Below are positions 1-64,000 of a stretch of 64,000 nucleotides of DNA, piece after piece. The stretch's first letter is position 1, and each line of letters begins with the position of its first letter. Position numbers and translations under genes: made by a program. The stretch is taken from assembly GCA_030426545.1 (NCBI GenBank), contig JAUHYL010000007.1:17402-81401 (forward strand), given 5' to 3'. This DNA comes from Gammaproteobacteria bacterium (GTDB lineage: Bacteria; Pseudomonadota; Gammaproteobacteria; Pseudomonadales; Halieaceae). The notes under the pieces were generated by a model. That model did not search any database. It had not been told where the DNA came from and saw nothing but the letters and a program-made list of their open reading frames with translations.

Positions 1-13
1 GAGGGACAGGGGG

Positions 14-913
14 TCAGTTTCCAAGCGAATTCACCTTTGCGTAGAGGGCCGCATTCATCGGCGCGGGAATGCCGTGTGCATCGGCCACCTTCAAGAGGTA
101 GCCGGTGATGTAGTTTATTTCCGTCTGCCTGCCCGCTTCAACGTCCTGCAGCATGGAAGATTGGTTGGAGGCGGTTGCGCGGATCACGTCCATGGCAGTC
201 TGCGCAATGCGCTGCGCGGTCGCGGTGTACCCTGCGGCGTAGCTTACCTGGCTGATTTCCCTGCACAGGCCGGCAACCTGAGCGGCGAGCCCGGGCTGTT
301 CCGCCAACTCACCATTCACGCAGCCATGCACGGCCGTCAGCGGGTTGATGGCGCAGTTGATGGCAAGCTTGTGCCACAGCGCGCTGTCGATATCGGCATC
401 CCAGTGGCAGTCCTCCACCCCCATTTTCCAGGGCGCGAACCAGGGCGGCGGCAGCACGGTACCGGCGCCGCCGACAAACGTTGCGCCCTTGCCAGCGTGA
501 CGAATCCGTCCGGCGTCGACCCGGTGCGCGCCCTGGGTGGTCGTGGCGCAGTACACCGGCAGTGTCGGGAAATCCTCGCGCGCTTCTTCCTGCAGTCCCA
601 TGCCATTGGCGAGAATGACCACGGGTGCGTCCGGCTGCAGTTTCTGCTGTGCGCTGCGCAGTGCCTCACGCACGTCGTACGCTTTCGTGGTAATCAGCAG
701 ATGTTCGATGGGCGCGCAATCTGCCACGGTTGCCTGCTGCAGTTGCAGCGTGGTGGTGGTGTCGGCAAGTTCCAGTCTGAGCGTGCGTTCGGGTGTGCCT
801 GGCCGGTGCAGTAGGGTAACGGTGCAGCCAGCGCGCTGCAGGTAGGAGGCGAACAGGCACCCTATGGCGCCCGCGCCAAGCACGGTCCAGCGCGACTCCG
901 GTTCGGTAGTCAC
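14..913 (-). CDS. panE: 2-dehydropantoate 2-reductase (ketopantoate reductase family)
   Basis: N-terminal NAD(P)-binding motif VLGAGAIGCLFASYL; full-length ApbA/PanE-like ORF (299 aa) with the C-terminal INPLTAVHG..GELAEQP region. Confidence 0.85.
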   Translation of the reverse strand: MTTEPESRWTVLGAGAIGCLFASYLQRAGCTVTLLHRPGTPERTLRLELADTTTTLQLQQATVADCAPIEHLLITTKAYDVREALRSAQQKLQPDAPVVILANGMGLQEEAREDFPTLPVYCATTTQGAHRVDAGRIRHAGKGATFVGGAGTVLPPPWFAPWKMGVEDCHWDADIDSALWHKLAINCAINPLTAVHGCVNGELAEQPGLAAQVAGLCREISQVSYAAGYTATAQRIAQTAMDVIRATASNQSSMLQDVEAGRQTEINYITGYLLKVADAHGIPAPMNAALYAKVNSLGN

Positions 914-999
914 CGATTCACGATTTACCTGGCGGGATTGAAAAGCGTTCGTGCGCCATTATTATGTGTGTCCCTCGATGATCATTCAGGTGAAGTACT

Positions 1000-1482
1000 A
1001 TGCCATCCTTTGACGTAGTTTCGGAAGTCGATCTGCACGCGTTGACCAATGCGGTCGACCAGGCGGGACGTATCGTGACCAATCGTTTCGATTTCAAGGG
1101 CGTAGAAGCCTCCTTCGAGCGCGAGGAGCGCCGCGTCGTGATCACCGCGGAGGCCGAGTTCCAGGTGACACAGATGGAAGATATGTTGCGCAGCGCGCTG
1201 GTCAAGTGCGAAATCGACCCGGCGGCGATGGACTGTGCCGACATGGAGACCAGTGGCAAGCAGGTGCGCCAGGTAGTGACCTTGAAGCACGGCCTGGACA
1301 GCGCGCAGTGCAAATCCATCGTCAAGCGCATCAAGGATGCGAAGATGAAAGTGCAGGCGCAGGTGCAGGGTGAACAGGTTCGTGTCACCGGTAAAAAGCG
1401 CGACGACCTGCAGGCGGTGATGGCCCTGTTGCGCGAGGAGGACTTTGGCGCGCCGCTGCAGTTTACGAATTTCCGCGACTGA
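1000..1482 (+). CDS. yajQ: YajQ family nucleotide (cyclic di-GMP)-binding protein
   Basis: MPSFDVVSEVDLHALTNAVDQAGRIVTNRFDFKG N-terminus and QVRVTGKKRDDLQAVMALLRE..FGAPLQFTNFRD C-terminus are typical of YajQ. Confidence 0.95.
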   Translation: MPSFDVVSEVDLHALTNAVDQAGRIVTNRFDFKGVEASFEREERRVVITAEAEFQVTQMEDMLRSALVKCEIDPAAMDCADMETSGKQVRQVVTLKHGLDSAQCKSIVKRIKDAKMKVQAQVQGEQVRVTGKKRDDLQAVMALLREEDFGAPLQFTNFRD

Positions 1483-1506
1483 CGCCTCACGGCTCAGTTG
1501 GCATTG

Positions 1507-2412
1507 TCACTCGTTGTCGCGCAAGGCGCTGTCGAGTTGTGCCAGCTTGATCTCCTGTGCATCGTCTTCCGCACTGATTTTCCCGGTGGCTAGATACCAC
1601 AACAATTCCAGGTAGCGATACACGCAGCGGTATCTCGCCACCGCAAACAGCTCACTTTCACGCGGTGGACGTTGCAGGTAAGCACTCAGCAGCGTGTTTT
1701 GCTGCGTCTCTTTCAGCGCGTCGCCCGCAATGACGACGGCAAGGTCGTACAGTGGGTCACCCATCGCGCAGTACTCCCAGTCCAGCGCGTACAGGCGCCC
1801 GCCGCTGTATAAACGGTTGGCGCGCAGTAGATCGTGGTGACACACACGATAGGTTTCGCAGGACAGCGCCGCGCTGTGCGCCAGTGACAGAACACGGTCA
1901 CTGTGCGCCAGAACCGGCGCACTTGGCACCTGCGCTGTTCGCCTGAGTTGATTCTCGTAGCGCTGAATACGCTCGCAAAGATCCAGCCGTTGGTGCAGCG
2001 CTGGCAGTGCGTGGATGCCACGCAGCAGCTGTGCCGTGTCTGCCGCGGATTCGCGGGGCGCAGCGTCCGGCGGCAGGTAATCACACACCAGGCAGCCGAG
2101 GTCGGGATTGAAATAGCGCGGCGTCGGCGCCAGACCGGCGGCGCTGGCCTGGCGTAGTGCACACCACTCCAGCTGCCGGTTCAGGCCGTGGCTGGCGGGT
2201 GCAGTGCCGTCAATGCGCACAATAAACTGCGCGCCGCTGGCAACCAGTACGCTGTGATTGCTGAGCCCCCCCGCGACCGGCGAGACGATTTCAGGCGCAT
2301 GTCGCAGCGGAGGGTCGCACTGCCAGTGGCGCCACTGGGCCAGGGCGTGGCGCAGATTGTGCTGCGTTGAAGCGTTGGCGTTAGTAATCGAATATCCCCA
2401 TGGCTGGAGCAT
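1507..2412 (-). CDS. Phosphotransferase of the choline/thiamine kinase-like (APH) family
   Basis: Kinase motifs VCHHDLLRANRLY and LYALDWEYCAMGDPLYDLAVV. Confidence 0.75.
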   Translation of the reverse strand: MLQPWGYSITNANASTQHNLRHALAQWRHWQCDPPLRHAPEIVSPVAGGLSNHSVLVASGAQFIVRIDGTAPASHGLNRQLEWCALRQASAAGLAPTPRYFNPDLGCLVCDYLPPDAAPRESAADTAQLLRGIHALPALHQRLDLCERIQRYENQLRRTAQVPSAPVLAHSDRVLSLAHSAALSCETYRVCHHDLLRANRLYSGGRLYALDWEYCAMGDPLYDLAVVIAGDALKETQQNTLLSAYLQRPPRESELFAVARYRCVYRYLELLWYLATGKISAEDDAQEIKLAQLDSALRDNE

Positions 2413-2573
2413 GAGGCGCGGGGGCCTCGTTGCATCGCAAGTATAGGGCGCTTAAACTGCGAGAACACCTCTGAACACGGGTTCTTTTGTTCACAGGTGC
2501 TCTGGACAATAAAAAAAGCCGGCCGTTTTCTGGAATGGAGACCCGGAGGCGGCGGGACAGGTGGGCAAACTTA

Positions 2574-3716
2574 ATGGCCGATGATCACGACCGCGGCAGT
2601 CTTCCCGGCGAAGAAATCGAGGGTGCGCCACCGGTAATCTCCGGCACGGAGTTACTGCAGCGCCGGCACAGCGAGAGCGTGACGCTCAACCGTTATGTCT
2701 ACCAGCAAACGCAGCAATTCGTACACATGTTGCTACAGGCCGCCGATCTGCCTTCTTTGGTAGAAACCCTGCTGGACAGCCTGCCGCGACACTTTTCCCT
2801 GCCCGCTGCAGAGCTGTGGCTGTTCGATCCCGAGAATACGCTGCAGGACCTTGTGGTGGGCGCTGAGCGTTACGGCCCCAGCCTGATTTTTTTCGAGGAA
2901 GTGTTTCCCCTGCAGGAGCTGTATGAAGTGGAGCCGGATGTCGAGTACATCGATACCACGGACTCACGCATGTTCGACGTGCTGAAGGCGGAGCAGGGGG
3001 TCGATTCGGCATTGCTGGTGCCGCTGACCGAGTCTGGTCGCGTCATGGGCAGCCTGCACCTGGGCATGCGAGAGGGGTCGCTGTTTATCAGTGAGGCGGA
3101 ACAGGAGTTGCTGGCTCACCTGGCATTGATTGTCTCTTCCTGTGTTAACGCCACCGTTGGCCAGGAACGCATCGCCAACCTCACTTTGCTTGACCCTCTT
3201 ACAGAAATCAGTAATCCTCGCGGCTTTCAGCGCGATCTGGCGCGGGAGATCGCGCGCGCCCAGCGTGCGGAACACGCGCTGACGGTACTGATAATGGAAA
3301 TCGACGACTACGAGGAGTTATACACTCATTACGGAGAGCGTCGGGGCAATTTCGTGGTGCGTAAAGTGGCGGAGCGATTGTGCTCTGATCTGCGCCAGAC
3401 AGATCTCATGGCGCGGTTGACGCAGCCCCGCTTCGCTGTCTTATTGCCGCATACCGATGAGCTGCGTGGACGCGACATTGCCGAGCGCATGCGTCTGGAT
3501 ATCGAGGATTTCCCGGTCGACGATGGCCGCGGTGCAGTCCTGCAGGTTTGCCTGAGCATCGGTATGGTCACCTGGGAGCCGCGTCAGTACCCCGCCGTGG
3601 ATATGGCGCGCCTTGCGGTGCAGATGGAGTCTGTCGCGGAGGGCGGCCTGGACAGTGCGAAGGCGCGAGGTGGCAACTGTATCCGCCAGGCCCGGCTTAG
3701 CACAATGATGGTTTAA
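2574..3716 (+). CDS. GAF-like plus degenerate GGDEF-domain protein
   Basis: N-terminal GAF-like region (LLDSLPRHFSLPAAELWLFD...), then a GGDEF fold (LTLLDPLTEISNPRGF...MEIDDYEELYTHYG...DLMARLTQPRFAVLLPHT) in which the signature is replaced by TQPRF. The ORF track starts at 2487; ATG 2574 is chosen as the likelier start. Confidence 0.75.
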   Translation: MADDHDRGSLPGEEIEGAPPVISGTELLQRRHSESVTLNRYVYQQTQQFVHMLLQAADLPSLVETLLDSLPRHFSLPAAELWLFDPENTLQDLVVGAERYGPSLIFFEEVFPLQELYEVEPDVEYIDTTDSRMFDVLKAEQGVDSALLVPLTESGRVMGSLHLGMREGSLFISEAEQELLAHLALIVSSCVNATVGQERIANLTLLDPLTEISNPRGFQRDLAREIARAQRAEHALTVLIMEIDDYEELYTHYGERRGNFVVRKVAERLCSDLRQTDLMARLTQPRFAVLLPHTDELRGRDIAERMRLDIEDFPVDDGRGAVLQVCLSIGMVTWEPRQYPAVDMARLAVQMESVAEGGLDSAKARGGNCIRQARLSTMMV

Positions 3717-4357
3717 TGATGAACGAACTGAAATCTCTATTCGAGAATAACCGCCTCTGGGCGGATGATATGAAAGCTCAGGATCCGGAGTTTTTCGCCA
3801 AGCTGTCCGCGCAGCAGGCGCCCGAGTACCTGTGGATAGGCTGCTCCGACAGCCGTGTGCCCGCCAATCAGATTGTTGGACTGATGCCGGGAGAGGTTTT
3901 CGTGCATCGCAATGTGGCTAACATGGTTCTGCACACGGACTTCAATTGCCTCACGGTTCTGCAGTACGCGGTGGACGTGCTGCGGGTCAAGCATGTACTG
4001 GTAGTGGGGCACTATGGCTGCGGCGGTGTGAAGGCCGCCTACGAGAACGCCGACAACGGCATGATTGATAACTGGCTGCGCAATATCAAGGATGTACAAC
4101 ACATTCATTCAGAGCAGCTGGCCGCTGAGCCGGACGAAGAGGCGAGCTGTAACCTGCTGGTGGAATTGAACGTGCGGCACCAGGTGGCCCATGTCTGCCA
4201 TACGACCATCGTGCAGAACGCGTGGGCGCGTGGCCAGGCGCTGTCCGTGCATGGCTGGGTTTACAGCCTTAATGACGGCCTGCTGAAAGATCTGGACTGC
4301 ACCATTGACTCTTCTGCCGGGGTAGAACAGGCCTACCGTATCTCTTCGGGGTATTAG
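3716..4357 (+). CDS. can: Beta-class carbonic anhydrase
   Basis: WIGCSDSRVPANQI and VVGHYGCGGVKAA zinc-binding motifs; overlaps the preceding stop codon. Confidence 0.95.
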   Translation: MMNELKSLFENNRLWADDMKAQDPEFFAKLSAQQAPEYLWIGCSDSRVPANQIVGLMPGEVFVHRNVANMVLHTDFNCLTVLQYAVDVLRVKHVLVVGHYGCGGVKAAYENADNGMIDNWLRNIKDVQHIHSEQLAAEPDEEASCNLLVELNVRHQVAHVCHTTIVQNAWARGQALSVHGWVYSLNDGLLKDLDCTIDSSAGVEQAYRISSGY

Positions 4358-4361
4358 CGCC

Positions 4362-4880
4362 TTGTCCTCTCTGGAGCAGCGCATCGCCCGCCTCGAAGCC
4401 ATCGAAGCGATCAAGCAGCTCAAGTACCGCTACTTTCACGCCTGCGACGCGAAGCAGCCGGACCGGGTGCGCGAGTGTTTTTTGCCGGGGAAGATCGATC
4501 TGCAGTACGGTCGAATCGGTGAGTTCAGCGATCGTGAAGCGATGTTGTCAGTTTTCACCGAGCTGGCGTGCCAGGAGCACATCGTGGAAATGCATCACGG
4601 GCAGAACCCGCGCATCGAGCTTCAGGGCGACGATAACGCCACGGGCGTGTGGGGGCTGTACTACCACATGATCGACACACGGCGAGAACTGGTCACGCAG
4701 TTGGCGGGCTTCTATGACGATGAGTACGTTCGAGATGGCCAGGCGTGGTACATGGCCGCTTCACGCTACGAGGTCACCTCGACCCAGTTGTTCGACCTGT
4801 CTGAGGGTCTTGCCAGGGCAATTTTCGCCGGTCGAGCCGCTCCACCTGAGCTGGACGATCCCGGCGCGCAGGCTGGATGA
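4362..4880 (+). CDS. Nuclear transport factor 2 / SnoaL-like family protein
   Basis: Opening LEAIEAIKQLKYRYFHACDAKQPDRVRECF is typical of SnoaL-like proteins; probable TTG start. Confidence 0.7.
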   Translation: MSSLEQRIARLEAIEAIKQLKYRYFHACDAKQPDRVRECFLPGKIDLQYGRIGEFSDREAMLSVFTELACQEHIVEMHHGQNPRIELQGDDNATGVWGLYYHMIDTRRELVTQLAGFYDDEYVRDGQAWYMAASRYEVTSTQLFDLSEGLARAIFAGRAAPPELDDPGAQAG

Positions 4881-4895
4881 CGCCAGCGATTTTCC

Positions 4896-5597
4896 GTGAC
4901 ACCTGAGCGTATCAGCAGGCTGCACGAGGTACTGCAGCGGCGCCAACCCGACCTCACCGTCGTCACCGACTTCGTACACAAGCAGCGCAACCTCTCTGCG
5001 TTGGTGCGGATTTGTGACACCGTGGGCATCATGCAACTGCATGCGGTAATCGGGGATGAGGATTACCAGGCCTTTCGCGGTACGGCGATGGGTGCGCACA
5101 ACTGGGTGGAGGTGGCACATTACGCAACGCTGCCCGAGGCGCTCACGCCGCTGCGACAGCAGGGCATGCAGGTTGTGGCCGCGCATCCCGTCCCGGCGGC
5201 CGTTGACTACCGCACGCTGGACTATACTAAGCCCACCGCGTTGTTACTCGGCGCAGAGCGCTGGGGCGTGAGTGCCGAGGCGGTGGCAAAAGCAGACCAC
5301 TGCGTCAACATTCCCATGGTCGGTATGGTGCAATCTCTGAATGTTTCCGTTGCCGCAGGGATTATACTGGCGGAGGTGCAGCGCCAACGTGACGCCGCCG
5401 GGCTCTATGCGCAATGCCGCATTGATGCGGCAACCTATCAGCGACTCTTTTTCGAGTGGGGTCATCCGTCAGTGCGCGACTATTGCATTGAACGGGATTT
5501 GCACTATCCGCCCCTTAACGCAGAGGGCGAAATAGATAATCCGGCTGCATGGTACGCAGCGGTGCGCCGGGGTGAAGCGCCTAGCAGGGAGAGTTGA
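4896..5597 (+). CDS. trmH: tRNA (guanosine-2'-O-)-methyltransferase, SpoU/TrmH family
   Basis: RNLSALVRICDTVGI, LLLGAERWGVS and VNIPMVGMVQSLNVSVAAGIIL SPOUT motifs. Confidence 0.9.
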   Translation: MTPERISRLHEVLQRRQPDLTVVTDFVHKQRNLSALVRICDTVGIMQLHAVIGDEDYQAFRGTAMGAHNWVEVAHYATLPEALTPLRQQGMQVVAAHPVPAAVDYRTLDYTKPTALLLGAERWGVSAEAVAKADHCVNIPMVGMVQSLNVSVAAGIILAEVQRQRDAAGLYAQCRIDAATYQRLFFEWGHPSVRDYCIERDLHYPPLNAEGEIDNPAAWYAAVRRGEAPSRES

Positions 5598-5777
5598 ATG
5601 GATACGCTGGTTGTTCTGCTGTTATTTATCTTTGGTGGTGTCGCGCTGATGGTGCTACTGGGTGAGCGGTTTGCCAAGCCGGCGGACGCCGAACGTCTGG
5701 CGAAACTGCAGCGCTGGATTATGCCGTTGGTGGGACTCAGCATTGTGATTTCGCTAATCAATTACTATCTCAACTGA
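5598..5777 (+). CDS. Small two-helix membrane protein
   Basis: Read directly: MDTLVVLLLFIFGGVALMVLLGERFAKPADAERLAKLQRWIMPLVGLSIVISLINYYLN* (59 aa), starting directly after the trmH stop. Absent from the ORF track because of its size. Confidence 0.65.
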   Translation: MDTLVVLLLFIFGGVALMVLLGERFAKPADAERLAKLQRWIMPLVGLSIVISLINYYLN

Positions 5778-5931
5778 CATTCCGATGTCCATCGTGGGCA
5801 GCGTTTGATGTTTAAAGTATGTGATCAAGTTTTCCATGTCCCGTGTGACGGGCTGGTTCGGACAGCGTGCAGCGCAGTCGATCTGGCAGCGCTTATTTCA
5901 GTAAGCTCTTAGACAATAAAGGAGACAGACA

Positions 5932-6567
5932 ATGCCCAGACTGCGACAGGTCCCCCGATCGGAGGCAGACCCGATAGCGACCACCATGTATGACATGCTG
6001 TTCGGTGATCGTGATCCCGTGGCACAACCCGGGACGGAAACCGGCACGCCGGGTGACTGGTGGACGGTGTTTGCGCTGGTGCCCGATTGTCTTAAGCATG
6101 CGATCAATGGTTTCCAGTTCTACCGTGATCCCGCGCGCCAGTTGGATCCGCAGTTGCGCGAGTTGGGGCAGACCCGCGCGGGGTACGCGCGCGGTTCCCA
6201 GTTCGTGTATTCACAGCACTGCAAGTCCTGCCGTTCCGTGGGCCTTACGGAAGAAAAGATCCAGGCCATCGCCCACTGGCAGGTCAGTGAAGAATTTTCG
6301 CAGATCGAGCGTGCCGTGCTCGGCTACACCGATGCACTGGTGTTGGAGGGTGGCAGGGTAGCCGATGGCATATTTGATGTGCTCAAAGCGCACCTGTCGG
6401 ATGAAGAGATTCTGGAGCTCACCTACATTACGACCCTGTACGAGATGCACGCGGTGATGAGCCGCGCGCTGCGTCTGGAGTACGATGACGTGGATGAGCG
6501 TATCGTGGAGGTGGCCGCGCCCGAAGGCGGTTCCGACGATGTTATGCGCATGGTCGATACGGAATAG
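5932..6567 (+). CDS. Carboxymuconolactone decarboxylase / AhpD-like family protein
   Basis: CKSCRSVGLTEEKIQAI resembles the CMD-family CxxC region; GGAG upstream of ATG. Confidence 0.75.
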   Translation: MPRLRQVPRSEADPIATTMYDMLFGDRDPVAQPGTETGTPGDWWTVFALVPDCLKHAINGFQFYRDPARQLDPQLRELGQTRAGYARGSQFVYSQHCKSCRSVGLTEEKIQAIAHWQVSEEFSQIERAVLGYTDALVLEGGRVADGIFDVLKAHLSDEEILELTYITTLYEMHAVMSRALRLEYDDVDERIVEVAAPEGGSDDVMRMVDTE

Positions 6568-6578
6568 GAGGCAACATC

Positions 6579-7103
6579 ATGGGCTATCACCACCTGGCAC
6601 TGGCCTGCAGGGATATTCACGCCATTCACGCGTTTTACGAGGGCGTTCTGGGCTTCGAACTGGTGAAGGTAGAGGTCGGGCCGGTGCCTGAGGGCGGTTG
6701 GGCGAAGCACTTCTTCTACCGCATGGAGAACGACAGCCGGTTTGTGGCCTTCTGGGAAATGCACGACGTGCCCGATACCGATGGTTTTGAAACCAATCTC
6801 TCAAAAGCGGCCGGGGTGCCGGACCATATCAATCACATCGCGTTTGATGTCGCTGACGCAGAAGACCTCGAGCGTCGCCGGCAGCAGTGGCTCGGTGCGG
6901 GCCTGGAGGTGCTGGAGATCGACCACAACTGGTGCCGTTCCATCTATACCCGCGATCCCAACGACAACGTGGTGGAGTTCTGCCTTACCACCGGCACGTT
7001 CACGGCAGATGACCGAGAAACAGCGCTGGCCGCTATGAGCGCGAAGGAGCCCGAGTTTTCGCCGCCGCCCGCCTCGATTCAGCAGCACCGCGTGGAGCGT
7101 TAG
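6579..7103 (+). CDS. VOC (glyoxalase/dioxygenase) family protein
   Basis: MGYHHLALACRDIHAIHAFYEGVLGFELVKVE...HINHIAFDVADAEDLERR...IYTRDPNDNVVEFC. Confidence 0.85.
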   Translation: MGYHHLALACRDIHAIHAFYEGVLGFELVKVEVGPVPEGGWAKHFFYRMENDSRFVAFWEMHDVPDTDGFETNLSKAAGVPDHINHIAFDVADAEDLERRRQQWLGAGLEVLEIDHNWCRSIYTRDPNDNVVEFCLTTGTFTADDRETALAAMSAKEPEFSPPPASIQQHRVER

Positions 7104-7133
7104 GCACGTTGACGGTCGATCGGGGACAGACGG

Positions 7134-9317
7134 TTAAAAATTGAATCGAGCCTGCAGGCTTATCGTCCTTGGTCGATTCAGGCTGCCGAGTGTCGTGCTG
7201 CCCGCCGGGACTTCAAGGCCGCCGAATCCGGGGTAGTCGAAACCAAACGAGGTCGCCTGGTCCAGCAGATTGCGACCCACCAGTGCCACGTCCCAGGCCT
7301 GCTGCTCACTGGTAATGCCCAGGCGCAGGTTAACCAGCGTGTACTCGCCGTCCGGACTGCGTTCGTCGCGCTGCATATACTGTTCGTCGCGATAGTTGAG
7401 TACGCCCAGTACGTTGAAGGTCAGCCCCGTGTCGGGCAGCGGCACCTCGTAGCCGAGATCAACTGAAGCCGACCATTTCGGCGCGTAGGGCAGGCGCAAT
7501 CCTGAATCCTTGTCTTCGGCTTCCGTGTAGGTGGCGCTGGCGCCGGCCAGTAATCCGGGTGCGAGCACCCACCGGGTTTCAAGCTCCGCACCGTAGGTTT
7601 CTGCGGGTACCGTATCGGTTTGGAAGGCGGTGCCGGTAAACGTGATGATCTGGAAATTCTCGATTTCGGTGAAATACAGCGCCGCATTGAGGTAACCCGC
7701 GCCTTGGGCGAGGTTCATTTTGAAGCCCAACTCTGTGGTGTCCGCCTCTTCCGTGTCGTATTCCGCGTCCTCGACCAGCGCAACTTCTGTAGTGAAGCCA
7801 CCACTTTTACTGCCGCGCGCCCAGGAGGCGTAGACCAGGGTGTCCTCCGTCAGGTCGTGTTGCAGATTGATGGAGCCATCGAGGTTGTCTTCCGAGCGCG
7901 TCATTTCGGTGGGTGGCACCACCGGCGCGAGTATATCGGCGATGATGCTGCTGCCCGGTATGCCAGTGCGCAGTCGCTGGCGCTCGAAGCTTGCGTCCTT
8001 CTCCTCGTCGGTGTAGCGCAAACCCAGGGTAACCCGCCAGCGCTCGTTCAGTGCCAGCTTGCCCTGGCCGAAAATCGACCACACCTGGGTGTCCTGGGTG
8101 TAAAAGCGTTGACTGCTGTTGTCCAGCGGCAATCCGGCGAGCAGAAAGGGGGGTGGAAAGCTCGCGTCGGTGATGCCCGAGAAGTCCATTTCACTGTTGA
8201 GGTACAGCATGCCTGCAACGTAGTCGAAACGCTGATTACCGGGAGAGGTAAGGCGCAGTTCCTGACTGAACTGCTCGTAGTCGCTGCCGAAGACCGTATT
8301 CAGATAATCGATCGAGAGAAAGTCGGAGTCAGTGAAACGATCATTCTCGTACTCCGACCAGCCGGTGAGGGCGGTGAGTGTGTGTTCCTTGATCTGGTGG
8401 TCGTATTGCACAACGGCGCGCTGCGATTCCTGCTCGTCCTCGGCATCGCCGGAGTTGCCGACGGAGGTGCGTGCGGTTTTCGTGGTATCAATGCCGATGT
8501 CCGCGCCGGGGTCCAGCGCCAGCATCAGACCCGCAGTGTCCTGATCCGGTTGAAAGGTATCGCCGAAAATGTCGAGGTCATCGTACTGGTAGCTGGCCAG
8601 CAGGTTGCCGTTGTCGCCCACTGCCCAGTTGCCGCTGAGCCTGAGCGTTAGTTGCTCGCGCTGTGGCACCTCGTTGCCGGTGCTTTGGTTTTTTACGTAG
8701 CCGCCCTCGTCCACGTAGTTGAAGGCAAACCGGTATTGACCGAGCTCTGTGGCCAGGTTGGCGGCGCCGACGGTGTAGAGGCTGTCGAACTCAAACTCGT
8801 ATTCAGCCTGCAGATAGCCTTCGTCCGCCTCCCCGGGGCGGCGCGAGATGATGCTGATGGCGCCGAGGCTGGTATTTTTGCCCAGCAGGGCCGTTTGCGT
8901 GCCCTTGATGACCTCGATGCGCTCCACGTCAAACAGCGAGGCCTGGAATTCGCGGATACGGCCGGCCCAGATGCCGTCGATGAACAGTCCCACTGACTGA
9001 TCGACGCTTTCGCCGCCCGAGCCTGTCCCCAGGCCGCGCAGTGTCACCTGTGCCAGGTTTTGCGGCGTGGCCTGAATCGTCAGACCGGGCACCGCGTCGC
9101 CCAGGTCGTTGCTATTGCGCAGGCTGAAACTATCCAGCAGTTCACCGGTCACAACGTTAATGGTGACGGGAATGTCCTGTACATTCTCGGCGCGTTTTTG
9201 AGCGGTGACGATCACTTCCTCCAGCAGGGTATCGCTGGCGTTGGTCGCCGTCGCCAGCACCAGCACTGACAGTGCGATGCCGGCTCGCAGACTGGGGTGG
9301 GCAATGGATTGTGTCAT
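7134..9317 (-). CDS. TonB-dependent outer-membrane receptor
   Basis: LEEVIVTAQKRAENVQDIPVTINVV plug domain, beta-barrel body, terminal RPRTISLQARFNF with aromatic last residue. Confidence 0.95.
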   Translation of the reverse strand: MTQSIAHPSLRAGIALSVLVLATATNASDTLLEEVIVTAQKRAENVQDIPVTINVVTGELLDSFSLRNSNDLGDAVPGLTIQATPQNLAQVTLRGLGTGSGGESVDQSVGLFIDGIWAGRIREFQASLFDVERIEVIKGTQTALLGKNTSLGAISIISRRPGEADEGYLQAEYEFEFDSLYTVGAANLATELGQYRFAFNYVDEGGYVKNQSTGNEVPQREQLTLRLSGNWAVGDNGNLLASYQYDDLDIFGDTFQPDQDTAGLMLALDPGADIGIDTTKTARTSVGNSGDAEDEQESQRAVVQYDHQIKEHTLTALTGWSEYENDRFTDSDFLSIDYLNTVFGSDYEQFSQELRLTSPGNQRFDYVAGMLYLNSEMDFSGITDASFPPPFLLAGLPLDNSSQRFYTQDTQVWSIFGQGKLALNERWRVTLGLRYTDEEKDASFERQRLRTGIPGSSIIADILAPVVPPTEMTRSEDNLDGSINLQHDLTEDTLVYASWARGSKSGGFTTEVALVEDAEYDTEEADTTELGFKMNLAQGAGYLNAALYFTEIENFQIITFTGTAFQTDTVPAETYGAELETRWVLAPGLLAGASATYTEAEDKDSGLRLPYAPKWSASVDLGYEVPLPDTGLTFNVLGVLNYRDEQYMQRDERSPDGEYTLVNLRLGITSEQQAWDVALVGRNLLDQATSFGFDYPGFGGLEVPAGSTTLGSLNRPRTISLQARFNF

Positions 9318-9371
9318 GTGGAACTCCTCGGAGGGTGCAGGGGTGTGCCTGGAAAGGGCAGTGGCGGCCTG

Positions 9372-9896
9372 TCAAAAGGGTTTGGTCACGGCAAGATAGA
9401 AAAGCAGTGGCACAAAAATCACCACCAGCGGGGTGGTGACGCGAAAAAACTGCCAGTGAAAACGGATCATGGCCTCGTAACGTTGACTGTCGCCGGTCAG
9501 CCGGATACGGCGCTTGTTGCCGCCCAGATGGGAGATGTAATAGTCCACGGCTTCCATGGGAAGGAAAATCAGCAGCACGATGGCAAGTTTAGCGCCCAGC
9601 CAGTTGATTGCCTGCCAGGGCCAACCCGCGAGCCACACCATGAGCAGGCCGGTGGCCAATACCAGGGGAAAGGCGAAGTGTTCGAGAATGGCGCCGCGGT
9701 CGAAGGCTTCCATGTAGCGATTGCGCACCGCAATCAGTTCCGCGTTGTCCGCATCCCGCTGCCAGGCGCGAAAGGCCGGCAGAATGAAGTTGCGGTATGC
9801 CACCGCGGTACTGAATGACCACATGGCCACCATAAAGAGGTGTAAGAACTTGATCTGCAGGTACCAGGGCGCCAGCAGGCTGCGCAGTTCCTCCAA
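9372..9896 (-). CDS. CopD-like multi-pass membrane protein
   Basis: Several hydrophobic helices with conserved His (LKFLHLFMVAMW-like opening, ILEHFAFPLVLATGLLMVWL). Confidence 0.5.
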   Translation of the reverse strand: MEELRSLLAPWYLQIKFLHLFMVAMWSFSTAVAYRNFILPAFRAWQRDADNAELIAVRNRYMEAFDRGAILEHFAFPLVLATGLLMVWLAGWPWQAINWLGAKLAIVLLIFLPMEAVDYYISHLGGNKRRIRLTGDSQRYEAMIRFHWQFFRVTTPLVVIFVPLLFYLAVTKPF

Positions 9897-10216
9897 GGTG
9901 CTTTCCTCTGCCGGGGCGGAGTCGTTTTCGGCCGCCGTTGTTATGTTTTATGCGGAGCTTTTCTCTATGCTTGCCGTGGTGTCGGTGGTCAGGTGGGCCG
10001 CGATCTCAGTCGCGTACCGGGTTCTGCTGCCTACCGCGGCAATGAGCGGCACCTTAGTACAGACATCCATGCGGCGTCAAAGCCGCGCCAGCACTGGCTG
10101 TGGCAGCAGGTCAGCCCGCTATTCGCGGTTTTATCTTGCTGCCGCGCACCCTATAATCAGAGCCAGTATAAATTCGACGCAGACCCTGCCGTCGGACATC
10201 TATCGGGGAACAGCTG

Positions 10217-11236
10217 TTGTCAGCCCAGTGGCTCAATAATTCCAGCGAATGGTCTGCTCGCGTTGCGGCGGCCATTGAGCCTGTCAGCCAGCGTCTCGCC
10301 AAGCCGGAAAATCTGCGCCGCCTGCGCCTGTTGCTGGTGGCCCTGTTGGCCGTGTGGGCAGTCTTTGCGCTGGCGCGGATCATTTGGGCGCTGGTGCCGA
10401 CCGGGGGAGCCGACGCGGCCGTTCCCGCACAGGTGATTAACCCGGTGACCCGCAGTGGCCCAGCGCAGAGTGCGGCGCAACTGGACATCGACAAGATGCG
10501 CAGTTGGCACCTGTTCGGCAAGGCTGGCGCCACCGCTGCGCCGCCACCTGTGGAGCAGAAGGTCGCCACCGCGCGCGACGGCATCGAAGAGGGCGCCCGC
10601 GACACCCGTTTGAACCTGAAGCTGCGCGGCATTGTGGCCTCCACTGAAGATGGCCTGGGGCACGCCATTATCGAGTACCAGTCCAAGCAGGCTGTGTACG
10701 CCGTCGAAGACAAGCTCCCGGTGCAGGGCAAGGTAACGCTGGCCAAGGTGATGCGTGACCAGGTGATCCTGGACAACCGCGGCACCTATGAGCGGCTCAA
10801 GCTGTTCGAAAAATCCGCCCTGGACAACGCAACGGTACTGAACGCGCCCAGCAAAGTTGCAGCGGAAGAAGCGTCAAAGCGTTCCATCGACAAGCGCAAC
10901 GAGCGCGAAATTACGCAACTGGCGAACAGCTACCGCGAGCGACTCTATGAGAGCCCGCAGACGCTGGCCAAAGTGGTGAATATCAGTGCCGTGCGCGAGG
11001 ATGGCAATTTGCAGGGGTACCGGGTGTCGCCCGGCCAGGAAAGTGATCAGTTCACCCAGCTCGGTTTCAAATCGGGCGATCTGGTGACGGGCGTTAACGG
11101 TGTGCCCCTGGACAATCCTGCGAACACGATGAAGCTTTACACCCTGCTGCGATCGGCGAACGAAGTGGTGTTCGAATTGCAGCGTAACGGACAACCGATG
11201 ACGCTGAGTGTCAGCCTTGATGGCACCGGGCAGTAG
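10217..11236 (+). CDS. gspC: Type II secretion system protein GspC
   Basis: First gene of the gsp operon; single TM helix, HLFGKAG and C-terminal PDZ-like GFKSGDLVTGVNGVPLDNPA. Confidence 0.9.
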   Translation: MSAQWLNNSSEWSARVAAAIEPVSQRLAKPENLRRLRLLLVALLAVWAVFALARIIWALVPTGGADAAVPAQVINPVTRSGPAQSAAQLDIDKMRSWHLFGKAGATAAPPPVEQKVATARDGIEEGARDTRLNLKLRGIVASTEDGLGHAIIEYQSKQAVYAVEDKLPVQGKVTLAKVMRDQVILDNRGTYERLKLFEKSALDNATVLNAPSKVAAEEASKRSIDKRNEREITQLANSYRERLYESPQTLAKVVNISAVREDGNLQGYRVSPGQESDQFTQLGFKSGDLVTGVNGVPLDNPANTMKLYTLLRSANEVVFELQRNGQPMTLSVSLDGTGQ

Positions 11237-11264
11237 TCTGGGCAATGGATAAGGAATATAACGA

Positions 11265-13403
11265 GTGAAATTAAGCGGCGGCACCAGCCTCCTTCGTACA
11301 AAATTCGCAGCGACCTTCACTGCGAAGCTTGTGACCAACACTCCGGCACTGCTGCTCGCAGCGTTATTGTCGATGACCGTGTCCACCGCCGCTGTCGGGC
11401 AGGACTACACCGTTAACCTGAAAGAAACTGATATCCAGGAGTTGATCAAGTTCGTCTCCGAGGCCACGGGCACCACGATCGTCGTCGACCCTTCGGTCAA
11501 GGGTAAGGTGAAGGTGATCTCGTCCAAGCCGGTGTCCAGCGGCGAGTTATACGATCTGTTCCTGTCCATCCTCGATGTACACGGTTACACGGCGGTGCGT
11601 TCCGGTGGTGTGGTGCGCGTTATCCAGTCCAAGGATGCGCGCTCTTCCCCGGTTGAGGTGCGCGATGGAATGTCCGACAGGACCACAGACGAATATGTCA
11701 CCCAGGTGATTCGACTGGAGAATATCTCTGCCGCCAAACTCATTCCGGTGCTGCGCCCGCTGGTCCCGCAGCAGGCGCACATGGCGGCCTATGCGCCGAG
11801 TAACGCCATTATCATCTCGGACGTCTCCGCCAACATTGACCGTATTCGCGCCATCATCGAACGCATGGACCGCAGTGCCGTGCAGCAAACGGATATCGTC
11901 AAGCTGCGCTTCGCGGTGGCAGATGATGTTGTGAGCATGTTGAACAAGCTCAGTAAGTCCGAGGCCAAGGCGGCGGGCGCAGAGGGCGAAACGTTCATGG
12001 TTGCCGATTCGCGCACCAACAGCGTGCTGATCAACGGCGACGAGATGGAACGCGCGCGGCTGCGCCGGCTGATCAGTCATCTGGACACGCCGCTACAGCA
12101 AAGCGGCAACGTCAAAGTGATCTACCTCGAGTATGCCAACGCCAAGGAAGTGGCCGACGTTCTGGGTAACGTCATGGAAAATATCGAGGAGATGGAAAGC
12201 CCCGATGGCAGCAAGACGCGGTCGCGCAAGGGCGGTGCGTCCATCGAGGCGGACGAGGGCACCAATGCGCTGATCATCACCGCAGATACCGAGGAGATGG
12301 CGGCGATTGAGTCTGTCATTCATCGCCTTGATATTCGGCGCGCGCAGGTGCTGGTAGAGGCGATTATCGTCGAGATGGAAGTGGACGATGGCAAGGATCT
12401 CGGCCTGCAATGGCTGTTTGCGCAAGACGACGGTTTCTACGGCAGCAATATTTCCGGCTCAAATAATCGCGCCCGGAACATTGCCGGGGCGGTGATTCCG
12501 CCAGACGATGATGACCCGGACACCGACGACGATTTCGATATCGGCTCGCTCGCGGGCGCGCTGGCCTCCACCACGGGGTTCTCGCTGGGCTGGGGTGTGC
12601 TGGACGATGATTTTTCCATGACGGTGATTCTCAGCGCTCTGGAAGAACAGCAGAATACCAATATCCTGTCCACGCCCAGCCTGCTCACCCTGGATAATCA
12701 GGAGGCCTACATCACGGTGGGCCAGGAAGTGCCGTTTGTAACCGGCTCATTTACTAATACCGGTTCCGGGGGGGATGGCGCGCAAAATCCCTTCCAGACC
12801 ATCGAGCGTGAGAACGTGGGTATAACCCTGCGGGTAACGCCGCAGATCAACGAGGGCGACGCGGTGGTGCTGGACATCGAACAGGAAGTCTCCAGCATCA
12901 GTCCTGCCTCGGTGCTCACGTCGGACGTGGTAACCAATGAGCGTAAAATCCAGACCAAGGTATTGGCCCGCGATGGTCGTGTGGTCGTGCTGGGTGGACT
13001 GATCAAGGATGACGTCACCGAGTCGGAACAGAAAGTGCCCATTCTCGGCGATATCCCGTTCCTGGGGCGCCTGTTTCGCAACGACTCCGTCAGTGTGGTG
13101 AAAACCAACCTGCTGATTTTCATTCGCCCCACCGTGATTCGCGACGACGCGGAGCTGGATGGCGCTACTGCAGACAAGTACCGCTACATACGCGAACGGC
13201 AACTCCTGAAACGTGAAGGCGGCCTCGAATTTTTCGATGATGATCGCCTGCCGGTATTGCCGGATTGGGAAGAGCAGATCAAGCAGCTGGAAAGTATGGA
13301 TTCAGTAGAGACTGCCACCGGCGCAGCGACCGCCGGCAGCGCTGGCGAAACGCTGCCGGGCACTGAACCGGGCGTTACCGGCAGCAGGGAACAGTCCAGG
13401 TGA
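11265..13403 (+). CDS. gspD: Type II secretion system secretin GspD
   Basis: N-domains plus secretin domain ILSTPSLLTLDNQEAYITVGQEVPFVTG...VVVLGGLIKDDVTESEQKVPILGDIPFLGRLFR. Confidence 0.98.
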   Translation: MKLSGGTSLLRTKFAATFTAKLVTNTPALLLAALLSMTVSTAAVGQDYTVNLKETDIQELIKFVSEATGTTIVVDPSVKGKVKVISSKPVSSGELYDLFLSILDVHGYTAVRSGGVVRVIQSKDARSSPVEVRDGMSDRTTDEYVTQVIRLENISAAKLIPVLRPLVPQQAHMAAYAPSNAIIISDVSANIDRIRAIIERMDRSAVQQTDIVKLRFAVADDVVSMLNKLSKSEAKAAGAEGETFMVADSRTNSVLINGDEMERARLRRLISHLDTPLQQSGNVKVIYLEYANAKEVADVLGNVMENIEEMESPDGSKTRSRKGGASIEADEGTNALIITADTEEMAAIESVIHRLDIRRAQVLVEAIIVEMEVDDGKDLGLQWLFAQDDGFYGSNISGSNNRARNIAGAVIPPDDDDPDTDDDFDIGSLAGALASTTGFSLGWGVLDDDFSMTVILSALEEQQNTNILSTPSLLTLDNQEAYITVGQEVPFVTGSFTNTGSGGDGAQNPFQTIERENVGITLRVTPQINEGDAVVLDIEQEVSSISPASVLTSDVVTNERKIQTKVLARDGRVVVLGGLIKDDVTESEQKVPILGDIPFLGRLFRNDSVSVVKTNLLIFIRPTVIRDDAELDGATADKYRYIRERQLLKREGGLEFFDDDRLPVLPDWEEQIKQLESMDSVETATGAATAGSAGETLPGTEPGVTGSREQSR

Positions 13404-14950
13404 GCAGCACCCTGGAACAGCTTCCCGCAGAAGAAGATGCGCTGGAGATAGTGCAGGAGGGCGCGGTCGAGGAGCGCCGACCGCCGTCGTTGAGTTTTAC
13501 CTTCGCCCAGCAACACGGTGTGCTCCTGGACAACGCGGAGCCCGGCGCACCGCTGATCGTGCACCAGGGTCAGCCCCCGGTGCAGGTATTGACCGAGCTG
13601 CGCCGTCTGCTCGGTTGCCCGTTTACGTTACAGAGCGTCTCCGAGGAGGAGTTCCAGCGCCGCCTCACGCTGGCCTACCAGCGCGGTAACAACGAAGCGG
13701 TACAGATGGCCGAGGATATCGGCTCCGAGGTAGACCTGACCCGCCTCGCCGACGAGATCCCCGAATCCGGCGATCTCATGGACACCGATGATGACGCGCC
13801 CATCATTCGCCTGATCAATGCCATTCTGTCGCAGGCGGTGCGCGAACAGGCGTCGGATATTCATATCGAAACGTTCGAAGACAGGCTCAGCGTGCGCTAC
13901 CGCATCGACGGCGTGCTGGCGGAAGTGCTGTCGCCCAAGCGCATGCTGGCCCCTCTGCTGGTGTCGCGTCTGAAAGTCATGGCCAAACTCGATATCGCCG
14001 AAAAGCGGGTGCCCCAGGATGGCCGAATCTCGGTGAAACTCGCCGGGCATGCGGTGGACATCCGCATGTCCACCATTCCTTCCGCCCACGGCGAGCGCGT
14101 GGTGCTGCGTCTACTGGATACCGCAGCGGGTCAGCTGCAACTGCCGCAACTGAAGATGAACGAGCAGGTCAACGAGGCCTACAAACGCCACCTGCACAGC
14201 CCCTATGGCATTATTCTTGTCACCGGGCCAACCGGCTCGGGTAAAACCACCACGCTCTACGCGGGCCTGGCGGAAATCAACGAAACCTCGCGCAACATTC
14301 TCACCATTGAGGATCCGGTGGAATACATGCTGCCGGGCATCGGCCAGACGCAGGTGAATCCCAAGGTGGATATGACCTTCGCCCGCGGGCTGCGCGCCAT
14401 ATTGCGCCAGGATCCCGATGTGGTGATGGTGGGCGAGATTCGCGACCTGGAAACCGCGGAAATTGCGGTGCAGGCATCGCTCACCGGCCACCTGGTGTTG
14501 TCCACGCTGCACACCAATACCGCCATCGGTGCGATCACGCGCCTGCAGGACATGGGTATAGAGCCGTTCCTGTTGTCCTCCAGCCTGTTGGCGGTGATGT
14601 CGCAGCGGCTGGTGCGCCTGCTGTGCCGTGAGTGCCGCGAGGAAAACGAGCCGACGGCGGCGGAGCTGGAAATGATCGGCCTGGATGCGGGTGACAGCGA
14701 ATCCCGCGTGTGGCGGCCCAAGGGCTGTGAGCGGTGCAACTACACCGGCTACCGTGGCCGAACCGGTATCTACGAACTGATCGAAATCGATGACGCCATG
14801 CGCGTGATGATCCACGAGCGCGCCAGCGAGCAGGAGATGTTGAAACTGGCGCGCCAGCGCTACCCCGGAATCGAAAGCGATGGCCAGCGGCGCATTCTCA
14901 ATGGTGAAACCAGCATCGAGGAAGTACTGCGGGTAACCTCCCTGGCCTGA
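13400..14950 (+). CDS. gspE: Type II secretion system ATPase GspE
   Basis: Walker A GPTGSGKTTTLYA, Asp box, LCRECRE...CERCNYTGYRGRTGIYE zinc motif. Confidence 0.98.
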   Translation: MSSTLEQLPAEEDALEIVQEGAVEERRPPSLSFTFAQQHGVLLDNAEPGAPLIVHQGQPPVQVLTELRRLLGCPFTLQSVSEEEFQRRLTLAYQRGNNEAVQMAEDIGSEVDLTRLADEIPESGDLMDTDDDAPIIRLINAILSQAVREQASDIHIETFEDRLSVRYRIDGVLAEVLSPKRMLAPLLVSRLKVMAKLDIAEKRVPQDGRISVKLAGHAVDIRMSTIPSAHGERVVLRLLDTAAGQLQLPQLKMNEQVNEAYKRHLHSPYGIILVTGPTGSGKTTTLYAGLAEINETSRNILTIEDPVEYMLPGIGQTQVNPKVDMTFARGLRAILRQDPDVVMVGEIRDLETAEIAVQASLTGHLVLSTLHTNTAIGAITRLQDMGIEPFLLSSSLLAVMSQRLVRLLCRECREENEPTAAELEMIGLDAGDSESRVWRPKGCERCNYTGYRGRTGIYELIEIDDAMRVMIHERASEQEMLKLARQRYPGIESDGQRRILNGETSIEEVLRVTSLA

Positions 14951-14959
14951 GACTGAGCC

Positions 14960-16183
14960 GTGACTGCCTACCGATATCGCGCCCTTAATGAGCAGGGCAA
15001 ACTGGTCAAAGGGGTGCTGGAAGGCGACTCCGAGCGCCAGGTGCGCGCCGCCCTGCGCGGCAAGTCGCTGCGACCGGTGGAGGTGGACGAGGCGAACCAG
15101 CCGCTGGCGGGTGAGCGCTCCGGTCTGCGCCTGTCGCAACTGTTCAGTCGCATCAGTGCGGGCGATCTCGCGCTGATCACGCGTCAGCTCGCCACGCTGG
15201 TGGATTCCAACCTGCCCATCGACGAAGCCCTGCAGGCGGCGGCGCAACAGAGCCGCAGTGCGCGTATTAAAGGTATGCTGCTGCAGGTACGTTCGCGTGT
15301 GGCGGAAGGGCATACGCTGGCCTACGCGCTGGGCGAATTTCCGCAGGTGTTCAACGAAATGTACTGTGCAATGGTCAAGGCCGGCGAGCACGCGGGCTAC
15401 CTGGGGCCGGTACTGGAACAGCTGGCGGACTACACCGAGCAGCGCCAGTACGCCAACCAGAAGCTGAACAACGCCATGATCTACCCGTTTATCCTGGTCG
15501 GAGTGGCAGTGGCCGTCATCGGGCTGCTGATGGCATTTGTGGTGCCGAAACTTGTCGGCATCTTTGCACACACGCAGAAAGAGCTGCCGTTGCTCACGCA
15601 GATTCTGATCGCCAGCAGTGAATTTGTGCAGAATTACGGTGTCTGGGTAGTAGTGGGTGTGGTGCTGGCGGTGATCCTGTTCCGGCGCCTGTTGCGCAAT
15701 CCGCGGCGCCGCAGGCGCTGGCACCAGTTGCTGCTCAAGGTGCCGGGTATCTCGGGCATGCTCACCGCCATGGATACGGCGCGCTTCGCTTCGACGCTGA
15801 GTATTCTAATGGCCAGCGGCGTACCGCTGTTGGAGTCGTTGCGCATTGCGGGCGAGGTGTTGACCAATCTCGTGTTGCGTGAAGACAGCGCGGAGGTTGC
15901 TGAGCGCGTGCAGGAGGGTGGCAGTCTGCACCGGGCGATGCAGCAAAGTGGCCGTTTCCCGCCGATGATGGTACACATGGTTGCCAGCGGCGAGGCCAGC
16001 GGTGAACTGGAGTCGATGCTGTCGCGCTCGGCAATGAACCAGGAGCGCGAACTGGAAATGACCCTGACCCGTTCCATGACACTGCTGGAACCACTGATGG
16101 TGGTGTTGATGGGTGGGCTGGTGCTGTTGATTGTGCTGGCAATCCTGCTGCCGATTTTTGATTTGAATACGATGGTGAACTGA
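14960..16183 (+). CDS. gspF: Type II secretion system inner-membrane protein GspF
   Basis: T2SSF domains: LALITRQLATLVDSNLPIDEALQAAAQQ and ARFASTLSILMASGVPLLESLRIAGEV. Confidence 0.98.
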   Translation: MTAYRYRALNEQGKLVKGVLEGDSERQVRAALRGKSLRPVEVDEANQPLAGERSGLRLSQLFSRISAGDLALITRQLATLVDSNLPIDEALQAAAQQSRSARIKGMLLQVRSRVAEGHTLAYALGEFPQVFNEMYCAMVKAGEHAGYLGPVLEQLADYTEQRQYANQKLNNAMIYPFILVGVAVAVIGLLMAFVVPKLVGIFAHTQKELPLLTQILIASSEFVQNYGVWVVVGVVLAVILFRRLLRNPRRRRRWHQLLLKVPGISGMLTAMDTARFASTLSILMASGVPLLESLRIAGEVLTNLVLREDSAEVAERVQEGGSLHRAMQQSGRFPPMMVHMVASGEASGELESMLSRSAMNQERELEMTLTRSMTLLEPLMVVLMGGLVLLIVLAILLPIFDLNTMVN

Positions 16184-16621
16184 GTGATGAACAGAGTGAA
16201 CAACGCCGGCTTTTCCCTGGTGGAAATCCTGGTGGTACTGGTGATCATGGGCCTGCTGATCAGCGTGGTTGCGCCCACGGTGTTGAACCAGGCGGACGAA
16301 GCGCGCGTGCGGAAAGCCAGGGCAGACTTCAAGAACATTGAAACAGCGCTGAAGATGTACAAGCTGGACAATTACGTTTACCCCACGACGGAACAGGGCC
16401 TGGAGGCGTTGGTAGAGCCCAGCAGCCTCGATCCGCAACCGCGCAATTTCCGTCAGGGCGGTTACCTCGAGGAGACACCGCTGGATCCCTGGGGGCGCCC
16501 CTATCTTTACCTCAGCCCCGGTGAGAACAAGGAAATCGACATTTACAGCCTGGGTGCCGACGGCCTCTCCGGCGGTGACGGCCAGAACGCCGACATCGGC
16601 AACTGGAGAGAAGAGGGCTGA
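16184..16621 (+). CDS. gspG: Type II secretion system major pseudopilin GspG
   Basis: Prepilin motif G/FSLVEILVVLVIMGLL; KMYKLDNYVYPTTEQGLEALV...LDPWGRPYLY. Confidence 0.98.
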   Translation: MMNRVNNAGFSLVEILVVLVIMGLLISVVAPTVLNQADEARVRKARADFKNIETALKMYKLDNYVYPTTEQGLEALVEPSSLDPQPRNFRQGGYLEETPLDPWGRPYLYLSPGENKEIDIYSLGADGLSGGDGQNADIGNWREEG

Positions 16622-16627
16622 TTCAGC

Positions 16628-17236
16628 GTGGCAGCCCATAGCGGTTACTGCCCCTACCTGCAGCGCGCGCGTCACACACACCAGGTCGGCTTCAGCCTGG
16701 TGGAATTGCTGGTGGTGATGATTGTCATCGTGCTGGCCACGTCTGTGGTCACCCTCAGTCTAAACCTCGGTGGCGATGACACCCAACTCGAATCACAGGT
16801 GCGCGATCTCGCGGCCACGGCAGAGTACGCCCTGGACGAGGCGCAGTTCACCGGCCTGGACTACGGTTTGCGGGTGGAGCTCGATCTCGCCCCGGGAGGC
16901 GACCAGTACCGCTACCGCTGGCAGGAGCGTCGTATCGACGGCTGGCAGGAGCCGGCCACCGGTAAGGAGCTGTTCGGTGAGCGCAAGCTGCCGGTGGGAG
17001 TGCGCATGGAACTGGAACTGGAAAACGCGCCTTCCGCCGCGACGGACCTGGACGCGGAAGACGAGGTGCGCTCTCCCCAGGTTGTCATGTACTCCAGTGG
17101 TGAAGCCACGGTGGGTGCCATCAATCTGCGTAGCCAGGCCGATAGCGAACTGCTGTGGCGCATCGAGTGGGACCTGCTGGGGCGCGTCAAAGTACTACGT
17201 CGCGGCGAACTGGAGCCGGACGAGGGTTCCGGATAA
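16628..17236 (+). CDS. gspH: Type II secretion system minor pseudopilin GspH
   Basis: Prepilin motif VG/FSLVELLVVMIVIVLA; position in operon. Confidence 0.92.
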   Translation: MAAHSGYCPYLQRARHTHQVGFSLVELLVVMIVIVLATSVVTLSLNLGGDDTQLESQVRDLAATAEYALDEAQFTGLDYGLRVELDLAPGGDQYRYRWQERRIDGWQEPATGKELFGERKLPVGVRMELELENAPSAATDLDAEDEVRSPQVVMYSSGEATVGAINLRSQADSELLWRIEWDLLGRVKVLRRGELEPDEGSG

Positions 17237-17778
17237 TGCGGCATTGCGCAAACGCCGTCACGGCGAGTCACGCGGCAGCTGGCGGCGTGCGTCAGCGCGG
17301 ATTCACGTTGGTGGAAGTGATGGTGGCGCTGGCTATCGTCGCTATCACCCTGCCCGCATTAACCATGACGCTGCGCCAGCAGGCGGACGATACTGCTTAC
17401 CTGCGCGACAAGACCCAAGCGCAACTGGTGGCCGCCAATACACTCGCCGAGCTGCGCCTGCGCGTGGCGGCCACGCGCGAACTCAAAGCTGAGAAATCCA
17501 ACGGCAATGCGCGGCTCGCCCAGAGGGACTGGCGCTGGCGCATGGAGATTACCCAGGCCCCGGGCGTGGCAAAGTTTTTTCGGGTGGATATCCGCGTCGG
17601 ACTGGCGGAACAGGAGGAGAGCGCCACCCTGTACGAACTCTCGGCGTTTATGTCCGGTGACCTGCAGGTCGATAACAGCCGTTCCGCGACAGCGAGCAGA
17701 GATGTTAGAAAAGGCAATCAGGACGATCTGACCACTGGCGACGAAACTCCCAACCCGGGTACGGAGGGAGGCCCGTGA
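17236..17778 (+). CDS. gspI: Type II secretion system minor pseudopilin GspI
   Basis: RG/FTLVEVMVALAIVAI; ATG at 17236 overlaps the gspH stop (ORF track extends upstream to 17155). Confidence 0.93.
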   Translation: MRHCANAVTASHAAAGGVRQRGFTLVEVMVALAIVAITLPALTMTLRQQADDTAYLRDKTQAQLVAANTLAELRLRVAATRELKAEKSNGNARLAQRDWRWRMEITQAPGVAKFFRVDIRVGLAEQEESATLYELSAFMSGDLQVDNSRSATASRDVRKGNQDDLTTGDETPNPGTEGGP

Positions 17779-18464
17779 CCGCGCGCCCTGTCTCACGTTG
17801 CACTGCCCGGGAGGGTAAGCGGCGCGCCGCTGGCTTCACCCTCGTTGAGGTGCTCATCGCCATGGCGATCACCGCCTTCGTCTCTATCCTCGCCTACGGC
17901 AGCCTGGCCACGGTCATGACCAGCGCTGAAGTATTGGCGGAGAATGGCGATCGCACCTGGGAGGTGAACCGCGCCTGGGCATTTATCTCGCGCGATCTGC
18001 GCGCGTTTGCGCCGCGGCCGGTGCGCGATGAGTTTGGCCAGCCCGAACCCGCACTCGCCGGCGGCGAGCTGGCGAACTTCCCGCTCAGCTTTACCCGCGC
18101 CGGCTGGCACAACCCCAATGCCCACCCGCGCAGCAACCTGCAGCGCGTCAACTACCGGCTGGAGGATCAGGCGCTGTGGCGCGATACCTATTTTGTGCTT
18201 GATCGCTCGGCGGAGACTGAGGCGCAAAGTGTCAAGCTGCTGGACGATGTCGAGGTGCTGGAAGTGGCCTTCCTGGAAAACCTCGAAGCGCTGGACTTCA
18301 AGGGTCGCGGCAAAGAGATTGACCCGGACAACTGGCGCGAGAACTGGGTGGATACCAGCTACAACCCGGGCACCGTCATGGCGCCGCCGGTGGCCTTGCG
18401 TATCACGCTGCAATTGACGGATTGGGGCGAGATGAGTCGGTACTATGTTCTGCCGCCGCTCTGA
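17775..18464 (+). CDS. gspJ: Type II secretion system minor pseudopilin GspJ
   Basis: AG/FTLVEVLIAMAITAFVS; 4-nt overlap with gspI. Confidence 0.93.
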   Translation: MTARPVSRCTAREGKRRAAGFTLVEVLIAMAITAFVSILAYGSLATVMTSAEVLAENGDRTWEVNRAWAFISRDLRAFAPRPVRDEFGQPEPALAGGELANFPLSFTRAGWHNPNAHPRSNLQRVNYRLEDQALWRDTYFVLDRSAETEAQSVKLLDDVEVLEVAFLENLEALDFKGRGKEIDPDNWRENWVDTSYNPGTVMAPPVALRITLQLTDWGEMSRYYVLPPL

Positions 18465-19512
18465 TTCGCCAGGCAATTGCCGTCGTGGCAGGCGCCAACA
18501 GCGCGGGGCGGCAATGGTCGTGGCCATGCTGGTGTTCGCCATGGCCGCGGTGCTGGTAGTGGCGATGAAGTCGAATTTCCAGCGCTTTTACCAACGCGCC
18601 AGTAATGTGCTGTTCGCTGAGCAGGCTCACGCCTACCTGCGTGGCGCCGAGGAACTGGCCGCGCTGGTGCTGATACAGGACGATGACAGCGACGCGCAGT
18701 TGCCGGATCCGCGCGATGACCAGACGGAAATCTGGGCGCAACAGCCACAGCCGTTCCCGCTGGATCAGGGCGGCATGATGACGGCCCTGCCGCTGGAAGA
18801 CCTGCAGGGGCGTTTCAACCTGAATTCGCTGTCAATACCGGGCCAGACGCCGCCCAGGGGCAGCGAGGCCCGGTTAACACCCTTCACGCCGGCACAGAAA
18901 CAATTCGTTCGGCTGCTGCAGACCTTCGAGGAGCCGCAGATCAGCGAGTATGACGCGAAAATTATCACGCGCTCGGTGATCGACTGGCTGGACACCGACT
19001 CCAGCACGTCGCCGGACGGCGCCGAGGATGATGTCTACGGTTCGCGCAGCCCGGCGTATCGCGCTGCCAATGGCCCGATGGCCAGTGTCAGCGAACTGCG
19101 CGCGGTCGCCAATATCACACCGGAAATTTTTGCCGCGCTGGCGCCGCTGGTAACGGTTTGGCCACAGGATCCGCTTAACTTCCCGATCAATATCCACACT
19201 GCCAAGCCGGAAGTGCTGCGCAGCCTCAATGGGGAGGGAGATTTGACACCACTTTCCGACACCGAGGCCGAAGCACTGGTTGAAGTGCGTGACACCGTGG
19301 GTTTCCAGGATGCCGAAGATTTCTGGAAGCAGCCGGCATTCTCCGGTAAAGAGGGCATCGGCACTACCAAAAACCTCGTCGGCGAACGCTCTTCCCATTT
19401 TCTGTTGGTGGCCACCGTGACGCTTGCCGACAAGAACACGCACTTGTACAGTGTGCTCAAACGTGAAAACAGGCAGGTGACAGCGCTGGTACGGGCTGGC
19501 GGCAGCCTGTAA
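18445..19512 (+). CDS. gspK: Type II secretion system minor pseudopilin GspK
   Basis: RGAAMVVAMLVFAMAAVLVV N-terminus, LEDLQGRFNLNSL..., C-terminal HxH-like SAM domain region; overlaps gspJ. Confidence 0.93.
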   Translation: MFCRRSDSPGNCRRGRRQQRGAAMVVAMLVFAMAAVLVVAMKSNFQRFYQRASNVLFAEQAHAYLRGAEELAALVLIQDDDSDAQLPDPRDDQTEIWAQQPQPFPLDQGGMMTALPLEDLQGRFNLNSLSIPGQTPPRGSEARLTPFTPAQKQFVRLLQTFEEPQISEYDAKIITRSVIDWLDTDSSTSPDGAEDDVYGSRSPAYRAANGPMASVSELRAVANITPEIFAALAPLVTVWPQDPLNFPINIHTAKPEVLRSLNGEGDLTPLSDTEAEALVEVRDTVGFQDAEDFWKQPAFSGKEGIGTTKNLVGERSSHFLLVATVTLADKNTHLYSVLKRENRQVTALVRAGGSL

Positions 19513-19541
19513 CGGTTTGTCAGCTCCACGCCAACGACAGA

Positions 19542-20792
19542 GTGATTGGACGCAGTGCATACAGCGCTAAACAACAACGGGGACAGGCATTGCAGAACAT
19601 CACACCGATAAGGCTGGTCGATGACCGTCTCGCCTGGTATCCCCCCAGCAGCGGTGACGAACCGCACTGGCTGGATGACGAGCAGGAGCGCGAACGTTTA
19701 CGCGCAGTGCTGGCACAGCGTCGTGGCGGCGTCTGCTTCGCCGTGCCTGGCGCTGAAGCACGCCTGTTGGCTCTGCCGGTAACGGCTGCAGAGAAAAAGC
19801 ACATTGGCAAGTCACTGCCCTTCGCGCTGGAAGAGCAGGTTGCTGAGGATATCGAACAGCTTCACTTTGCCCATTGCACACTGGACAACGAGACGGTGGG
19901 CGTAGCCGTTTGCGCGCGCGAAAAAATGTCACAGTGGCAGCAGAGCCTGGCAGAATTCCCCGGTGTGGGTCGCTGGTTACCGGAACCTCTGCTGCTGCCC
20001 TGGCAGCCCGGCGAATGGTGCATCGTGGTGGAGGGCGATGAGGTCATTGCCCGCACCGGTAAGTGTGAGGGTTTCTCCATTGAGCGCGAGTTGGCGGCAA
20101 CCCTGCTGGACGCGGCGCTGCACGAAGCGGGCGCACCGCAGACGGTGGTGGTCTATGGCGCAGAGCAGGAAGCCGATCTCGCGCTGCTGCCCGAGGAACT
20201 GCACGCGCGCGCACAGTGGCGCAAGGGCGATCTGCACGCCGCGTTGCTGCTGCACGAAGAGGGCGCTGTCCCGCTGAACCTGTTACAGGGAGACTTCGCC
20301 GTGCGGCTTCCGCTGGGCCGCTGGTGGCGCCAGTGGCGGGCCGTGGCCGTGGTATTCGGCGTTGCCTTCGCACTGCAACTGGCAGCGGTATACGTTGAGT
20401 ACCGCAACCTGAGTGCGGAAAATCTGGCGCTGCGCACCTCGGTGCAGGAAAGCTATCGCAAAGCCTTCCCCAAGGGGCAGGTGGTGGACGCGGAAAAGCA
20501 ATTGCAAAGGCAACTGGATGCGATTCGCGGCACCTCGCAATCCAGCGGTTTCGTTTCGCTGGTGGAGCGCGTGGGCGCAGCGGTGGCGGGTATGCCCGGT
20601 ACCAGCATTGCCACCATGAATTACAACGACAAGGCTGACGAAATGCGCCTGAATATCGTCGCCGCCGATTTCGAAGGTGTGGAAAAACTGCGCAGCCGTA
20701 TCAACGAGGCGGGACTGGAAGCGGTGATGGAAAACAGCAATGCCCAGGGCGACCAGGTGCGCGCGCGGCTGCGGGTAGGTAAACGCTCATGA
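19542..20792 (+). CDS. gspL: Type II secretion system protein GspL
   Basis: Actin-like cytoplasmic region (LPFALEEQVAEDIEQLHFA), single TM and ferredoxin-like C-terminus; position in operon. Confidence 0.9.
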   Translation: MIGRSAYSAKQQRGQALQNITPIRLVDDRLAWYPPSSGDEPHWLDDEQERERLRAVLAQRRGGVCFAVPGAEARLLALPVTAAEKKHIGKSLPFALEEQVAEDIEQLHFAHCTLDNETVGVAVCAREKMSQWQQSLAEFPGVGRWLPEPLLLPWQPGEWCIVVEGDEVIARTGKCEGFSIERELAATLLDAALHEAGAPQTVVVYGAEQEADLALLPEELHARAQWRKGDLHAALLLHEEGAVPLNLLQGDFAVRLPLGRWWRQWRAVAVVFGVAFALQLAAVYVEYRNLSAENLALRTSVQESYRKAFPKGQVVDAEKQLQRQLDAIRGTSQSSGFVSLVERVGAAVAGMPGTSIATMNYNDKADEMRLNIVAADFEGVEKLRSRINEAGLEAVMENSNAQGDQVRARLRVGKRS

Positions 20793-21262
20793 AGGATTGG
20801 TTTGCCGGTCTCAATCAGCGCGAGCAACTCAGCCTGTTGGTATTGGGGATCGCGCTGGGCCTTTATGTGGTGTACATGGCGGTCTGGTCGCCGCTGTCGT
20901 CGAAGCGCGATGAGCTGGCTCAACAGAACGCTGCCATCGCGCAGTCACTCACTCGCGTTGATGCCATGGTGTCGGAACTGGTCCAGTTGCGCAGCAGCGG
21001 CGTCAGCACCGGCGGTAAGCGCAACCTGACCTCGCTGATCAACCAGTCGACGCGGCGCCTGCAGCTTCCCGTCAGCCGTCTGCAGCCAAACAGCCGCGGT
21101 GAGATACAGGTGCGGCTGGAAAGCGCTGCCTTCGATGACGTGCTGGGCTGGTTGTACGAAATGGAATACAAGGAAGGCCTGCTGGTGCGCGAAGTCTCTA
21201 TCACTGAAACCGGCACCACGGGTCGTATCAACGCCACTGTACGCATAGCACAGGCCGGATAA
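20789..21262 (+). CDS. gspM: Type II secretion system protein GspM
   Basis: Short single-TM protein, WFAGLNQREQLSLLVLGIALGLYVVYM; ATGA overlap with gspL. Confidence 0.9.
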   Translation: MKDWFAGLNQREQLSLLVLGIALGLYVVYMAVWSPLSSKRDELAQQNAAIAQSLTRVDAMVSELVQLRSSGVSTGGKRNLTSLINQSTRRLQLPVSRLQPNSRGEIQVRLESAAFDDVLGWLYEMEYKEGLLVREVSITETGTTGRINATVRIAQAG

Positions 21263-22011
21263 TGAAATCCTTTCGACTCCTCGGGGGCATCGCACTGCTC
21301 GCGGTTCTGTTGGTTGCGCTGCTTGCGTCGACGCCGGCGCGTCTGCTGCAGCGCGTGCTGCCGGGGCAACAGGTGGTGTTGTCCGGTGTGCAGGGCACCC
21401 TGTGGGAAGGCAGCGCCAGCCGCGCCATTGTGCAGTTGGCGCCGGGCTATCTGCACCTGGGTGCGGTGCGCTGGTCGTTGAGCCCACTCTCACTGCTGAC
21501 CCTGTCACCGCGCCTCGAACTGCAGAGCGCCTGGGGCGCACAGCGCGTTACCGGCAACGTGGTGTTGCGCGGCCAGCGTGACCTCGATCTGCGGGATGTC
21601 GAAGCGCAGCTTGATGCGGATCTGTTGCGCAAATTCGCTCCACTGGCGGTGGATGGTTTCTTCAGTGCTCAGCTGCAGCAACTGTCCCTGCGCGATGGCC
21701 TGCCGCACAGTGCCCAGGGCCGTGTGGTGTGGCAGCAGGCCGGCTTTCAGTCACCCCGCGGTCGCGTGCCCCTGGGCAGTTACGCACTGGATTTCACCCA
21801 GGCGCCCGGCGAGGCGCTGCAGGGTGAGATTCTCACCCTCAACGGCCCCATGCTGGCCGAGGGCAGGGCACGGCTGGAAGGCAGGGCCTACAGCATCAAT
21901 GTGCTGCTGCGCAGCGAGGGCGCAATGGATCCCGTGCTGAAGGAGGCGCTGCAGCTAATGGCCATGCCAGAGGGTGATGGTTATCGACTGCAGCTATCGG
22001 CGGAGTTGTAA
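21262..22011 (+). CDS. gspN: Type II secretion system protein GspN
   Basis: N-terminal TM, TPARLLQRVLPGQQVVLSGVQGTLWEGSA; last gene of operon. Confidence 0.9.
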   Translation: MKSFRLLGGIALLAVLLVALLASTPARLLQRVLPGQQVVLSGVQGTLWEGSASRAIVQLAPGYLHLGAVRWSLSPLSLLTLSPRLELQSAWGAQRVTGNVVLRGQRDLDLRDVEAQLDADLLRKFAPLAVDGFFSAQLQQLSLRDGLPHSAQGRVVWQQAGFQSPRGRVPLGSYALDFTQAPGEALQGEILTLNGPMLAEGRARLEGRAYSINVLLRSEGAMDPVLKEALQLMAMPEGDGYRLQLSAEL

Positions 22012-22240
22012 CACGCGCCTTGGCGTCTGCCGCTGCTCCATCGCGTCAGGTCGTAAGGCATCGCCGTTTGTGAAAGGTTTGACCGGCGTCACGCTGCGGA
22101 GTGTCTCCCATGGCGTATAATCTTGCCGGCGTACCGGGATTGGACTGCTCCACTGCCCGGGCGCTGAATTAAAGACCAATGAAACCAGTAATCCGGACCC
22201 GGCATACGGGGCTGAACAGTGAAAGGGCTTAAGAGAAGTT

Positions 22241-22420
22241 ATGAGCGACTCCGACTTCAAAAAATACGAGTGTGTGATCTGCGGCTTTATCTACGACGAA
22301 GCGGAGGGGCTGCCCGATGACGGTATTCCTCCGGGTACGCGCTGGGAAGACATTCCCGAAGACTGGGAGTGCCCGGACTGCGGTATTTCCAAGGCAGATT
22401 TTGACCTCTACGAGGAATAG
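22241..22420 (+). CDS. Rubredoxin
   Basis: Read directly: [59 protein letters not shown] (59 aa) with two CxxCG Fe-binding motifs. Below the length cut-off of the ORF track. Confidence 0.97.
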
Positions 22421-22464
22421 GGCACCCGCCCCTTTCGCCTGCCGCCTGGCGGGCGCCTCCTGAC

Positions 22465-24252
22465 GTGACAGATTCAACCGATCAGCGGCTGGCCGCGCTG
22501 CGGGCCATCATGGCTGAGCGCGGTTACCAGGCCTGCATCGTACCGCGTGCGGACGAGTACCTCGGTGAATACCTTCCACCCTGCAATGAACGCCTGCGCT
22601 GGCTGACCGGCTTCACCGGTTCAGCTGGTATGGCAGTGGTCACCGCTTCCACGGCCGCACTGTTTATCGACGGCCGTTACACAGTGCAGGTGCGATCACA
22701 GGTAGAACCGGCGCATTTTTCGTTTCATCACCTGATTGAAGAGCCGGCCTGTGACTGGTTGTGCGAGCAGCTGCAGGCCGGTGACCGGGTTGCCTGCGAC
22801 CCGCGCCTGCATGCCTGGCAATGGTTCTGTGACGCGCGCGACCAACTACAGCGTGCACAGATCGCGCTGGTAGCCGATGCCGACAACATGATCGATCGCT
22901 GCTGGCAGGGGCGCCCGGTGCCCGAGCGACCGCCGGCACTGCTGCTGGACGAGGCGTTCACCGGCGAAAGCAGTGCCGCCAAACGGCAACGTATAGCCGG
23001 GCAAGTCATTGGCGCAGGCTGCGATGGGGCGCTGCTATTCGCACCGGATTCCGTGAGCTGGCTGCTGAATGTGCGAGGCAGGGATATGCCGCAATTGCCC
23101 GTGGTGTTGAGCTTTGCGCTGCTGCACGGCGATGGCTCAACCGACCTGTTCACCCGGCCCGATCAAATTCCGTCCGCGTTCGATGCGCACGTGGGCGCCG
23201 GGGTGCGCGTGCATCCTGAGTCGGCATTTGGCGGGGTGCTGTCGGGGCTCGCGGGCAGGAAGATACTGGCCGATGCGCAGACCGCCAGCGCCTGGACGCA
23301 CCTGGAGCTGCAGCGGGCCGGTGTTGAAGTGGTTGCCGGCGATGACCCGGTACTGTTGCCCAAGGCCTGCAAAAACCCGGTGGAACTGGCCGGTAGCGCA
23401 GCCGCGCACCGCCGCGATGCCGTTGCAGAGATCCGATTTCTCGCCTGGCTGGATAGCGAGGTGCAGGCAGGTCGACTGCACGATGAGGCAACCCTGGCGC
23501 AGCACCTGCACGCGGAACGCGCGCGGTTGGCACATTTTCATGCGCCCTCGTTCGATACGATTTCAGCCGCTGGTGCCAACGCGGCCATGTGCCACTACAA
23601 CCACCAGGATGCCGTACCCGCGCAACTGCCGATGAACAGCGTGTACCTCGTCGATAGCGGTGGCCAGTACCTCGACGGCACCACCGACATCACGCGTACC
23701 GTGGCTATAGGCGATCCCGGTGAAACAGTGCGTCGCCTGTTTACCCTGGTGCTGAAGGGGCATATCGCGCTGGACCGGGCTCGTTTCCCGCACGGCACCA
23801 CCGGTATGCAACTGGATACGCTGGCGCGGCAGTACCTGTGGCAGGAAGGGTTTGATTTTGATCACGGCACCGGGCACGGCGTGGGCGTTTTTCTCAGCGT
23901 GCATGAGGGCCCGCAGCGGATTTCGAAAATCTCGGCGGTGGCGCTGGCACCCGGCATGATCGTCAGTAACGAACCCGGCTACTACCGTGCCGGCGAGTTC
24001 GGGATTCGCTGCGAAAACCTGTTGGTGGTGCGCGAGAGCGACACGCTGCAGACAGAGGTCCCCATGCTGTGCTTCGAGGCGTTGACGCTGGTGCCCTTCG
24101 ACACCCGACTGCTGCAGCTGGACCTGCTGCGCGCAGATGAAGTTCGCTGGCTCAACGACTACCACGCGCGCGTCGCTCGGGAGATCGCCCCGCTGCTTGA
24201 AGGTCCGCCCGCGGACTGGCTCAGCGCCGCCACTCAGCCCATAACGCACTGA
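22465..24252 (+). CDS. Xaa-Pro aminopeptidase, M24 family
   Basis: Metallopeptidase motifs VDSGGQYLDGTTDITRT, GTGHGVGVFLSVHEGP, NEPGYYRAGEFGIRCENL. Confidence 0.95.
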   Translation: MTDSTDQRLAALRAIMAERGYQACIVPRADEYLGEYLPPCNERLRWLTGFTGSAGMAVVTASTAALFIDGRYTVQVRSQVEPAHFSFHHLIEEPACDWLCEQLQAGDRVACDPRLHAWQWFCDARDQLQRAQIALVADADNMIDRCWQGRPVPERPPALLLDEAFTGESSAAKRQRIAGQVIGAGCDGALLFAPDSVSWLLNVRGRDMPQLPVVLSFALLHGDGSTDLFTRPDQIPSAFDAHVGAGVRVHPESAFGGVLSGLAGRKILADAQTASAWTHLELQRAGVEVVAGDDPVLLPKACKNPVELAGSAAAHRRDAVAEIRFLAWLDSEVQAGRLHDEATLAQHLHAERARLAHFHAPSFDTISAAGANAAMCHYNHQDAVPAQLPMNSVYLVDSGGQYLDGTTDITRTVAIGDPGETVRRLFTLVLKGHIALDRARFPHGTTGMQLDTLARQYLWQEGFDFDHGTGHGVGVFLSVHEGPQRISKISAVALAPGMIVSNEPGYYRAGEFGIRCENLLVVRESDTLQTEVPMLCFEALTLVPFDTRLLQLDLLRADEVRWLNDYHARVAREIAPLLEGPPADWLSAATQPITH

Positions 24253-24312
24253 AACCCAATAGATTTTTGTGTAGACTGGCGTAAATAAGAAAAACACGGC
24301 AGGAGGGGATGC

Positions 24313-25662
24313 ATGGCCGCATCCGGCGGGGCGCACTGGTCGTCCAGATTCGCATTTCTCATGGCCTCGGTCGGCTTCGCAGTTGGACTGGGCAACATCT
24401 GGCGCTTTCCCTATGTCACCGGCGAAAACGGCGGCGCGGCGTTCGTTCTGATCTATCTCGCCTGTGCGTTTTTTATCGGCGCGCCCATACTGATGGCCGA
24501 GGTACTGATCGGCAGGCGCGGGCAGGGCAGTCCCACGTCATCCCTGACCACACTGGCGCGGCACGAAGGCCGTTCCGACAACTGGCGCATCGTGGGTGGC
24601 ATGGGCTTACTGGCGGCCTACACGATTGAAATCGTTTACGCCGTCGTGGTTGGCTGGGTGCTGTGGTACCTGTTCAAGGCCATTGTCACCGGTTTCGCCG
24701 ACGTGGATGGTGCGATGGCGGAGGCGCAGTTCGCCGCGGTGCTGGACAGCAACCTCGGTATGCTGGCCTGGACGCTGATTGGGCTGGCGATCACCGGCGG
24801 CATTATTTATGCCGGCGTAAAGGACGGGATAGAGCGTGCGGTAACGGTGATGATGCCGTTGATGTTCCTGCTCCTGGTTGGACTTGCGATCTACAATTTT
24901 TTTGCCGGTGGCTTTGAGGAAGCCCTGAAGTGGCTGTTTACGCCCGACTTCAGCAAGATCACCTTTGCCACCGTGCTTGCCGCCATCGGGCAGGCGTTCT
25001 TCTCTCTCGGTGTCGCGATGGCGGGCATGATGGTGTACGGCTCCTACCTGCCGCGCTCTATTTCCATCACGCATTCCGTGCTGCTGATCGTGCTGGTGGA
25101 TACCGGCGTGGCACTGCTGGCCGGGTTGGTGGTGTTTCCCGCGGTGTTCAACAACGGGCTGGATCCCTCTGCGGGTGCCGGACTGATTTTCCAGACACTA
25201 CCGGTCGCTTTTGCGCAAATGCCCGGTGGCCACCTGTTCAGCATTCTGTTCTTCCTGATGCTGTCGGTGGCAGGGATTACCTCCATGGTGGGGCTGGTGG
25301 AATCGGTGACGGCCTGGCTGGAGGATCGGTTTGAGCTGCCGCGCCACCAGAGCGCCCTGCTCGTCGTTGGCTCCATCGCGGTGTTCAGCGTGTTGTCCAT
25401 CCTGTCTTATAACGTGCTCGATGAGTTGCGCATCGGTGGCAATAACTTCAACGATGCGATGGACTACTTCTCCAACCAGATCCTGTTGCCGCTGGGTGGA
25501 CTGCTGATTGCGGTGTTTGCCGGCTGGGTCATGTCGCGCAGCGCTACCCGGGACGAACTGACCACCATCGGCGACGGCGTGTTTTCACTGTGGCACTTCC
25601 TGATCCGCTACGTGGTGCCGCCTGCCGTTGCGGTTATTTTTATTATGGGCGTGGCCGGCTGA
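24313..25662 (+). CDS. Sodium-dependent transporter, NSS/SNF family
   Basis: SRFAFLMASVGFAVGLGNIWRFPYVTGENGGAAFVLIYL is the NSS TM1 signature. Confidence 0.95.
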   Translation: MAASGGAHWSSRFAFLMASVGFAVGLGNIWRFPYVTGENGGAAFVLIYLACAFFIGAPILMAEVLIGRRGQGSPTSSLTTLARHEGRSDNWRIVGGMGLLAAYTIEIVYAVVVGWVLWYLFKAIVTGFADVDGAMAEAQFAAVLDSNLGMLAWTLIGLAITGGIIYAGVKDGIERAVTVMMPLMFLLLVGLAIYNFFAGGFEEALKWLFTPDFSKITFATVLAAIGQAFFSLGVAMAGMMVYGSYLPRSISITHSVLLIVLVDTGVALLAGLVVFPAVFNNGLDPSAGAGLIFQTLPVAFAQMPGGHLFSILFFLMLSVAGITSMVGLVESVTAWLEDRFELPRHQSALLVVGSIAVFSVLSILSYNVLDELRIGGNNFNDAMDYFSNQILLPLGGLLIAVFAGWVMSRSATRDELTTIGDGVFSLWHFLIRYVVPPAVAVIFIMGVAG

Positions 25663-25704
25663 TTGCAAAGCCTGACCGTAAAGCCTGACCGCGTGGCGAC
25701 ACTG

Positions 25705-27156
25705 CTACAACAGGGGTGAGAATAGCCTCGCGATGCCGGTGGCGAGGTGAAAGCCGACGGAGCGATTTTCGATATCCTCCGGGGACAGCTCGGTGCAGTT
25801 GCTCAAATCCTCTTCAAGCATCGAGCGCACACTGCGTGCGAACGCCTCGTCCTCTGCCAGCAGCGTGATCTCGAAGTTAAGGCGGAAAGAGCGGTTGTCA
25901 CAGTTGGCCGTGCCCACGCCGGCAAATGTATCGTCCATCAGGAACACCTTCTGGTGCATGAAGCCCTCGCGGTACAGGTAGACCTTCACGCCCGCCGGCA
26001 GCAACATGTTGATATACGTCCACTTGGCGAGACCGACAACCATATTGTCGGTCTTTGCAGGCAGTATGATGCGTACGTCCACGCCGCGCAGCGCGGCCAG
26101 TTGCAGCGCGGAGACGATGGCGTTGTCCGGCACAAAGTAGGGGCTGGCGATCCAGATGCTGCGGCGCGCGGCGACAATGACCTGGTGGTACATCAAACCC
26201 GCCTCTTCGTACTCCGAGGCGGGGTCGGACGGGAATATCAGCACCTTACTGCCGCCCTTTAACGGTGGGTCTTCGCCGTGCTCCAGCCCCAGCGGGCTGC
26301 GCGTGGCCCAGTGCCAGTCGGTGATAAACGCCAATTCTGCCGCGCGTGCTGCCGGGCCGGAAACGCTGGCGTGGGTATCGCGCCAGTAGCCCATGCGTTT
26401 GTCTCTGCCCAGATACTCCTCACCGACATTCAGACCGCCTATCCACGCGGTATGCCCATCCACCACAACATTTTTACGGTGGTTACGAAAATTGATCTGA
26501 AAGCGATTGCGCCGACCCTGTGTGGTGTTGAAAGGTGCCAGCTTGACGCCCGCTTTCTGCAGACGTCGGTGCAGCAGCGAACCGGGAAACTGGTGGCTGC
26601 CAATTTCGTCGTAAAGTACAAAGACCTGGACGCCTTCACCTGCCTTGGCAGCGAGCACTTCACCCAGTCTGCGTCCCACCTCGTCGTCACGCAGAATATA
26701 AAACTGAAAGAGAATATAGGAGTGCGCCGCCTGCATGCCGGCCGCGATGCTGTTGTAGGTGGCCTCTCCATCGATCAACAGTTCGAGCTGGTTGCCGTTG
26801 GTGGCGGGCATGCGCGCCAGCCGGAACAGGCTGGAGTAAAGCGGCGTCTGTGGCGTGACGGCCACCACGTGCCGCGCAACCCAGCCGCTGTTCTTCTGCA
26901 TCACTTTGCGCGCGCGGGCCTCCACTTCGTCGCGTTGCTCAAGGTAGCCGTCAAAGCGGCTGCGGCCCAACACGAGGTATAGCGGCACCGAAACGGGCGC
27001 GAAAGCGATCAGGGAAATCGCCCAGGCGATAGCGCCCTGGGCCGTGCGCGCATCCAGGATAGCCTCCAGCGCGGAGGGCACCGATAACACGTAAGCCAGC
27101 GCCAGCCCGGTAGCGAGCACGGCGTGGTAGATGTCACTGTAGCTGGCGATGTCCAT
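25705..27156 (-). CDS. cls: Cardiolipin synthase (phospholipase D superfamily)
   Basis: Two HKD motifs: NHRKNVVVDGHTAWIGGLN and MHQKVFLMDDTFAGVGTANCDNRSF; N-terminal TM helices. Confidence 0.92.
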   Translation of the reverse strand: MDIASYSDIYHAVLATGLALAYVLSVPSALEAILDARTAQGAIAWAISLIAFAPVSVPLYLVLGRSRFDGYLEQRDEVEARARKVMQKNSGWVARHVVAVTPQTPLYSSLFRLARMPATNGNQLELLIDGEATYNSIAAGMQAAHSYILFQFYILRDDEVGRRLGEVLAAKAGEGVQVFVLYDEIGSHQFPGSLLHRRLQKAGVKLAPFNTTQGRRNRFQINFRNHRKNVVVDGHTAWIGGLNVGEEYLGRDKRMGYWRDTHASVSGPAARAAELAFITDWHWATRSPLGLEHGEDPPLKGGSKVLIFPSDPASEYEEAGLMYHQVIVAARRSIWIASPYFVPDNAIVSALQLAALRGVDVRIILPAKTDNMVVGLAKWTYINMLLPAGVKVYLYREGFMHQKVFLMDDTFAGVGTANCDNRSFRLNFEITLLAEDEAFARSVRSMLEEDLSNCTELSPEDIENRSVGFHLATGIARLFSPLL

Positions 27157-27244
27157 CAGTGGGCAGTCTAGCTTGAAAACACCTGCGCCTGTTAGGGCGC
27201 AATGCTCTCATAGCCGGACGGTTTTCGTGCCGCGCGACGGAAAC

Positions 27245-28468
27245 TCAGCTGGGGCCGGTGGGAATGTCTTTGAATGCCATACCTTTATCGGCACGCGGCT
27301 CCTGTGGCAGTCCCAGCACCTGCTCCGCGATGATGTTGCGCATCACCTCATCGGTGCCCCCGGCAAGGCGCACTCCCGGGGAAAACAGCACAGCGTGTTG
27401 AAAGTGTCCGCGCTCGGGGCTCAGGTTTTCATCCGAGACAATGCCCGCCGGCCCGAACAACTGGCAGCAGAAGTTGGCAATCTCCTGGTTCATCACCGCG
27501 CCCACCAGTTTGCCCAGCGAGGCCTCGGCACCGGCCACGCCGCCCTTGGCCACTGCCGTAATCATGCGCTTGTTCGCCGCCTGCAGCCCCGCGTACTGGC
27601 TGTACCAGGTGGCAAGGCGCTCGCGCACAATGGGATCGTCGGCGATGGGTTCGCCGTTCAGTTCCAGTGACCTCACCAGGTCTAGAAACTGCGGGAAGCC
27701 GGTGGGCTGGATACCGCTGATGGCGAGGCGCTCACTCATCAATACTGTTAGTGCGCCGGTCCAGCCGCCGCCCACTTCGCCCAGGCGATAGCTGTCCGGG
27801 ATGATGGCATCCTGGAAATACACCTCGTTGAAATGCTGGCCGCCGTCCATCTGTTTGATGGGGCGCACCTCTACGCCGGGCTGACGCATGTCGATCATGA
27901 ACAGGGTCAGGCCGCGGTACTTGGAAACATCCGGGTCGGTGCGGGTGAGCACCACGCCGTAATCGGAATACTGTGCACCGGACGTCCAGATTTTCTGCCC
28001 GTTGATTTTCCAGTTGTCGCCATCGCGCTCGGCGCGTGTGCGCAGGCCGGCGACGTCGGAACCCGCGCTGGGTTCGCTGAACAACTGGCACCACACGTCC
28101 TCAGCGGAGGCCATGCGGGGCAGCAGTTCGCGTTTGACGTCCTCGGTGGAAAAATGCTGTATAGCGGGGCCGCAGTTGCCGATACCAATGACGAAATAGC
28201 CGTCGCGGGTGCGGTAGTTTTCGACCTCCTGTGCCCACACCACATCGTGCAGCGAGGTTAAACCGGCGCCGCCGTATTCGCTGGGCCACGACAGGCAGGC
28301 AAAACCGGCGTCCGCTTTCGCCTTGTACCAGGCCTTGGCTTCGCGAAAGGCTTCCTCACCCTCCATGCTCATAAAGAGTTGGTCCGTGCGGCGCACGGCA
28401 TTGGCGTCCAACCAGCTGCGCACGCGTGCGCGAAAATCTGCCAGTTCCGGGGTATCTTCAAAGTCCAT
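27245..28468 (-). CDS. Acyl-CoA dehydrogenase family protein
   Basis: SEPSAGSDVAGLRTRAERDGDNWKINGQKIWTSGA and C-terminal LAGGTDEVMRNIIAEQVLGLP. Confidence 0.93.
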   Translation of the reverse strand: MDFEDTPELADFRARVRSWLDANAVRRTDQLFMSMEGEEAFREAKAWYKAKADAGFACLSWPSEYGGAGLTSLHDVVWAQEVENYRTRDGYFVIGIGNCGPAIQHFSTEDVKRELLPRMASAEDVWCQLFSEPSAGSDVAGLRTRAERDGDNWKINGQKIWTSGAQYSDYGVVLTRTDPDVSKYRGLTLFMIDMRQPGVEVRPIKQMDGGQHFNEVYFQDAIIPDSYRLGEVGGGWTGALTVLMSERLAISGIQPTGFPQFLDLVRSLELNGEPIADDPIVRERLATWYSQYAGLQAANKRMITAVAKGGVAGAEASLGKLVGAVMNQEIANFCCQLFGPAGIVSDENLSPERGHFQHAVLFSPGVRLAGGTDEVMRNIIAEQVLGLPQEPRADKGMAFKDIPTGPS

Positions 28469-28479
28469 GGGGTTTCTCC

Positions 28480-29604
28480 TCAGGCAGCGTGCAGCAGTCG
28501 TTGGGCTACAAGGTCTTTCCAGTGTGGTGCCGTACCCACCTGCGCGGACAGTAACTGCGCGCGCCGGTAGTACAGGTGACAGTCAAATTCCCAGGTAAAG
28601 CCCATGCCGCCGTGGGCCTGGATGTTCTCCTTGCTGATCAGGTAGAACGCATCGCTGGCGCTGACGCGCGCGGTCGCGGCCGCCAGTGGCAGATCCGGTG
28701 CGTCGCTCGACAGTGCCCAGGCGCCGTAGTAGGCGTTCGAGCGGGCCAGCTCCAGCGCAACGAACATGTCGGCAAACTTGTGCTTGATGGCCTGGAACGA
28801 AGCGACGGGACGGCCAAAGGCATAGCGTTCACGGGTGTAGGCGATGCCGGAATCCATGGCTGCCTGACAGCCGCCAATCTGTTCGAACGCCAGCAGAATT
28901 GCGGCGCTGTCGAGTAACTGCGCCAGCTCGCTCTCACCCACGGTGCCGTCGCCCAGCGCTGCGGCGCTGGCGCCTTCGAAGTCCAGGCGCGCCTGGGATC
29001 GTGACGGGTCAACACTGGGCAGCACCTGCCGCGTGACGGATGCCTGCTCCAGGTCGAGAATGTATAGCCGCAACTCACCGGACTCGTCGCGGGCGCTGGT
29101 AACGGCGAAGTGTGCGCTGTCGCCGTCGGCCACCGGCCATTTACAGCCGCTTAACTTGCCGTCACTGGCGCGGACGCCATCGTTATCGCCGCTGTGCTTA
29201 CCGTTGGATACACCACCCAGACCGTCCCAGTGTGCCAGGGTGCCGATGAGTTCGCCGCTGGCCAGCCCGGGCAGGTACTGTTGCTGCTGCTCGGCAGAGC
29301 CCCAGCGTTTAATGGCTTCGGTGGCCAGGTAGACGCTGGAAGAGAACGGCACGGGCGCCAGTGCGCGGCCCAGCTCTTCGGCGATGACGCACAGTTCCAG
29401 GTAGCCCAGCCCCAGCCCACCGTGCTCTTCCGGGATTGCCATGGCAGTCCAGCCGAGTTCGACAATTTTCTGCCACAAATCGCCGTCAAAGGCTGCCTCG
29501 GTATCCAGCACCGCGCGCACGGTTTGTGTTGTGCACTCCTGCGCCAGGAAATTGCGTGCCTGGTCGCGAATAAACTGTTGCTCTTCGGAGAATTCAAAAT
29601 TCAT
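28480..29604 (-). CDS. Acyl-CoA dehydrogenase family protein (second subunit-like)
   Basis: IPEEHGGLGLGYLELCVIAEELGRALAPVPF, ERYAFGRPVASFQAIKHKFADM, QAHGGMGFTWEFDCHLYYRRA; 11 nt from the upstream-paired ORF. Confidence 0.92.
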   Translation of the reverse strand: MNFEFSEEQQFIRDQARNFLAQECTTQTVRAVLDTEAAFDGDLWQKIVELGWTAMAIPEEHGGLGLGYLELCVIAEELGRALAPVPFSSSVYLATEAIKRWGSAEQQQQYLPGLASGELIGTLAHWDGLGGVSNGKHSGDNDGVRASDGKLSGCKWPVADGDSAHFAVTSARDESGELRLYILDLEQASVTRQVLPSVDPSRSQARLDFEGASAAALGDGTVGESELAQLLDSAAILLAFEQIGGCQAAMDSGIAYTRERYAFGRPVASFQAIKHKFADMFVALELARSNAYYGAWALSSDAPDLPLAAATARVSASDAFYLISKENIQAHGGMGFTWEFDCHLYYRRAQLLSAQVGTAPHWKDLVAQRLLHAA

Positions 29605-29722
29605 GATGGGTAACCTGTTGCTATACCGCTAGGTTGGATGAATGAGGGCCAGATTATAGGCATGCCGAGCCGCCAGTCAGCCCAACGTGGCGCCGGGCGG
29701 CTCAACTAATTGCACTGTCGAC

Positions 29723-30679
29723 CTAAACTCCGGGCGGTGAGGGGGTAAGCAGGTTGCTGCGCAGCCGCTCCACATCGGCGTCGCTCAAGGCCAGCCCGTC
29801 GCGTACGTACGCGTCAAAGCTGCCCCACTGTTCGTCAATCTTTTCGAAAGCAGCCGTGAGCCATGCGCGCTCAACGCCCATTAAGACCGCGAGTTTTTCT
29901 GCCGCCGCTTCGCCCTTGAATACGCGCAACATCAGCAGCGTGGATTTGCGTGCATCCAGTGAAGGTTCCCTGCTGGCGAGGTAGTCGGCCATCACCGTCT
30001 CCTGATCGACACCCAGAATGCGCAGCAGAATGGCCGCGGCGAAGCCGGTGCGATCCTTGCCCGCCGAACAGTGCCACAGCACCGGCCTGCCCTGGGCCTC
30101 CAGCACCTCCTGTATGAACTGCCTGAACTGCGGCGTGAATTCGCTGGCAAACTGCCGGTTGCTCTCGATCATGGTTGCGTGCGGATCGAACCCCTCGAAG
30201 TTGCCGCTTTCGATGCGCTCGAAGATTTCCCCAACCAGGGTTTCGTTACCCTTGTCCAGGGTCGGAATCTCTACGACGTCGAAGGTCAGCGGCTCCGGAA
30301 GGCGATTGGGTTCTTCTTCCTTTTCCATGGAGGAGCGGAAGTCGATCAGCGTGTCCAGCTGCAGGCCGGCGAGGGCTGCAAGGTCAGCGCGACTGGCGTG
30401 CGCCAGTGTCCCTGTGCGATACAACACGCCCCATTTCACCTCGCGTCCATCCGCAGCCGGGTAACCGCCCAGATCCCGGAAATTATGTATGCCCTCGAAG
30501 TTAAGCAGTCGGTGATTTTCGCGCTCGTTGTCGGAAACAGTGGCCGGTACAACAACCGGCGGCGCGGGGATAAATTGCAGTACGGCCACGGTCAGCAGCA
30601 ATACACTCGCACCGACCCACAGTAGTCGTTTTTTGTTCAAAGCTGTGCACCTTGTGGAAAAATGAACGCGACGGAGCAT
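29723..30679 (-). CDS. Secreted or membrane-anchored tyrosine/serine phosphatase (PTP-like)
   Basis: Active-site motif HCSAGKDRTGFAAA, NFRDLGGYPAADGREVKWGVLYRTGTLAHAS; N-terminal hydrophobic segment. Confidence 0.88.
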   Translation of the reverse strand: MLRRVHFSTRCTALNKKRLLWVGASVLLLTVAVLQFIPAPPVVVPATVSDNERENHRLLNFEGIHNFRDLGGYPAADGREVKWGVLYRTGTLAHASRADLAALAGLQLDTLIDFRSSMEKEEEPNRLPEPLTFDVVEIPTLDKGNETLVGEIFERIESGNFEGFDPHATMIESNRQFASEFTPQFRQFIQEVLEAQGRPVLWHCSAGKDRTGFAAAILLRILGVDQETVMADYLASREPSLDARKSTLLMLRVFKGEAAAEKLAVLMGVERAWLTAAFEKIDEQWGSFDAYVRDGLALSDADVERLRSNLLTPSPPGV

Positions 30680-30781
30680 AGCACCGATGAGAATGTCGGG
30701 TGACAGGGCACCGGCGATTGCCCATAATCTTCAGCCCGCGGTTTAAACCGCTGTGCATCCCGCCCACGTGCGGGCTACAAG

Positions 30782-31558
30782 ATGGAGATGTCCCCCATGA
30801 TCCGAGCTGCACTGGCATCGCTGCTGATACTGTCCGGTTTCCTGCTGAGCAGCACCGCGCTCGCTGACCGCTCACTGCGCTTGATGACGAACGCGTCGCC
30901 GCCCTACGCGGATGTAAAACTGCCGGAACAGGGTATTGCGCCGGAACTGGTGCGCGCGGTGTTCGACAATGCCGGTTATTCCGTGGAAATCAGTATTGAA
31001 AACTGGTCCCGCGCGGTAGAGGGTGCGCGCCTGGGTGTCTACGACGGGCTCGCCGCGGCGTGGTACAGCGAAGAGCGCGCCGGTAGCCTGTTGTTCAGCG
31101 AGCCCTACCTCGAAAGCGAACTGGTGATATTGAAGCGTCGTGCCGATACCAGACACTACGACAGCCTCAGCGACCTCTCCGGTGCGCGCCTGGGCGTGCG
31201 TACCGACTATGCCTACGGCGTGGACTTCTCCAGCGTGCCCGGTCTTGTCCTGGTGCGGGAAAACCACCTGATACAAAACCTGCTGCGCCTGCAGAACGGC
31301 TCGGTAGATTTCGTGATTGGTGATCTGCGCACGGTGAACCAGCAGTTGCATGAATACATGAAGGACAGCGCCAGCAAGTTCACCGTGACGAAGATAAAAC
31401 TGGCACCGGTGGCGCGCCATGTCGCGATCAGCCACCTGCGCGAGGATCACAAAACCGTGGTTGCGGATTTCAATAAGGCCCTGGCCGCATTGCGTGCCGA
31501 CGGCACTTACGACGCGATCCTGAAAAAGTGGCGCGAACGATATCGTGGTTTGAACTGA
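30782..31558 (+). CDS. Periplasmic substrate-binding protein (SBP_bac_3 type)
   Basis: Signal peptide, SLRLMTNASPPYADVKLPEQGIAPELVRAVFDNAGY, ...ALAALRADGTYDAILKKW. Confidence 0.85.
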   Translation: MEMSPMIRAALASLLILSGFLLSSTALADRSLRLMTNASPPYADVKLPEQGIAPELVRAVFDNAGYSVEISIENWSRAVEGARLGVYDGLAAAWYSEERAGSLLFSEPYLESELVILKRRADTRHYDSLSDLSGARLGVRTDYAYGVDFSSVPGLVLVRENHLIQNLLRLQNGSVDFVIGDLRTVNQQLHEYMKDSASKFTVTKIKLAPVARHVAISHLREDHKTVVADFNKALAALRADGTYDAILKKWRERYRGLN

Positions 31559-31589
31559 GTTACGTGTTGCGCATTGCGAGGGAACAGTG

Positions 31590-32279
31590 ATGTCTACCGA
31601 TCAATCCAGTCCGTCAGCGGACGCTGATCAGAGAATCCCGCCGCTGACGCTCGGTGCGGTGCTTTACCCGGGGTTCGAATTGCTCGACCTGTACGGCCCC
31701 CTGGAAATGTTCGGTGCCATACCGGGGCAGTTTACGATTCATACCGTCGCTGATGCTGCGCAGCCGGTGGCCTCCAGCCAGGGGCCCAGGACGGTGGCCG
31801 ACTACGCTTACAGTGAGTGCCCGCCGCTGGACCTGATTCTGGTGCCCGGCGGTTTCGGCACGGTGGAGGCGCTGGAAAACCAGGTGCTGCTGGATTTCCT
31901 GCGCGAGCGTTCACCGGATGCGCGTGTTGTTATGTCGGTTTGCTCTGGCTCCGCAATCCTCGCTCGCGCGGGTTTGCTGGACGGGCGCCGCGCCACCAGC
32001 AACAAGCAGCTGTTCAAGTTTGCCACGGATCAGAGCGACCGCGTGCAGTGGGTGGAGCAGGCGCGCTGGGTGGAGGACGGCCCTTTCGTAACCGCATCTG
32101 GCGTCTCTGCCGGGACTGATATGGCGCTGGCGGTATTGGCAGCGCTGCGCGGTGAGGACTACGCACAACAGGTGGCAGATTTCACCGAATACCAGTGGCA
32201 TCGCGATGCCGACAGCGACCCCTTCGCCCGTTTTCTAAACGCCGTGGATATTGACCAGCTGATGGGCGCCCTGTCCTGA
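31590..32279 (+). CDS. DJ-1/PfpI family protein
   Basis: DLILVPGGFGTVEALENQVLLDFLRERSPDARVVMSVCSGSAILARAGLLDGRRATSNK with the nucleophile-elbow Cys. Confidence 0.9.
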   Translation: MSTDQSSPSADADQRIPPLTLGAVLYPGFELLDLYGPLEMFGAIPGQFTIHTVADAAQPVASSQGPRTVADYAYSECPPLDLILVPGGFGTVEALENQVLLDFLRERSPDARVVMSVCSGSAILARAGLLDGRRATSNKQLFKFATDQSDRVQWVEQARWVEDGPFVTASGVSAGTDMALAVLAALRGEDYAQQVADFTEYQWHRDADSDPFARFLNAVDIDQLMGALS

Positions 32280-32487
32280 GCTGGCTCCGGCGCCCACCCC
32301 CGGGCGCTTCGGCTTCGAATCGATACCAGTCCCGGCGGGTGTTTGCACCGATTCCGTCCTGAAAATTAGGTTGCAGGTACCCTTTTGGGTGCCTCCGGGC
32401 CGCAGTCCCGCGACTAGACTGAATGGTGACGGGGTTGGCGTACCCTCTCTCGTTGAACCTGGCTGGCTAAACCCGGCCGGCTAAACC

Positions 32488-32521
32488 CGTCAAACTAAAC
32501 CTTCGTTTAGATCATTTGACG
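32488..32521. repeat. Nested inverted repeat (CGTCAAA-CTAAAC-CTTC-GTTTAG-ATCA-TTTGACG)
   Basis: 7-bp outer and 6-bp inner arms, both perfect, read directly. Confidence 0.85.
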
Positions 32522-32928
32522 GATACTCAATGATTTGGGCGGTTGATATAAAAGCATCTTACTTATTTCGGCGTCGTCCACGGATGGTCGGTCACCGGGA
32601 ATACGTCTATGAAACGATTGCTCTGGGGGATACCGTTTCAAACGTCGGCTTGCGGTGAGTCCTCCTGGCTTGTTTCGGTTCCGGCAGACACTGATCAGGT
32701 CGCAACGGGAGGTTCACCGCTTTTTCCAAGCGCGCTGGGGCTATCAAGTCCGGCGCAACGGCCGCGCAGCTTGCGGCCCGATCACCTGCCGCGGCTAATG
32801 CAGTGGCAACCCTGAGGGGTTCTGTCAGTCAAACCCGGTTTACATGCCGCCAGGTGTGTCAGCCTTCCCCCGCACACCCAGTACATGATGTGGCGCCAGT
32901 GGCGCAGCCTTAATCGAACGGCCAGTGT

Positions 32929-32946
32929 GTGCCGATCTGTCGGCAC
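32929..32946. repeat. Short perfect hairpin GTGCCGA-TCTG-TCGGCAC
   Basis: 7-bp perfect stem, 4-nt loop, upstream of the small membrane ORF. Confidence 0.7.
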
Positions 32947-32975
32947 CGAATCCGGCCATGGATGGGGAGACAGAA

Positions 32976-33200
32976 ATGGTCATGAACGTACAGCGTAGCT
33001 ATACAGGCAGAGAGGTACGCGATTTGGTGTTGCAGTTTGCGTTGCTTCCGCTGGGCCTGCTGATATTTGCCCCCTTCGTATTTCTGCTGCTGGCGCTACT
33101 GGCGCTGGTCGCGGTGAGTGTACGTATGGTGCCAAACCACTCGGAGTCCGCTGCTGGCAGTGATGATGCTGCCGCTCATGGAGCCGCCCCCGCGCGATAG
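32976..33200 (+). CDS. Small membrane protein of unknown function
   Basis: MVMNVQRSYTGREVRDLVLQFALLPLGLLIFAPFVFLLLALLALVAVSVRM...; GGGGAGA Shine-Dalgarno-like sequence 5-6 nt before ATG 32976. Confidence 0.5.
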   Translation: MVMNVQRSYTGREVRDLVLQFALLPLGLLIFAPFVFLLLALLALVAVSVRMVPNHSESAAGSDDAAAHGAAPAR

Positions 33201-33239
33201 ACCGCCAGTAGTTTCACGCGCTACAGTTGGCCGTGTTGA

Positions 33240-34421
33240 TTGCGCGGCGCCGTTGCTTGGCGCCGCACTGCGGGGAGACTGGAAAGCGTGCATGCAGTGG
33301 AAGAACTCGGCCTGAACAGGGCGCGCGTCGAGGATTTGCGCGGCCGCATTCTCCACGCCATGGAGAAGGGGCCACTGCCGGCACTGCAAGTGGCGCTGGC
33401 AAAAGATGGCCGGTTGGCGCTGTTTGAAACCTACGGCGATGCGAGTAACAGCACGCGCTTTCAAGTCTATTCCTGCACCAAGCCCGTGGTGGCCGCCGCC
33501 ATCTGGAAGTTGATGGGCGAAGGTCGTATCGATATCGAGCGGCCAGTCTGTGACTACCTGCCTGCGTTCAGCGGCGGCGGCAAGGAATTCGTGACCACCG
33601 CGCAACTGCTGTGCCATACCGCCGGTTTCCCCAATGCCTCCATGCAGGCGCCCCACTGGTGGACGTCCGCGAGCAGGCTGGCGCACATGGCTACCTGGGA
33701 GCTGGAGTGGCCGCCGGGCTCACAGCTGGTGTACCACCCGCTGTCGGCGCACTGGGTTGTGGCGGAGCTGATCACGGCGATCAGCGATGTCGACTACCGC
33801 GACTACATTCACCGCGAGATACTCGATCCGCTGGGGCTGTCCACGCTGCGTATCGGTGTCCCCCCGGAAGCGGGCAAAGACGTGGCGAACGTGCGCCACG
33901 TGGGGGAGCCGCCCGGCGACGATGAACTGGCTGCCCTGTTCGGCAAGTCGGTGCACTGGCCGGATACCCGCGACGATTCCATGCTGGTGTTCAATGATCC
34001 CGAGGTACGCGCGCTGGGTATACCCGGCGGGGGTGCCGTGGGCACGGCGGCGGATATGGCGCTGTTTTACCAGGCCGTGATGCAGAACACCGGTGAACTG
34101 TGGTCGCCGGCAGCGCTGCAGCAGGCGGTGGGCAGTGTGTATGAGGCGATGGCGGATCCCATGACGGGCGCGCCGGCAAACCGCGGCCTCGGTGTGATCA
34201 TTGCCGGAGACGACAAGTTTGTGCCCTGGCGCGGCATGGGCGACAAGGTTTCGCCGCGCGCCTTCGGCCACCAGGGCGTGGGCGGCCAGGTGGCCTGGGG
34301 CGACCCGGAAAGCGGCCTGTCTTTCTGTATGCTGACCAACGGCCTGGACGTGAACCCGATACGCTCCGCTACCCTGTGTGCAGCGGCCAGTAACCGCGCG
34401 GGAGCCTGTGCATCGGCCTAG
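33240..34421 (+). CDS. Serine hydrolase, beta-lactamase (class C/esterase) family
   Basis: YSCTK (SxxK) motif, QLLCHTAGFPNA, HQGVGGQVAWGDPESGLSFCMLTNG; exact start uncertain (33240 or about 33288). Confidence 0.85.
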   Translation: MRGAVAWRRTAGRLESVHAVEELGLNRARVEDLRGRILHAMEKGPLPALQVALAKDGRLALFETYGDASNSTRFQVYSCTKPVVAAAIWKLMGEGRIDIERPVCDYLPAFSGGGKEFVTTAQLLCHTAGFPNASMQAPHWWTSASRLAHMATWELEWPPGSQLVYHPLSAHWVVAELITAISDVDYRDYIHREILDPLGLSTLRIGVPPEAGKDVANVRHVGEPPGDDELAALFGKSVHWPDTRDDSMLVFNDPEVRALGIPGGGAVGTAADMALFYQAVMQNTGELWSPAALQQAVGSVYEAMADPMTGAPANRGLGVIIAGDDKFVPWRGMGDKVSPRAFGHQGVGGQVAWGDPESGLSFCMLTNGLDVNPIRSATLCAAASNRAGACASA

Positions 34422-34513
34422 TCTGCTGCGGTTTCGCCGCTGCCGTTGCGCGCTTTTTCAGCGGTGTTCGCGCCTGGCGAGGGCCCTGTGCGCGACAGCC
34501 CGCATGGCGGCAA

Positions 34514-35734
34514 TCAAAGACTGCCGATAACGCCCTCGGCCAGCATGCGCTCAACGTCTTCCTCACTGTAGCCGGCATCCGCAAGAATCTCGCGGCTGTG
34601 CTCTCCCAGCCGCGGCGGGTGCCTGTGCAGCGAGGCCGGCGTATCGGACAGGTGGCCCGGATAGCGCACGTAGCGCATGGTGCCTGCATCCGGGTGTTCG
34701 GCATCGAAAAACGTGCGGTTGTGCAGCGCCTGTGGATCTTCCTGGAATTCGCGAATGGTCTGAACCCGGCCGAAGGGCACCCCCTGTTCGTCCAGGCGTC
34801 GTAGCGCGTCGTCGGTGGAGAATTTCGCGATCGCCGCTTCCACCGCGTCAAGCCACGGTTTGAAGTCGGCCACGCGTTCTCCCAGGGTGGCCATGCCCGG
34901 CGTTTCCAGCAGTTCTTCGCATTCCAGCGCCCTGCACAGGCCCTGAAAGTGATTGTCCTGCAGCGCCATGCCGACGATGTAGCCATCGGTGGTGGCAAAC
35001 GTGCGCAGCACGGCCAGCGGCCGGGGAGGGGGTAGCCCGTTGGGCTGGAACGTGTCCACCGGCATCATGTCGGGCAGCGAATTCGCCGCCCAGGCGTCGA
35101 TCATGGGGACGTCCACGCGCTGGCCCCGGCCGGTACCGCCCGGTCGGTCCCGGGCATACAGCGCGGCGATGGCGACGCCCGCCGCGGTCAGCGCGGTGGT
35201 CTTGTCCACGATGGCAGACTGGATTAACTGCGGCTTGCCGCCGAAAGGCTCGCCCTGGATATAACAGCCGCCCACCAGCCCCTGCGCTATCGGGTCGTAG
35301 GCAGGCCGGTGGGAGTAGGGGCCAGTCGGGCCAAAGCCGGTGATCGACAGGAAAATCAGCCGCTCGTTGAGGGCTTTCAGATCATCGTAGCCAATGCCCA
35401 GCCGATCCGGCACGCCGCCGCGAAAGTTTTCCAGCACGATATCGGCACTGGCGGCGAGTTTTTTTATCACCGCAATGCCCTCCGCGCTCTTCAGGTCCAG
35501 GGCGAGGCTGCGTTTATTGCGGTTAACCTGCGAGTAAAAGCCGGTGAGTCCGCCCTCCTGTGGCGGCGACATCCAGCGTGAGATTTCGCCGTGCAGGGGC
35601 TCGATCTTGATCACGTCGGCCCCCAGGTCACCGAACTGTTGCCCGCAGAGGGGACCGGTGATCATGGAGGTGATGTCGATGACCTTGATACCGGTGAGTG
35701 GCCCTTCCGGGGATCCGTCCAGTTTGATGTCCAT
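34514..35734 (-). CDS. CaiB/BaiF family III CoA transferase
   Basis: GPLTGIKVIDITSMITGPLCGQQFGDLGADVIKIEP, NRNKRSLALDLKSAEG. Confidence 0.95.
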   Translation of the reverse strand: MDIKLDGSPEGPLTGIKVIDITSMITGPLCGQQFGDLGADVIKIEPLHGEISRWMSPPQEGGLTGFYSQVNRNKRSLALDLKSAEGIAVIKKLAASADIVLENFRGGVPDRLGIGYDDLKALNERLIFLSITGFGPTGPYSHRPAYDPIAQGLVGGCYIQGEPFGGKPQLIQSAIVDKTTALTAAGVAIAALYARDRPGGTGRGQRVDVPMIDAWAANSLPDMMPVDTFQPNGLPPPRPLAVLRTFATTDGYIVGMALQDNHFQGLCRALECEELLETPGMATLGERVADFKPWLDAVEAAIAKFSTDDALRRLDEQGVPFGRVQTIREFQEDPQALHNRTFFDAEHPDAGTMRYVRYPGHLSDTPASLHRHPPRLGEHSREILADAGYSEEDVERMLAEGVIGSL

Positions 35735-36067
35735 GCAGCGTTCTCCCTTGGTTTTGACAGCCGCGTTATTGTGTTCGTCTTGCGGCAGACTTTATATAGC
35801 CTAATCGGTCAGCCGTACTGCGGTTCAGCCGCAATCCATGCTGTGCGGGGCATCCTGCTGCGCCGCTGCCGGCGGCGATTGCTCCGCGCGGTAAGCCGGG
35901 TGTTGATATCCCTCAATCAGCGGCCACCCGTCTCTTGTTCATCCCTGTCAGAAGCGTTAGCTTAGCGGCTAATCACGATCAGCCGCTGGCAGGCGACTGA
36001 TCGCCGCGGCGTCTCTACAGGTTCCGCCGGGCAGCCAAACTCCCCGCTAGAGGTTTGTACACAAAAA

Positions 36068-37138
36068 ATGGGATTGTTGAAACGGGTTTTCGGCTCGGCC
36101 GGGCGCAGCGATCCGCTGCAGCGCGCCGAGGAACTGGCAACAGCCGGCGATTACCGCGCCGCGATTGCGCTGCTGCAGGACGCCTGCGAGCGTGACAGTG
36201 ACGGCCGACTGGCGCAGCGTCTGGTAGACATGCGCATTGAGGCGTTCGAAAAACTCGCCTGGCCTGCACCCGACGTGATGTGGCCCCCGGCACACGACGA
36301 TCGCTTCAGTGCTGTCAGCGGCTTCCCTGAGATTGATGCCGGCGCGCTGGATGCCGGTGCTCTGAAGGCGGGCATCCTTGGCAAGGGCGGCCTGATTGTG
36401 CGCGGCCTTATGCAGCCAGCGCTGGTAGCAGACATGCGCGAGCGCGTGCACCGCGCGCTGATTGCGCGGCGTGACCAGGTGATCGGCGGTCCGGACGAGG
36501 CGCTCGCCCCCTGGTTCAATCGCTCACCCCGGGTGCGTGGCGGGCCGGTTCAGTTTGGCAAGGACGACAGCAATCGTTATTCCGACAGCGGGTCGGTGTG
36601 GGGTGTGGATTCGCCACTCACTGCCGCCGCGCTAACGGGCTTCTACCGCGACATCGGCCTGCCTGGCATGCTCCACGACTATTTCAATGAGGCCGCAGTG
36701 CTCTCCGTTCGCAAATGGGTGTTGCGCTGCGTGGAACCCAATAACAACGAAAAGGCCGGCTGGCACCAGGATGGCCGTTTCCTTGGTGACCCCGCGATCC
36801 GCACCGTGAATCTGTGGATAGCGCTCACCGACTGCGGCACCGGGATGAAGGCCCCGGGAATTGAGTTGGTAGGGGAGAACGACGGCGAAATCTACGCAAC
36901 GGGCACCACCGGTGCAGATTTCGACTGGACAGTCTCCCAGACGCTGGTAGACGAAATCGCCCGTACGCACCCCGTGGAGACGCCGACGTTTGCCGCCGGG
37001 GACGCGATCTTCTTCGATCACTTCAACCTGCATCGCACCGCGTTTGGCACTGACCACAGTGAAAACCGCTACGCGCTGGAATCCTGGTTTTTCGCTGCTT
37101 CCACGGCGCCGCACAAGCAGCAGCCGGTGGTGCTGTAG
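36068..37138 (+). CDS. Phytanoyl-CoA dioxygenase-like protein
   Basis: HQDGRFLGDPAIRTVNLWIALTDCGTGMKAPGIELV and FFDHFNLHRTAFGTDHSENRYALESWF are consistent with an Fe/2OG facial triad (HxD...H). Confidence 0.75.
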   Translation: MGLLKRVFGSAGRSDPLQRAEELATAGDYRAAIALLQDACERDSDGRLAQRLVDMRIEAFEKLAWPAPDVMWPPAHDDRFSAVSGFPEIDAGALDAGALKAGILGKGGLIVRGLMQPALVADMRERVHRALIARRDQVIGGPDEALAPWFNRSPRVRGGPVQFGKDDSNRYSDSGSVWGVDSPLTAAALTGFYRDIGLPGMLHDYFNEAAVLSVRKWVLRCVEPNNNEKAGWHQDGRFLGDPAIRTVNLWIALTDCGTGMKAPGIELVGENDGEIYATGTTGADFDWTVSQTLVDEIARTHPVETPTFAAGDAIFFDHFNLHRTAFGTDHSENRYALESWFFAASTAPHKQQPVVL

Positions 37139-37324
37139 GGCGCCCAGCTCGTTCCCTGAGCGCCGCTGCAAGGCCGCCAAAGTGCGGCCGGGCCCGACCC
37201 AACACGCCGTTATCCTCCCCCGTTTGCCTCGCCTCGTTCGTATCAAGGCCTATCTACTTGAAAAATCGGGAAAAATAGCCGCGATCAGCAGGTGAAAATT
37301 ACGCTGGATTGATCCACCTCATGG

Positions 37325-37353
37325 TTGACACCTCCATTATTTGGGAATATATT
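37325..37353 (+). promoter_or_regulatory. Sigma70-type promoter TTGACA-N17-TATATT
   Basis: -35 TTGACA 37325-37330, 17-nt spacer, -10 TATATT 37348-37353; predicted transcription start close to the ATG at 37361. Confidence 0.75.
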
Positions 37354-37361
37354 CCCAAATA
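37338..37361. promoter_or_regulatory. Perfect 24-bp palindrome (candidate operator) TATTTGGGAATATATTCCCAAATA
   Basis: Exact self-complementarity over 24 nt, covering the -10 box and the first base of the start codon. Confidence 0.85.
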
Positions 37362-38170
37362 TGTCAGAGAGCCTCCATTCAGCACTCAGGGCCGCGGTAA
37401 TGCGCCTGATGCGTCCACTGGTCAGAGTGATGCTGCATCACGGTATGGCCTATGGCGATTTTGCTGAGATGGCCAGAAAGGCTTTCGTTGAAGAGGGGTT
37501 TGCTTACCTGGTGGCTTCCGATCGGCGTCCAACAGTATCCGGGGTGTCGGCTCTCACCGGGCTGACCCGCAAAGAGGCCACGCGCCTGCGGGATCTGGAC
37601 TGGGATGACGACAGCGATTCAGGCCAGCGCTACAACCGCGCGATTCGCGTGATCAGTGGTTGGGCGGAAGATGTGGCCTTTCGCGATGACAGCGGTGAAC
37701 CGGCGGCGCTGCCGCTGGAGGGTGACGAAAACAGCTTCAGTGCGCTGGTAAAAAAATACAGTGGCGATATTCCCTACGTCGCCATGCTGACGGTGTTGGA
37801 GAACAGTGGCACGGTGGAGGTAGCAGACGGCCGTGTGACGTTGAAAGAACGCGCCTATATTCCAAATGGCACGTCAGCGGACAAGATCAATATTCTGGGT
37901 ACGGATGTCGGCGAACTTATCGCTACTATTGCACACAATCTTCAGGCCAATTCCGGTCAGTTGCTGTTCCAACGCAAGGTGTCCAACCATAAACTGCGCC
38001 CGGAGGCGGTCGAGGAGTTTCGGCAGCTGTCGAACCTGAAGTCACAGGAGCTCCTGGAGGAGTACGACCGTTGGCTGGCAGAGCGCGAAGTTGGGTCCGA
38101 TCAAACGGGTGAGTATGTCGCAGTTGGAATCTACTACACAGATGGAATGCAGGAGGTGGCCTGTGAATAG
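37361..38170 (+). CDS. DUF6502-like protein, putative HTH transcriptional regulator
   Basis: MSESLHSALRAAVMRLMRPLVRVMLHHGMAYGDFAEMARKAFVEEGF... with HTH-like PTVSGVSALTGLTRKEATRLRDL. Start set at ATG 37361; the TTG at 37325 used by the ORF track is the -35 box. Confidence 0.7.
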   Translation: MSESLHSALRAAVMRLMRPLVRVMLHHGMAYGDFAEMARKAFVEEGFAYLVASDRRPTVSGVSALTGLTRKEATRLRDLDWDDDSDSGQRYNRAIRVISGWAEDVAFRDDSGEPAALPLEGDENSFSALVKKYSGDIPYVAMLTVLENSGTVEVADGRVTLKERAYIPNGTSADKINILGTDVGELIATIAHNLQANSGQLLFQRKVSNHKLRPEAVEEFRQLSNLKSQELLEEYDRWLAEREVGSDQTGEYVAVGIYYTDGMQEVACE

Positions 38171-39773
38171 AGCGCACATCTGCCTCGTTGCTATGCTGCT
38201 CTGGGCCGGCCTGCTCAGCGGTTGTGGCGGCGGCGCTGGCCTGGCCTCTGTGTTACAGAGTGATCCCGACGGCGGCATCGGCGGCACCGGCGTCACCAGC
38301 TCCGGCACCATCGACGGCTTTGGCAGTATTTTTGTCAACGGCATCAAGTTCGAAACGGACGATGCGCGGGTTCTCATCGGTGGCAGCAATGCCCGGCAGG
38401 ACGACCTGGCGCTGGGCATGGTCGTGGTGGTGACGGGCACCATCAATGCGGATGGTCGCACCGGCGTTGCCACGCGGGTGGAGTACAAGGAAGAAGTGCA
38501 GGGGCCGATTGCGTCCATCACTGCCGATGCCGATGGTGACGTCCTGCTGCTGGACGTGCTGGGCAAGCTGGTCATTGTAGAGCGCACCGGAACGGTGCTC
38601 GATGGCGTGACTTTCGAATCCCTCAATGTTGGCGATGTGGTCGAGGTGTCGGGTTTCACCAACGAGGATGACCAGGTGCGCGCAACGCGTGTGAAGAAGA
38701 AAGCCGATCTGTTTGTAGGCGACAACGAAGTGGCGCTCAAGGGAGCGGTGCAGGAAGTGACCGATACGCAATTCCGGCTGGGCGGTATTTTTATCAACTA
38801 CGACGCCGCTGATCTTTCTGACATCCCCGGCGGCATGATTGCCGAGGGTGCGGAAGTCGAAGTTCGCGGCGAGTTCACCGGCAACTCGATTGTGGCTAAC
38901 CGGGTAGAAGAGGGCATTGGCCTGGCCGCGGTCTTTAATGCTGACAGCGAGTTGAAGGTACAGGGCACGGTTACCGGTTTTGTCAGCGCGAGTCAGTTCA
39001 AGGTGAATGATGTACTTGTTGATGCCCGTGACGCCGCGCTGTACCCCGAAGATTTTGTCGTCAACGACGGTATGGAAGTGCAGGTCAATGGCGTATGGGA
39101 CGGAGCAGCCCTGGTTGCGGACGAGGTGCGCGCGCGGCGCGGTCGAATCAAGCTGGAAGCTGCCGTGGTGACGGTTGATACCGACGCAAGCAGTATCACG
39201 CTGGGTCTGTTTGGCGGCAACGTCGAGTTCAGCCTGCAGGCCGATACCCGCCTGAACGACGATACCGCCATGGATGAGTCTCTCAGCCTTAGCGACATTA
39301 CCGCCGGCGATTTTCTCAGTGTCGAGGCGGTGCGCGCCGCGGGCCGCCTGGTGGCTACGCGCGTCGACCGCATCGACTTCGGCGATGAGGTGCTGCAGGC
39401 ACCGGTAGAGCGCTTTGCCCAGGGCATCAGCGTGACGCTGTTGGGTATCGATTACGTCACCCTTGGCACCACGTTCGAAAACGGTGTCGACACCGCCATC
39501 ACGCCGCTGGATTTCTACGGCCAGCTTAGCGAGGGCGACCTGGTCAAGATTCGCGACGTGCAGATCGCCGATGGCCGCGCCGACGTGGTGGAGTTTGAGG
39601 CGGCCTTCGCGCTGGACGGTGATCGCGCCTTCGACGGTGATTGCCAGCCCGGCCAGGGTGGCGGTGACAGCGGCTCAGACGGTATCTGCGGTACGCAGGT
39701 GACGAATGCACTGGTGCCCGGCGGCTTTGTGCTGCCGCAGGCTGACCAGACGAACGACAAAGTGTACGAGTGA
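38163..39773 (+). CDS. DUF5666-like lipoprotein
   Basis: Lipobox LLSGC; repeated modules GGTGVTSSGTIDGFGSIFVNGIKFET..., GTVTGFVSASQFKVNDVLVDA...; GTG start overlaps the upstream stop (GTGAATAG). Confidence 0.75.
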   Translation: MNRAHICLVAMLLWAGLLSGCGGGAGLASVLQSDPDGGIGGTGVTSSGTIDGFGSIFVNGIKFETDDARVLIGGSNARQDDLALGMVVVVTGTINADGRTGVATRVEYKEEVQGPIASITADADGDVLLLDVLGKLVIVERTGTVLDGVTFESLNVGDVVEVSGFTNEDDQVRATRVKKKADLFVGDNEVALKGAVQEVTDTQFRLGGIFINYDAADLSDIPGGMIAEGAEVEVRGEFTGNSIVANRVEEGIGLAAVFNADSELKVQGTVTGFVSASQFKVNDVLVDARDAALYPEDFVVNDGMEVQVNGVWDGAALVADEVRARRGRIKLEAAVVTVDTDASSITLGLFGGNVEFSLQADTRLNDDTAMDESLSLSDITAGDFLSVEAVRAAGRLVATRVDRIDFGDEVLQAPVERFAQGISVTLLGIDYVTLGTTFENGVDTAITPLDFYGQLSEGDLVKIRDVQIADGRADVVEFEAAFALDGDRAFDGDCQPGQGGGDSGSDGICGTQVTNALVPGGFVLPQADQTNDKVYE

Positions 39774-39885
39774 AACATGAGCGGAATTGGGGGAGTGAAA
39801 CAGGCGGCGGAGGCTTTCCAGTGGGGATTGGAAGTACTTCGCCGCTCCCCGTTTTTCACAGTCTGTTACAGGAGGTGCAGTACCG

Positions 39886-40148
39886 CGTGATGTGGTGATA
39901 CCTCAGGTTGTGCGTCGAATTTGCCAGATCATGACGCAGTTACTTGCAGAGGCCGGGCCCCCTAGAAGCCCGCTGTTAGTGTCTCTCAGGCGACTGTTTG
40001 TCGCTGGCAAATTTGACGCATACCTCTCAGGGTGGCCCACCGGCGACCCGGATTGTTGAACGCGACTGGTCGGACAAAGCCAGCCCTGACCAGCAGCGTA
40101 CAACGCCCGGGAAAACCGGTGACGTCACTGAGGTATCACCACATCACG
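39886..40148. repeat. Foldback/MITE-like element with 21-bp perfect inverted ends
   Basis: CGTGATGTGGTGATACCTCAG (39886-39906) and CTGAGGTATCACCACATCACG (40128-40148) are exact reverse complements; nested 17-bp inverted repeat with one mismatch at 39911-39927 / 40004-40020. Confidence 0.7.
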
Positions 40149-40947
40149 TGGCACCTTCGCCCACGGCGCGTATCTGCCGCGCCAGGTCGAGGAAGTCCTC
40201 GGCTATGTAAGTCCAGTCGCCTTCCGCGTGGATCTCCGCCGCGTCCAGATAGTTGACACCGGGTTCCGGATTCTCTGGCTTGACCGCACCACCAAACTCC
40301 TCCGGCCGGGGTACAAAGGCCGTCTGCATACCGTGGCCTGCGGCGAACGCCAGGTCGACCTGGTGGGCCGCTACCATGCACACCTGTTCCGGTTGCAGGG
40401 CCAGAGCCTGTATCGATTTGAGGTAGGTCTGCGGATGCGGCTTGTAGAATCCGCTGAGCGAGGATCCGAGGATGATGTCCCAGGGTAGCTTTGCGTGCCG
40501 GGATAACCGCACCATGTCGGCGAAGTTGCCGTTGGACAGGGGCGCCACTATTGCCAATTCCTTAATCGCCAGCAACCCCGGCACGGCGTCGGGCCAGGGT
40601 TGCAGGCGCTCCCACTGCAGGCTCAGCCGCTCGATTTCTGCGGCAGTGAAACGCTTTGGAAAATGCGTCTGCAGCAGCGCTTCAAGGTTGCTGCGATTGA
40701 TCTCGCGCAGCGGACGAAACGGTGATTCCTCCATGGCCTGGGTTGCGGTGGTGATCATGTAGGCGGTGCGCCAGTCTATCGCCAGCCGCCCGCTGTCGCA
40801 TTCCACCTGCTGTGCTTCTGCCAGTGCGCTGAACATCTGACGAAAGGGCTGATAAAAATCGCACACGGTGCCGAAGGTGTCGAACACGACTGCTTCTATG
40901 GGAACCTCGCCGCGGGCGGGCGACTGATTCGGGTTGGGCTGGAGCAT
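40144..40947 (-). CDS. HAD superfamily hydrolase (type II haloacid dehalogenase-like)
   Basis: VVFDTFGTVCDFY nucleophile motif, PLSNGNFADM, FYKPHPQTYLKSI, VAAHQVDLAFAAGHGMQTAFVPRP; start set at ATG 40947. Confidence 0.88.
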   Translation of the reverse strand: MLQPNPNQSPARGEVPIEAVVFDTFGTVCDFYQPFRQMFSALAEAQQVECDSGRLAIDWRTAYMITTATQAMEESPFRPLREINRSNLEALLQTHFPKRFTAAEIERLSLQWERLQPWPDAVPGLLAIKELAIVAPLSNGNFADMVRLSRHAKLPWDIILGSSLSGFYKPHPQTYLKSIQALALQPEQVCMVAAHQVDLAFAAGHGMQTAFVPRPEEFGGAVKPENPEPGVNYLDAAEIHAEGDWTYIAEDFLDLARQIRAVGEGAT

Positions 40948-41068
40948 GGGTGGCCTCTTTGCTGTGGTGAATGCCGGCGCAGGTACGGTCGGCCATGATG
41001 GCAGCGTCCCCAAAGCACGTCGAGCCGACGAAATGACCGGCTGGTCAACTTTTGGAATGTAAAGTAGG

Positions 41069-43078
41069 ATGAGGCGTTCCCCGCACAGAGACACGGCTGT
41101 CTTGACTATGCCCGCACATAAACCCCTGGCGACGTTACTGGCGCTGACACTGGTGGCGCTGCTGCCGGGTTGCAAGGCGGCGGTCGTCGAGGCGCCCGCA
41201 GCGGGCCAGCGGGCAGACTGGCCGGCCTACGGTGCCACCCCCGGCGGCACCCATTTTTCCCGGGCCTCGCAGATCACGCCCGACAATGTCGCGCAACTGG
41301 AGGTAGCCTGGCAGCACCGTTCCGGTGATATGCGCGAGGGCAAGCAAGACGACCAGTCCTTTTTTTCCCAGAGTTCCATGCAGGTCACGCCTATCGTCAT
41401 TGGCGATCGGCTCTACTACTGCTCGCCGTTCAACCGTGTCTTTGCGCTGCACGCCGAGACCGGCGAGGAGATCTGGTCCTTCGATCCGGGTGTGAACATG
41501 GAAGAAGTACCGGTGCTGCCAAATTGTCGTGGTGTAAGCAGCTGGCAATCCGGACGCGAGGGCGTCTGCGAGCACCGCATTCTCTTTGGCACATTTGATG
41601 CGCGCCTGATTGCGCTGGATGCCGAGACGGGCAGGCCCTGCGCGGATTTTGGTGACAAGGGCGAGGTCGATACTGCGCAAAGCCTGGGGACGCACCGCAC
41701 AGAGGAATACGGCATCACCTCACCGCCGGCGATTTTCGGGGATAGCCTGATAACCGGCTCCATGGTGCTCGACAATCAGCGCACCGATTCCCCGGGCGGC
41801 ATTGTGCGCGCGTACGATGTCCGCAGCGGCGAGTTGCAATGGGTCTTCAATCCCGTACCGCCGGGGATGCCCGAGCGCAACGCGGATGGCACGTGGCTCT
41901 CCGGTACCACCAATGTCTGGTCCATTATCGCGGTGGATGAGGAATTGGGCCTGGTGTATCTCCCCACCGGCAACACCACGCCGGATTATTTTGGCGGCCA
42001 CCGCCGTGGGCCGGGTGAAGACGGCGAGCGGCTCGGCCTGGACTACTACTCCAGTTCGGTGGTGGCGCTGCACGCCGACACGGGGGAGGTGGCCTGGCAC
42101 TTCCAGATGGTGCACCACGATATCTGGGATTTTGATACACCGGCCCAGCCAACACTGATTGACCTGACCGTCGACGGCGAACGCATTCCCGCACTGGTGC
42201 AGGTGACAAAGATGGGGCTGACCTTCGTGCTGAATCGCGCAACGGGTGAGCCGGTGTGGCCGGTAGAGGAGCGCCCCGTGCCGCAGGCGGGTAAAGTGCC
42301 CGAGGAGTACCTGTCGCCCACGCAGCCCTTTCCCACGCACCTTCCCTCCCTGGTGGGGCATCGCCTGACCCGCGAGGACGCCTGGGGGCTCACGCCCTGG
42401 GATCGTAATCGCTGCGCGGACCTGATTGAGACCATGAATCACGAGGGGCGCTACACGCCGCCTTCGACGACGGGCAGTATCAACTTTCCCGCCAATGCCG
42501 GTGGCAACAACTGGGGCTCACCGGCCATCAATCCCGATACCGGCATCATGGTTACTTTTACCAACCGGGTGCCGGGCTACGTGAAGCTGATTCCGCGCGA
42601 GCAGTGCGAGGGCAACCCTCAACCACAGCTTGGAACACCCTATTGCCTGGAGTCGTCCTTCCTGCGCTCGCCGCTGGGGCTGCCCTGCACGGCACCGCCC
42701 TGGGGCACGCTGGATGCAATTGACCTGGTCTCGGGCAAACACCTGTGGAGTGTGCCGCTGGGAACGACCCGCTACATGGCCCCGTTCCCGTTCTGGTGGT
42801 TGAAGGGCCTGCCTGGCCTGGGGGCACCCATGATGACCGATACCGGGCTGATATTCAGCGGTGTTTCCAATGATCACACGCTGCGCGCGTTTGATGTGCT
42901 GGCGGGCGAAGAGTTGTGGCAGGCGAAACTGCCCACCGCTGGCAATGCCCTGCCGATGACCTACCAGGTGCGGCCCGATGGCCGGCAGTTTGTGGTGATT
43001 GCTGCGGGCGGCCACTGGAGTGGCGGTGCGCCACCGGGCGACTATCTTATAGCCTTTGCACTGCCGTTGACTGAGTAA
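41069..43078 (+). CDS. PQQ-dependent dehydrogenase (quinoprotein, eight-bladed propeller)
   Basis: DWPAYGATPGGTHFSRASQITPDNVAQLEVAWQHRSGD, HDIWDFDTPAQPTLIDL, repeated propeller motifs; lipoprotein-like N-terminus LLPGC. Confidence 0.92.
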   Translation: MRRSPHRDTAVLTMPAHKPLATLLALTLVALLPGCKAAVVEAPAAGQRADWPAYGATPGGTHFSRASQITPDNVAQLEVAWQHRSGDMREGKQDDQSFFSQSSMQVTPIVIGDRLYYCSPFNRVFALHAETGEEIWSFDPGVNMEEVPVLPNCRGVSSWQSGREGVCEHRILFGTFDARLIALDAETGRPCADFGDKGEVDTAQSLGTHRTEEYGITSPPAIFGDSLITGSMVLDNQRTDSPGGIVRAYDVRSGELQWVFNPVPPGMPERNADGTWLSGTTNVWSIIAVDEELGLVYLPTGNTTPDYFGGHRRGPGEDGERLGLDYYSSSVVALHADTGEVAWHFQMVHHDIWDFDTPAQPTLIDLTVDGERIPALVQVTKMGLTFVLNRATGEPVWPVEERPVPQAGKVPEEYLSPTQPFPTHLPSLVGHRLTREDAWGLTPWDRNRCADLIETMNHEGRYTPPSTTGSINFPANAGGNNWGSPAINPDTGIMVTFTNRVPGYVKLIPREQCEGNPQPQLGTPYCLESSFLRSPLGLPCTAPPWGTLDAIDLVSGKHLWSVPLGTTRYMAPFPFWWLKGLPGLGAPMMTDTGLIFSGVSNDHTLRAFDVLAGEELWQAKLPTAGNALPMTYQVRPDGRQFVVIAAGGHWSGGAPPGDYLIAFALPLTE

Positions 43079-43106
43079 CGCAGCGCTGTAACAGAGGGAA
43101 CGAGCA

Positions 43107-43940
43107 ATGCCGAAGACCATGAAAAACCTGTCAGTGCTGCTTGCACTGCTGCTGGCCGCGTCCGTGCAGGCCGAGTATGAGCCGCCGCGCACCGCCGGGG
43201 GCAAGCCGGACTTCACTGGCGTCTGGCAGGTACTGAATACTGCCAATCACAATCTCGAAGCGCATAGCGGGCGCGCTTCGCAGATGATGCGTGAGGGGCC
43301 GGTAGTGCCGGTGCCGGCGAAAGAACTGGTGGCACTGGGTGCCGTCGGCGCATTGCCACCCAGTCTTGGCGTCGTGCAGGGCGATGTTATCCCGTACAAG
43401 GAATCTGCCCTGGCGCAGCGTGAGAAGAACCGGGAAAACTGGATGACCGACGACCCCGAAGTGCGCTGCTACCTGCCGGGTATTCCGCGCGCGACCTACC
43501 TGCCGCATCCCTTTCGCATTGTGCACAACCGCGACGCACTGTTGTTTTCGTATTCCTATGCCGGCGCGGTGCGCAATGTGGCGCTGCAAAACCCGGGTCC
43601 CGCGCCTATAGATTCCTGGATGGGCTTGTCCTGGGCGCGCTGGGAGGGCGATACGCTGGTTATCGAGACTACCGGCATGAATGACCGCACCTGGTTCGAT
43701 CGCGCCGGGAATTACCACAGTGACAAGCTGAAGGTGACGGAGCGTTTCACGCGCACCAGTGATCACACCATCGACTACTCGGCCACGATGGAAGACCCTG
43801 AAGTTTTTACCCGTCCCTGGACGATCAACATGCCGTTGTATCGGCGCGTCGGTGCAGACGCCAATATGCTCCAGTTCAACTGCGTGGAGTACGTCGAGGA
43901 ATTGATGTACGGACACCTGCGCAAGGAACCGCTTGATTGA
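43107..43940 (+). CDS. Exported protein of unknown function (GVW/GIW family, paralog A)
   Basis: Signal peptide; PPRTAGGKPDFTGVWQVL, WEGDTLVIETTGMNDRTWFD, VTERFTRTSDHTIDYSATMEDPEVFTRPW. Confidence 0.75.
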   Translation: MPKTMKNLSVLLALLLAASVQAEYEPPRTAGGKPDFTGVWQVLNTANHNLEAHSGRASQMMREGPVVPVPAKELVALGAVGALPPSLGVVQGDVIPYKESALAQREKNRENWMTDDPEVRCYLPGIPRATYLPHPFRIVHNRDALLFSYSYAGAVRNVALQNPGPAPIDSWMGLSWARWEGDTLVIETTGMNDRTWFDRAGNYHSDKLKVTERFTRTSDHTIDYSATMEDPEVFTRPWTINMPLYRRVGADANMLQFNCVEYVEELMYGHLRKEPLD

Positions 43941-44919
43941 GGACAAGCTTATGTTGATTCGTTCGATTGCCATTGCCAGCCTGCTCGCCAGTGCGGCGGC
44001 AAACGCTGCTGACTGGCAGCCGCCGCGCATGCCCTGGGGTGACCCGGATCTGCAGGGTATCTGGACTACTGCCACCACAACCTACCTGGTGCGGCCGGAA
44101 GAGCTGAAGTCACTGGTGCTCACTGAAAAGCAGGCTGCCTACATCGAGGAAAAGGGGGAGGAAGCGCTGGCCGATATCGACAATCTCCCCGAGGGCGATT
44201 TACAGGCCGGCGAAAACGTGGGCGGCTACAATGCGGCCTGGCTGGATCCCGGCACGCGGGTGCTGCGCGTGCGCGGTGAACCGCGCAGCTCCATTATCGT
44301 TGATCCCGAGGACGGTCAGATACCCTATACCCTGTGGGGCCGTGCACAGTTCTACTGGAAAGCCGGGCGAATGATGATGCGGCACAATAACCCCGAGGAG
44401 CGGCCCAACGGCGAGCGCTGCACGGTCGGTTTCGGCTCCACCGGTGGCCCGCCCATGCTGCCTGTGCTGTACAACAACAACTATCAGTTTGTGCAATCGA
44501 AAGACACCATCTTCATTCTCGTCGAGATGAATCACAACGTGCGTACGATCCGCATGAATGCCGACCCGCTGCCCCAGGCCCTGCGGCCGTGGTTGGGCGA
44601 TTCCATTGGGCACTGGGAAGGCGATACACTGGTGGTACGTACCACGCAGTTTCATCCGCAGCAGAGCTTGCGGTTGGCGATCAAGCACCAGCTGTTAATG
44701 GCGCCGGACAGCGTGGTGGAGGAGCGTTTTACACGCATCAACGAGAATGAAATCGTGTATGCCTTCAGCGTGACAGACGAGAGCCTGTATAAGCAGCCCT
44801 GGCGCGGCGAGATGACGCTGCGCGCTACCGAGGGTCCGATTTACGAGTACGCCTGCCACGAGGGCAACTACGCGCTGCCGAACATCCTGTCCGGCGCGCG
44901 ACAGGAAGAGGAGAGTTGA
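43933..44919 (+). CDS. Exported protein of unknown function (GVW/GIW family, paralog B)
   Basis: Signal peptide; PPRMPWGDPDLQGIWTT, HWEGDTLVVRTTQFHPQ, VVEERFTRINENEIVYAFSVTDESLYKQPW, collinear with paralog A. Confidence 0.75.
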   Translation: MIEDKLMLIRSIAIASLLASAAANAADWQPPRMPWGDPDLQGIWTTATTTYLVRPEELKSLVLTEKQAAYIEEKGEEALADIDNLPEGDLQAGENVGGYNAAWLDPGTRVLRVRGEPRSSIIVDPEDGQIPYTLWGRAQFYWKAGRMMMRHNNPEERPNGERCTVGFGSTGGPPMLPVLYNNNYQFVQSKDTIFILVEMNHNVRTIRMNADPLPQALRPWLGDSIGHWEGDTLVVRTTQFHPQQSLRLAIKHQLLMAPDSVVEERFTRINENEIVYAFSVTDESLYKQPWRGEMTLRATEGPIYEYACHEGNYALPNILSGARQEEES

Positions 44920-45362
44920 ACATGCGCATAGTAAAACTGTTGATGCTGGTGTTGTTGCCCGTGGTCGCCACCCTGTCCTGGCGGGCCTGGGGTCATCACG
45001 CCTTCTCTGCCGAGTTTGACAAGGACGCCCCGGTCACGCTCAAAGGCGTGGTCTCCAAGGTGGAGTGGATCAACCCGCATGCCTGGATTCACCTCGACGT
45101 GGAAGGAGAGGGCGGGCAGAGCGTCACGTGGATGGTGGAAGGCGGTACACCCAACACCCTGCTGCGCGCGGGCATTCACAAAAATTCCCTGCCCATTGGC
45201 AGCGAAATACAGGTGCGCGGTTATGAGGCAAAGGACAAACGCTGTCAGCCGGCCTGTAAAGCCAATGGCCGCGATCTTGTGTTCGCCGACGGCCGCAGGG
45301 TTTTCATGGGCTCATCCGGCACCGGTGCACCGAAAGATGGCTCCGACCCGCGCGACCGCTAA
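44916..45362 (+). CDS. DUF6152-like exported protein
   Basis: GHHAFSAEFDKDAPVTLKGVVSKVEWINPHAWIHLDVE; 4-nt overlap with the preceding gene. Confidence 0.75.
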   Translation: MNMRIVKLLMLVLLPVVATLSWRAWGHHAFSAEFDKDAPVTLKGVVSKVEWINPHAWIHLDVEGEGGQSVTWMVEGGTPNTLLRAGIHKNSLPIGSEIQVRGYEAKDKRCQPACKANGRDLVFADGRRVFMGSSGTGAPKDGSDPRDR

Positions 45363-45404
45363 CGCGGCATCAGCCGTGCAGCACGTTGACGGTATCGTCT
45401 TCTG

Positions 45405-45974
45405 ATGAATGAGCTGATTCACAGCGTCGCGCTCTGGCTGGATACACACGGCTGGAGCACCGCGCTGCACGAATCGTATTACATGTATAACTGGATCGAG
45501 TCTACGCACGTGCTGACGCTGATGCTCAGCCTGGGCATGCTGTTCCTGATCGATCTGCGTATGCTTGGACTTGCCCTGCCCAATGTGCCCGCCCGCAGCG
45601 TTGCGCAACGATTGAACGTGCCCATGCTGGTCGGTTTCACGGTGATGATTATCACCGGTCTGTTACTGTTTTACGCCATTCCGGTGCGCACCTCACAGAG
45701 CCTTTGGTTTCGCATCAAGCTGGTGCTGCTGGTGTGCGCGGCGCTCAACGCATTTGCCTTCCACCGTCGCATGAAAACTGCGCCTGCGGGTTGGGACCTG
45801 GCGCGTCGTGCGCCCCCCGGCCTTCGCCTTGGCGCTGTGCTGTCGCTGGTGTTCTGGGCGTTGATCGTCCTGTGCGGGCGTTTTATCGCCTACGACTGGT
45901 TCGACTGTTCCGGCGAACCGTCGCCATTTATTGCCACGCTGGCGGGCTGCGTGCCCGGCCAGACGCAGTTTTGA
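45405..45974 (+). CDS. Multi-pass membrane protein, DUF6644-like (paralog 1)
   Basis: STHVLTLMLSLGMLFLIDLRMLGLAL helix and further TM helices. Confidence 0.65.
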   Translation: MNELIHSVALWLDTHGWSTALHESYYMYNWIESTHVLTLMLSLGMLFLIDLRMLGLALPNVPARSVAQRLNVPMLVGFTVMIITGLLLFYAIPVRTSQSLWFRIKLVLLVCAALNAFAFHRRMKTAPAGWDLARRAPPGLRLGAVLSLVFWALIVLCGRFIAYDWFDCSGEPSPFIATLAGCVPGQTQF

Positions 45975-45983
45975 GGTGCGCGC

Positions 45984-46565
45984 ATGAGTGACGCAGGCGG
46001 CTTCGTGTATAAACGTAGTGTGTTGGTATTGCTCGCAATGATTGCCGCGTTGTGGTTTGCGTTGAGCGATCTGCGTGTAGAGGCGTGGCACGGATTACTG
46101 CCCTTGTTTGAATGGATGGAGACGACGCCGTTCGGCGTTATCGGCAAAACCTGGGGCTGGGCCTTTGCCACCGTGGAGGCATTTCACCTGCTCGCCATGG
46201 CGTTGCTCGGTGGCGCTGTGCTTGTCGCTGACGGGCGCCTGCTCGGCCTGGTGTTGCGCGAAACACCCGCCAGACAGGTGCAGGAGCAGTGCCATACGCT
46301 GTTCGTCTGGAGCCTGGTCGTGGCTGTCTTTACCGGGATATTCATGGCCTGTGGTGTGGCCTCGAAGATCTACTATCTCGAAGTTTTCTGGTACAAGATG
46401 CTGGCGCTGTCAGTGGGCGTCGTCTTTGCCTTCTTCGTGCGCCGCCCGCTGGTGGCGCATGTCTACCAGGTGCCGTCCAATACCATCAGGCTGGTGGCCA
46501 TTGCCTCCGTTATGATCTGGTTTTCGGTGGCGGCAACGGGCCGCTGGATCGGGTTTTCCGGGTGA
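45984..46565 (+). CDS. Multi-pass membrane protein, DUF6644-like (paralog 2)
   Basis: VEAFHLLAMALLGGAVLVADGRLLGLVL corresponds to the helix of paralog 1. Confidence 0.6.
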   Translation: MSDAGGFVYKRSVLVLLAMIAALWFALSDLRVEAWHGLLPLFEWMETTPFGVIGKTWGWAFATVEAFHLLAMALLGGAVLVADGRLLGLVLRETPARQVQEQCHTLFVWSLVVAVFTGIFMACGVASKIYYLEVFWYKMLALSVGVVFAFFVRRPLVAHVYQVPSNTIRLVAIASVMIWFSVAATGRWIGFSG

Positions 46566-46635
46566 AGGCTGCCTGCATTTTTCCAGGCTGCGCGCCGCTG
46601 TGCCGTGCGCGCAGCTGCCGTGCGGGGGATTAGCA

Positions 46636-46788
46636 ATGGACAGGAAGAAAATCGCTTCGAATGCCGCGCGCAAAGATGCTCAGCTGGCCGCACGTCTCGC
46701 TTCGCTGGGTATTGTCGTCGGGTTCGTCATCTACTGGTGGAATGAACTGCAGGCCGTGCGGGAAATGCTGGAACTGGCTTACGGTTAG
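46636..46788 (+). CDS. Small single-TM protein
   Basis: MDRKKIASNAARKDAQLAARLASLGIVVGFVIYWWNELQAVREMLELAYG (50 aa), same strand as the cluster. Confidence 0.5.
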   Translation: MDRKKIASNAARKDAQLAARLASLGIVVGFVIYWWNELQAVREMLELAYG

Positions 46789-47372
46789 TCACGCGGTATG
46801 CTGGTCGGCGAGTGACCTTCGCGCTCCTGAGCTTCGAAAACATACTCAAATTCATGTCCGTCGCGCAGTTCTTTCGCCGCGCGAAAAAAGCCCTGCACGC
46901 GCAGCGTGACGGTAACGTCGCGCTGGGTGCGATTCTGCCAGAACCAGCCGTGTATGCCTGAAAACGGCGCGACGTACGAGCCCTGCCGCGAGGCGGCGCG
47001 CGCTTTTTCGAAGCTCTTTGCATAGCCTGGCGCCGCGCCGTCCGGTTCCGCGTGCATATCAAACAGCACGGTATCCTGTGCCTGCCAGTCGTAGAGCAGC
47101 GCTGCACCGGCTTCCAGCCGGTACTTGAATTCCACGGCTTCAAACGGCGCGAGCTGGAACTGCCGCTGGTCTGTCTGCCATGCGAAAGGCTGGCTTACGA
47201 GCGCGCTGTTGTCGTCTCCGGAGAGATCGCCCAGGCCGAGCCTTGCACCGGTGCCCAGAGGGTCCCAACCGTACTCTGCCGGCAGCACCACGGTCACCAG
47301 CAGCACCAGTGCGGCACACAGTGCGCCAGCGCTGGCGCGCAGTACCGATCGCCTGGTGTGTGCCATGCTCAT
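46785..47372 (-). CDS. Membrane-anchored protein of unknown function
   Basis: N-terminal TM (LRASAGALCAALVLLVTVVLP) and soluble C-terminal domain YRLEAGAALLYDWQAQDTVLFDMHAEP. Confidence 0.65.
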   Translation of the reverse strand: MSMAHTRRSVLRASAGALCAALVLLVTVVLPAEYGWDPLGTGARLGLGDLSGDDNSALVSQPFAWQTDQRQFQLAPFEAVEFKYRLEAGAALLYDWQAQDTVLFDMHAEPDGAAPGYAKSFEKARAASRQGSYVAPFSGIHGWFWQNRTQRDVTVTLRVQGFFRAAKELRDGHEFEYVFEAQEREGHSPTSIPRD

Positions 47373-48040
47373 GCGAACAGGTAGCCCGCAAGCTGATTGC
47401 CGGCCAGCGTAAAACCGGCGGCCATGAGCAGTGTATTGGCAGCAAAAGCGTGCTGCGCAAAGGAGGCGGTTTTGCGCCAGCTCGCCAGCGCAATTAGTAG
47501 CAGTCCCAGCGCGAGTAGCTGTCCTATCTCAACGCCGAGATTAAAGCTGAGTAGATTGGTCACCAGTCCTGCACCGCTGTTTACGTAGTCCTGCAGTTTG
47601 GTGGCCAGCCCCAGGCCGTGGCAGAGCCCGAACACCAGCACGGCAAGGCGCGTATCGGGTTGTATACCGAATACACGTTGAAAACCGCCCATATTTTCGA
47701 ACGCTTTGTAGACCACTGACAGCCCGATCACCATGTCGACCAGGTGTTCATCCACCTGCCAGTTGGCCCATACACCCAGCAGCAGGGTGAGGCTGTGGCC
47801 AAGGGTGAACAATGTAACGTACAGCACCACGTCCCTGCTGCGATACAGGAAAAAAATGACACCCAGCAAAAAAAGGAGGTGATCGAGGCCGGTAAACATG
47901 TGCTTTGCACCCAGGTACATGAAGGGGCCGACCGCGGGACCACTGATACCCTGCACGAAAGCGGCGTTGTCAGTGGATAGGTCATGCGCCCAGGTGTCCG
48001 GGAACACCAGGGCCAGTAAGAGTGGGAGCAGGAAGCGCAT
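47369..48040 (-). CDS. HupE/UreJ family membrane protein
   Basis: Signal-like N-terminus, FMYLGAKHMFTGLDHLLFLLGVIFFLYRSRDVVLYVTLFTLGHSLTLLLG; start set at ATG 48040. Confidence 0.85.
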   Translation of the reverse strand: MRFLLPLLLALVFPDTWAHDLSTDNAAFVQGISGPAVGPFMYLGAKHMFTGLDHLLFLLGVIFFLYRSRDVVLYVTLFTLGHSLTLLLGVWANWQVDEHLVDMVIGLSVVYKAFENMGGFQRVFGIQPDTRLAVLVFGLCHGLGLATKLQDYVNSGAGLVTNLLSFNLGVEIGQLLALGLLLIALASWRKTASFAQHAFAANTLLMAAGFTLAGNQLAGYLFA

Positions 48041-48045
48041 GCGGC

Positions 48046-48513
48046 TCAGTCGTCGCGCGCGTCGGCCCAGTACTGGTTGTGACAGGCGCGACACACCTGG
48101 TAAATCCTGCCGCCGGCATCGAACAGGGCATCTGCATCCCTGGCCTGTGCCGCCGTCAGCGCGAGCTTGCTCGCCTCGGTGAGTCCCGCCGCGTATTCCT
48201 GCCAGTCATCGCCCAGGGAGCGACCTGGCAGCATCAGCAGGTTGCCCGCTTCGGCCAGGGTAGCGGCGGCGAAGATAACCCGGCTCCAGCCATCGTCCGT
48301 TGTGGGTGCAAGCTCGGTGCGACCCTCGGCGCTGATGATGGTGCCGGCGGAATCCCAGATAACGTCGACCGCTGGGTCCAGCACCCACTCCATAGTCTGT
48401 CTGATGTCCGTGACGATCTGGTAAGGCGGTGCCTCCTGAACCGGTGGTTGCTCATTCGCGCAAGCAACCAGCAGTAACGCCATTGACAGGGTAACAAGAG
48501 TTTTTGTGCGCAT
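48046..48513 (-). CDS. Cytochrome c-like lipoprotein (single CxxCH)
   Basis: Lipobox LLLVAC and C-terminal heme motif VCRACHNQYW; start set at ATG 48513. Confidence 0.7.
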   Translation of the reverse strand: MRTKTLVTLSMALLLVACANEQPPVQEAPPYQIVTDIRQTMEWVLDPAVDVIWDSAGTIISAEGRTELAPTTDDGWSRVIFAAATLAEAGNLLMLPGRSLGDDWQEYAAGLTEASKLALTAAQARDADALFDAGGRIYQVCRACHNQYWADARDD

Positions 48514-48568
48514 GGGTTTTCCCTTACTGCGAGTTTTGACGACGGTCGCGTTTGCCGGTTCGGGAACC

Positions 48569-49744
48569 TTACTGTCCGTCCGCGCTCGGTGCGTTGTTGC
48601 GCCTGTTCGCCAGGTAGGTGTCCACACGCAGTATTGCATTGTCGCGGATATCCATGTGGAAGATCGGGTAGTCCAGGCCGTGATAGCTGAAGCCAAGCAC
48701 GCCCTGGGTGCCAAATTCAGTGTCGGACTGGTCAGTGATAAACAGTTTGCCGCCCCGACACTGCGCTTCTATGTAGTTGGGCAGGGGTTCGGCCAGCGGT
48801 TCAAACACCACACCTCGGGCGGCGTCATCGCCGCTGAGTTGAACGTGGTATTCCCCGGAGGTGGCTACCGCGCCGCGGTGCATCGCCTTGCCCGCAAGCG
48901 GTCCGTCGTTCTTCCAGCTAAGGGGATTGGTGCAGACGTTGGGCGCTGCCTCCTGATCGTCGATGGCTGCGACGCTGAACGTATCCCAGTGCACCGCGCA
49001 AGACAATTGCTCGGGCGAGTCGCACAGCGTGATGTCGCTCAATCCGTCGAATTTACCTTTTTCCACACCGCCGCCTATGAGATAGGCAGCGACCATTTGT
49101 CGGGCAACCGGCGTTCCATCGATCTTTTCCCGCAGCAGGCGCACGCCGTGATGTGTACCCTGGCTGTGACTGGCCAGTACGAAGGGGCGGCCTTCATTGT
49201 AGTGTTGCAGGTAGTAGTCAAACGCGCGGGCGACGTCCTGGTAGGCAAAACCCAGTATGGTCTCACGTTCAGGTTCTTCTACCGAAAAGTACGTAAAGAT
49301 GGACGCCTGGCGGTAGCGCGGTGCGTAAACGTTGCAGCAGCCGTTGTACGCGCTGGCATTGTTAGCCAACATCCACCTGGTATTTTCCTCGGTGGAAGTA
49401 TCGGGGTTCATGTCAAAGGTCCAACTGGACCCTTTCAGAAACCCGGTGGGGTGGATGAAGAATACGTCCACGGGTGATTCGCCCTGTGTCCAGCGATTGG
49501 TAACACCGGCCGGTACGCTATCTGCTTCGTCCTCGGACCAGGGCAACGCTGCCCAGTTCTTCTCGTCGCTGTAATCCGGTGGTGCGGCCGGTTGTGCCTC
49601 CGGATCAAACGGCAGCGCCGGCGCGCCGGTTGCAAAATCCCAGACCAGCTTCAATACGGAACCATTGCCGGTAGCAAAAATGGCGATGACGATGAGGAGG
49701 ATGAGTACAAGAACAGTCAGAAGGCCACGCTTTATCCAGATCAT
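48569..49744 (-). CDS. DUF3089-like alpha/beta hydrolase-type protein
   Basis: DVFFIHPTGFLKGSSWTFDMN, NVYAPRYRQASIFTYF, FVLASHSQGTHHGVRLL (GxSxG-like). Confidence 0.8.
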   Translation of the reverse strand: MIWIKRGLLTVLVLILLIVIAIFATGNGSVLKLVWDFATGAPALPFDPEAQPAAPPDYSDEKNWAALPWSEDEADSVPAGVTNRWTQGESPVDVFFIHPTGFLKGSSWTFDMNPDTSTEENTRWMLANNASAYNGCCNVYAPRYRQASIFTYFSVEEPERETILGFAYQDVARAFDYYLQHYNEGRPFVLASHSQGTHHGVRLLREKIDGTPVARQMVAAYLIGGGVEKGKFDGLSDITLCDSPEQLSCAVHWDTFSVAAIDDQEAAPNVCTNPLSWKNDGPLAGKAMHRGAVATSGEYHVQLSGDDAARGVVFEPLAEPLPNYIEAQCRGGKLFITDQSDTEFGTQGVLGFSYHGLDYPIFHMDIRDNAILRVDTYLANRRNNAPSADGQ

Positions 49745-49993
49745 GGGCTTACCCGTGGTTGGCCGATAATGGTGCGTTGATGCTAGCGCACGCTGGCAAC
49801 CGCGGCAACGCTACACGGTAGCCCACTGACCCCGAGGCATCAAACGGATCTCGTGCGTCGAGTAAGCGGGCGCAATCAAGGTGGTTGCTCCTGTCGCGTA
49901 CCTACTGAACCACGCGAGTGTACTGACGGTGCATAGCTTTTGGAGTAGGCTTGCCTATCGTTATAACTGGAAGAAAAAAGCTCGGACGACTCC

Positions 49994-51187
49994 ATGAAGG
50001 GCGATAACCCGAACGACGAGGCGCTACAAGCCGCCTGGAACGACTTTTGCGATGACCTGAAGCAGGCCTCGGCGCTTGTCTTCCGCGACAGCACACCCGC
50101 GCAGGACATAGACCGTGCCAAGGGCCTGCGCCTGCTGGCGCGTAACATCTCCCTGGCCCTGCAATTTCACCTTGAGAACGTCGATCCGGACTTTCCGGAA
50201 CTGTTGCATTATTTCGACCCCATCCGGAAACAGGGCGGTGATAACACCGATGCCCTCTACGTCGGCGCGCCAATCAACGGCGAAAACACCTACCGCATCA
50301 GCGGCCAGCGCGGCGACGCGCGCTATTTCGCGATCACGGTGGTGGAAGACGGCGCAACGCCCTGGGGCGGCGCGGTGGTCGGCAACCTGATTGACAGCGA
50401 GGTAAGCGTTGAACCCGACGGCAGCTTCGAGATTGTGCTGAGCCCCGAGGAGCAGGGCGGCAACTGGATTCGTACCACGCCCGGTGCCTGGCGTGTGACG
50501 GTGCGACAGTTTTTCGCGGATTGGGAAAACGAAGCACCCATGCAGGCGCGTATCGACTGTCTCAGTGACGTGGATCACGACCCGGTGTTGACGCCCCGGG
50601 CCGTCATGCAGGGTCTGCGCGATGCCGCGGCCTGGGTCAGGGTGTCCACGCATTACTGGGCGGACATGCTGGATAAGTGGAAAGTACAACCCAACCGGTT
50701 CCTGTCTTACCGCCAGCTGGATGACAATGCGATTGACGCCACTCCCGGCGGCGAACCGCTGATCTGTTACTGGCAGGTGCCGGCAGATGAAGTACTGGTG
50801 GTGCGCGTCACTCCGCCAGCGGCCGATTACTGGGCGGTAGAGTTTGGTAACTACTGGTGGGAAACCATGGATTATCGCTACCGCCTGTGCAGCACAAACT
50901 GCCACCACGCGGTGCTCGAAGACACGGGTGAACTGTTGCTGGTGGTGTCGCATGAGGACCCTGGGTTGCCGAATTGGCTGGATCCGTCAGGGCACGTCGA
51001 AGGCTACATTACGCTGCGCTGGATAGGTGCGGAGCACTACCCCGTGCCGGAGTGTGTGCAGATGCCGCGCAGCGACCTGGCGGATTACCTGCCTGCGGGG
51101 ACAAAAACGATCAGCGCCGCCGCGCGTCGGTCGCAATTGGCGGCTCGGCGAACCGGCGTTATCCGGCGCTTTGGTCATCAGGTGTAA
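49994..51187 (+). CDS. DUF1214-like protein (paralog A)
   Basis: ENTYRISGQRGDARYFAITVVEDG, VSHEDPGLPNWLDPSGHVEGYITLRW; parallels the ORF at 54295-55410. Confidence 0.6.
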   Translation: MKGDNPNDEALQAAWNDFCDDLKQASALVFRDSTPAQDIDRAKGLRLLARNISLALQFHLENVDPDFPELLHYFDPIRKQGGDNTDALYVGAPINGENTYRISGQRGDARYFAITVVEDGATPWGGAVVGNLIDSEVSVEPDGSFEIVLSPEEQGGNWIRTTPGAWRVTVRQFFADWENEAPMQARIDCLSDVDHDPVLTPRAVMQGLRDAAAWVRVSTHYWADMLDKWKVQPNRFLSYRQLDDNAIDATPGGEPLICYWQVPADEVLVVRVTPPAADYWAVEFGNYWWETMDYRYRLCSTNCHHAVLEDTGELLLVVSHEDPGLPNWLDPSGHVEGYITLRWIGAEHYPVPECVQMPRSDLADYLPAGTKTISAAARRSQLAARRTGVIRRFGHQV

Positions 51188-51219
51188 GGCAATAATAAAG
51201 ATTCAGTGGAGCAACCGCG

Positions 51220-52053
51220 ATGGATTTGGGATTACAGGGTAAAAACGCCGTCATCACCGGCGGCAGCGGCGGTATCGGCCAGGGTCTGGTGCTGGAGTTT
51301 GCGCGCGAGGGGCTGAATGTCATCAGCGCTTCCCGCGATGTTGCGATTGGCGAGACGTTGGTGAGGCAGGCCGCCGAGCAGGGGTTGCCGGGACGAATTC
51401 TGCCGGTGGCGACGGACGTCACTGATCGCGCATCGGTGGATGCGATGATCGCGCAATGCCACGACGCGTTTGGCCCGGTCGATGTACTGATAAACAACGC
51501 CGGTGGTGCGGCTCGACCGCGCCCCTTTGAGGAACTTGACGATGAGGCCCGCGACTGGGAGAAAGCGCTGAACATCGATGGCGTGGTGAACTGCTGCCAG
51601 GCGGTTGCAGAGGATATGATCGGCCGCAACACGGGTTCCATCATTAACATCTCCTCGAATTCATCGTTGCTGGGCGAGGCGGCTGCCAATCTCGTGCACT
51701 ACGGCGCGTCGAAAGGCTTTGTTAATTCTTTCAGCAAGTCACTCGCCTGGGAATGGGCCAAGAAAGGTGTGCGCGTGAATAACATCTGTCCCGGCTGGAT
51801 CGTCCCGGAGAGTGATGAAAATCTCGGTGAGGGCAGCTTCTGGAGCAAGTTCGGCTGGTTCCTCATGGGGCGCCCGAAGGAGATGCAGCAGGCATTGGAA
51901 GAAGGTACGCTTTACAACATGAGCGGCCTTCCCATACCGCGGCTGGGCCGCCCGGAAGACATTGCCTGGCTGTGTTTATTCCTGTCGTCTGAGAAAGCGG
52001 GTTACATCACGGGGCAGATGATTTCTGTTTCAGGTGGTGCGTACATGCATTGA
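51220..52053 (+). CDS. Short-chain dehydrogenase/reductase (SDR)
   Basis: ITGGSGGIGQGL Rossmann motif, NNAGG, YGASKGFVNSFSKSLAWEW. Confidence 0.93.
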   Translation: MDLGLQGKNAVITGGSGGIGQGLVLEFAREGLNVISASRDVAIGETLVRQAAEQGLPGRILPVATDVTDRASVDAMIAQCHDAFGPVDVLINNAGGAARPRPFEELDDEARDWEKALNIDGVVNCCQAVAEDMIGRNTGSIINISSNSSLLGEAAANLVHYGASKGFVNSFSKSLAWEWAKKGVRVNNICPGWIVPESDENLGEGSFWSKFGWFLMGRPKEMQQALEEGTLYNMSGLPIPRLGRPEDIAWLCLFLSSEKAGYITGQMISVSGGAYMH

Positions 52054-53351
52054 GTGCCGCGGCGTCAGCCGTCCAACAACCAACTGAGCCCTTTCCCATG
52101 TCCCGTGAAGACATCCCTGCCTGGACGCCCCCTGCCCACCCCGATTGGCTGGAGACGATTAATCGAGAGGGCAGCTACTTCGACCTGCCCGCCGTCGTAC
52201 CCCTGGATGAAGCGTCGCTGCTGGATCATGCCCGGCAGCGCACGGGTCTGCAGGATTTTGGCGATGACCTGTGGCGCGAGCCGTTCAGCGTTTACGTCAA
52301 ATCACTGCAGGAAGAGGCGCAACTGACCCTGATGGGGCGCCTGATGGCGCGCAACGACATTATTCTTTGGTTAAGCACCCGTTTGCAGGTAACGGCAACG
52401 CTCAAGCGTCATCCCGAGATCCTGCAGGAGCAGATCGAGGCGCCGATGTTTATCGTCGGCTTGCCGCGCTCCGGAACATCCATCCTGTTTGAACTGTTGT
52501 GGCAGGATCCGGATGTTGGTGTGCCGCTGATGTGGGAGGCCTTGCAACCCTGTCCGCCGCCAGAGGCGGCAAGCTATCAGAGCGATCCTCGAATCGCGCA
52601 GGCGCACCAGCTGTTTACCCAGTGGAGCAGGGTGGCTCCCGAGTTTGCCAGTATGCACGAAATGCGCGGTGATATTCCCGCCGAGTGCGGCCTGCTGATG
52701 GCCGGCACCTTTATCTCCGACCACAACGCCTCACTGCACCAGACGATGAGCTACAGCGCCTGGCTGGCGCAGGCGGATTATCTTCCGGTCTACGAATACC
52801 ACAAAAAGGTGCTGCAAATACTGCAGTGGAAAAACCCGCGCAGGCGCTGGCTGCTGAAAGCACCGGAACACCAGATTCACCTGGAGACCTTGTTGTCGGT
52901 CTACCCGGATGCGCGGATAGTGCAAACGCACCGTGATCCCATCAAGTGCATGGCCTCAACAACCAGCCTGATGGGCACGCTGTATTACATGCGCTCTGAC
53001 CAGCCATTCAACGCCGCCATGTTCGAGAACATCATTATGGGCGATGCCACGGCGCAGCGCCTGGAAAAAGTCATGGATCAGCGCGAACAGGGCGTTGTGC
53101 CCGCAGCGAACATCACTGACTCGCGCTACCAGGATTTAATGGACGACCCCATGGCGTGTATCGAACACACGTACCGGCACTTTGGCATGCAACTGGAAGA
53201 GGCGGCCCGGACGGCAATGCTGGCCTACCTGGCAGAGAAACCACGCGGCAAGTTCGGCGCGCACAGTTACGTGGTGGACGAGGCGCGCGCCGCGGAGCGA
53301 GCGTTGTTCAGGCGCTATCAGGATGCGTACGATATTCCCGACGAGATCTAA
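52050..53351 (+). CDS. Sulfotransferase family protein (paralog A)
   Basis: FIVGLPRSGTSILFELL PAPS-binding loop; RIVQTHRDPIKCMASTTSL. Confidence 0.9.
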   Translation: MSAAASAVQQPTEPFPMSREDIPAWTPPAHPDWLETINREGSYFDLPAVVPLDEASLLDHARQRTGLQDFGDDLWREPFSVYVKSLQEEAQLTLMGRLMARNDIILWLSTRLQVTATLKRHPEILQEQIEAPMFIVGLPRSGTSILFELLWQDPDVGVPLMWEALQPCPPPEAASYQSDPRIAQAHQLFTQWSRVAPEFASMHEMRGDIPAECGLLMAGTFISDHNASLHQTMSYSAWLAQADYLPVYEYHKKVLQILQWKNPRRRWLLKAPEHQIHLETLLSVYPDARIVQTHRDPIKCMASTTSLMGTLYYMRSDQPFNAAMFENIIMGDATAQRLEKVMDQREQGVVPAANITDSRYQDLMDDPMACIEHTYRHFGMQLEEAARTAMLAYLAEKPRGKFGAHSYVVDEARAAERALFRRYQDAYDIPDEI

Positions 53352-53372
53352 GGCGCGGCGAAGGCTGCGTCA

Positions 53373-54257
53373 CTACGCCGGGGTATCGGGGAAGTGGCGC
53401 ACAATGTTTTCGGCGTAGTGCTCCATCACGCGCTTTTTTTCATCCAGCGTGGACTGCTTTTTACCCAGAGAGTACATGAAGGGGGGCGCCACGGTACTCT
53501 CCAGGCCGTCGTCCTGCAGGCGACGGTAGAGATCCACACTGGGCATGTCGCTGATGCCCAGCATGGCTTCGAAGGGTTCATGTTCACGACCGTGCTCCGC
53601 GCGCAGTTCGTGCAATTGCCGTAGCAGTGGCCCGACATCATCGGGCGCAGTTCCCGCTCCGATGTAACCATCGCCCAGGCGCGCGGTGCGTTTCAAGGCT
53701 GCCCTGGAAGCGCCACCGATGTACACCGGGGGAGGCTCCCCGGGCGCGGGGCTGAGCTGTACGCGCGGGAAGTCAAAGTGGTCACCGTGGTGTTCCACCA
53801 TGTCGCCGTTCCAGAGTTTGCGGATCACCTCGATACTCTCGTCAGTGATTTTGCCGCGTTTGCTGAAATCGACGCCGTAAATGTCGAACTCTTCCTTCAT
53901 CCAGCCTACGCCCACGCCAAGAATGAAGCGATTGTCGCTGAGCACCGCCAGCGTTGCACTGGCGCGCGCCACCTCGTGTGGATTGCGCAGCGGTAACACA
54001 TAGACGCCGCAGGTGAAGCGCAGGGTGCGAGTGACCGCTGCCATGGCTGCAAAGATGGCGGTCTGATCCGGGTACTCGTCATCGGGCTGCATGGGCGGCA
54101 GGCCGCTGTCCGAGTACGGATAAATCGGGCTGATGCTCTCGGGGTACACCGCGTGGTCGCCGCTCATCAGCCCGTGAAAGCCAAGTTCTTCGGCAAACTG
54201 TGCGATGCCCACGAGCTGATCGGTTTCGGCCCAGGTAATGGCCTGCCAGAATTTCAT
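53373..54257 (-). CDS. LLM-class (F420-type) flavin-dependent oxidoreductase
   Basis: FAEELGFHGLMSGDHAVYP, ATLAVLSDNRFILGVGVGWMKEEFDIYGVDFSKRG, VYIGGASRAALKRTARLGDGYIG; start set at ATG 54257. Confidence 0.88.
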   Translation of the reverse strand: MKFWQAITWAETDQLVGIAQFAEELGFHGLMSGDHAVYPESISPIYPYSDSGLPPMQPDDEYPDQTAIFAAMAAVTRTLRFTCGVYVLPLRNPHEVARASATLAVLSDNRFILGVGVGWMKEEFDIYGVDFSKRGKITDESIEVIRKLWNGDMVEHHGDHFDFPRVQLSPAPGEPPPVYIGGASRAALKRTARLGDGYIGAGTAPDDVGPLLRQLHELRAEHGREHEPFEAMLGISDMPSVDLYRRLQDDGLESTVAPPFMYSLGKKQSTLDEKKRVMEHYAENIVRHFPDTPA

Positions 54258-54294
54258 CGATTCACGGCTCCTCGGAGCGTTGCAGTTCGTAGGT

Positions 54295-55410
54295 TCAGGC
54301 GCAGAGGTCGGCCAGTTTGATGACTTCAGCCTGGGGGGTTGCGACCTCGCCTCGCACCATGAAGAACCGCCAGAAGACCATGCCGAACGGCATGCCCTCG
54401 GTATCCAGCCAGTTCGGCACACCCGGGTCGCTGTTGGCGATAACCATACGGAAAGTGCCGTCGTCTTCCAGTACCGTCTGGGCGCGGTTGAGTGAAACGC
54501 TGCGATCTCGATAGTCCAGCGTCTGCTGAAAACGGTTCCACAGACAGACGTTGGCGAAGCTGCAGTCCGGCCAGCGGCCGGTGATGACCAGTGCCTCGTC
54601 CTCGCCAATGAAAAACGGCGCCATGGAGTAGTGTGCGTCCGCGGCTGCCAGGCCAAAGTCCCCCGGCGGCACCGGCGCGGGGAATTCGTTCGGCGTCAGG
54701 GCGACAAAGGGCGGCGGCTCGGAGTTTGCCATGGGCGGCATGCCCAGCGTGCGCCCGTGAACGGCGTTGCATACGCGGCGTATGCCGGCAGCGACGCTGG
54801 CATCATCCGGTGGTGCCGCGGTGGGACCGGGATTCAGGCACTCGATCCGCAGCCGCGGCTCCAGTTGGATGTCGCACGCCCCCGGCTCTTTCTGTTCGAA
54901 ATAATGCCGCGTGGTCACGCGCGAGGCGTTCGCAGAAAGCGGCAGCCAGTTCCTGTCGCGCGCCTGGCCACCCAGGTGCAGCGTGAAATTGCCATTGCTG
55001 TCGACGTCGATGTTGTGGTCGTTCAGTACGCCCGAGGTATTGCTGGCCATGTGGCCGTCCTGTGCGCCTTCCTCCAGTGTGATGGAGAAATACGCGGCGC
55101 CGCGCAATTCGCCGTGAATCACGTACTCATGCGCCGCACTCACCGGCGCATCGAAGTAAATGGCATCGGAATTGTCGCCGGTCAGTTTTCTGCTGGGTGT
55201 GACGATGCGTCGAAAATCCGGGCGCGCCGCGTCCTGTTCGAAGTAACCCACCAGCGCGGCCTCCAGGATATGCATCAGTGCCCGGTGCGAACCCACAATG
55301 TCTTCTGGCGAGTGCAGATTCCATTCTTCCGATGACCAGCGTTGATCGACCTCGGTCAGCAGGTCGATCAGTTCGCGCAGCGCTTGGCGGCTCTGGGTGT
55401 CGTTGCTCAT
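54295..55410 (-). CDS. DUF1214-like protein (paralog B)
   Basis: HEYVIHGELRGAAYFSITLEEG, IANSDPGVPNWLDTEGMPFGMVFWRFF, collinear with 49994-51187. Confidence 0.6.
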   Translation of the reverse strand: MSNDTQSRQALRELIDLLTEVDQRWSSEEWNLHSPEDIVGSHRALMHILEAALVGYFEQDAARPDFRRIVTPSRKLTGDNSDAIYFDAPVSAAHEYVIHGELRGAAYFSITLEEGAQDGHMASNTSGVLNDHNIDVDSNGNFTLHLGGQARDRNWLPLSANASRVTTRHYFEQKEPGACDIQLEPRLRIECLNPGPTAAPPDDASVAAGIRRVCNAVHGRTLGMPPMANSEPPPFVALTPNEFPAPVPPGDFGLAAADAHYSMAPFFIGEDEALVITGRWPDCSFANVCLWNRFQQTLDYRDRSVSLNRAQTVLEDDGTFRMVIANSDPGVPNWLDTEGMPFGMVFWRFFMVRGEVATPQAEVIKLADLCA

Positions 55411-55426
55411 GGTCGGGATCCTTTGC

Positions 55427-56731
55427 TTAGGGGCGTGCGGTCAGGTGCGGGTTGCTGGTTTCAGGCGGTATGGCAAACTTTTCGCTGTAAAAGCGTAGTC
55501 GCTCGGCGACGTCTTCGCGAGTCAGGCCAAAAGACGCCAGCGAGTATTTGTGCGCGCCGTGCTTGTGTTGGTTATTCAGGTCCAGCCACTCGCGCATACC
55601 CTGCTCGGCCTGATGACTGAATGGCAGGTCGAGAAACTGGTACACGCCCTGCATTGCGCTGTGCCAGTCGGCGGTGATGTCCGCGTACAGCACGTCGTAC
55701 TGATTTTGCGGTGCACACAGTTGCGCTCTATCTGCCAGGTTTTTATGCAGCATGCGCTCTGCCTTGTCGAGCCAGTTGCGGCCGACGGTGTGAGGATCGA
55801 TGTTGTCGTTATCGCGCACCAGCGACGTCCATGCCATGGAGCAGGTGGAACCGATGACCTTTACCGGGTCGCGATGCGGGCACACCAGTTTTGCATTTGG
55901 AAAGACGTGCAGCAGCGCATCGAGATCCTGCAGGTGCTGGGGAGACTTTAGAACCCAGGGTTTGTCTTCCGGATCGCCGCGAAACCATGAAATGAGCTTC
56001 AGAAGATCGACCATGTATTCATAGGCGAATTTCTGGTCATGGGTCATCAGCCACTCAGCGAAACTGGGCAAGTCGTTGATGACCTCAAACAACTGCGTGG
56101 AAAACGCGTGTTGTAACAGACCGATTTCTTCCTCGACTTCCATGGTGCCCAGCGGGTGGACTGCGGCGATCTGTGGGCTCATGTAAAGCACGGCCTTCAA
56201 CGCCTGGTCCAGCGCAGTGATCCGCGGGTCTGTGTCGCCACGCTCGCGCGCAGCGAAGCTGTCTTCCTCGGGAACCGGATAAACGCTCTCCCATGACTTC
56301 AGGTGCAGAAAGCGATCGTCGGCCGCGAGCAGGCGGTGCAGCCGTGTCGTGCCGGAGCGCGCCATGCCGACTACCACCACCGGGTCTGGCATCTGGCGCT
56401 GCAGAATGTCAGGGTGCGTTTGCCACAAGGCCTGGGCGTGCAGGCGTCCGCGCAGCAGCCGCTGAATGTTCGCCCGGGCCAGGTAGCGACCAATGGGATT
56501 GAGCTGCGCTTCCTCATTGGTGGATGTAACCAGCAGGCGAAGGGGTTCCACAAAACGCTCGTCGCCGAAGTCTTCCAGGCCGGTCTCGCGCCGTGCCTGA
56601 TCCATCAGTGCATCGGCATCGATCGGAAACCGCGCCATGCCCAGAGACTGGGCGCCACGCAGGCAGGCATTGATCAACCGGATAGGCCGGCGGTGGTAAT
56701 CCCTTGCCCTGAGTTTTACAGCTTCGGTCAT
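55427..56731 (-). CDS. Sulfotransferase family protein (paralog B)
   Basis: VVVGMARSGTTRLHRLLAADDRFLHLKSWE, LVCPHRDPVKVIGSTCSM; start set at ATG 56731. Confidence 0.9.
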   Translation of the reverse strand: MTEAVKLRARDYHRRPIRLINACLRGAQSLGMARFPIDADALMDQARRETGLEDFGDERFVEPLRLLVTSTNEEAQLNPIGRYLARANIQRLLRGRLHAQALWQTHPDILQRQMPDPVVVVGMARSGTTRLHRLLAADDRFLHLKSWESVYPVPEEDSFAARERGDTDPRITALDQALKAVLYMSPQIAAVHPLGTMEVEEEIGLLQHAFSTQLFEVINDLPSFAEWLMTHDQKFAYEYMVDLLKLISWFRGDPEDKPWVLKSPQHLQDLDALLHVFPNAKLVCPHRDPVKVIGSTCSMAWTSLVRDNDNIDPHTVGRNWLDKAERMLHKNLADRAQLCAPQNQYDVLYADITADWHSAMQGVYQFLDLPFSHQAEQGMREWLDLNNQHKHGAHKYSLASFGLTREDVAERLRFYSEKFAIPPETSNPHLTARP

Positions 56732-56959
56732 CGGGTATTCCGCTGTTCTGTCAAAAGAACGGTGACAGGAGGCCACTGAAGCGACGAGTATGCCGTACCC
56801 AACCGGCGCGGTATGCAGGCGTGCCGTGCCTGCGACATGAAACCCATCACCGGTTCAGCCATTTGACCGGCCGCAACGCGATGCTGGGCTGGCGGTACCG
56901 TGCGCGCTCAATTATGGTGTCATGAAACGCGTTCCCTGAATTATCCCGGAGTTGTCTGC

Positions 56960-57898
56960 ATGAAAGCTGTGCGCTGCTGTGAGAAAACCGTTGAACTGGT
57001 CGACGCGCCAGCACCCACCGGTGAAGGAGTGGTTGTCAATGTGCGCTCAGCCGGTATCTGCGGCTCGGATTTGCACATGATAGACAATGGTTTTCCTATA
57101 CCGGGCACACTGGGTCACGAAATGGCGGGCACGTTGAAAGATGGCAGAGAGGTTGCGATCGAGCCGGTGGCACCCTGTGGTCATTGTGATATGTGCGTTC
57201 AGGGGGACTACTTCTCGTGCCGCAAGGGCCCGGCGGTTCTCTATGGTGTCGGAATGGATGGCGGCATGGCGGAGCAGATCATCGTGCCGGAGCGCGCTAT
57301 CGTGCCCCTGCCAAATAATGTCAGCGCTGCCGACGCCTGTCTGGTAGAGCCACTGGCAGTTGCGGTGCACGGCGTGAATATGCTGGATCTACAGGTCAGC
57401 TCACGCGTGGCGGTGATCGGCGCCGGCGCCGTGGGCCTGGCCGCAGCGGCGGTGCTGACCTCGTTTCTGTCCCGGGTCGACGTCGCCGCCAGGCACGATG
57501 CGCAGAGGGAGGCCGCCCAGCGCCTGGGCGCGGGGCTCGAGCCTGAGGGCGAGTACGATGCGGTTCTCGAGTGTGCCGGGAATACTGCGGCATTGGCCCA
57601 GGCAGCACGCTTGTGCAAGCCGGGCGGCGTGATCGTCCTGTTGGCGACCTACTGGGAAACCGTGGAAATGCCCGCCGCACTCATCACCATGAAAAGCCTG
57701 CGCGTTTATGGCTCGTTCCTGTATGGCAAACGGGGATTGATACGCGATGTGGAAGTGGCGGCGCAGCTGATGGCCGCGCGCCCGGAACTGGCCGCAACGC
57801 TGATTACCCACCGCATGCCACTGGATGCGGCACCGGAGGCATTCGCGATCGCGCGCCAGCGTGAGGCGGGAGCGATCAAGGTGGTGCTGGAACCCTGA
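56960..57898 (+). CDS. Zinc-dependent alcohol dehydrogenase (MDR family)
   Basis: AGICGSDLHMIDNGFPIPGTLGHEMAG, APCGHCDMCVQGDYFSC structural zinc site, VAVIGAGAVGLAAAAVL; start set at ATG 56960. Confidence 0.93.
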   Translation: MKAVRCCEKTVELVDAPAPTGEGVVVNVRSAGICGSDLHMIDNGFPIPGTLGHEMAGTLKDGREVAIEPVAPCGHCDMCVQGDYFSCRKGPAVLYGVGMDGGMAEQIIVPERAIVPLPNNVSAADACLVEPLAVAVHGVNMLDLQVSSRVAVIGAGAVGLAAAAVLTSFLSRVDVAARHDAQREAAQRLGAGLEPEGEYDAVLECAGNTAALAQAARLCKPGGVIVLLATYWETVEMPAALITMKSLRVYGSFLYGKRGLIRDVEVAAQLMAARPELAATLITHRMPLDAAPEAFAIARQREAGAIKVVLEP

Positions 57899-57916
57899 GC
57901 GCTGCATGCCATTAAC

Positions 57917-57981
57917 AATTGTTTACCTTCGATTGCACACCGTAACCGCACTGGGTGTTTTAATGCGCGCGGTAAACAATT
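57917..57981. promoter_or_regulatory. 11-bp perfect inverted repeat pair AATTGTTTACC ... GGTAAACAATT
   Basis: 57917-57927 and 57971-57981 are exact reverse complements, upstream of the Spy-like gene at 57996. Confidence 0.6.
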
Positions 57982-57995
57982 CGGGAGAATGACAA

Positions 57996-58427
57996 ATGAT
58001 CAGAACCTATGTACTGCTGGCGCTACTGGCCCTTCCACTGATGCTGTCCGCCCAACCCGGACGCGACGTCGGTGAACGTATGGCCGAGGAACTGGATCTG
58101 ACTGATGCGCAGCGGGAACAGATTCGTGACATTCACGCCAGCGGCGGCGGCCGGGACGAAGTGCGTGAAGTGCTGACACCAGAGCAGCAGGCAAAAGCGG
58201 ATGAACTGCACAGTAAACGTGCAGCGCATCGGGAAAAACGCGTTGATCACCTGAAGCGTGAGTTGGATCTCACGCCCGAGCAGACGCAGCAGATACGTGA
58301 CGCTTTCGAATCCGGCAGCGGCAGGGATGAAATCCGTGCCGTGTTGACGGAAGCACAGCAGGCGAAGTTTGATGAAATGCGCAGCGAACGAGGCGGCAAG
58401 GGCAAGGGCTGGCGTCGTCCGTACTGA
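57996..58427 (+). CDS. Periplasmic Spy/CpxP-like protein with an internal tandem duplication
   Basis: Signal peptide; repeats ELDLTDAQREQIRDIHASGGGRDEVREVLTPEQQAKADELHSKR and ELDLTPEQTQQIRDAFESGSGRDEIRAVLTEAQQAKFDEMRSER (LTxxQ-type). Confidence 0.7.
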   Translation: MIRTYVLLALLALPLMLSAQPGRDVGERMAEELDLTDAQREQIRDIHASGGGRDEVREVLTPEQQAKADELHSKRAAHREKRVDHLKRELDLTPEQTQQIRDAFESGSGRDEIRAVLTEAQQAKFDEMRSERGGKGKGWRRPY

Positions 58428-58460
58428 CGGGTCAGGCCGGCATTTCTTAGGCCGACAGGG

Positions 58461-58748
58461 TCACCTGATCTGGTCTATCGCGGCAGCGAGCTTAAAGTCG
58501 CGTTCGCTGATCCCCTTTGCGTCATGCGTCGTGAGGGAAATCTCCACCCGGTTGTAGACGTTGCACCATTCCGGGTGGTGATCCATCTTCTCCGCCAGCA
58601 GCGCGACCTGCCCCATAAAGCCGAAGGCCTGTACGAAATTGTCAAAGGTAAACTGACGAAACAGTTTCTCTTCGCGCAACGACCACTCGGGCAGTTCTCC
58701 CAACCGTTGCGTTACGCTCTCTGCGTCCAGTGCGGTAACCATCTTCAA
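58461..58748 (-). CDS. phhB: 4a-hydroxytetrahydrobiopterin dehydratase (pterin-4a-carbinolamine dehydratase)
   Basis: [55 protein letters not shown]. Confidence 0.93.
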
Positions 58749-58872
58749 CCTCCCCCTGTGAAAGCGCTATAGTACGGCGATTGTGCGCGGCCCGCGAGTG
58801 CAAGCCCTTCGCGGCCAGCCAGGGTACACGGTGTTAACTGCCGTGCGTTTCCGTGCCCCGGGAGGGCGATTC

Positions 58873-59334
58873 ATGGGCCTGATGCAGACAAAGTTCTTTA
58901 CCCGTGCGCTGGCACTGCCCGCGGTGGTGGCAATTCTCAAGCGCGTGGTGCCGCCGCTGGATCGGTTTCTGCTGCGCGTCAGTCGAGGCTGGTTGAACAC
59001 CGCGCTGCAACCGGTGGCATTGGTAAACACAACGGGCGCGAAGAGCGGTAAGCGGCGGGCGATAGCGACTATCTGCATGCCCGTGGAGGGCGGTATCGTT
59101 GTTGTCGGCTCCAACTGGGGCGGTGACCGCGACCCGGCGTGGGTGCATAACCTGCGCGCGCACCCGCAGGTTGAAATTGCCTTTCGCGGTTATGTCGGGC
59201 CTGCTGTCGCACGTGAGGTCACAGGGGAGGAGCGCGCGAGGCTGTGGCGGCAGATGGTGGCCTATAGCCCGCAACACGCGGTGTATCAGGCAGGCACGTC
59301 GCGGTTGTTGCCGGTTTTACTGCTGGAATGGTAG
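58873..59334 (+). CDS. Nitroreductase-family deazaflavin (F420)-dependent oxidoreductase (Ddn-like)
   Basis: ALVNTTGAKSGKRRAIATICMPVEGGIVVVGSNWGGDRDPAWVHNLRAHPQVEIAFRG; start set at ATG 58873. Confidence 0.85.
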   Translation: MGLMQTKFFTRALALPAVVAILKRVVPPLDRFLLRVSRGWLNTALQPVALVNTTGAKSGKRRAIATICMPVEGGIVVVGSNWGGDRDPAWVHNLRAHPQVEIAFRGYVGPAVAREVTGEERARLWRQMVAYSPQHAVYQAGTSRLLPVLLLEW

Positions 59335-59477
59335 CTGGCGGTAACCGCGCCAGTCCGCTCGCTGATAGTGGGAGCCGGTTTAACCTGCTGGGATGATGTA
59401 GCGCGTGGCCTGTCTTGCCTTGAAAACCCCTGCGCGCGCTGCCATGCTGGCCGGCCATCCGTTCGGAGTTGAACCGC

Positions 59478-60599
59478 ATGCCACTGAGTGCCATGGACGA
59501 GTTTCTCGCCCACCAGACCCCCGAAACCTTTGATCGTGTTTTTACCTCTGATCGCAACTTCTACGATCGCTATTACTTTAACCTGCACCCCCAAAGCGGT
59601 GATTTGTTCGTCGTTTTCAGCATGGGCCAGTACCCCAATCTCGGGACTACGGATGCCTTTGTCTGCGTTGTGTACAAGGGGGTACAGCGGGTGCTGCGCT
59701 GTTCGCGCGAGTTGGGCAGTGATCGCATGGATACCACTGTGGGCCCGTTTCAGGTCGAGGTGGTGGAACCGCTGAAGCAATTACGCATTGTTTGTGATGA
59801 CAACGAACACGGCATCAGCTTCGACCTGCTGTTCGATGGCACGGCACCGGCGGTGGAGGAGCCGCGCACGGTCATCCGCAAATACGCGCGTACCACCATG
59901 GATACATCGCGCTACACGCAGATGGGTCGGTGGCAGGGCAAACTGACGGTGGCGGGCGATACCATCGAGGTGAACGCAGAGGATTACCTGGGGGTACGTG
60001 ATCACTCCTGGGGCGTGCGTCCGGTGGGTGAGTCAGAGCCCATGGGCATCAATATCAATGAATACACGGGCAAGTACGGGTTCTTCCATATGTGGGCGCC
60101 CATGCAGTTCGACGATTATCAGCTCAAGGTCTTTATCGAGGAAAATGCCGACGGTGAACGGCTGGTGCAGGAGTGCGTGCGCATTGATTCCTTTGAAAAG
60201 GGCGGCGGCGTGGTGCACCTGGGCACGCCCAAACACTGTATCAAGTATCGCTCCGGCACGCGGGAGCTGGAGTCTGCCGAACTGACCTTTGAGGGCACGA
60301 AGGGTGAGGCCATTACCGTGTCCGCCACGGCGCTCACCTGCGCCTACCTGGCCGCGGGCACCGGCTACTACCCCAACCCGGAATGGGTACACGGGCAATA
60401 TCACGGCGCGTTCAAGCTGGAGTACCGCGAATTCGATGTCAGCACCGAGGAAGCGCGCAATGGCCTGGGGCCCCTGTACGAAACGATCGTGCGCTTCGAG
60501 CTGAATACGGGGGAGGTGACCTACGGCATGTTTGAGAACATGAGCATCGGGCATCACGACCCTTACGGCTTCGACTCCTTCGAGGCGATGGCCGAGTAA
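59478..60599 (+). CDS. Uncharacterised protein, DUF7064/7065-like (paralog 1)
   Basis: FQVEVVEPLKQLRIVCDDNEHGISFDLLFDG and EDYLGVRDHSWGVRPVG, shared pattern with 60636-61808. Confidence 0.6.
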   Translation: MPLSAMDEFLAHQTPETFDRVFTSDRNFYDRYYFNLHPQSGDLFVVFSMGQYPNLGTTDAFVCVVYKGVQRVLRCSRELGSDRMDTTVGPFQVEVVEPLKQLRIVCDDNEHGISFDLLFDGTAPAVEEPRTVIRKYARTTMDTSRYTQMGRWQGKLTVAGDTIEVNAEDYLGVRDHSWGVRPVGESEPMGININEYTGKYGFFHMWAPMQFDDYQLKVFIEENADGERLVQECVRIDSFEKGGGVVHLGTPKHCIKYRSGTRELESAELTFEGTKGEAITVSATALTCAYLAAGTGYYPNPEWVHGQYHGAFKLEYREFDVSTEEARNGLGPLYETIVRFELNTGEVTYGMFENMSIGHHDPYGFDSFEAMAE

Positions 60600-60619
60600 G
60601 TCGCGTCTGACGAGTGAGT

Positions 60620-60636
60620 GGCGCGGATTCCGCGCC
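60620..60636. terminator. Hairpin GGCGCGGA-T-TCCGCGCC between convergent genes
   Basis: 8-bp perfect GC-rich arms abutting the stop codon of the minus-strand gene; no T-run, so terminator function is uncertain. Confidence 0.4.
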
Positions 60637-61808
60637 TACATCCAGGGGTCGTCCGCCAGCCCGATGTCGGGCCAGGGCCCGTAGGCGATGGGCTGGCAAT
60701 TCCCGACACCCACTGCACGGGTCGTGTTGTCGGTCACCCGCACCACCGTGTCGCGAATCTGGTGCAGTCGCCGCGCCATCTCCGGTGTACTGCAATCGGC
60801 AATGCGCTCCCCCTCGAGATTGAGCTCGCCGCGCCACTCGCCGTGGTGGTGTCCGTCAAAGCCGAAGTACAGGCCAGCGCCCAGTTGAATGCCCGTGTCT
60901 GCCATCACTTCTATGGTCAGCGTGCGCTGGCTGCCGTCGGCCAGGGTGCAGTCCAGTTCACCGCCCAGCAGCCGCCGGTTAGCGGGGTCAAACTGCAGGC
61001 GCGGCTGGATGTCGTTGATGGCGATCTCGCTGCCGTTTTCGAACTCGATGCGCGATGTGACCATCTTCTGTTCCAGCCCCGGCATGGAGAACCAGGTAAA
61101 GTGCAGGTGCATGCCGTACTGCTGATTGTCCGGCAGGGTCATTAACACGGGGCACCAGATCATCATGAATCCCGCGCCCGCCGGTATACCCTCGTTGGGC
61201 TCGACATCGGCAGGCGGTATGCCAACGTCGTAGCGCACGCCCCAGGAGTGATCGCGGGTGGACGTCCAGGTGTCTGGCGTCATCTCAAACCGCTCGCCGT
61301 CCAGTTCAATCCAACCTGAGGCGGTTCCTATCTGGTGGTAGCGCACCAGGTCTGCCATCACGCGGTAATCGCGCAGCAGGTGCGTGCGCTCTTCGGCAAA
61401 CGGCGGCACCACGGCCTCGAACAGCCAGTCAAAGGCAATCGGCTGGGTGTCATTCGCCTCCAACCGGAAGCGCACCGCTTTCAGCGGCTCGACAATTTCG
61501 TAGTGTATGGGCCCGACGCTGGTGACATCCGGCTGCGGTGACAGTCGTCGGCTCGCCCTGACCGTGAGCTGTTCCTTGCCCCGGGAAAGCGCGGCGTAGG
61601 CGTCCATCACGTTGCGATTGGTGTATTTCCCCAGGCCGAAGCCAATCTGCAGGCTGCCGTCGTTGGCCATCGCCATGGCGCAGACTTTTTCAGTCCAGGC
61701 AGGGTCAGTCGTGCCGACTGCAGCGAAGGTCTCGGTAACCTGGTGAGTAAAGTTTTCGTCCGCCGGAAGCAATGTGCCTACAGGGTTGGGCATGGCGTGG
61801 AGCTCCAT
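60636..61808 (-). CDS. Uncharacterised protein, DUF7064/7065-like (paralog 2)
   Basis: IHYEIVEPLKAVRFRLEANDTQPIAFDWLFEA and DTWTSTRDHSWGVRYDVG. Confidence 0.6.
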   Translation of the reverse strand: MELHAMPNPVGTLLPADENFTHQVTETFAAVGTTDPAWTEKVCAMAMANDGSLQIGFGLGKYTNRNVMDAYAALSRGKEQLTVRASRRLSPQPDVTSVGPIHYEIVEPLKAVRFRLEANDTQPIAFDWLFEAVVPPFAEERTHLLRDYRVMADLVRYHQIGTASGWIELDGERFEMTPDTWTSTRDHSWGVRYDVGIPPADVEPNEGIPAGAGFMMIWCPVLMTLPDNQQYGMHLHFTWFSMPGLEQKMVTSRIEFENGSEIAINDIQPRLQFDPANRRLLGGELDCTLADGSQRTLTIEVMADTGIQLGAGLYFGFDGHHHGEWRGELNLEGERIADCSTPEMARRLHQIRDTVVRVTDNTTRAVGVGNCQPIAYGPWPDIGLADDPWM

Positions 61809-61987
61809 TGTGATGGATGTCGTCTGGCATCGCGCTGCCAGCGAAAGGCATACCGGGCGTAAAGTAATCGCAGGTATCGACAGAAGCGCGACAGGTAGAC
61901 ATCATAGGCCACCGGCGCGCGCGGCGCACTGCGCGGCTGCCGATGGAAGAATTCGGGTTCAGGTATTCGAACAGGGAGAAGAGTGTA

Positions 61988-62767
61988 ATGACACGACTGA
62001 GCAAGCTCAGCCGCTCCATCGAGGGCAGCGTGGCCATCGTGACCGGCGCCGCCAGTGGCATGGGGCGCGCCACGGCGCACCTGTTCGCCGACGAAGGCGC
62101 GAAGGTTGCGATTATTGATCTGAACGCGGACGGCCTGGCGCAGGTTGCCGGGGAAATCAGCGCCGCCGGGGGCGAGGTATTACCGCTGACTGTCGACCTT
62201 GCGGATCGCGCGGCAGTGACGGCAGCCATTGAACAGGTGGCGGAGCACTTCGGCGCAATCGACATTCTGGTGAATAACGCAGGCTTTGCCATGCTGACCA
62301 GCATAGACGCAGACGATTTCGAAGCGGCATGGGATACCTCACTCGCGGTGATGACCAGCGCCCAGGCCTGGGCCGTGCGCGCCGCATTGCCCAGTCTGCG
62401 TAAGTCCAGTGCACCGCGCATCGTCAATATCGCCTCCACCGAAGCCCTCGGCGCAACGCGCTACAACACGGCCTATGCCGTGGCCAAGCACGCCAGTGTG
62501 GGACTCACCCGCGGCCTGGCGGTGGATCTTGGCAAGGAAGGTATCACCGTAAACTGCGTGTGCCCCGGCCCAATCCGAACAGGCATTACCGATGCCATCC
62601 CCGAAGAGCACAAAACCACCTTTGCCAACCGGCGCACGGTGCTGCGCCGCTACGGCGAACCCGAAGAGGTCGCGCACGCGACCCTGAGCCTGGTACTGCC
62701 CGCAGCGAGCTTTATTACCGGCGCCATGCTGGTGGTTGACGGCGGTGTCACCATTCGCAACGCCTGA
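61988..62767 (+). CDS. Short-chain dehydrogenase/reductase (SDR)
   Basis: IVTGAASGMGRATAHLF, NNAGFA, YNTAYAVAKHASVGLTRGLAVDLG; start set at ATG 61988. Confidence 0.93.
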   Translation: MTRLSKLSRSIEGSVAIVTGAASGMGRATAHLFADEGAKVAIIDLNADGLAQVAGEISAAGGEVLPLTVDLADRAAVTAAIEQVAEHFGAIDILVNNAGFAMLTSIDADDFEAAWDTSLAVMTSAQAWAVRAALPSLRKSSAPRIVNIASTEALGATRYNTAYAVAKHASVGLTRGLAVDLGKEGITVNCVCPGPIRTGITDAIPEEHKTTFANRRTVLRRYGEPEEVAHATLSLVLPAASFITGAMLVVDGGVTIRNA

Positions 62768-62809
62768 TAGATGGCGCGGTGTAGAAACTAACGCAGGGAG
62801 AGCACACAG

Positions 62810-63580
62810 ATGGACCTCGAAAAAACCGCCAGCCATTTCGACCTGACCGACAGGGTCATCATCGTTACCGGCGGCAGCCGCGGCATGGGCCTGGAGATGT
62901 GCCGCGCCTTCGCCAATGCAGGGGCAAAGCTGGTGATTGCCTCGCGCAAACTCGAGTCCTGTGAAGTTGCCGCCGAGCAGATCAACCGGGACACAGGCCA
63001 GGAGTGCCTGCCGGTTGCCTGTCATGTCGGCGACTGGGATGCCTGCGACGCCCTGGCGGAAGCGGCCTACCGCCACTTCGGGCAAGTGGATGTGCTGGTC
63101 AATAACGCCGGTATGTCGCCACTGTATGCATCGCTGTCGGACATCTCGCGCGAGCTGTTCGACAAAGTCATTGGCGTAAACCTCGCGGGGCCTTTCCGCC
63201 TCAGTGCAGTCATCGGCGAGAGGATGGCGGCGGGCGAGGGTGGCTCAATCATCAATGTGTCCAGTACCGCCGCACTGGCGCCCAGTCCCATCGAGGTGCC
63301 CTACGCCGCAGCCAAGGCGGGCATCAACAACCTCACCCAGAGCCTCGCGCGCGCACTGGCGCCCAGGGTGCGAGTGAATTGCATCCTGCCGGGCGCGTTT
63401 CTAACGGACATTTCCAAGGCCTGGGGCGAGGACGTGATTGCATCATTCAGTGAAGTGATACCGCTGGGCAGGGCCGGCGACCCCCAGGAAATCGTCGGCG
63501 CCGCGCTATACCTGGCCTCCGATGCCTCCCGTTACACCACGGGTTCAATCCTCAAAGTAGACGGTGGATTCGCCTTCTAG
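62810..63580 (+). CDS. Short-chain dehydrogenase/reductase (SDR)
   Basis: IVTGGSRGMGLEMCRAFANAG, NNAGMSP, YAAAKAGINNLTQSLARAL. Confidence 0.93.
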   Translation: MDLEKTASHFDLTDRVIIVTGGSRGMGLEMCRAFANAGAKLVIASRKLESCEVAAEQINRDTGQECLPVACHVGDWDACDALAEAAYRHFGQVDVLVNNAGMSPLYASLSDISRELFDKVIGVNLAGPFRLSAVIGERMAAGEGGSIINVSSTAALAPSPIEVPYAAAKAGINNLTQSLARALAPRVRVNCILPGAFLTDISKAWGEDVIASFSEVIPLGRAGDPQEIVGAALYLASDASRYTTGSILKVDGGFAF

Positions 63581-63631
63581 CAACCGCGACCCCACCAACC
63601 CCCAAAGGGCAACAAGAAATGGACTCTGAAT

Positions 63632-63850
63632 GGCCTGACGCGGCCAGGGTGGCGAGGCGAGTATCTTAGCCTTCCGAGCCCCGCCACCCTGGCCGCGTCA
63701 GGCCCTGGCCCAACCCCCGCCAGAGTAGCGAGCCGAGTATCTTAGTCTTCCGAGCCCCGCCACCCTGGCCGTGTCAGGCCCTGGCCCAGACTCGCCAGAG
63801 TAGCGAGGCGTATATCTTAACTGCCCGAACCGACCACTCTTGCCGCGCCG
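63632..63850. repeat. Tandem palindromic intergenic repeat (~76-bp period, about 3 copies)
   Basis: 23-bp perfect inverted repeat 63632-63654 / 63682-63704; the unit GAGTATCTTAG.CTTCCGAGCCCCGCCACCCTGGCCG.GTCAGGCCCTGGCCCA recurs about 76 bp downstream, then a third degenerate copy. Confidence 0.85.
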
Positions 63851-63904
63851 CCCATTCTGGATTCAGTGCACGACCCGGAATGAGCTGAAAGCTCGCGGCA
63901 GCCC

Positions 63905-64000
63905 TCAGGAAGTCCGCAACTTAAGAAACGGATTCATCCAACGGAAGCGCCAGTCAGTGAACTTCAGTGGTGCGTCCAGCACACCGATGCAGATGCAGTC
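63905..64000 (-). CDS. 3' end of a CDS running off the window (partial)
   Basis: Minus-strand open frame reads ...DCICIGVLDAPLKFTDWRFRWMNPFLKLRTS*; only about 31 codons visible. Confidence 0.35.
   Translation of the reverse strand, partial: DCICIGVLDAPLKFTDWRFRWMNPFLKLRTS

Follow-up and report, generated by a model that had tools for sequence, protein, structure and literature searches.

The locus raises the question of why a perfect palindrome covers the promoter and start codon of a gene, and which protein would read it there. In the window, that is, the whole 64-kb stretch of DNA analysed here, TATTTGGGAATATATTCCCAAATA at 37338–37361 was read as a perfect 24-bp palindrome with the core TGGGA-N6-TCCCA, and its symmetry ends at the next pair, T/T. 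On the forward strand, a −35 element TTGACA (37325–37330) and a −10 element TATATT (37348–37353) are separated by a 17-bp spacer, the −10 element lying in the centre of the palindrome, and a start codon ATG lies at 37361–37363. Re-reading of the sequence returned this arrangement, TTGACA-N17-TATATT with a 24-bp palindrome reaching to the A of the ATG, exactly as a preliminary description had given it. The gene that starts here (37361–38170, forward strand) encodes a protein of 269 aa (37361–38167), which belongs to the family PF20112 (DUF6502), with E = 5.5e-58 and a score of 196.4 bits vs. a Pfam gathering cut-off of 27. Its stop codon is overlapped by the GTG start, at 38163, of a partner lipoprotein gene (GTGAATAG; 38163–39773, forward strand), which carries DUF5666 (PF18914) domains.

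Conservation of the palindrome and a predicted leaderless promoter

Allowing up to three mismatches, a 20-mer core of the palindrome matched once in the 64-kb window, vs. 0.00 matches expected from 100 dinucleotide shuffles. TTGGGAANNNNTTCCCAA occurred once in the whole genome of the window. The genome-wide scan that the preliminary description had proposed found the wider TGGGAWWNNWWTCCCA exactly twice and only at the promoters of the two DUF6502 copies of this genome, one at each, and the reversed-pattern control of TGGGAWWNNWWTCCCA had no match there.

DUF6502 genes were then gathered from the order, class, and phylum to which the window's genome belongs, by family and whole-genome searches, as a search with the single window protein gave one relative, and 80 non-redundant upstream regions were analysed. 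Within 120 bp upstream, GGG-N8-CCC was present in 40 of the 80 genes (shuffle mean 3.2, maximum 8), the calls in the GC-rich upstream regions of L077, L086, and L087 probably being chance matches that do not affect the N7/N8 split described below, and TGGGA-N6-TCCCA was present in 26 (shuffle mean 0.02). When spacings of 0–15 were scanned, the main peak was found at 8 and a second one at 7; in control windows from coding sequences, AT-flanked patterns were matched in 1/480 (N8) and 3/480 (N7). Twenty-seven N8 sites end 2–5 nt ahead of the start codon, 20 of them at exactly 4 nt. In roughly half of the DUF6502 genes, no N8 site is present at the gene itself; among these, some carry an N7 site, some have a site before an upstream DUF5666 gene, and for some none was found. 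With altered spacing, the palindrome extends to other Pseudomonadota. The presence of the palindrome upstream of homologues, a check suggested in the preliminary description, was thus established class-wide in Gammaproteobacteria, and by sequence comparison the 24-bp palindrome represents a genuine operator that is kept before DUF6502 genes throughout this class.

The same upstream regions were informative on the promoter. TTGAC occurred 16 times within 80 bp upstream of the 80 genes, 15 times at 35–37 nt before the start codon, a fixed distance that is expected to set the transcription start at the A of the ATG. Only 4 of the 80 DUF6502 genes (none of the 27 with a start-proximal palindrome) were preceded by Shine-Dalgarno-like words, vs. 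37 of 100 other long ATG open reading frames in the loci. DUF6502 mRNAs are accordingly predicted to be leaderless, and the fixed −35 distances and missing Shine-Dalgarno words in homologues bear out, at the sequence level, what had been proposed from the window promoter. In L009, the DUF6502 frame seems to open near position 1460 at ATC, not at the expected leaderless ATG, which may be an odd start codon, a sequence error, or a later start.

Two other accounts were rejected: a chance palindrome, on the shuffle and control statistics, and an RNA hairpin in a 5′ leader, because the −35/−10 geometry places the palindrome upstream of the transcription start.

Reader of the operator and sign of regulation

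The co-occurrence of site and gene was evaluated at three taxonomic ranks, with Fisher p-values that ignore shared ancestry. In the family, the site was found in 11 of 12 genomes with DUF6502 vs. 1 of 19 without it (p 1.6e-6), the latter genome being 70% complete. With a longer pattern, the respective numbers were 16/34 vs. 3/161 in the order (p 1.4e-11) and 22/99 vs. 11/270 in the class (p 5.5e-7), and at both of these ranks the site frequency in genomes lacking DUF6502 was near the chance rate given by the reversed control. Of the 23 sites in the order, 13 accompanied DUF6502, either directly or, in a single genus, ahead of a DUF5666 gene lying 1.6 kb upstream of it, where two sites are spaced 26 bp apart. 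In operons with DUF6502 in second place, the palindrome often stands before the leading DUF5666 gene (L099, L101, L103, L107, and L109), some distal palindromes also precede DUF5666 genes (L225 and L233), and L054–L056 have sites before DUF5666 as well.

Tandem palindromes 25–26 bp apart were observed before DUF5666/DUF6502 genes (L054 5889/5915, L055 3936/3962, L056 5952/5978, and L080 1401/1426), which suggests two dimers side by side. Two palindromes lie 4–5 kb from DUF6502, one before a cytochrome c/flavocytochrome-like pair (L227 5918, in G831) and one before a ferredoxin-like gene (L228 6386, in G841), the genes being assigned by eye; a wider regulon is possible from these sites.

The spacing of the operator was further compared with the DUF6502 tree. 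The 39 N8 genes and the 22 N7 genes are parted by a single branch (SH-aLRT 99), vs. a mean of ~18 changes after shuffling; this split is deep and amounts to one event on the tree, so that the paralogue pairs within genomes form the stronger part of the evidence. The genomes G006, G152, and G769 each carry both N8 and N7 genes, and each paralogue has the spacing of its own clade; G021 is likewise mixed if TTTGGGGCTATAATCCCATA of L013 is counted as N8 by eye. As the spacing matches the clade even among paralogues of one genome, DUF6502 is the most likely reader, and very probably it reads the palindrome itself.

That another, unlinked regulator binds the palindrome, with DUF6502 merely one of its targets, is very unlikely. 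The few sites far from DUF6502, e.g., those before the cytochrome c/flavocytochrome-like genes, would fit it, but in genomes lacking DUF6502 the site is about as frequent as expected by chance, the window's own genome has only two sites, and a paralogue-specific spacing within one genome is not expected of a third-party regulator. A general regulator other than DUF6502 was rejected on the same co-occurrence and spacing statistics. The N7/N8 split also offers a ready-made specificity-swap experiment.

Five promoters of the N7 clade (L028, L029, L032, L123, and L127) carry a second N7 palindrome 38–53 bp further up (e.g., AGGTGGGAATTATTCCCACGT), which is followed by TCAA, so the opposite strand reads TTGACGTGGGAA. 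In L028 and L123, the divergent gene encodes an alpha/beta hydrolase-like protein and is a probable target.

On the sequence comparisons, the case that DUF6502 binds its own operator appears strong. Repression is proposed with moderate confidence, because the palindrome covers the −10 element and the start. In several genes (L008 and the N7 group) the operator precedes the −10 element, and activation at the L008 and N7-clade operators is possible. HetR, which acts as the master switch for heterocysts in cyanobacteria, is an activator at many of its targets and a positive autoregulator. DUF6502 might by the same logic activate rather than repress from its operator, as the palindromes in or above the spacer region in L008 and the N7 clade would allow; we regard this as unlikely in general, since the palindrome of the window, like 26 others, lies over the expected −10 element and start, the classical place of steric repression, and a good −35 element is often present.

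Two further features of these loci were noted. CRP-like TGTGA-N6-TCACA sites lie upstream of DUF6502, perfect in L009, L013, and L091 and with a single mismatch in L033; relative to the predicted start, those of L009 and L013 are at about −42 and that of L091 at −61 (all by eye), and CRP activation of some DUF6502 operons is possible. The genome G143 carries eight DUF6502 copies (L018, L061, and L112–L117), two with an in-frame stop and most without an N8 site.

Modelled fold of DUF6502 and its exported partner

An AlphaFold2 model built from a 31-sequence alignment had a mean pLDDT of 87 and contained a helix-turn-helix (HTH) at residues 59–78, in which the HTH-like segment noticed earlier in the translation was recognised. 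Its predicted helices, 59–66 and 70–78, are encoded at 37535–37594 (forward strand); R70 is invariant and K71 nearly so. A second, winged helix-helix-strand-strand unit was modelled at 126–161. When the model was searched against the PDB with Foldseek, HetR was on top (4izz, E 2.2e-4, probability 1.00; also 4j00 and 3qod), and the best non-HetR match had an E of 0.16. A second model, of another member with a disjoint alignment, placed HetR on top again (4izz, E 7.9e-4, probability 0.99; best non-HetR match, E 0.30). The TM-scores of the monomer models vs. HetR were low, about 0.3–0.36, which may be because HetR is an intertwined dimer and the models are monomers.

Sequence methods gave no such signal. 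Neither Peptidase_S48 (PF03574) nor HetR_C (PF18460) matched any of 31 DUF6502 members, an hhalign comparison of DUF6502 with HetR, whose side consisted of two sequences only, was not significant, a PDB profile search with DUF6502 did not recover HetR, and a HetR_C search of the window's own genome gave noise only. The HetR letters used in the sequence comparisons were those of PDB chains. The best hhalign match of A1 to HetR was discarded for its wrong register. K71 can be aligned by hand to HetR K73 (LEPKRV/LTRKEV), while MAFFT, which misplaces the HTH when HetR is added to the DUF6502 alignment, puts the segment elsewhere. Because sequence methods detect no relation, DUF6502 is not claimed as a member of the HetR family; from the models, it is probably a DNA-binding regulator resembling HetR.

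The fold match could instead reflect convergence or generic helical and winged-helix pieces, with DUF6502 an ordinary winged-helix autoregulator, as the missing sequence similarity and the low TM-scores would have it. We hold this to be rather doubtful, given that both independent models return HetR chains as their best match, along the entire length and with a large gap to the next one, and that the GGG/CCC site logic and a G[ST]G partner peptide are common to the DUF6502 and HetR systems.

The partner peptide was followed across the homologues. A same-strand downstream frame with G-[ILVMAF]-x-G-[TS]-G was found for 65 of 79 DUF6502 genes, and a relaxed form for 10 more. In the window, the strict motif occurred in 1 of 59 open reading frames of at least 120 aa, and this one is the partner, whose N-terminal part carries GGIGGTG (38271–38291, forward strand). 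The motif was kept in partners other than DUF5666 proteins, namely a beta-propeller protein (L061), an Ig/fn3 protein (L060), and proteins without a Pfam family. DUF5666 itself was matched in only 8 of 80 genomes without DUF6502, and the strict motif was absent from the DUF5666 proteins of these 8 genomes, a small sample.

A serious competitor, which we rate as somewhat short of an even chance, is that GGIxGTG serves exported lipoproteins only for tethering or cleavage and has no regulatory role, in line with its position in a glycine-rich sequence shortly after the lipobox. Such a role accounts less readily for its retention in partners whose domains are unrelated, with as many as six copies (L119, L122, and L126), or for its absence from the few DUF5666 proteins of genomes lacking DUF6502. 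In the partners of L119, L122, L126, and L030, G[ILMF]GGTG occurs three to six times, an arrangement resembling that of multi-copy peptide precursors (e.g., in L030, DRGFGGTGK...DRGLGGTGK).

A proposed circuit and its comparison with known systems

In the mechanism proposed here, DUF6502 would form a dimer of HetR-like architecture, with an N-terminal HTH domain, a winged middle domain, and a C-terminal hood, and would bind the GGG-N8-CCC palindrome that lies across the −10 element and the start in its own leaderless promoter. Most likely it would thereby repress its own gene and the translationally coupled partner lipoprotein gene, and in some genomes it would also control further DUF5666 lipoprotein genes via additional palindromes. 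The likely effector would be the G-[ILVMAF]-x-G-[TS]-G peptide that the exported partner carries, and it may trigger the release of DUF6502; that DUF6502 senses this peptide is speculative and drawn from analogy. Taken as a whole, the reading we consider likely is that a HetR-fold protein autoregulates a leaderless operon, possibly under the control of the partner peptide.

No mention of DUF6502 or PF20112 was found in the literature covered, which excludes subscription papers and preprints, and within the same coverage the string GGIGGTG appeared only in an unrelated review of antifungal peptides. Pfam records no function for PF20112 or PF18914, and the HetR literature found is all on cyanobacteria. 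A Pfam family without known function thus acquires an operator and a regulon, together with a role that can be tested. A HetR-like DUF6502 family, which was found in 99 of the 369 Gammaproteobacteria sampled as well as elsewhere in Pseudomonadota, would widen the family of this fold and give simpler hosts for its study. The near-universal exported G[TS]G partner suggests an unrecognised peptide-sensing circuit; if true, HetR-type peptide signalling would not be a cyanobacterial invention and would exist in ordinary Gammaproteobacteria.

Compared with classical autorepressors of the TetR and MarR types, DUF6502 is similar in having its operator over the −10 element and a very small regulon, and differs in its fold, its predicted leaderless mRNA, and a clade-split operator spacing.

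HetR (4izz, 4j00, and 3qod; PMC4649674), whose flap and hood were reported as novel folds (PMC4649674), is the best structural match of DUF6502 over the full length, and the HTH domain, middle domain, and C-terminal hood-like part appear to recur in the DUF6502 models. The two systems further share an inverted GGG...CCC site, a bound own promoter (for DUF6502 by inference), and pairing with G[ST]G-type peptides. They differ in that no sequence similarity is detectable, that HetR requires GGG-N5-CCC, which it contacts via R62, K73, and E71 (PMC4649674, PMC4192349), whereas the DUF6502 operator has a spacer of 8 or 7, and that the target operons and taxonomy are other and the partner peptide usually lacks flanking arginines.

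RG[ST]GR peptides from PatS, HetN, and PatX inhibit HetR; the last of these proteins is exported, and its cleavage by PatP gives HRGTGR (PMC7761841, PMC12756182). The parallel with the DUF6502 partner motif is suggestive: a small x-G-[ST]-G motif in a regulator-linked protein, which in PatX is exported and cleaved. In contrast to the PatX, PatS, and HetN peptides (PMC12756182, PMC7761841), with their RG[ST]GR, the DUF6502 motif is G-[ILVMAF]-x-G-[TS]-G, and its bearer is usually a large DUF5666 lipoprotein encoded beside the regulator. We offer only tentatively, as an idea that may well fail, a HetR-PatX-like module outside cyanobacteria, in which a peptide cut from the adjacently encoded exported lipoprotein would control the grip of a HetR-fold regulator on its promoter.
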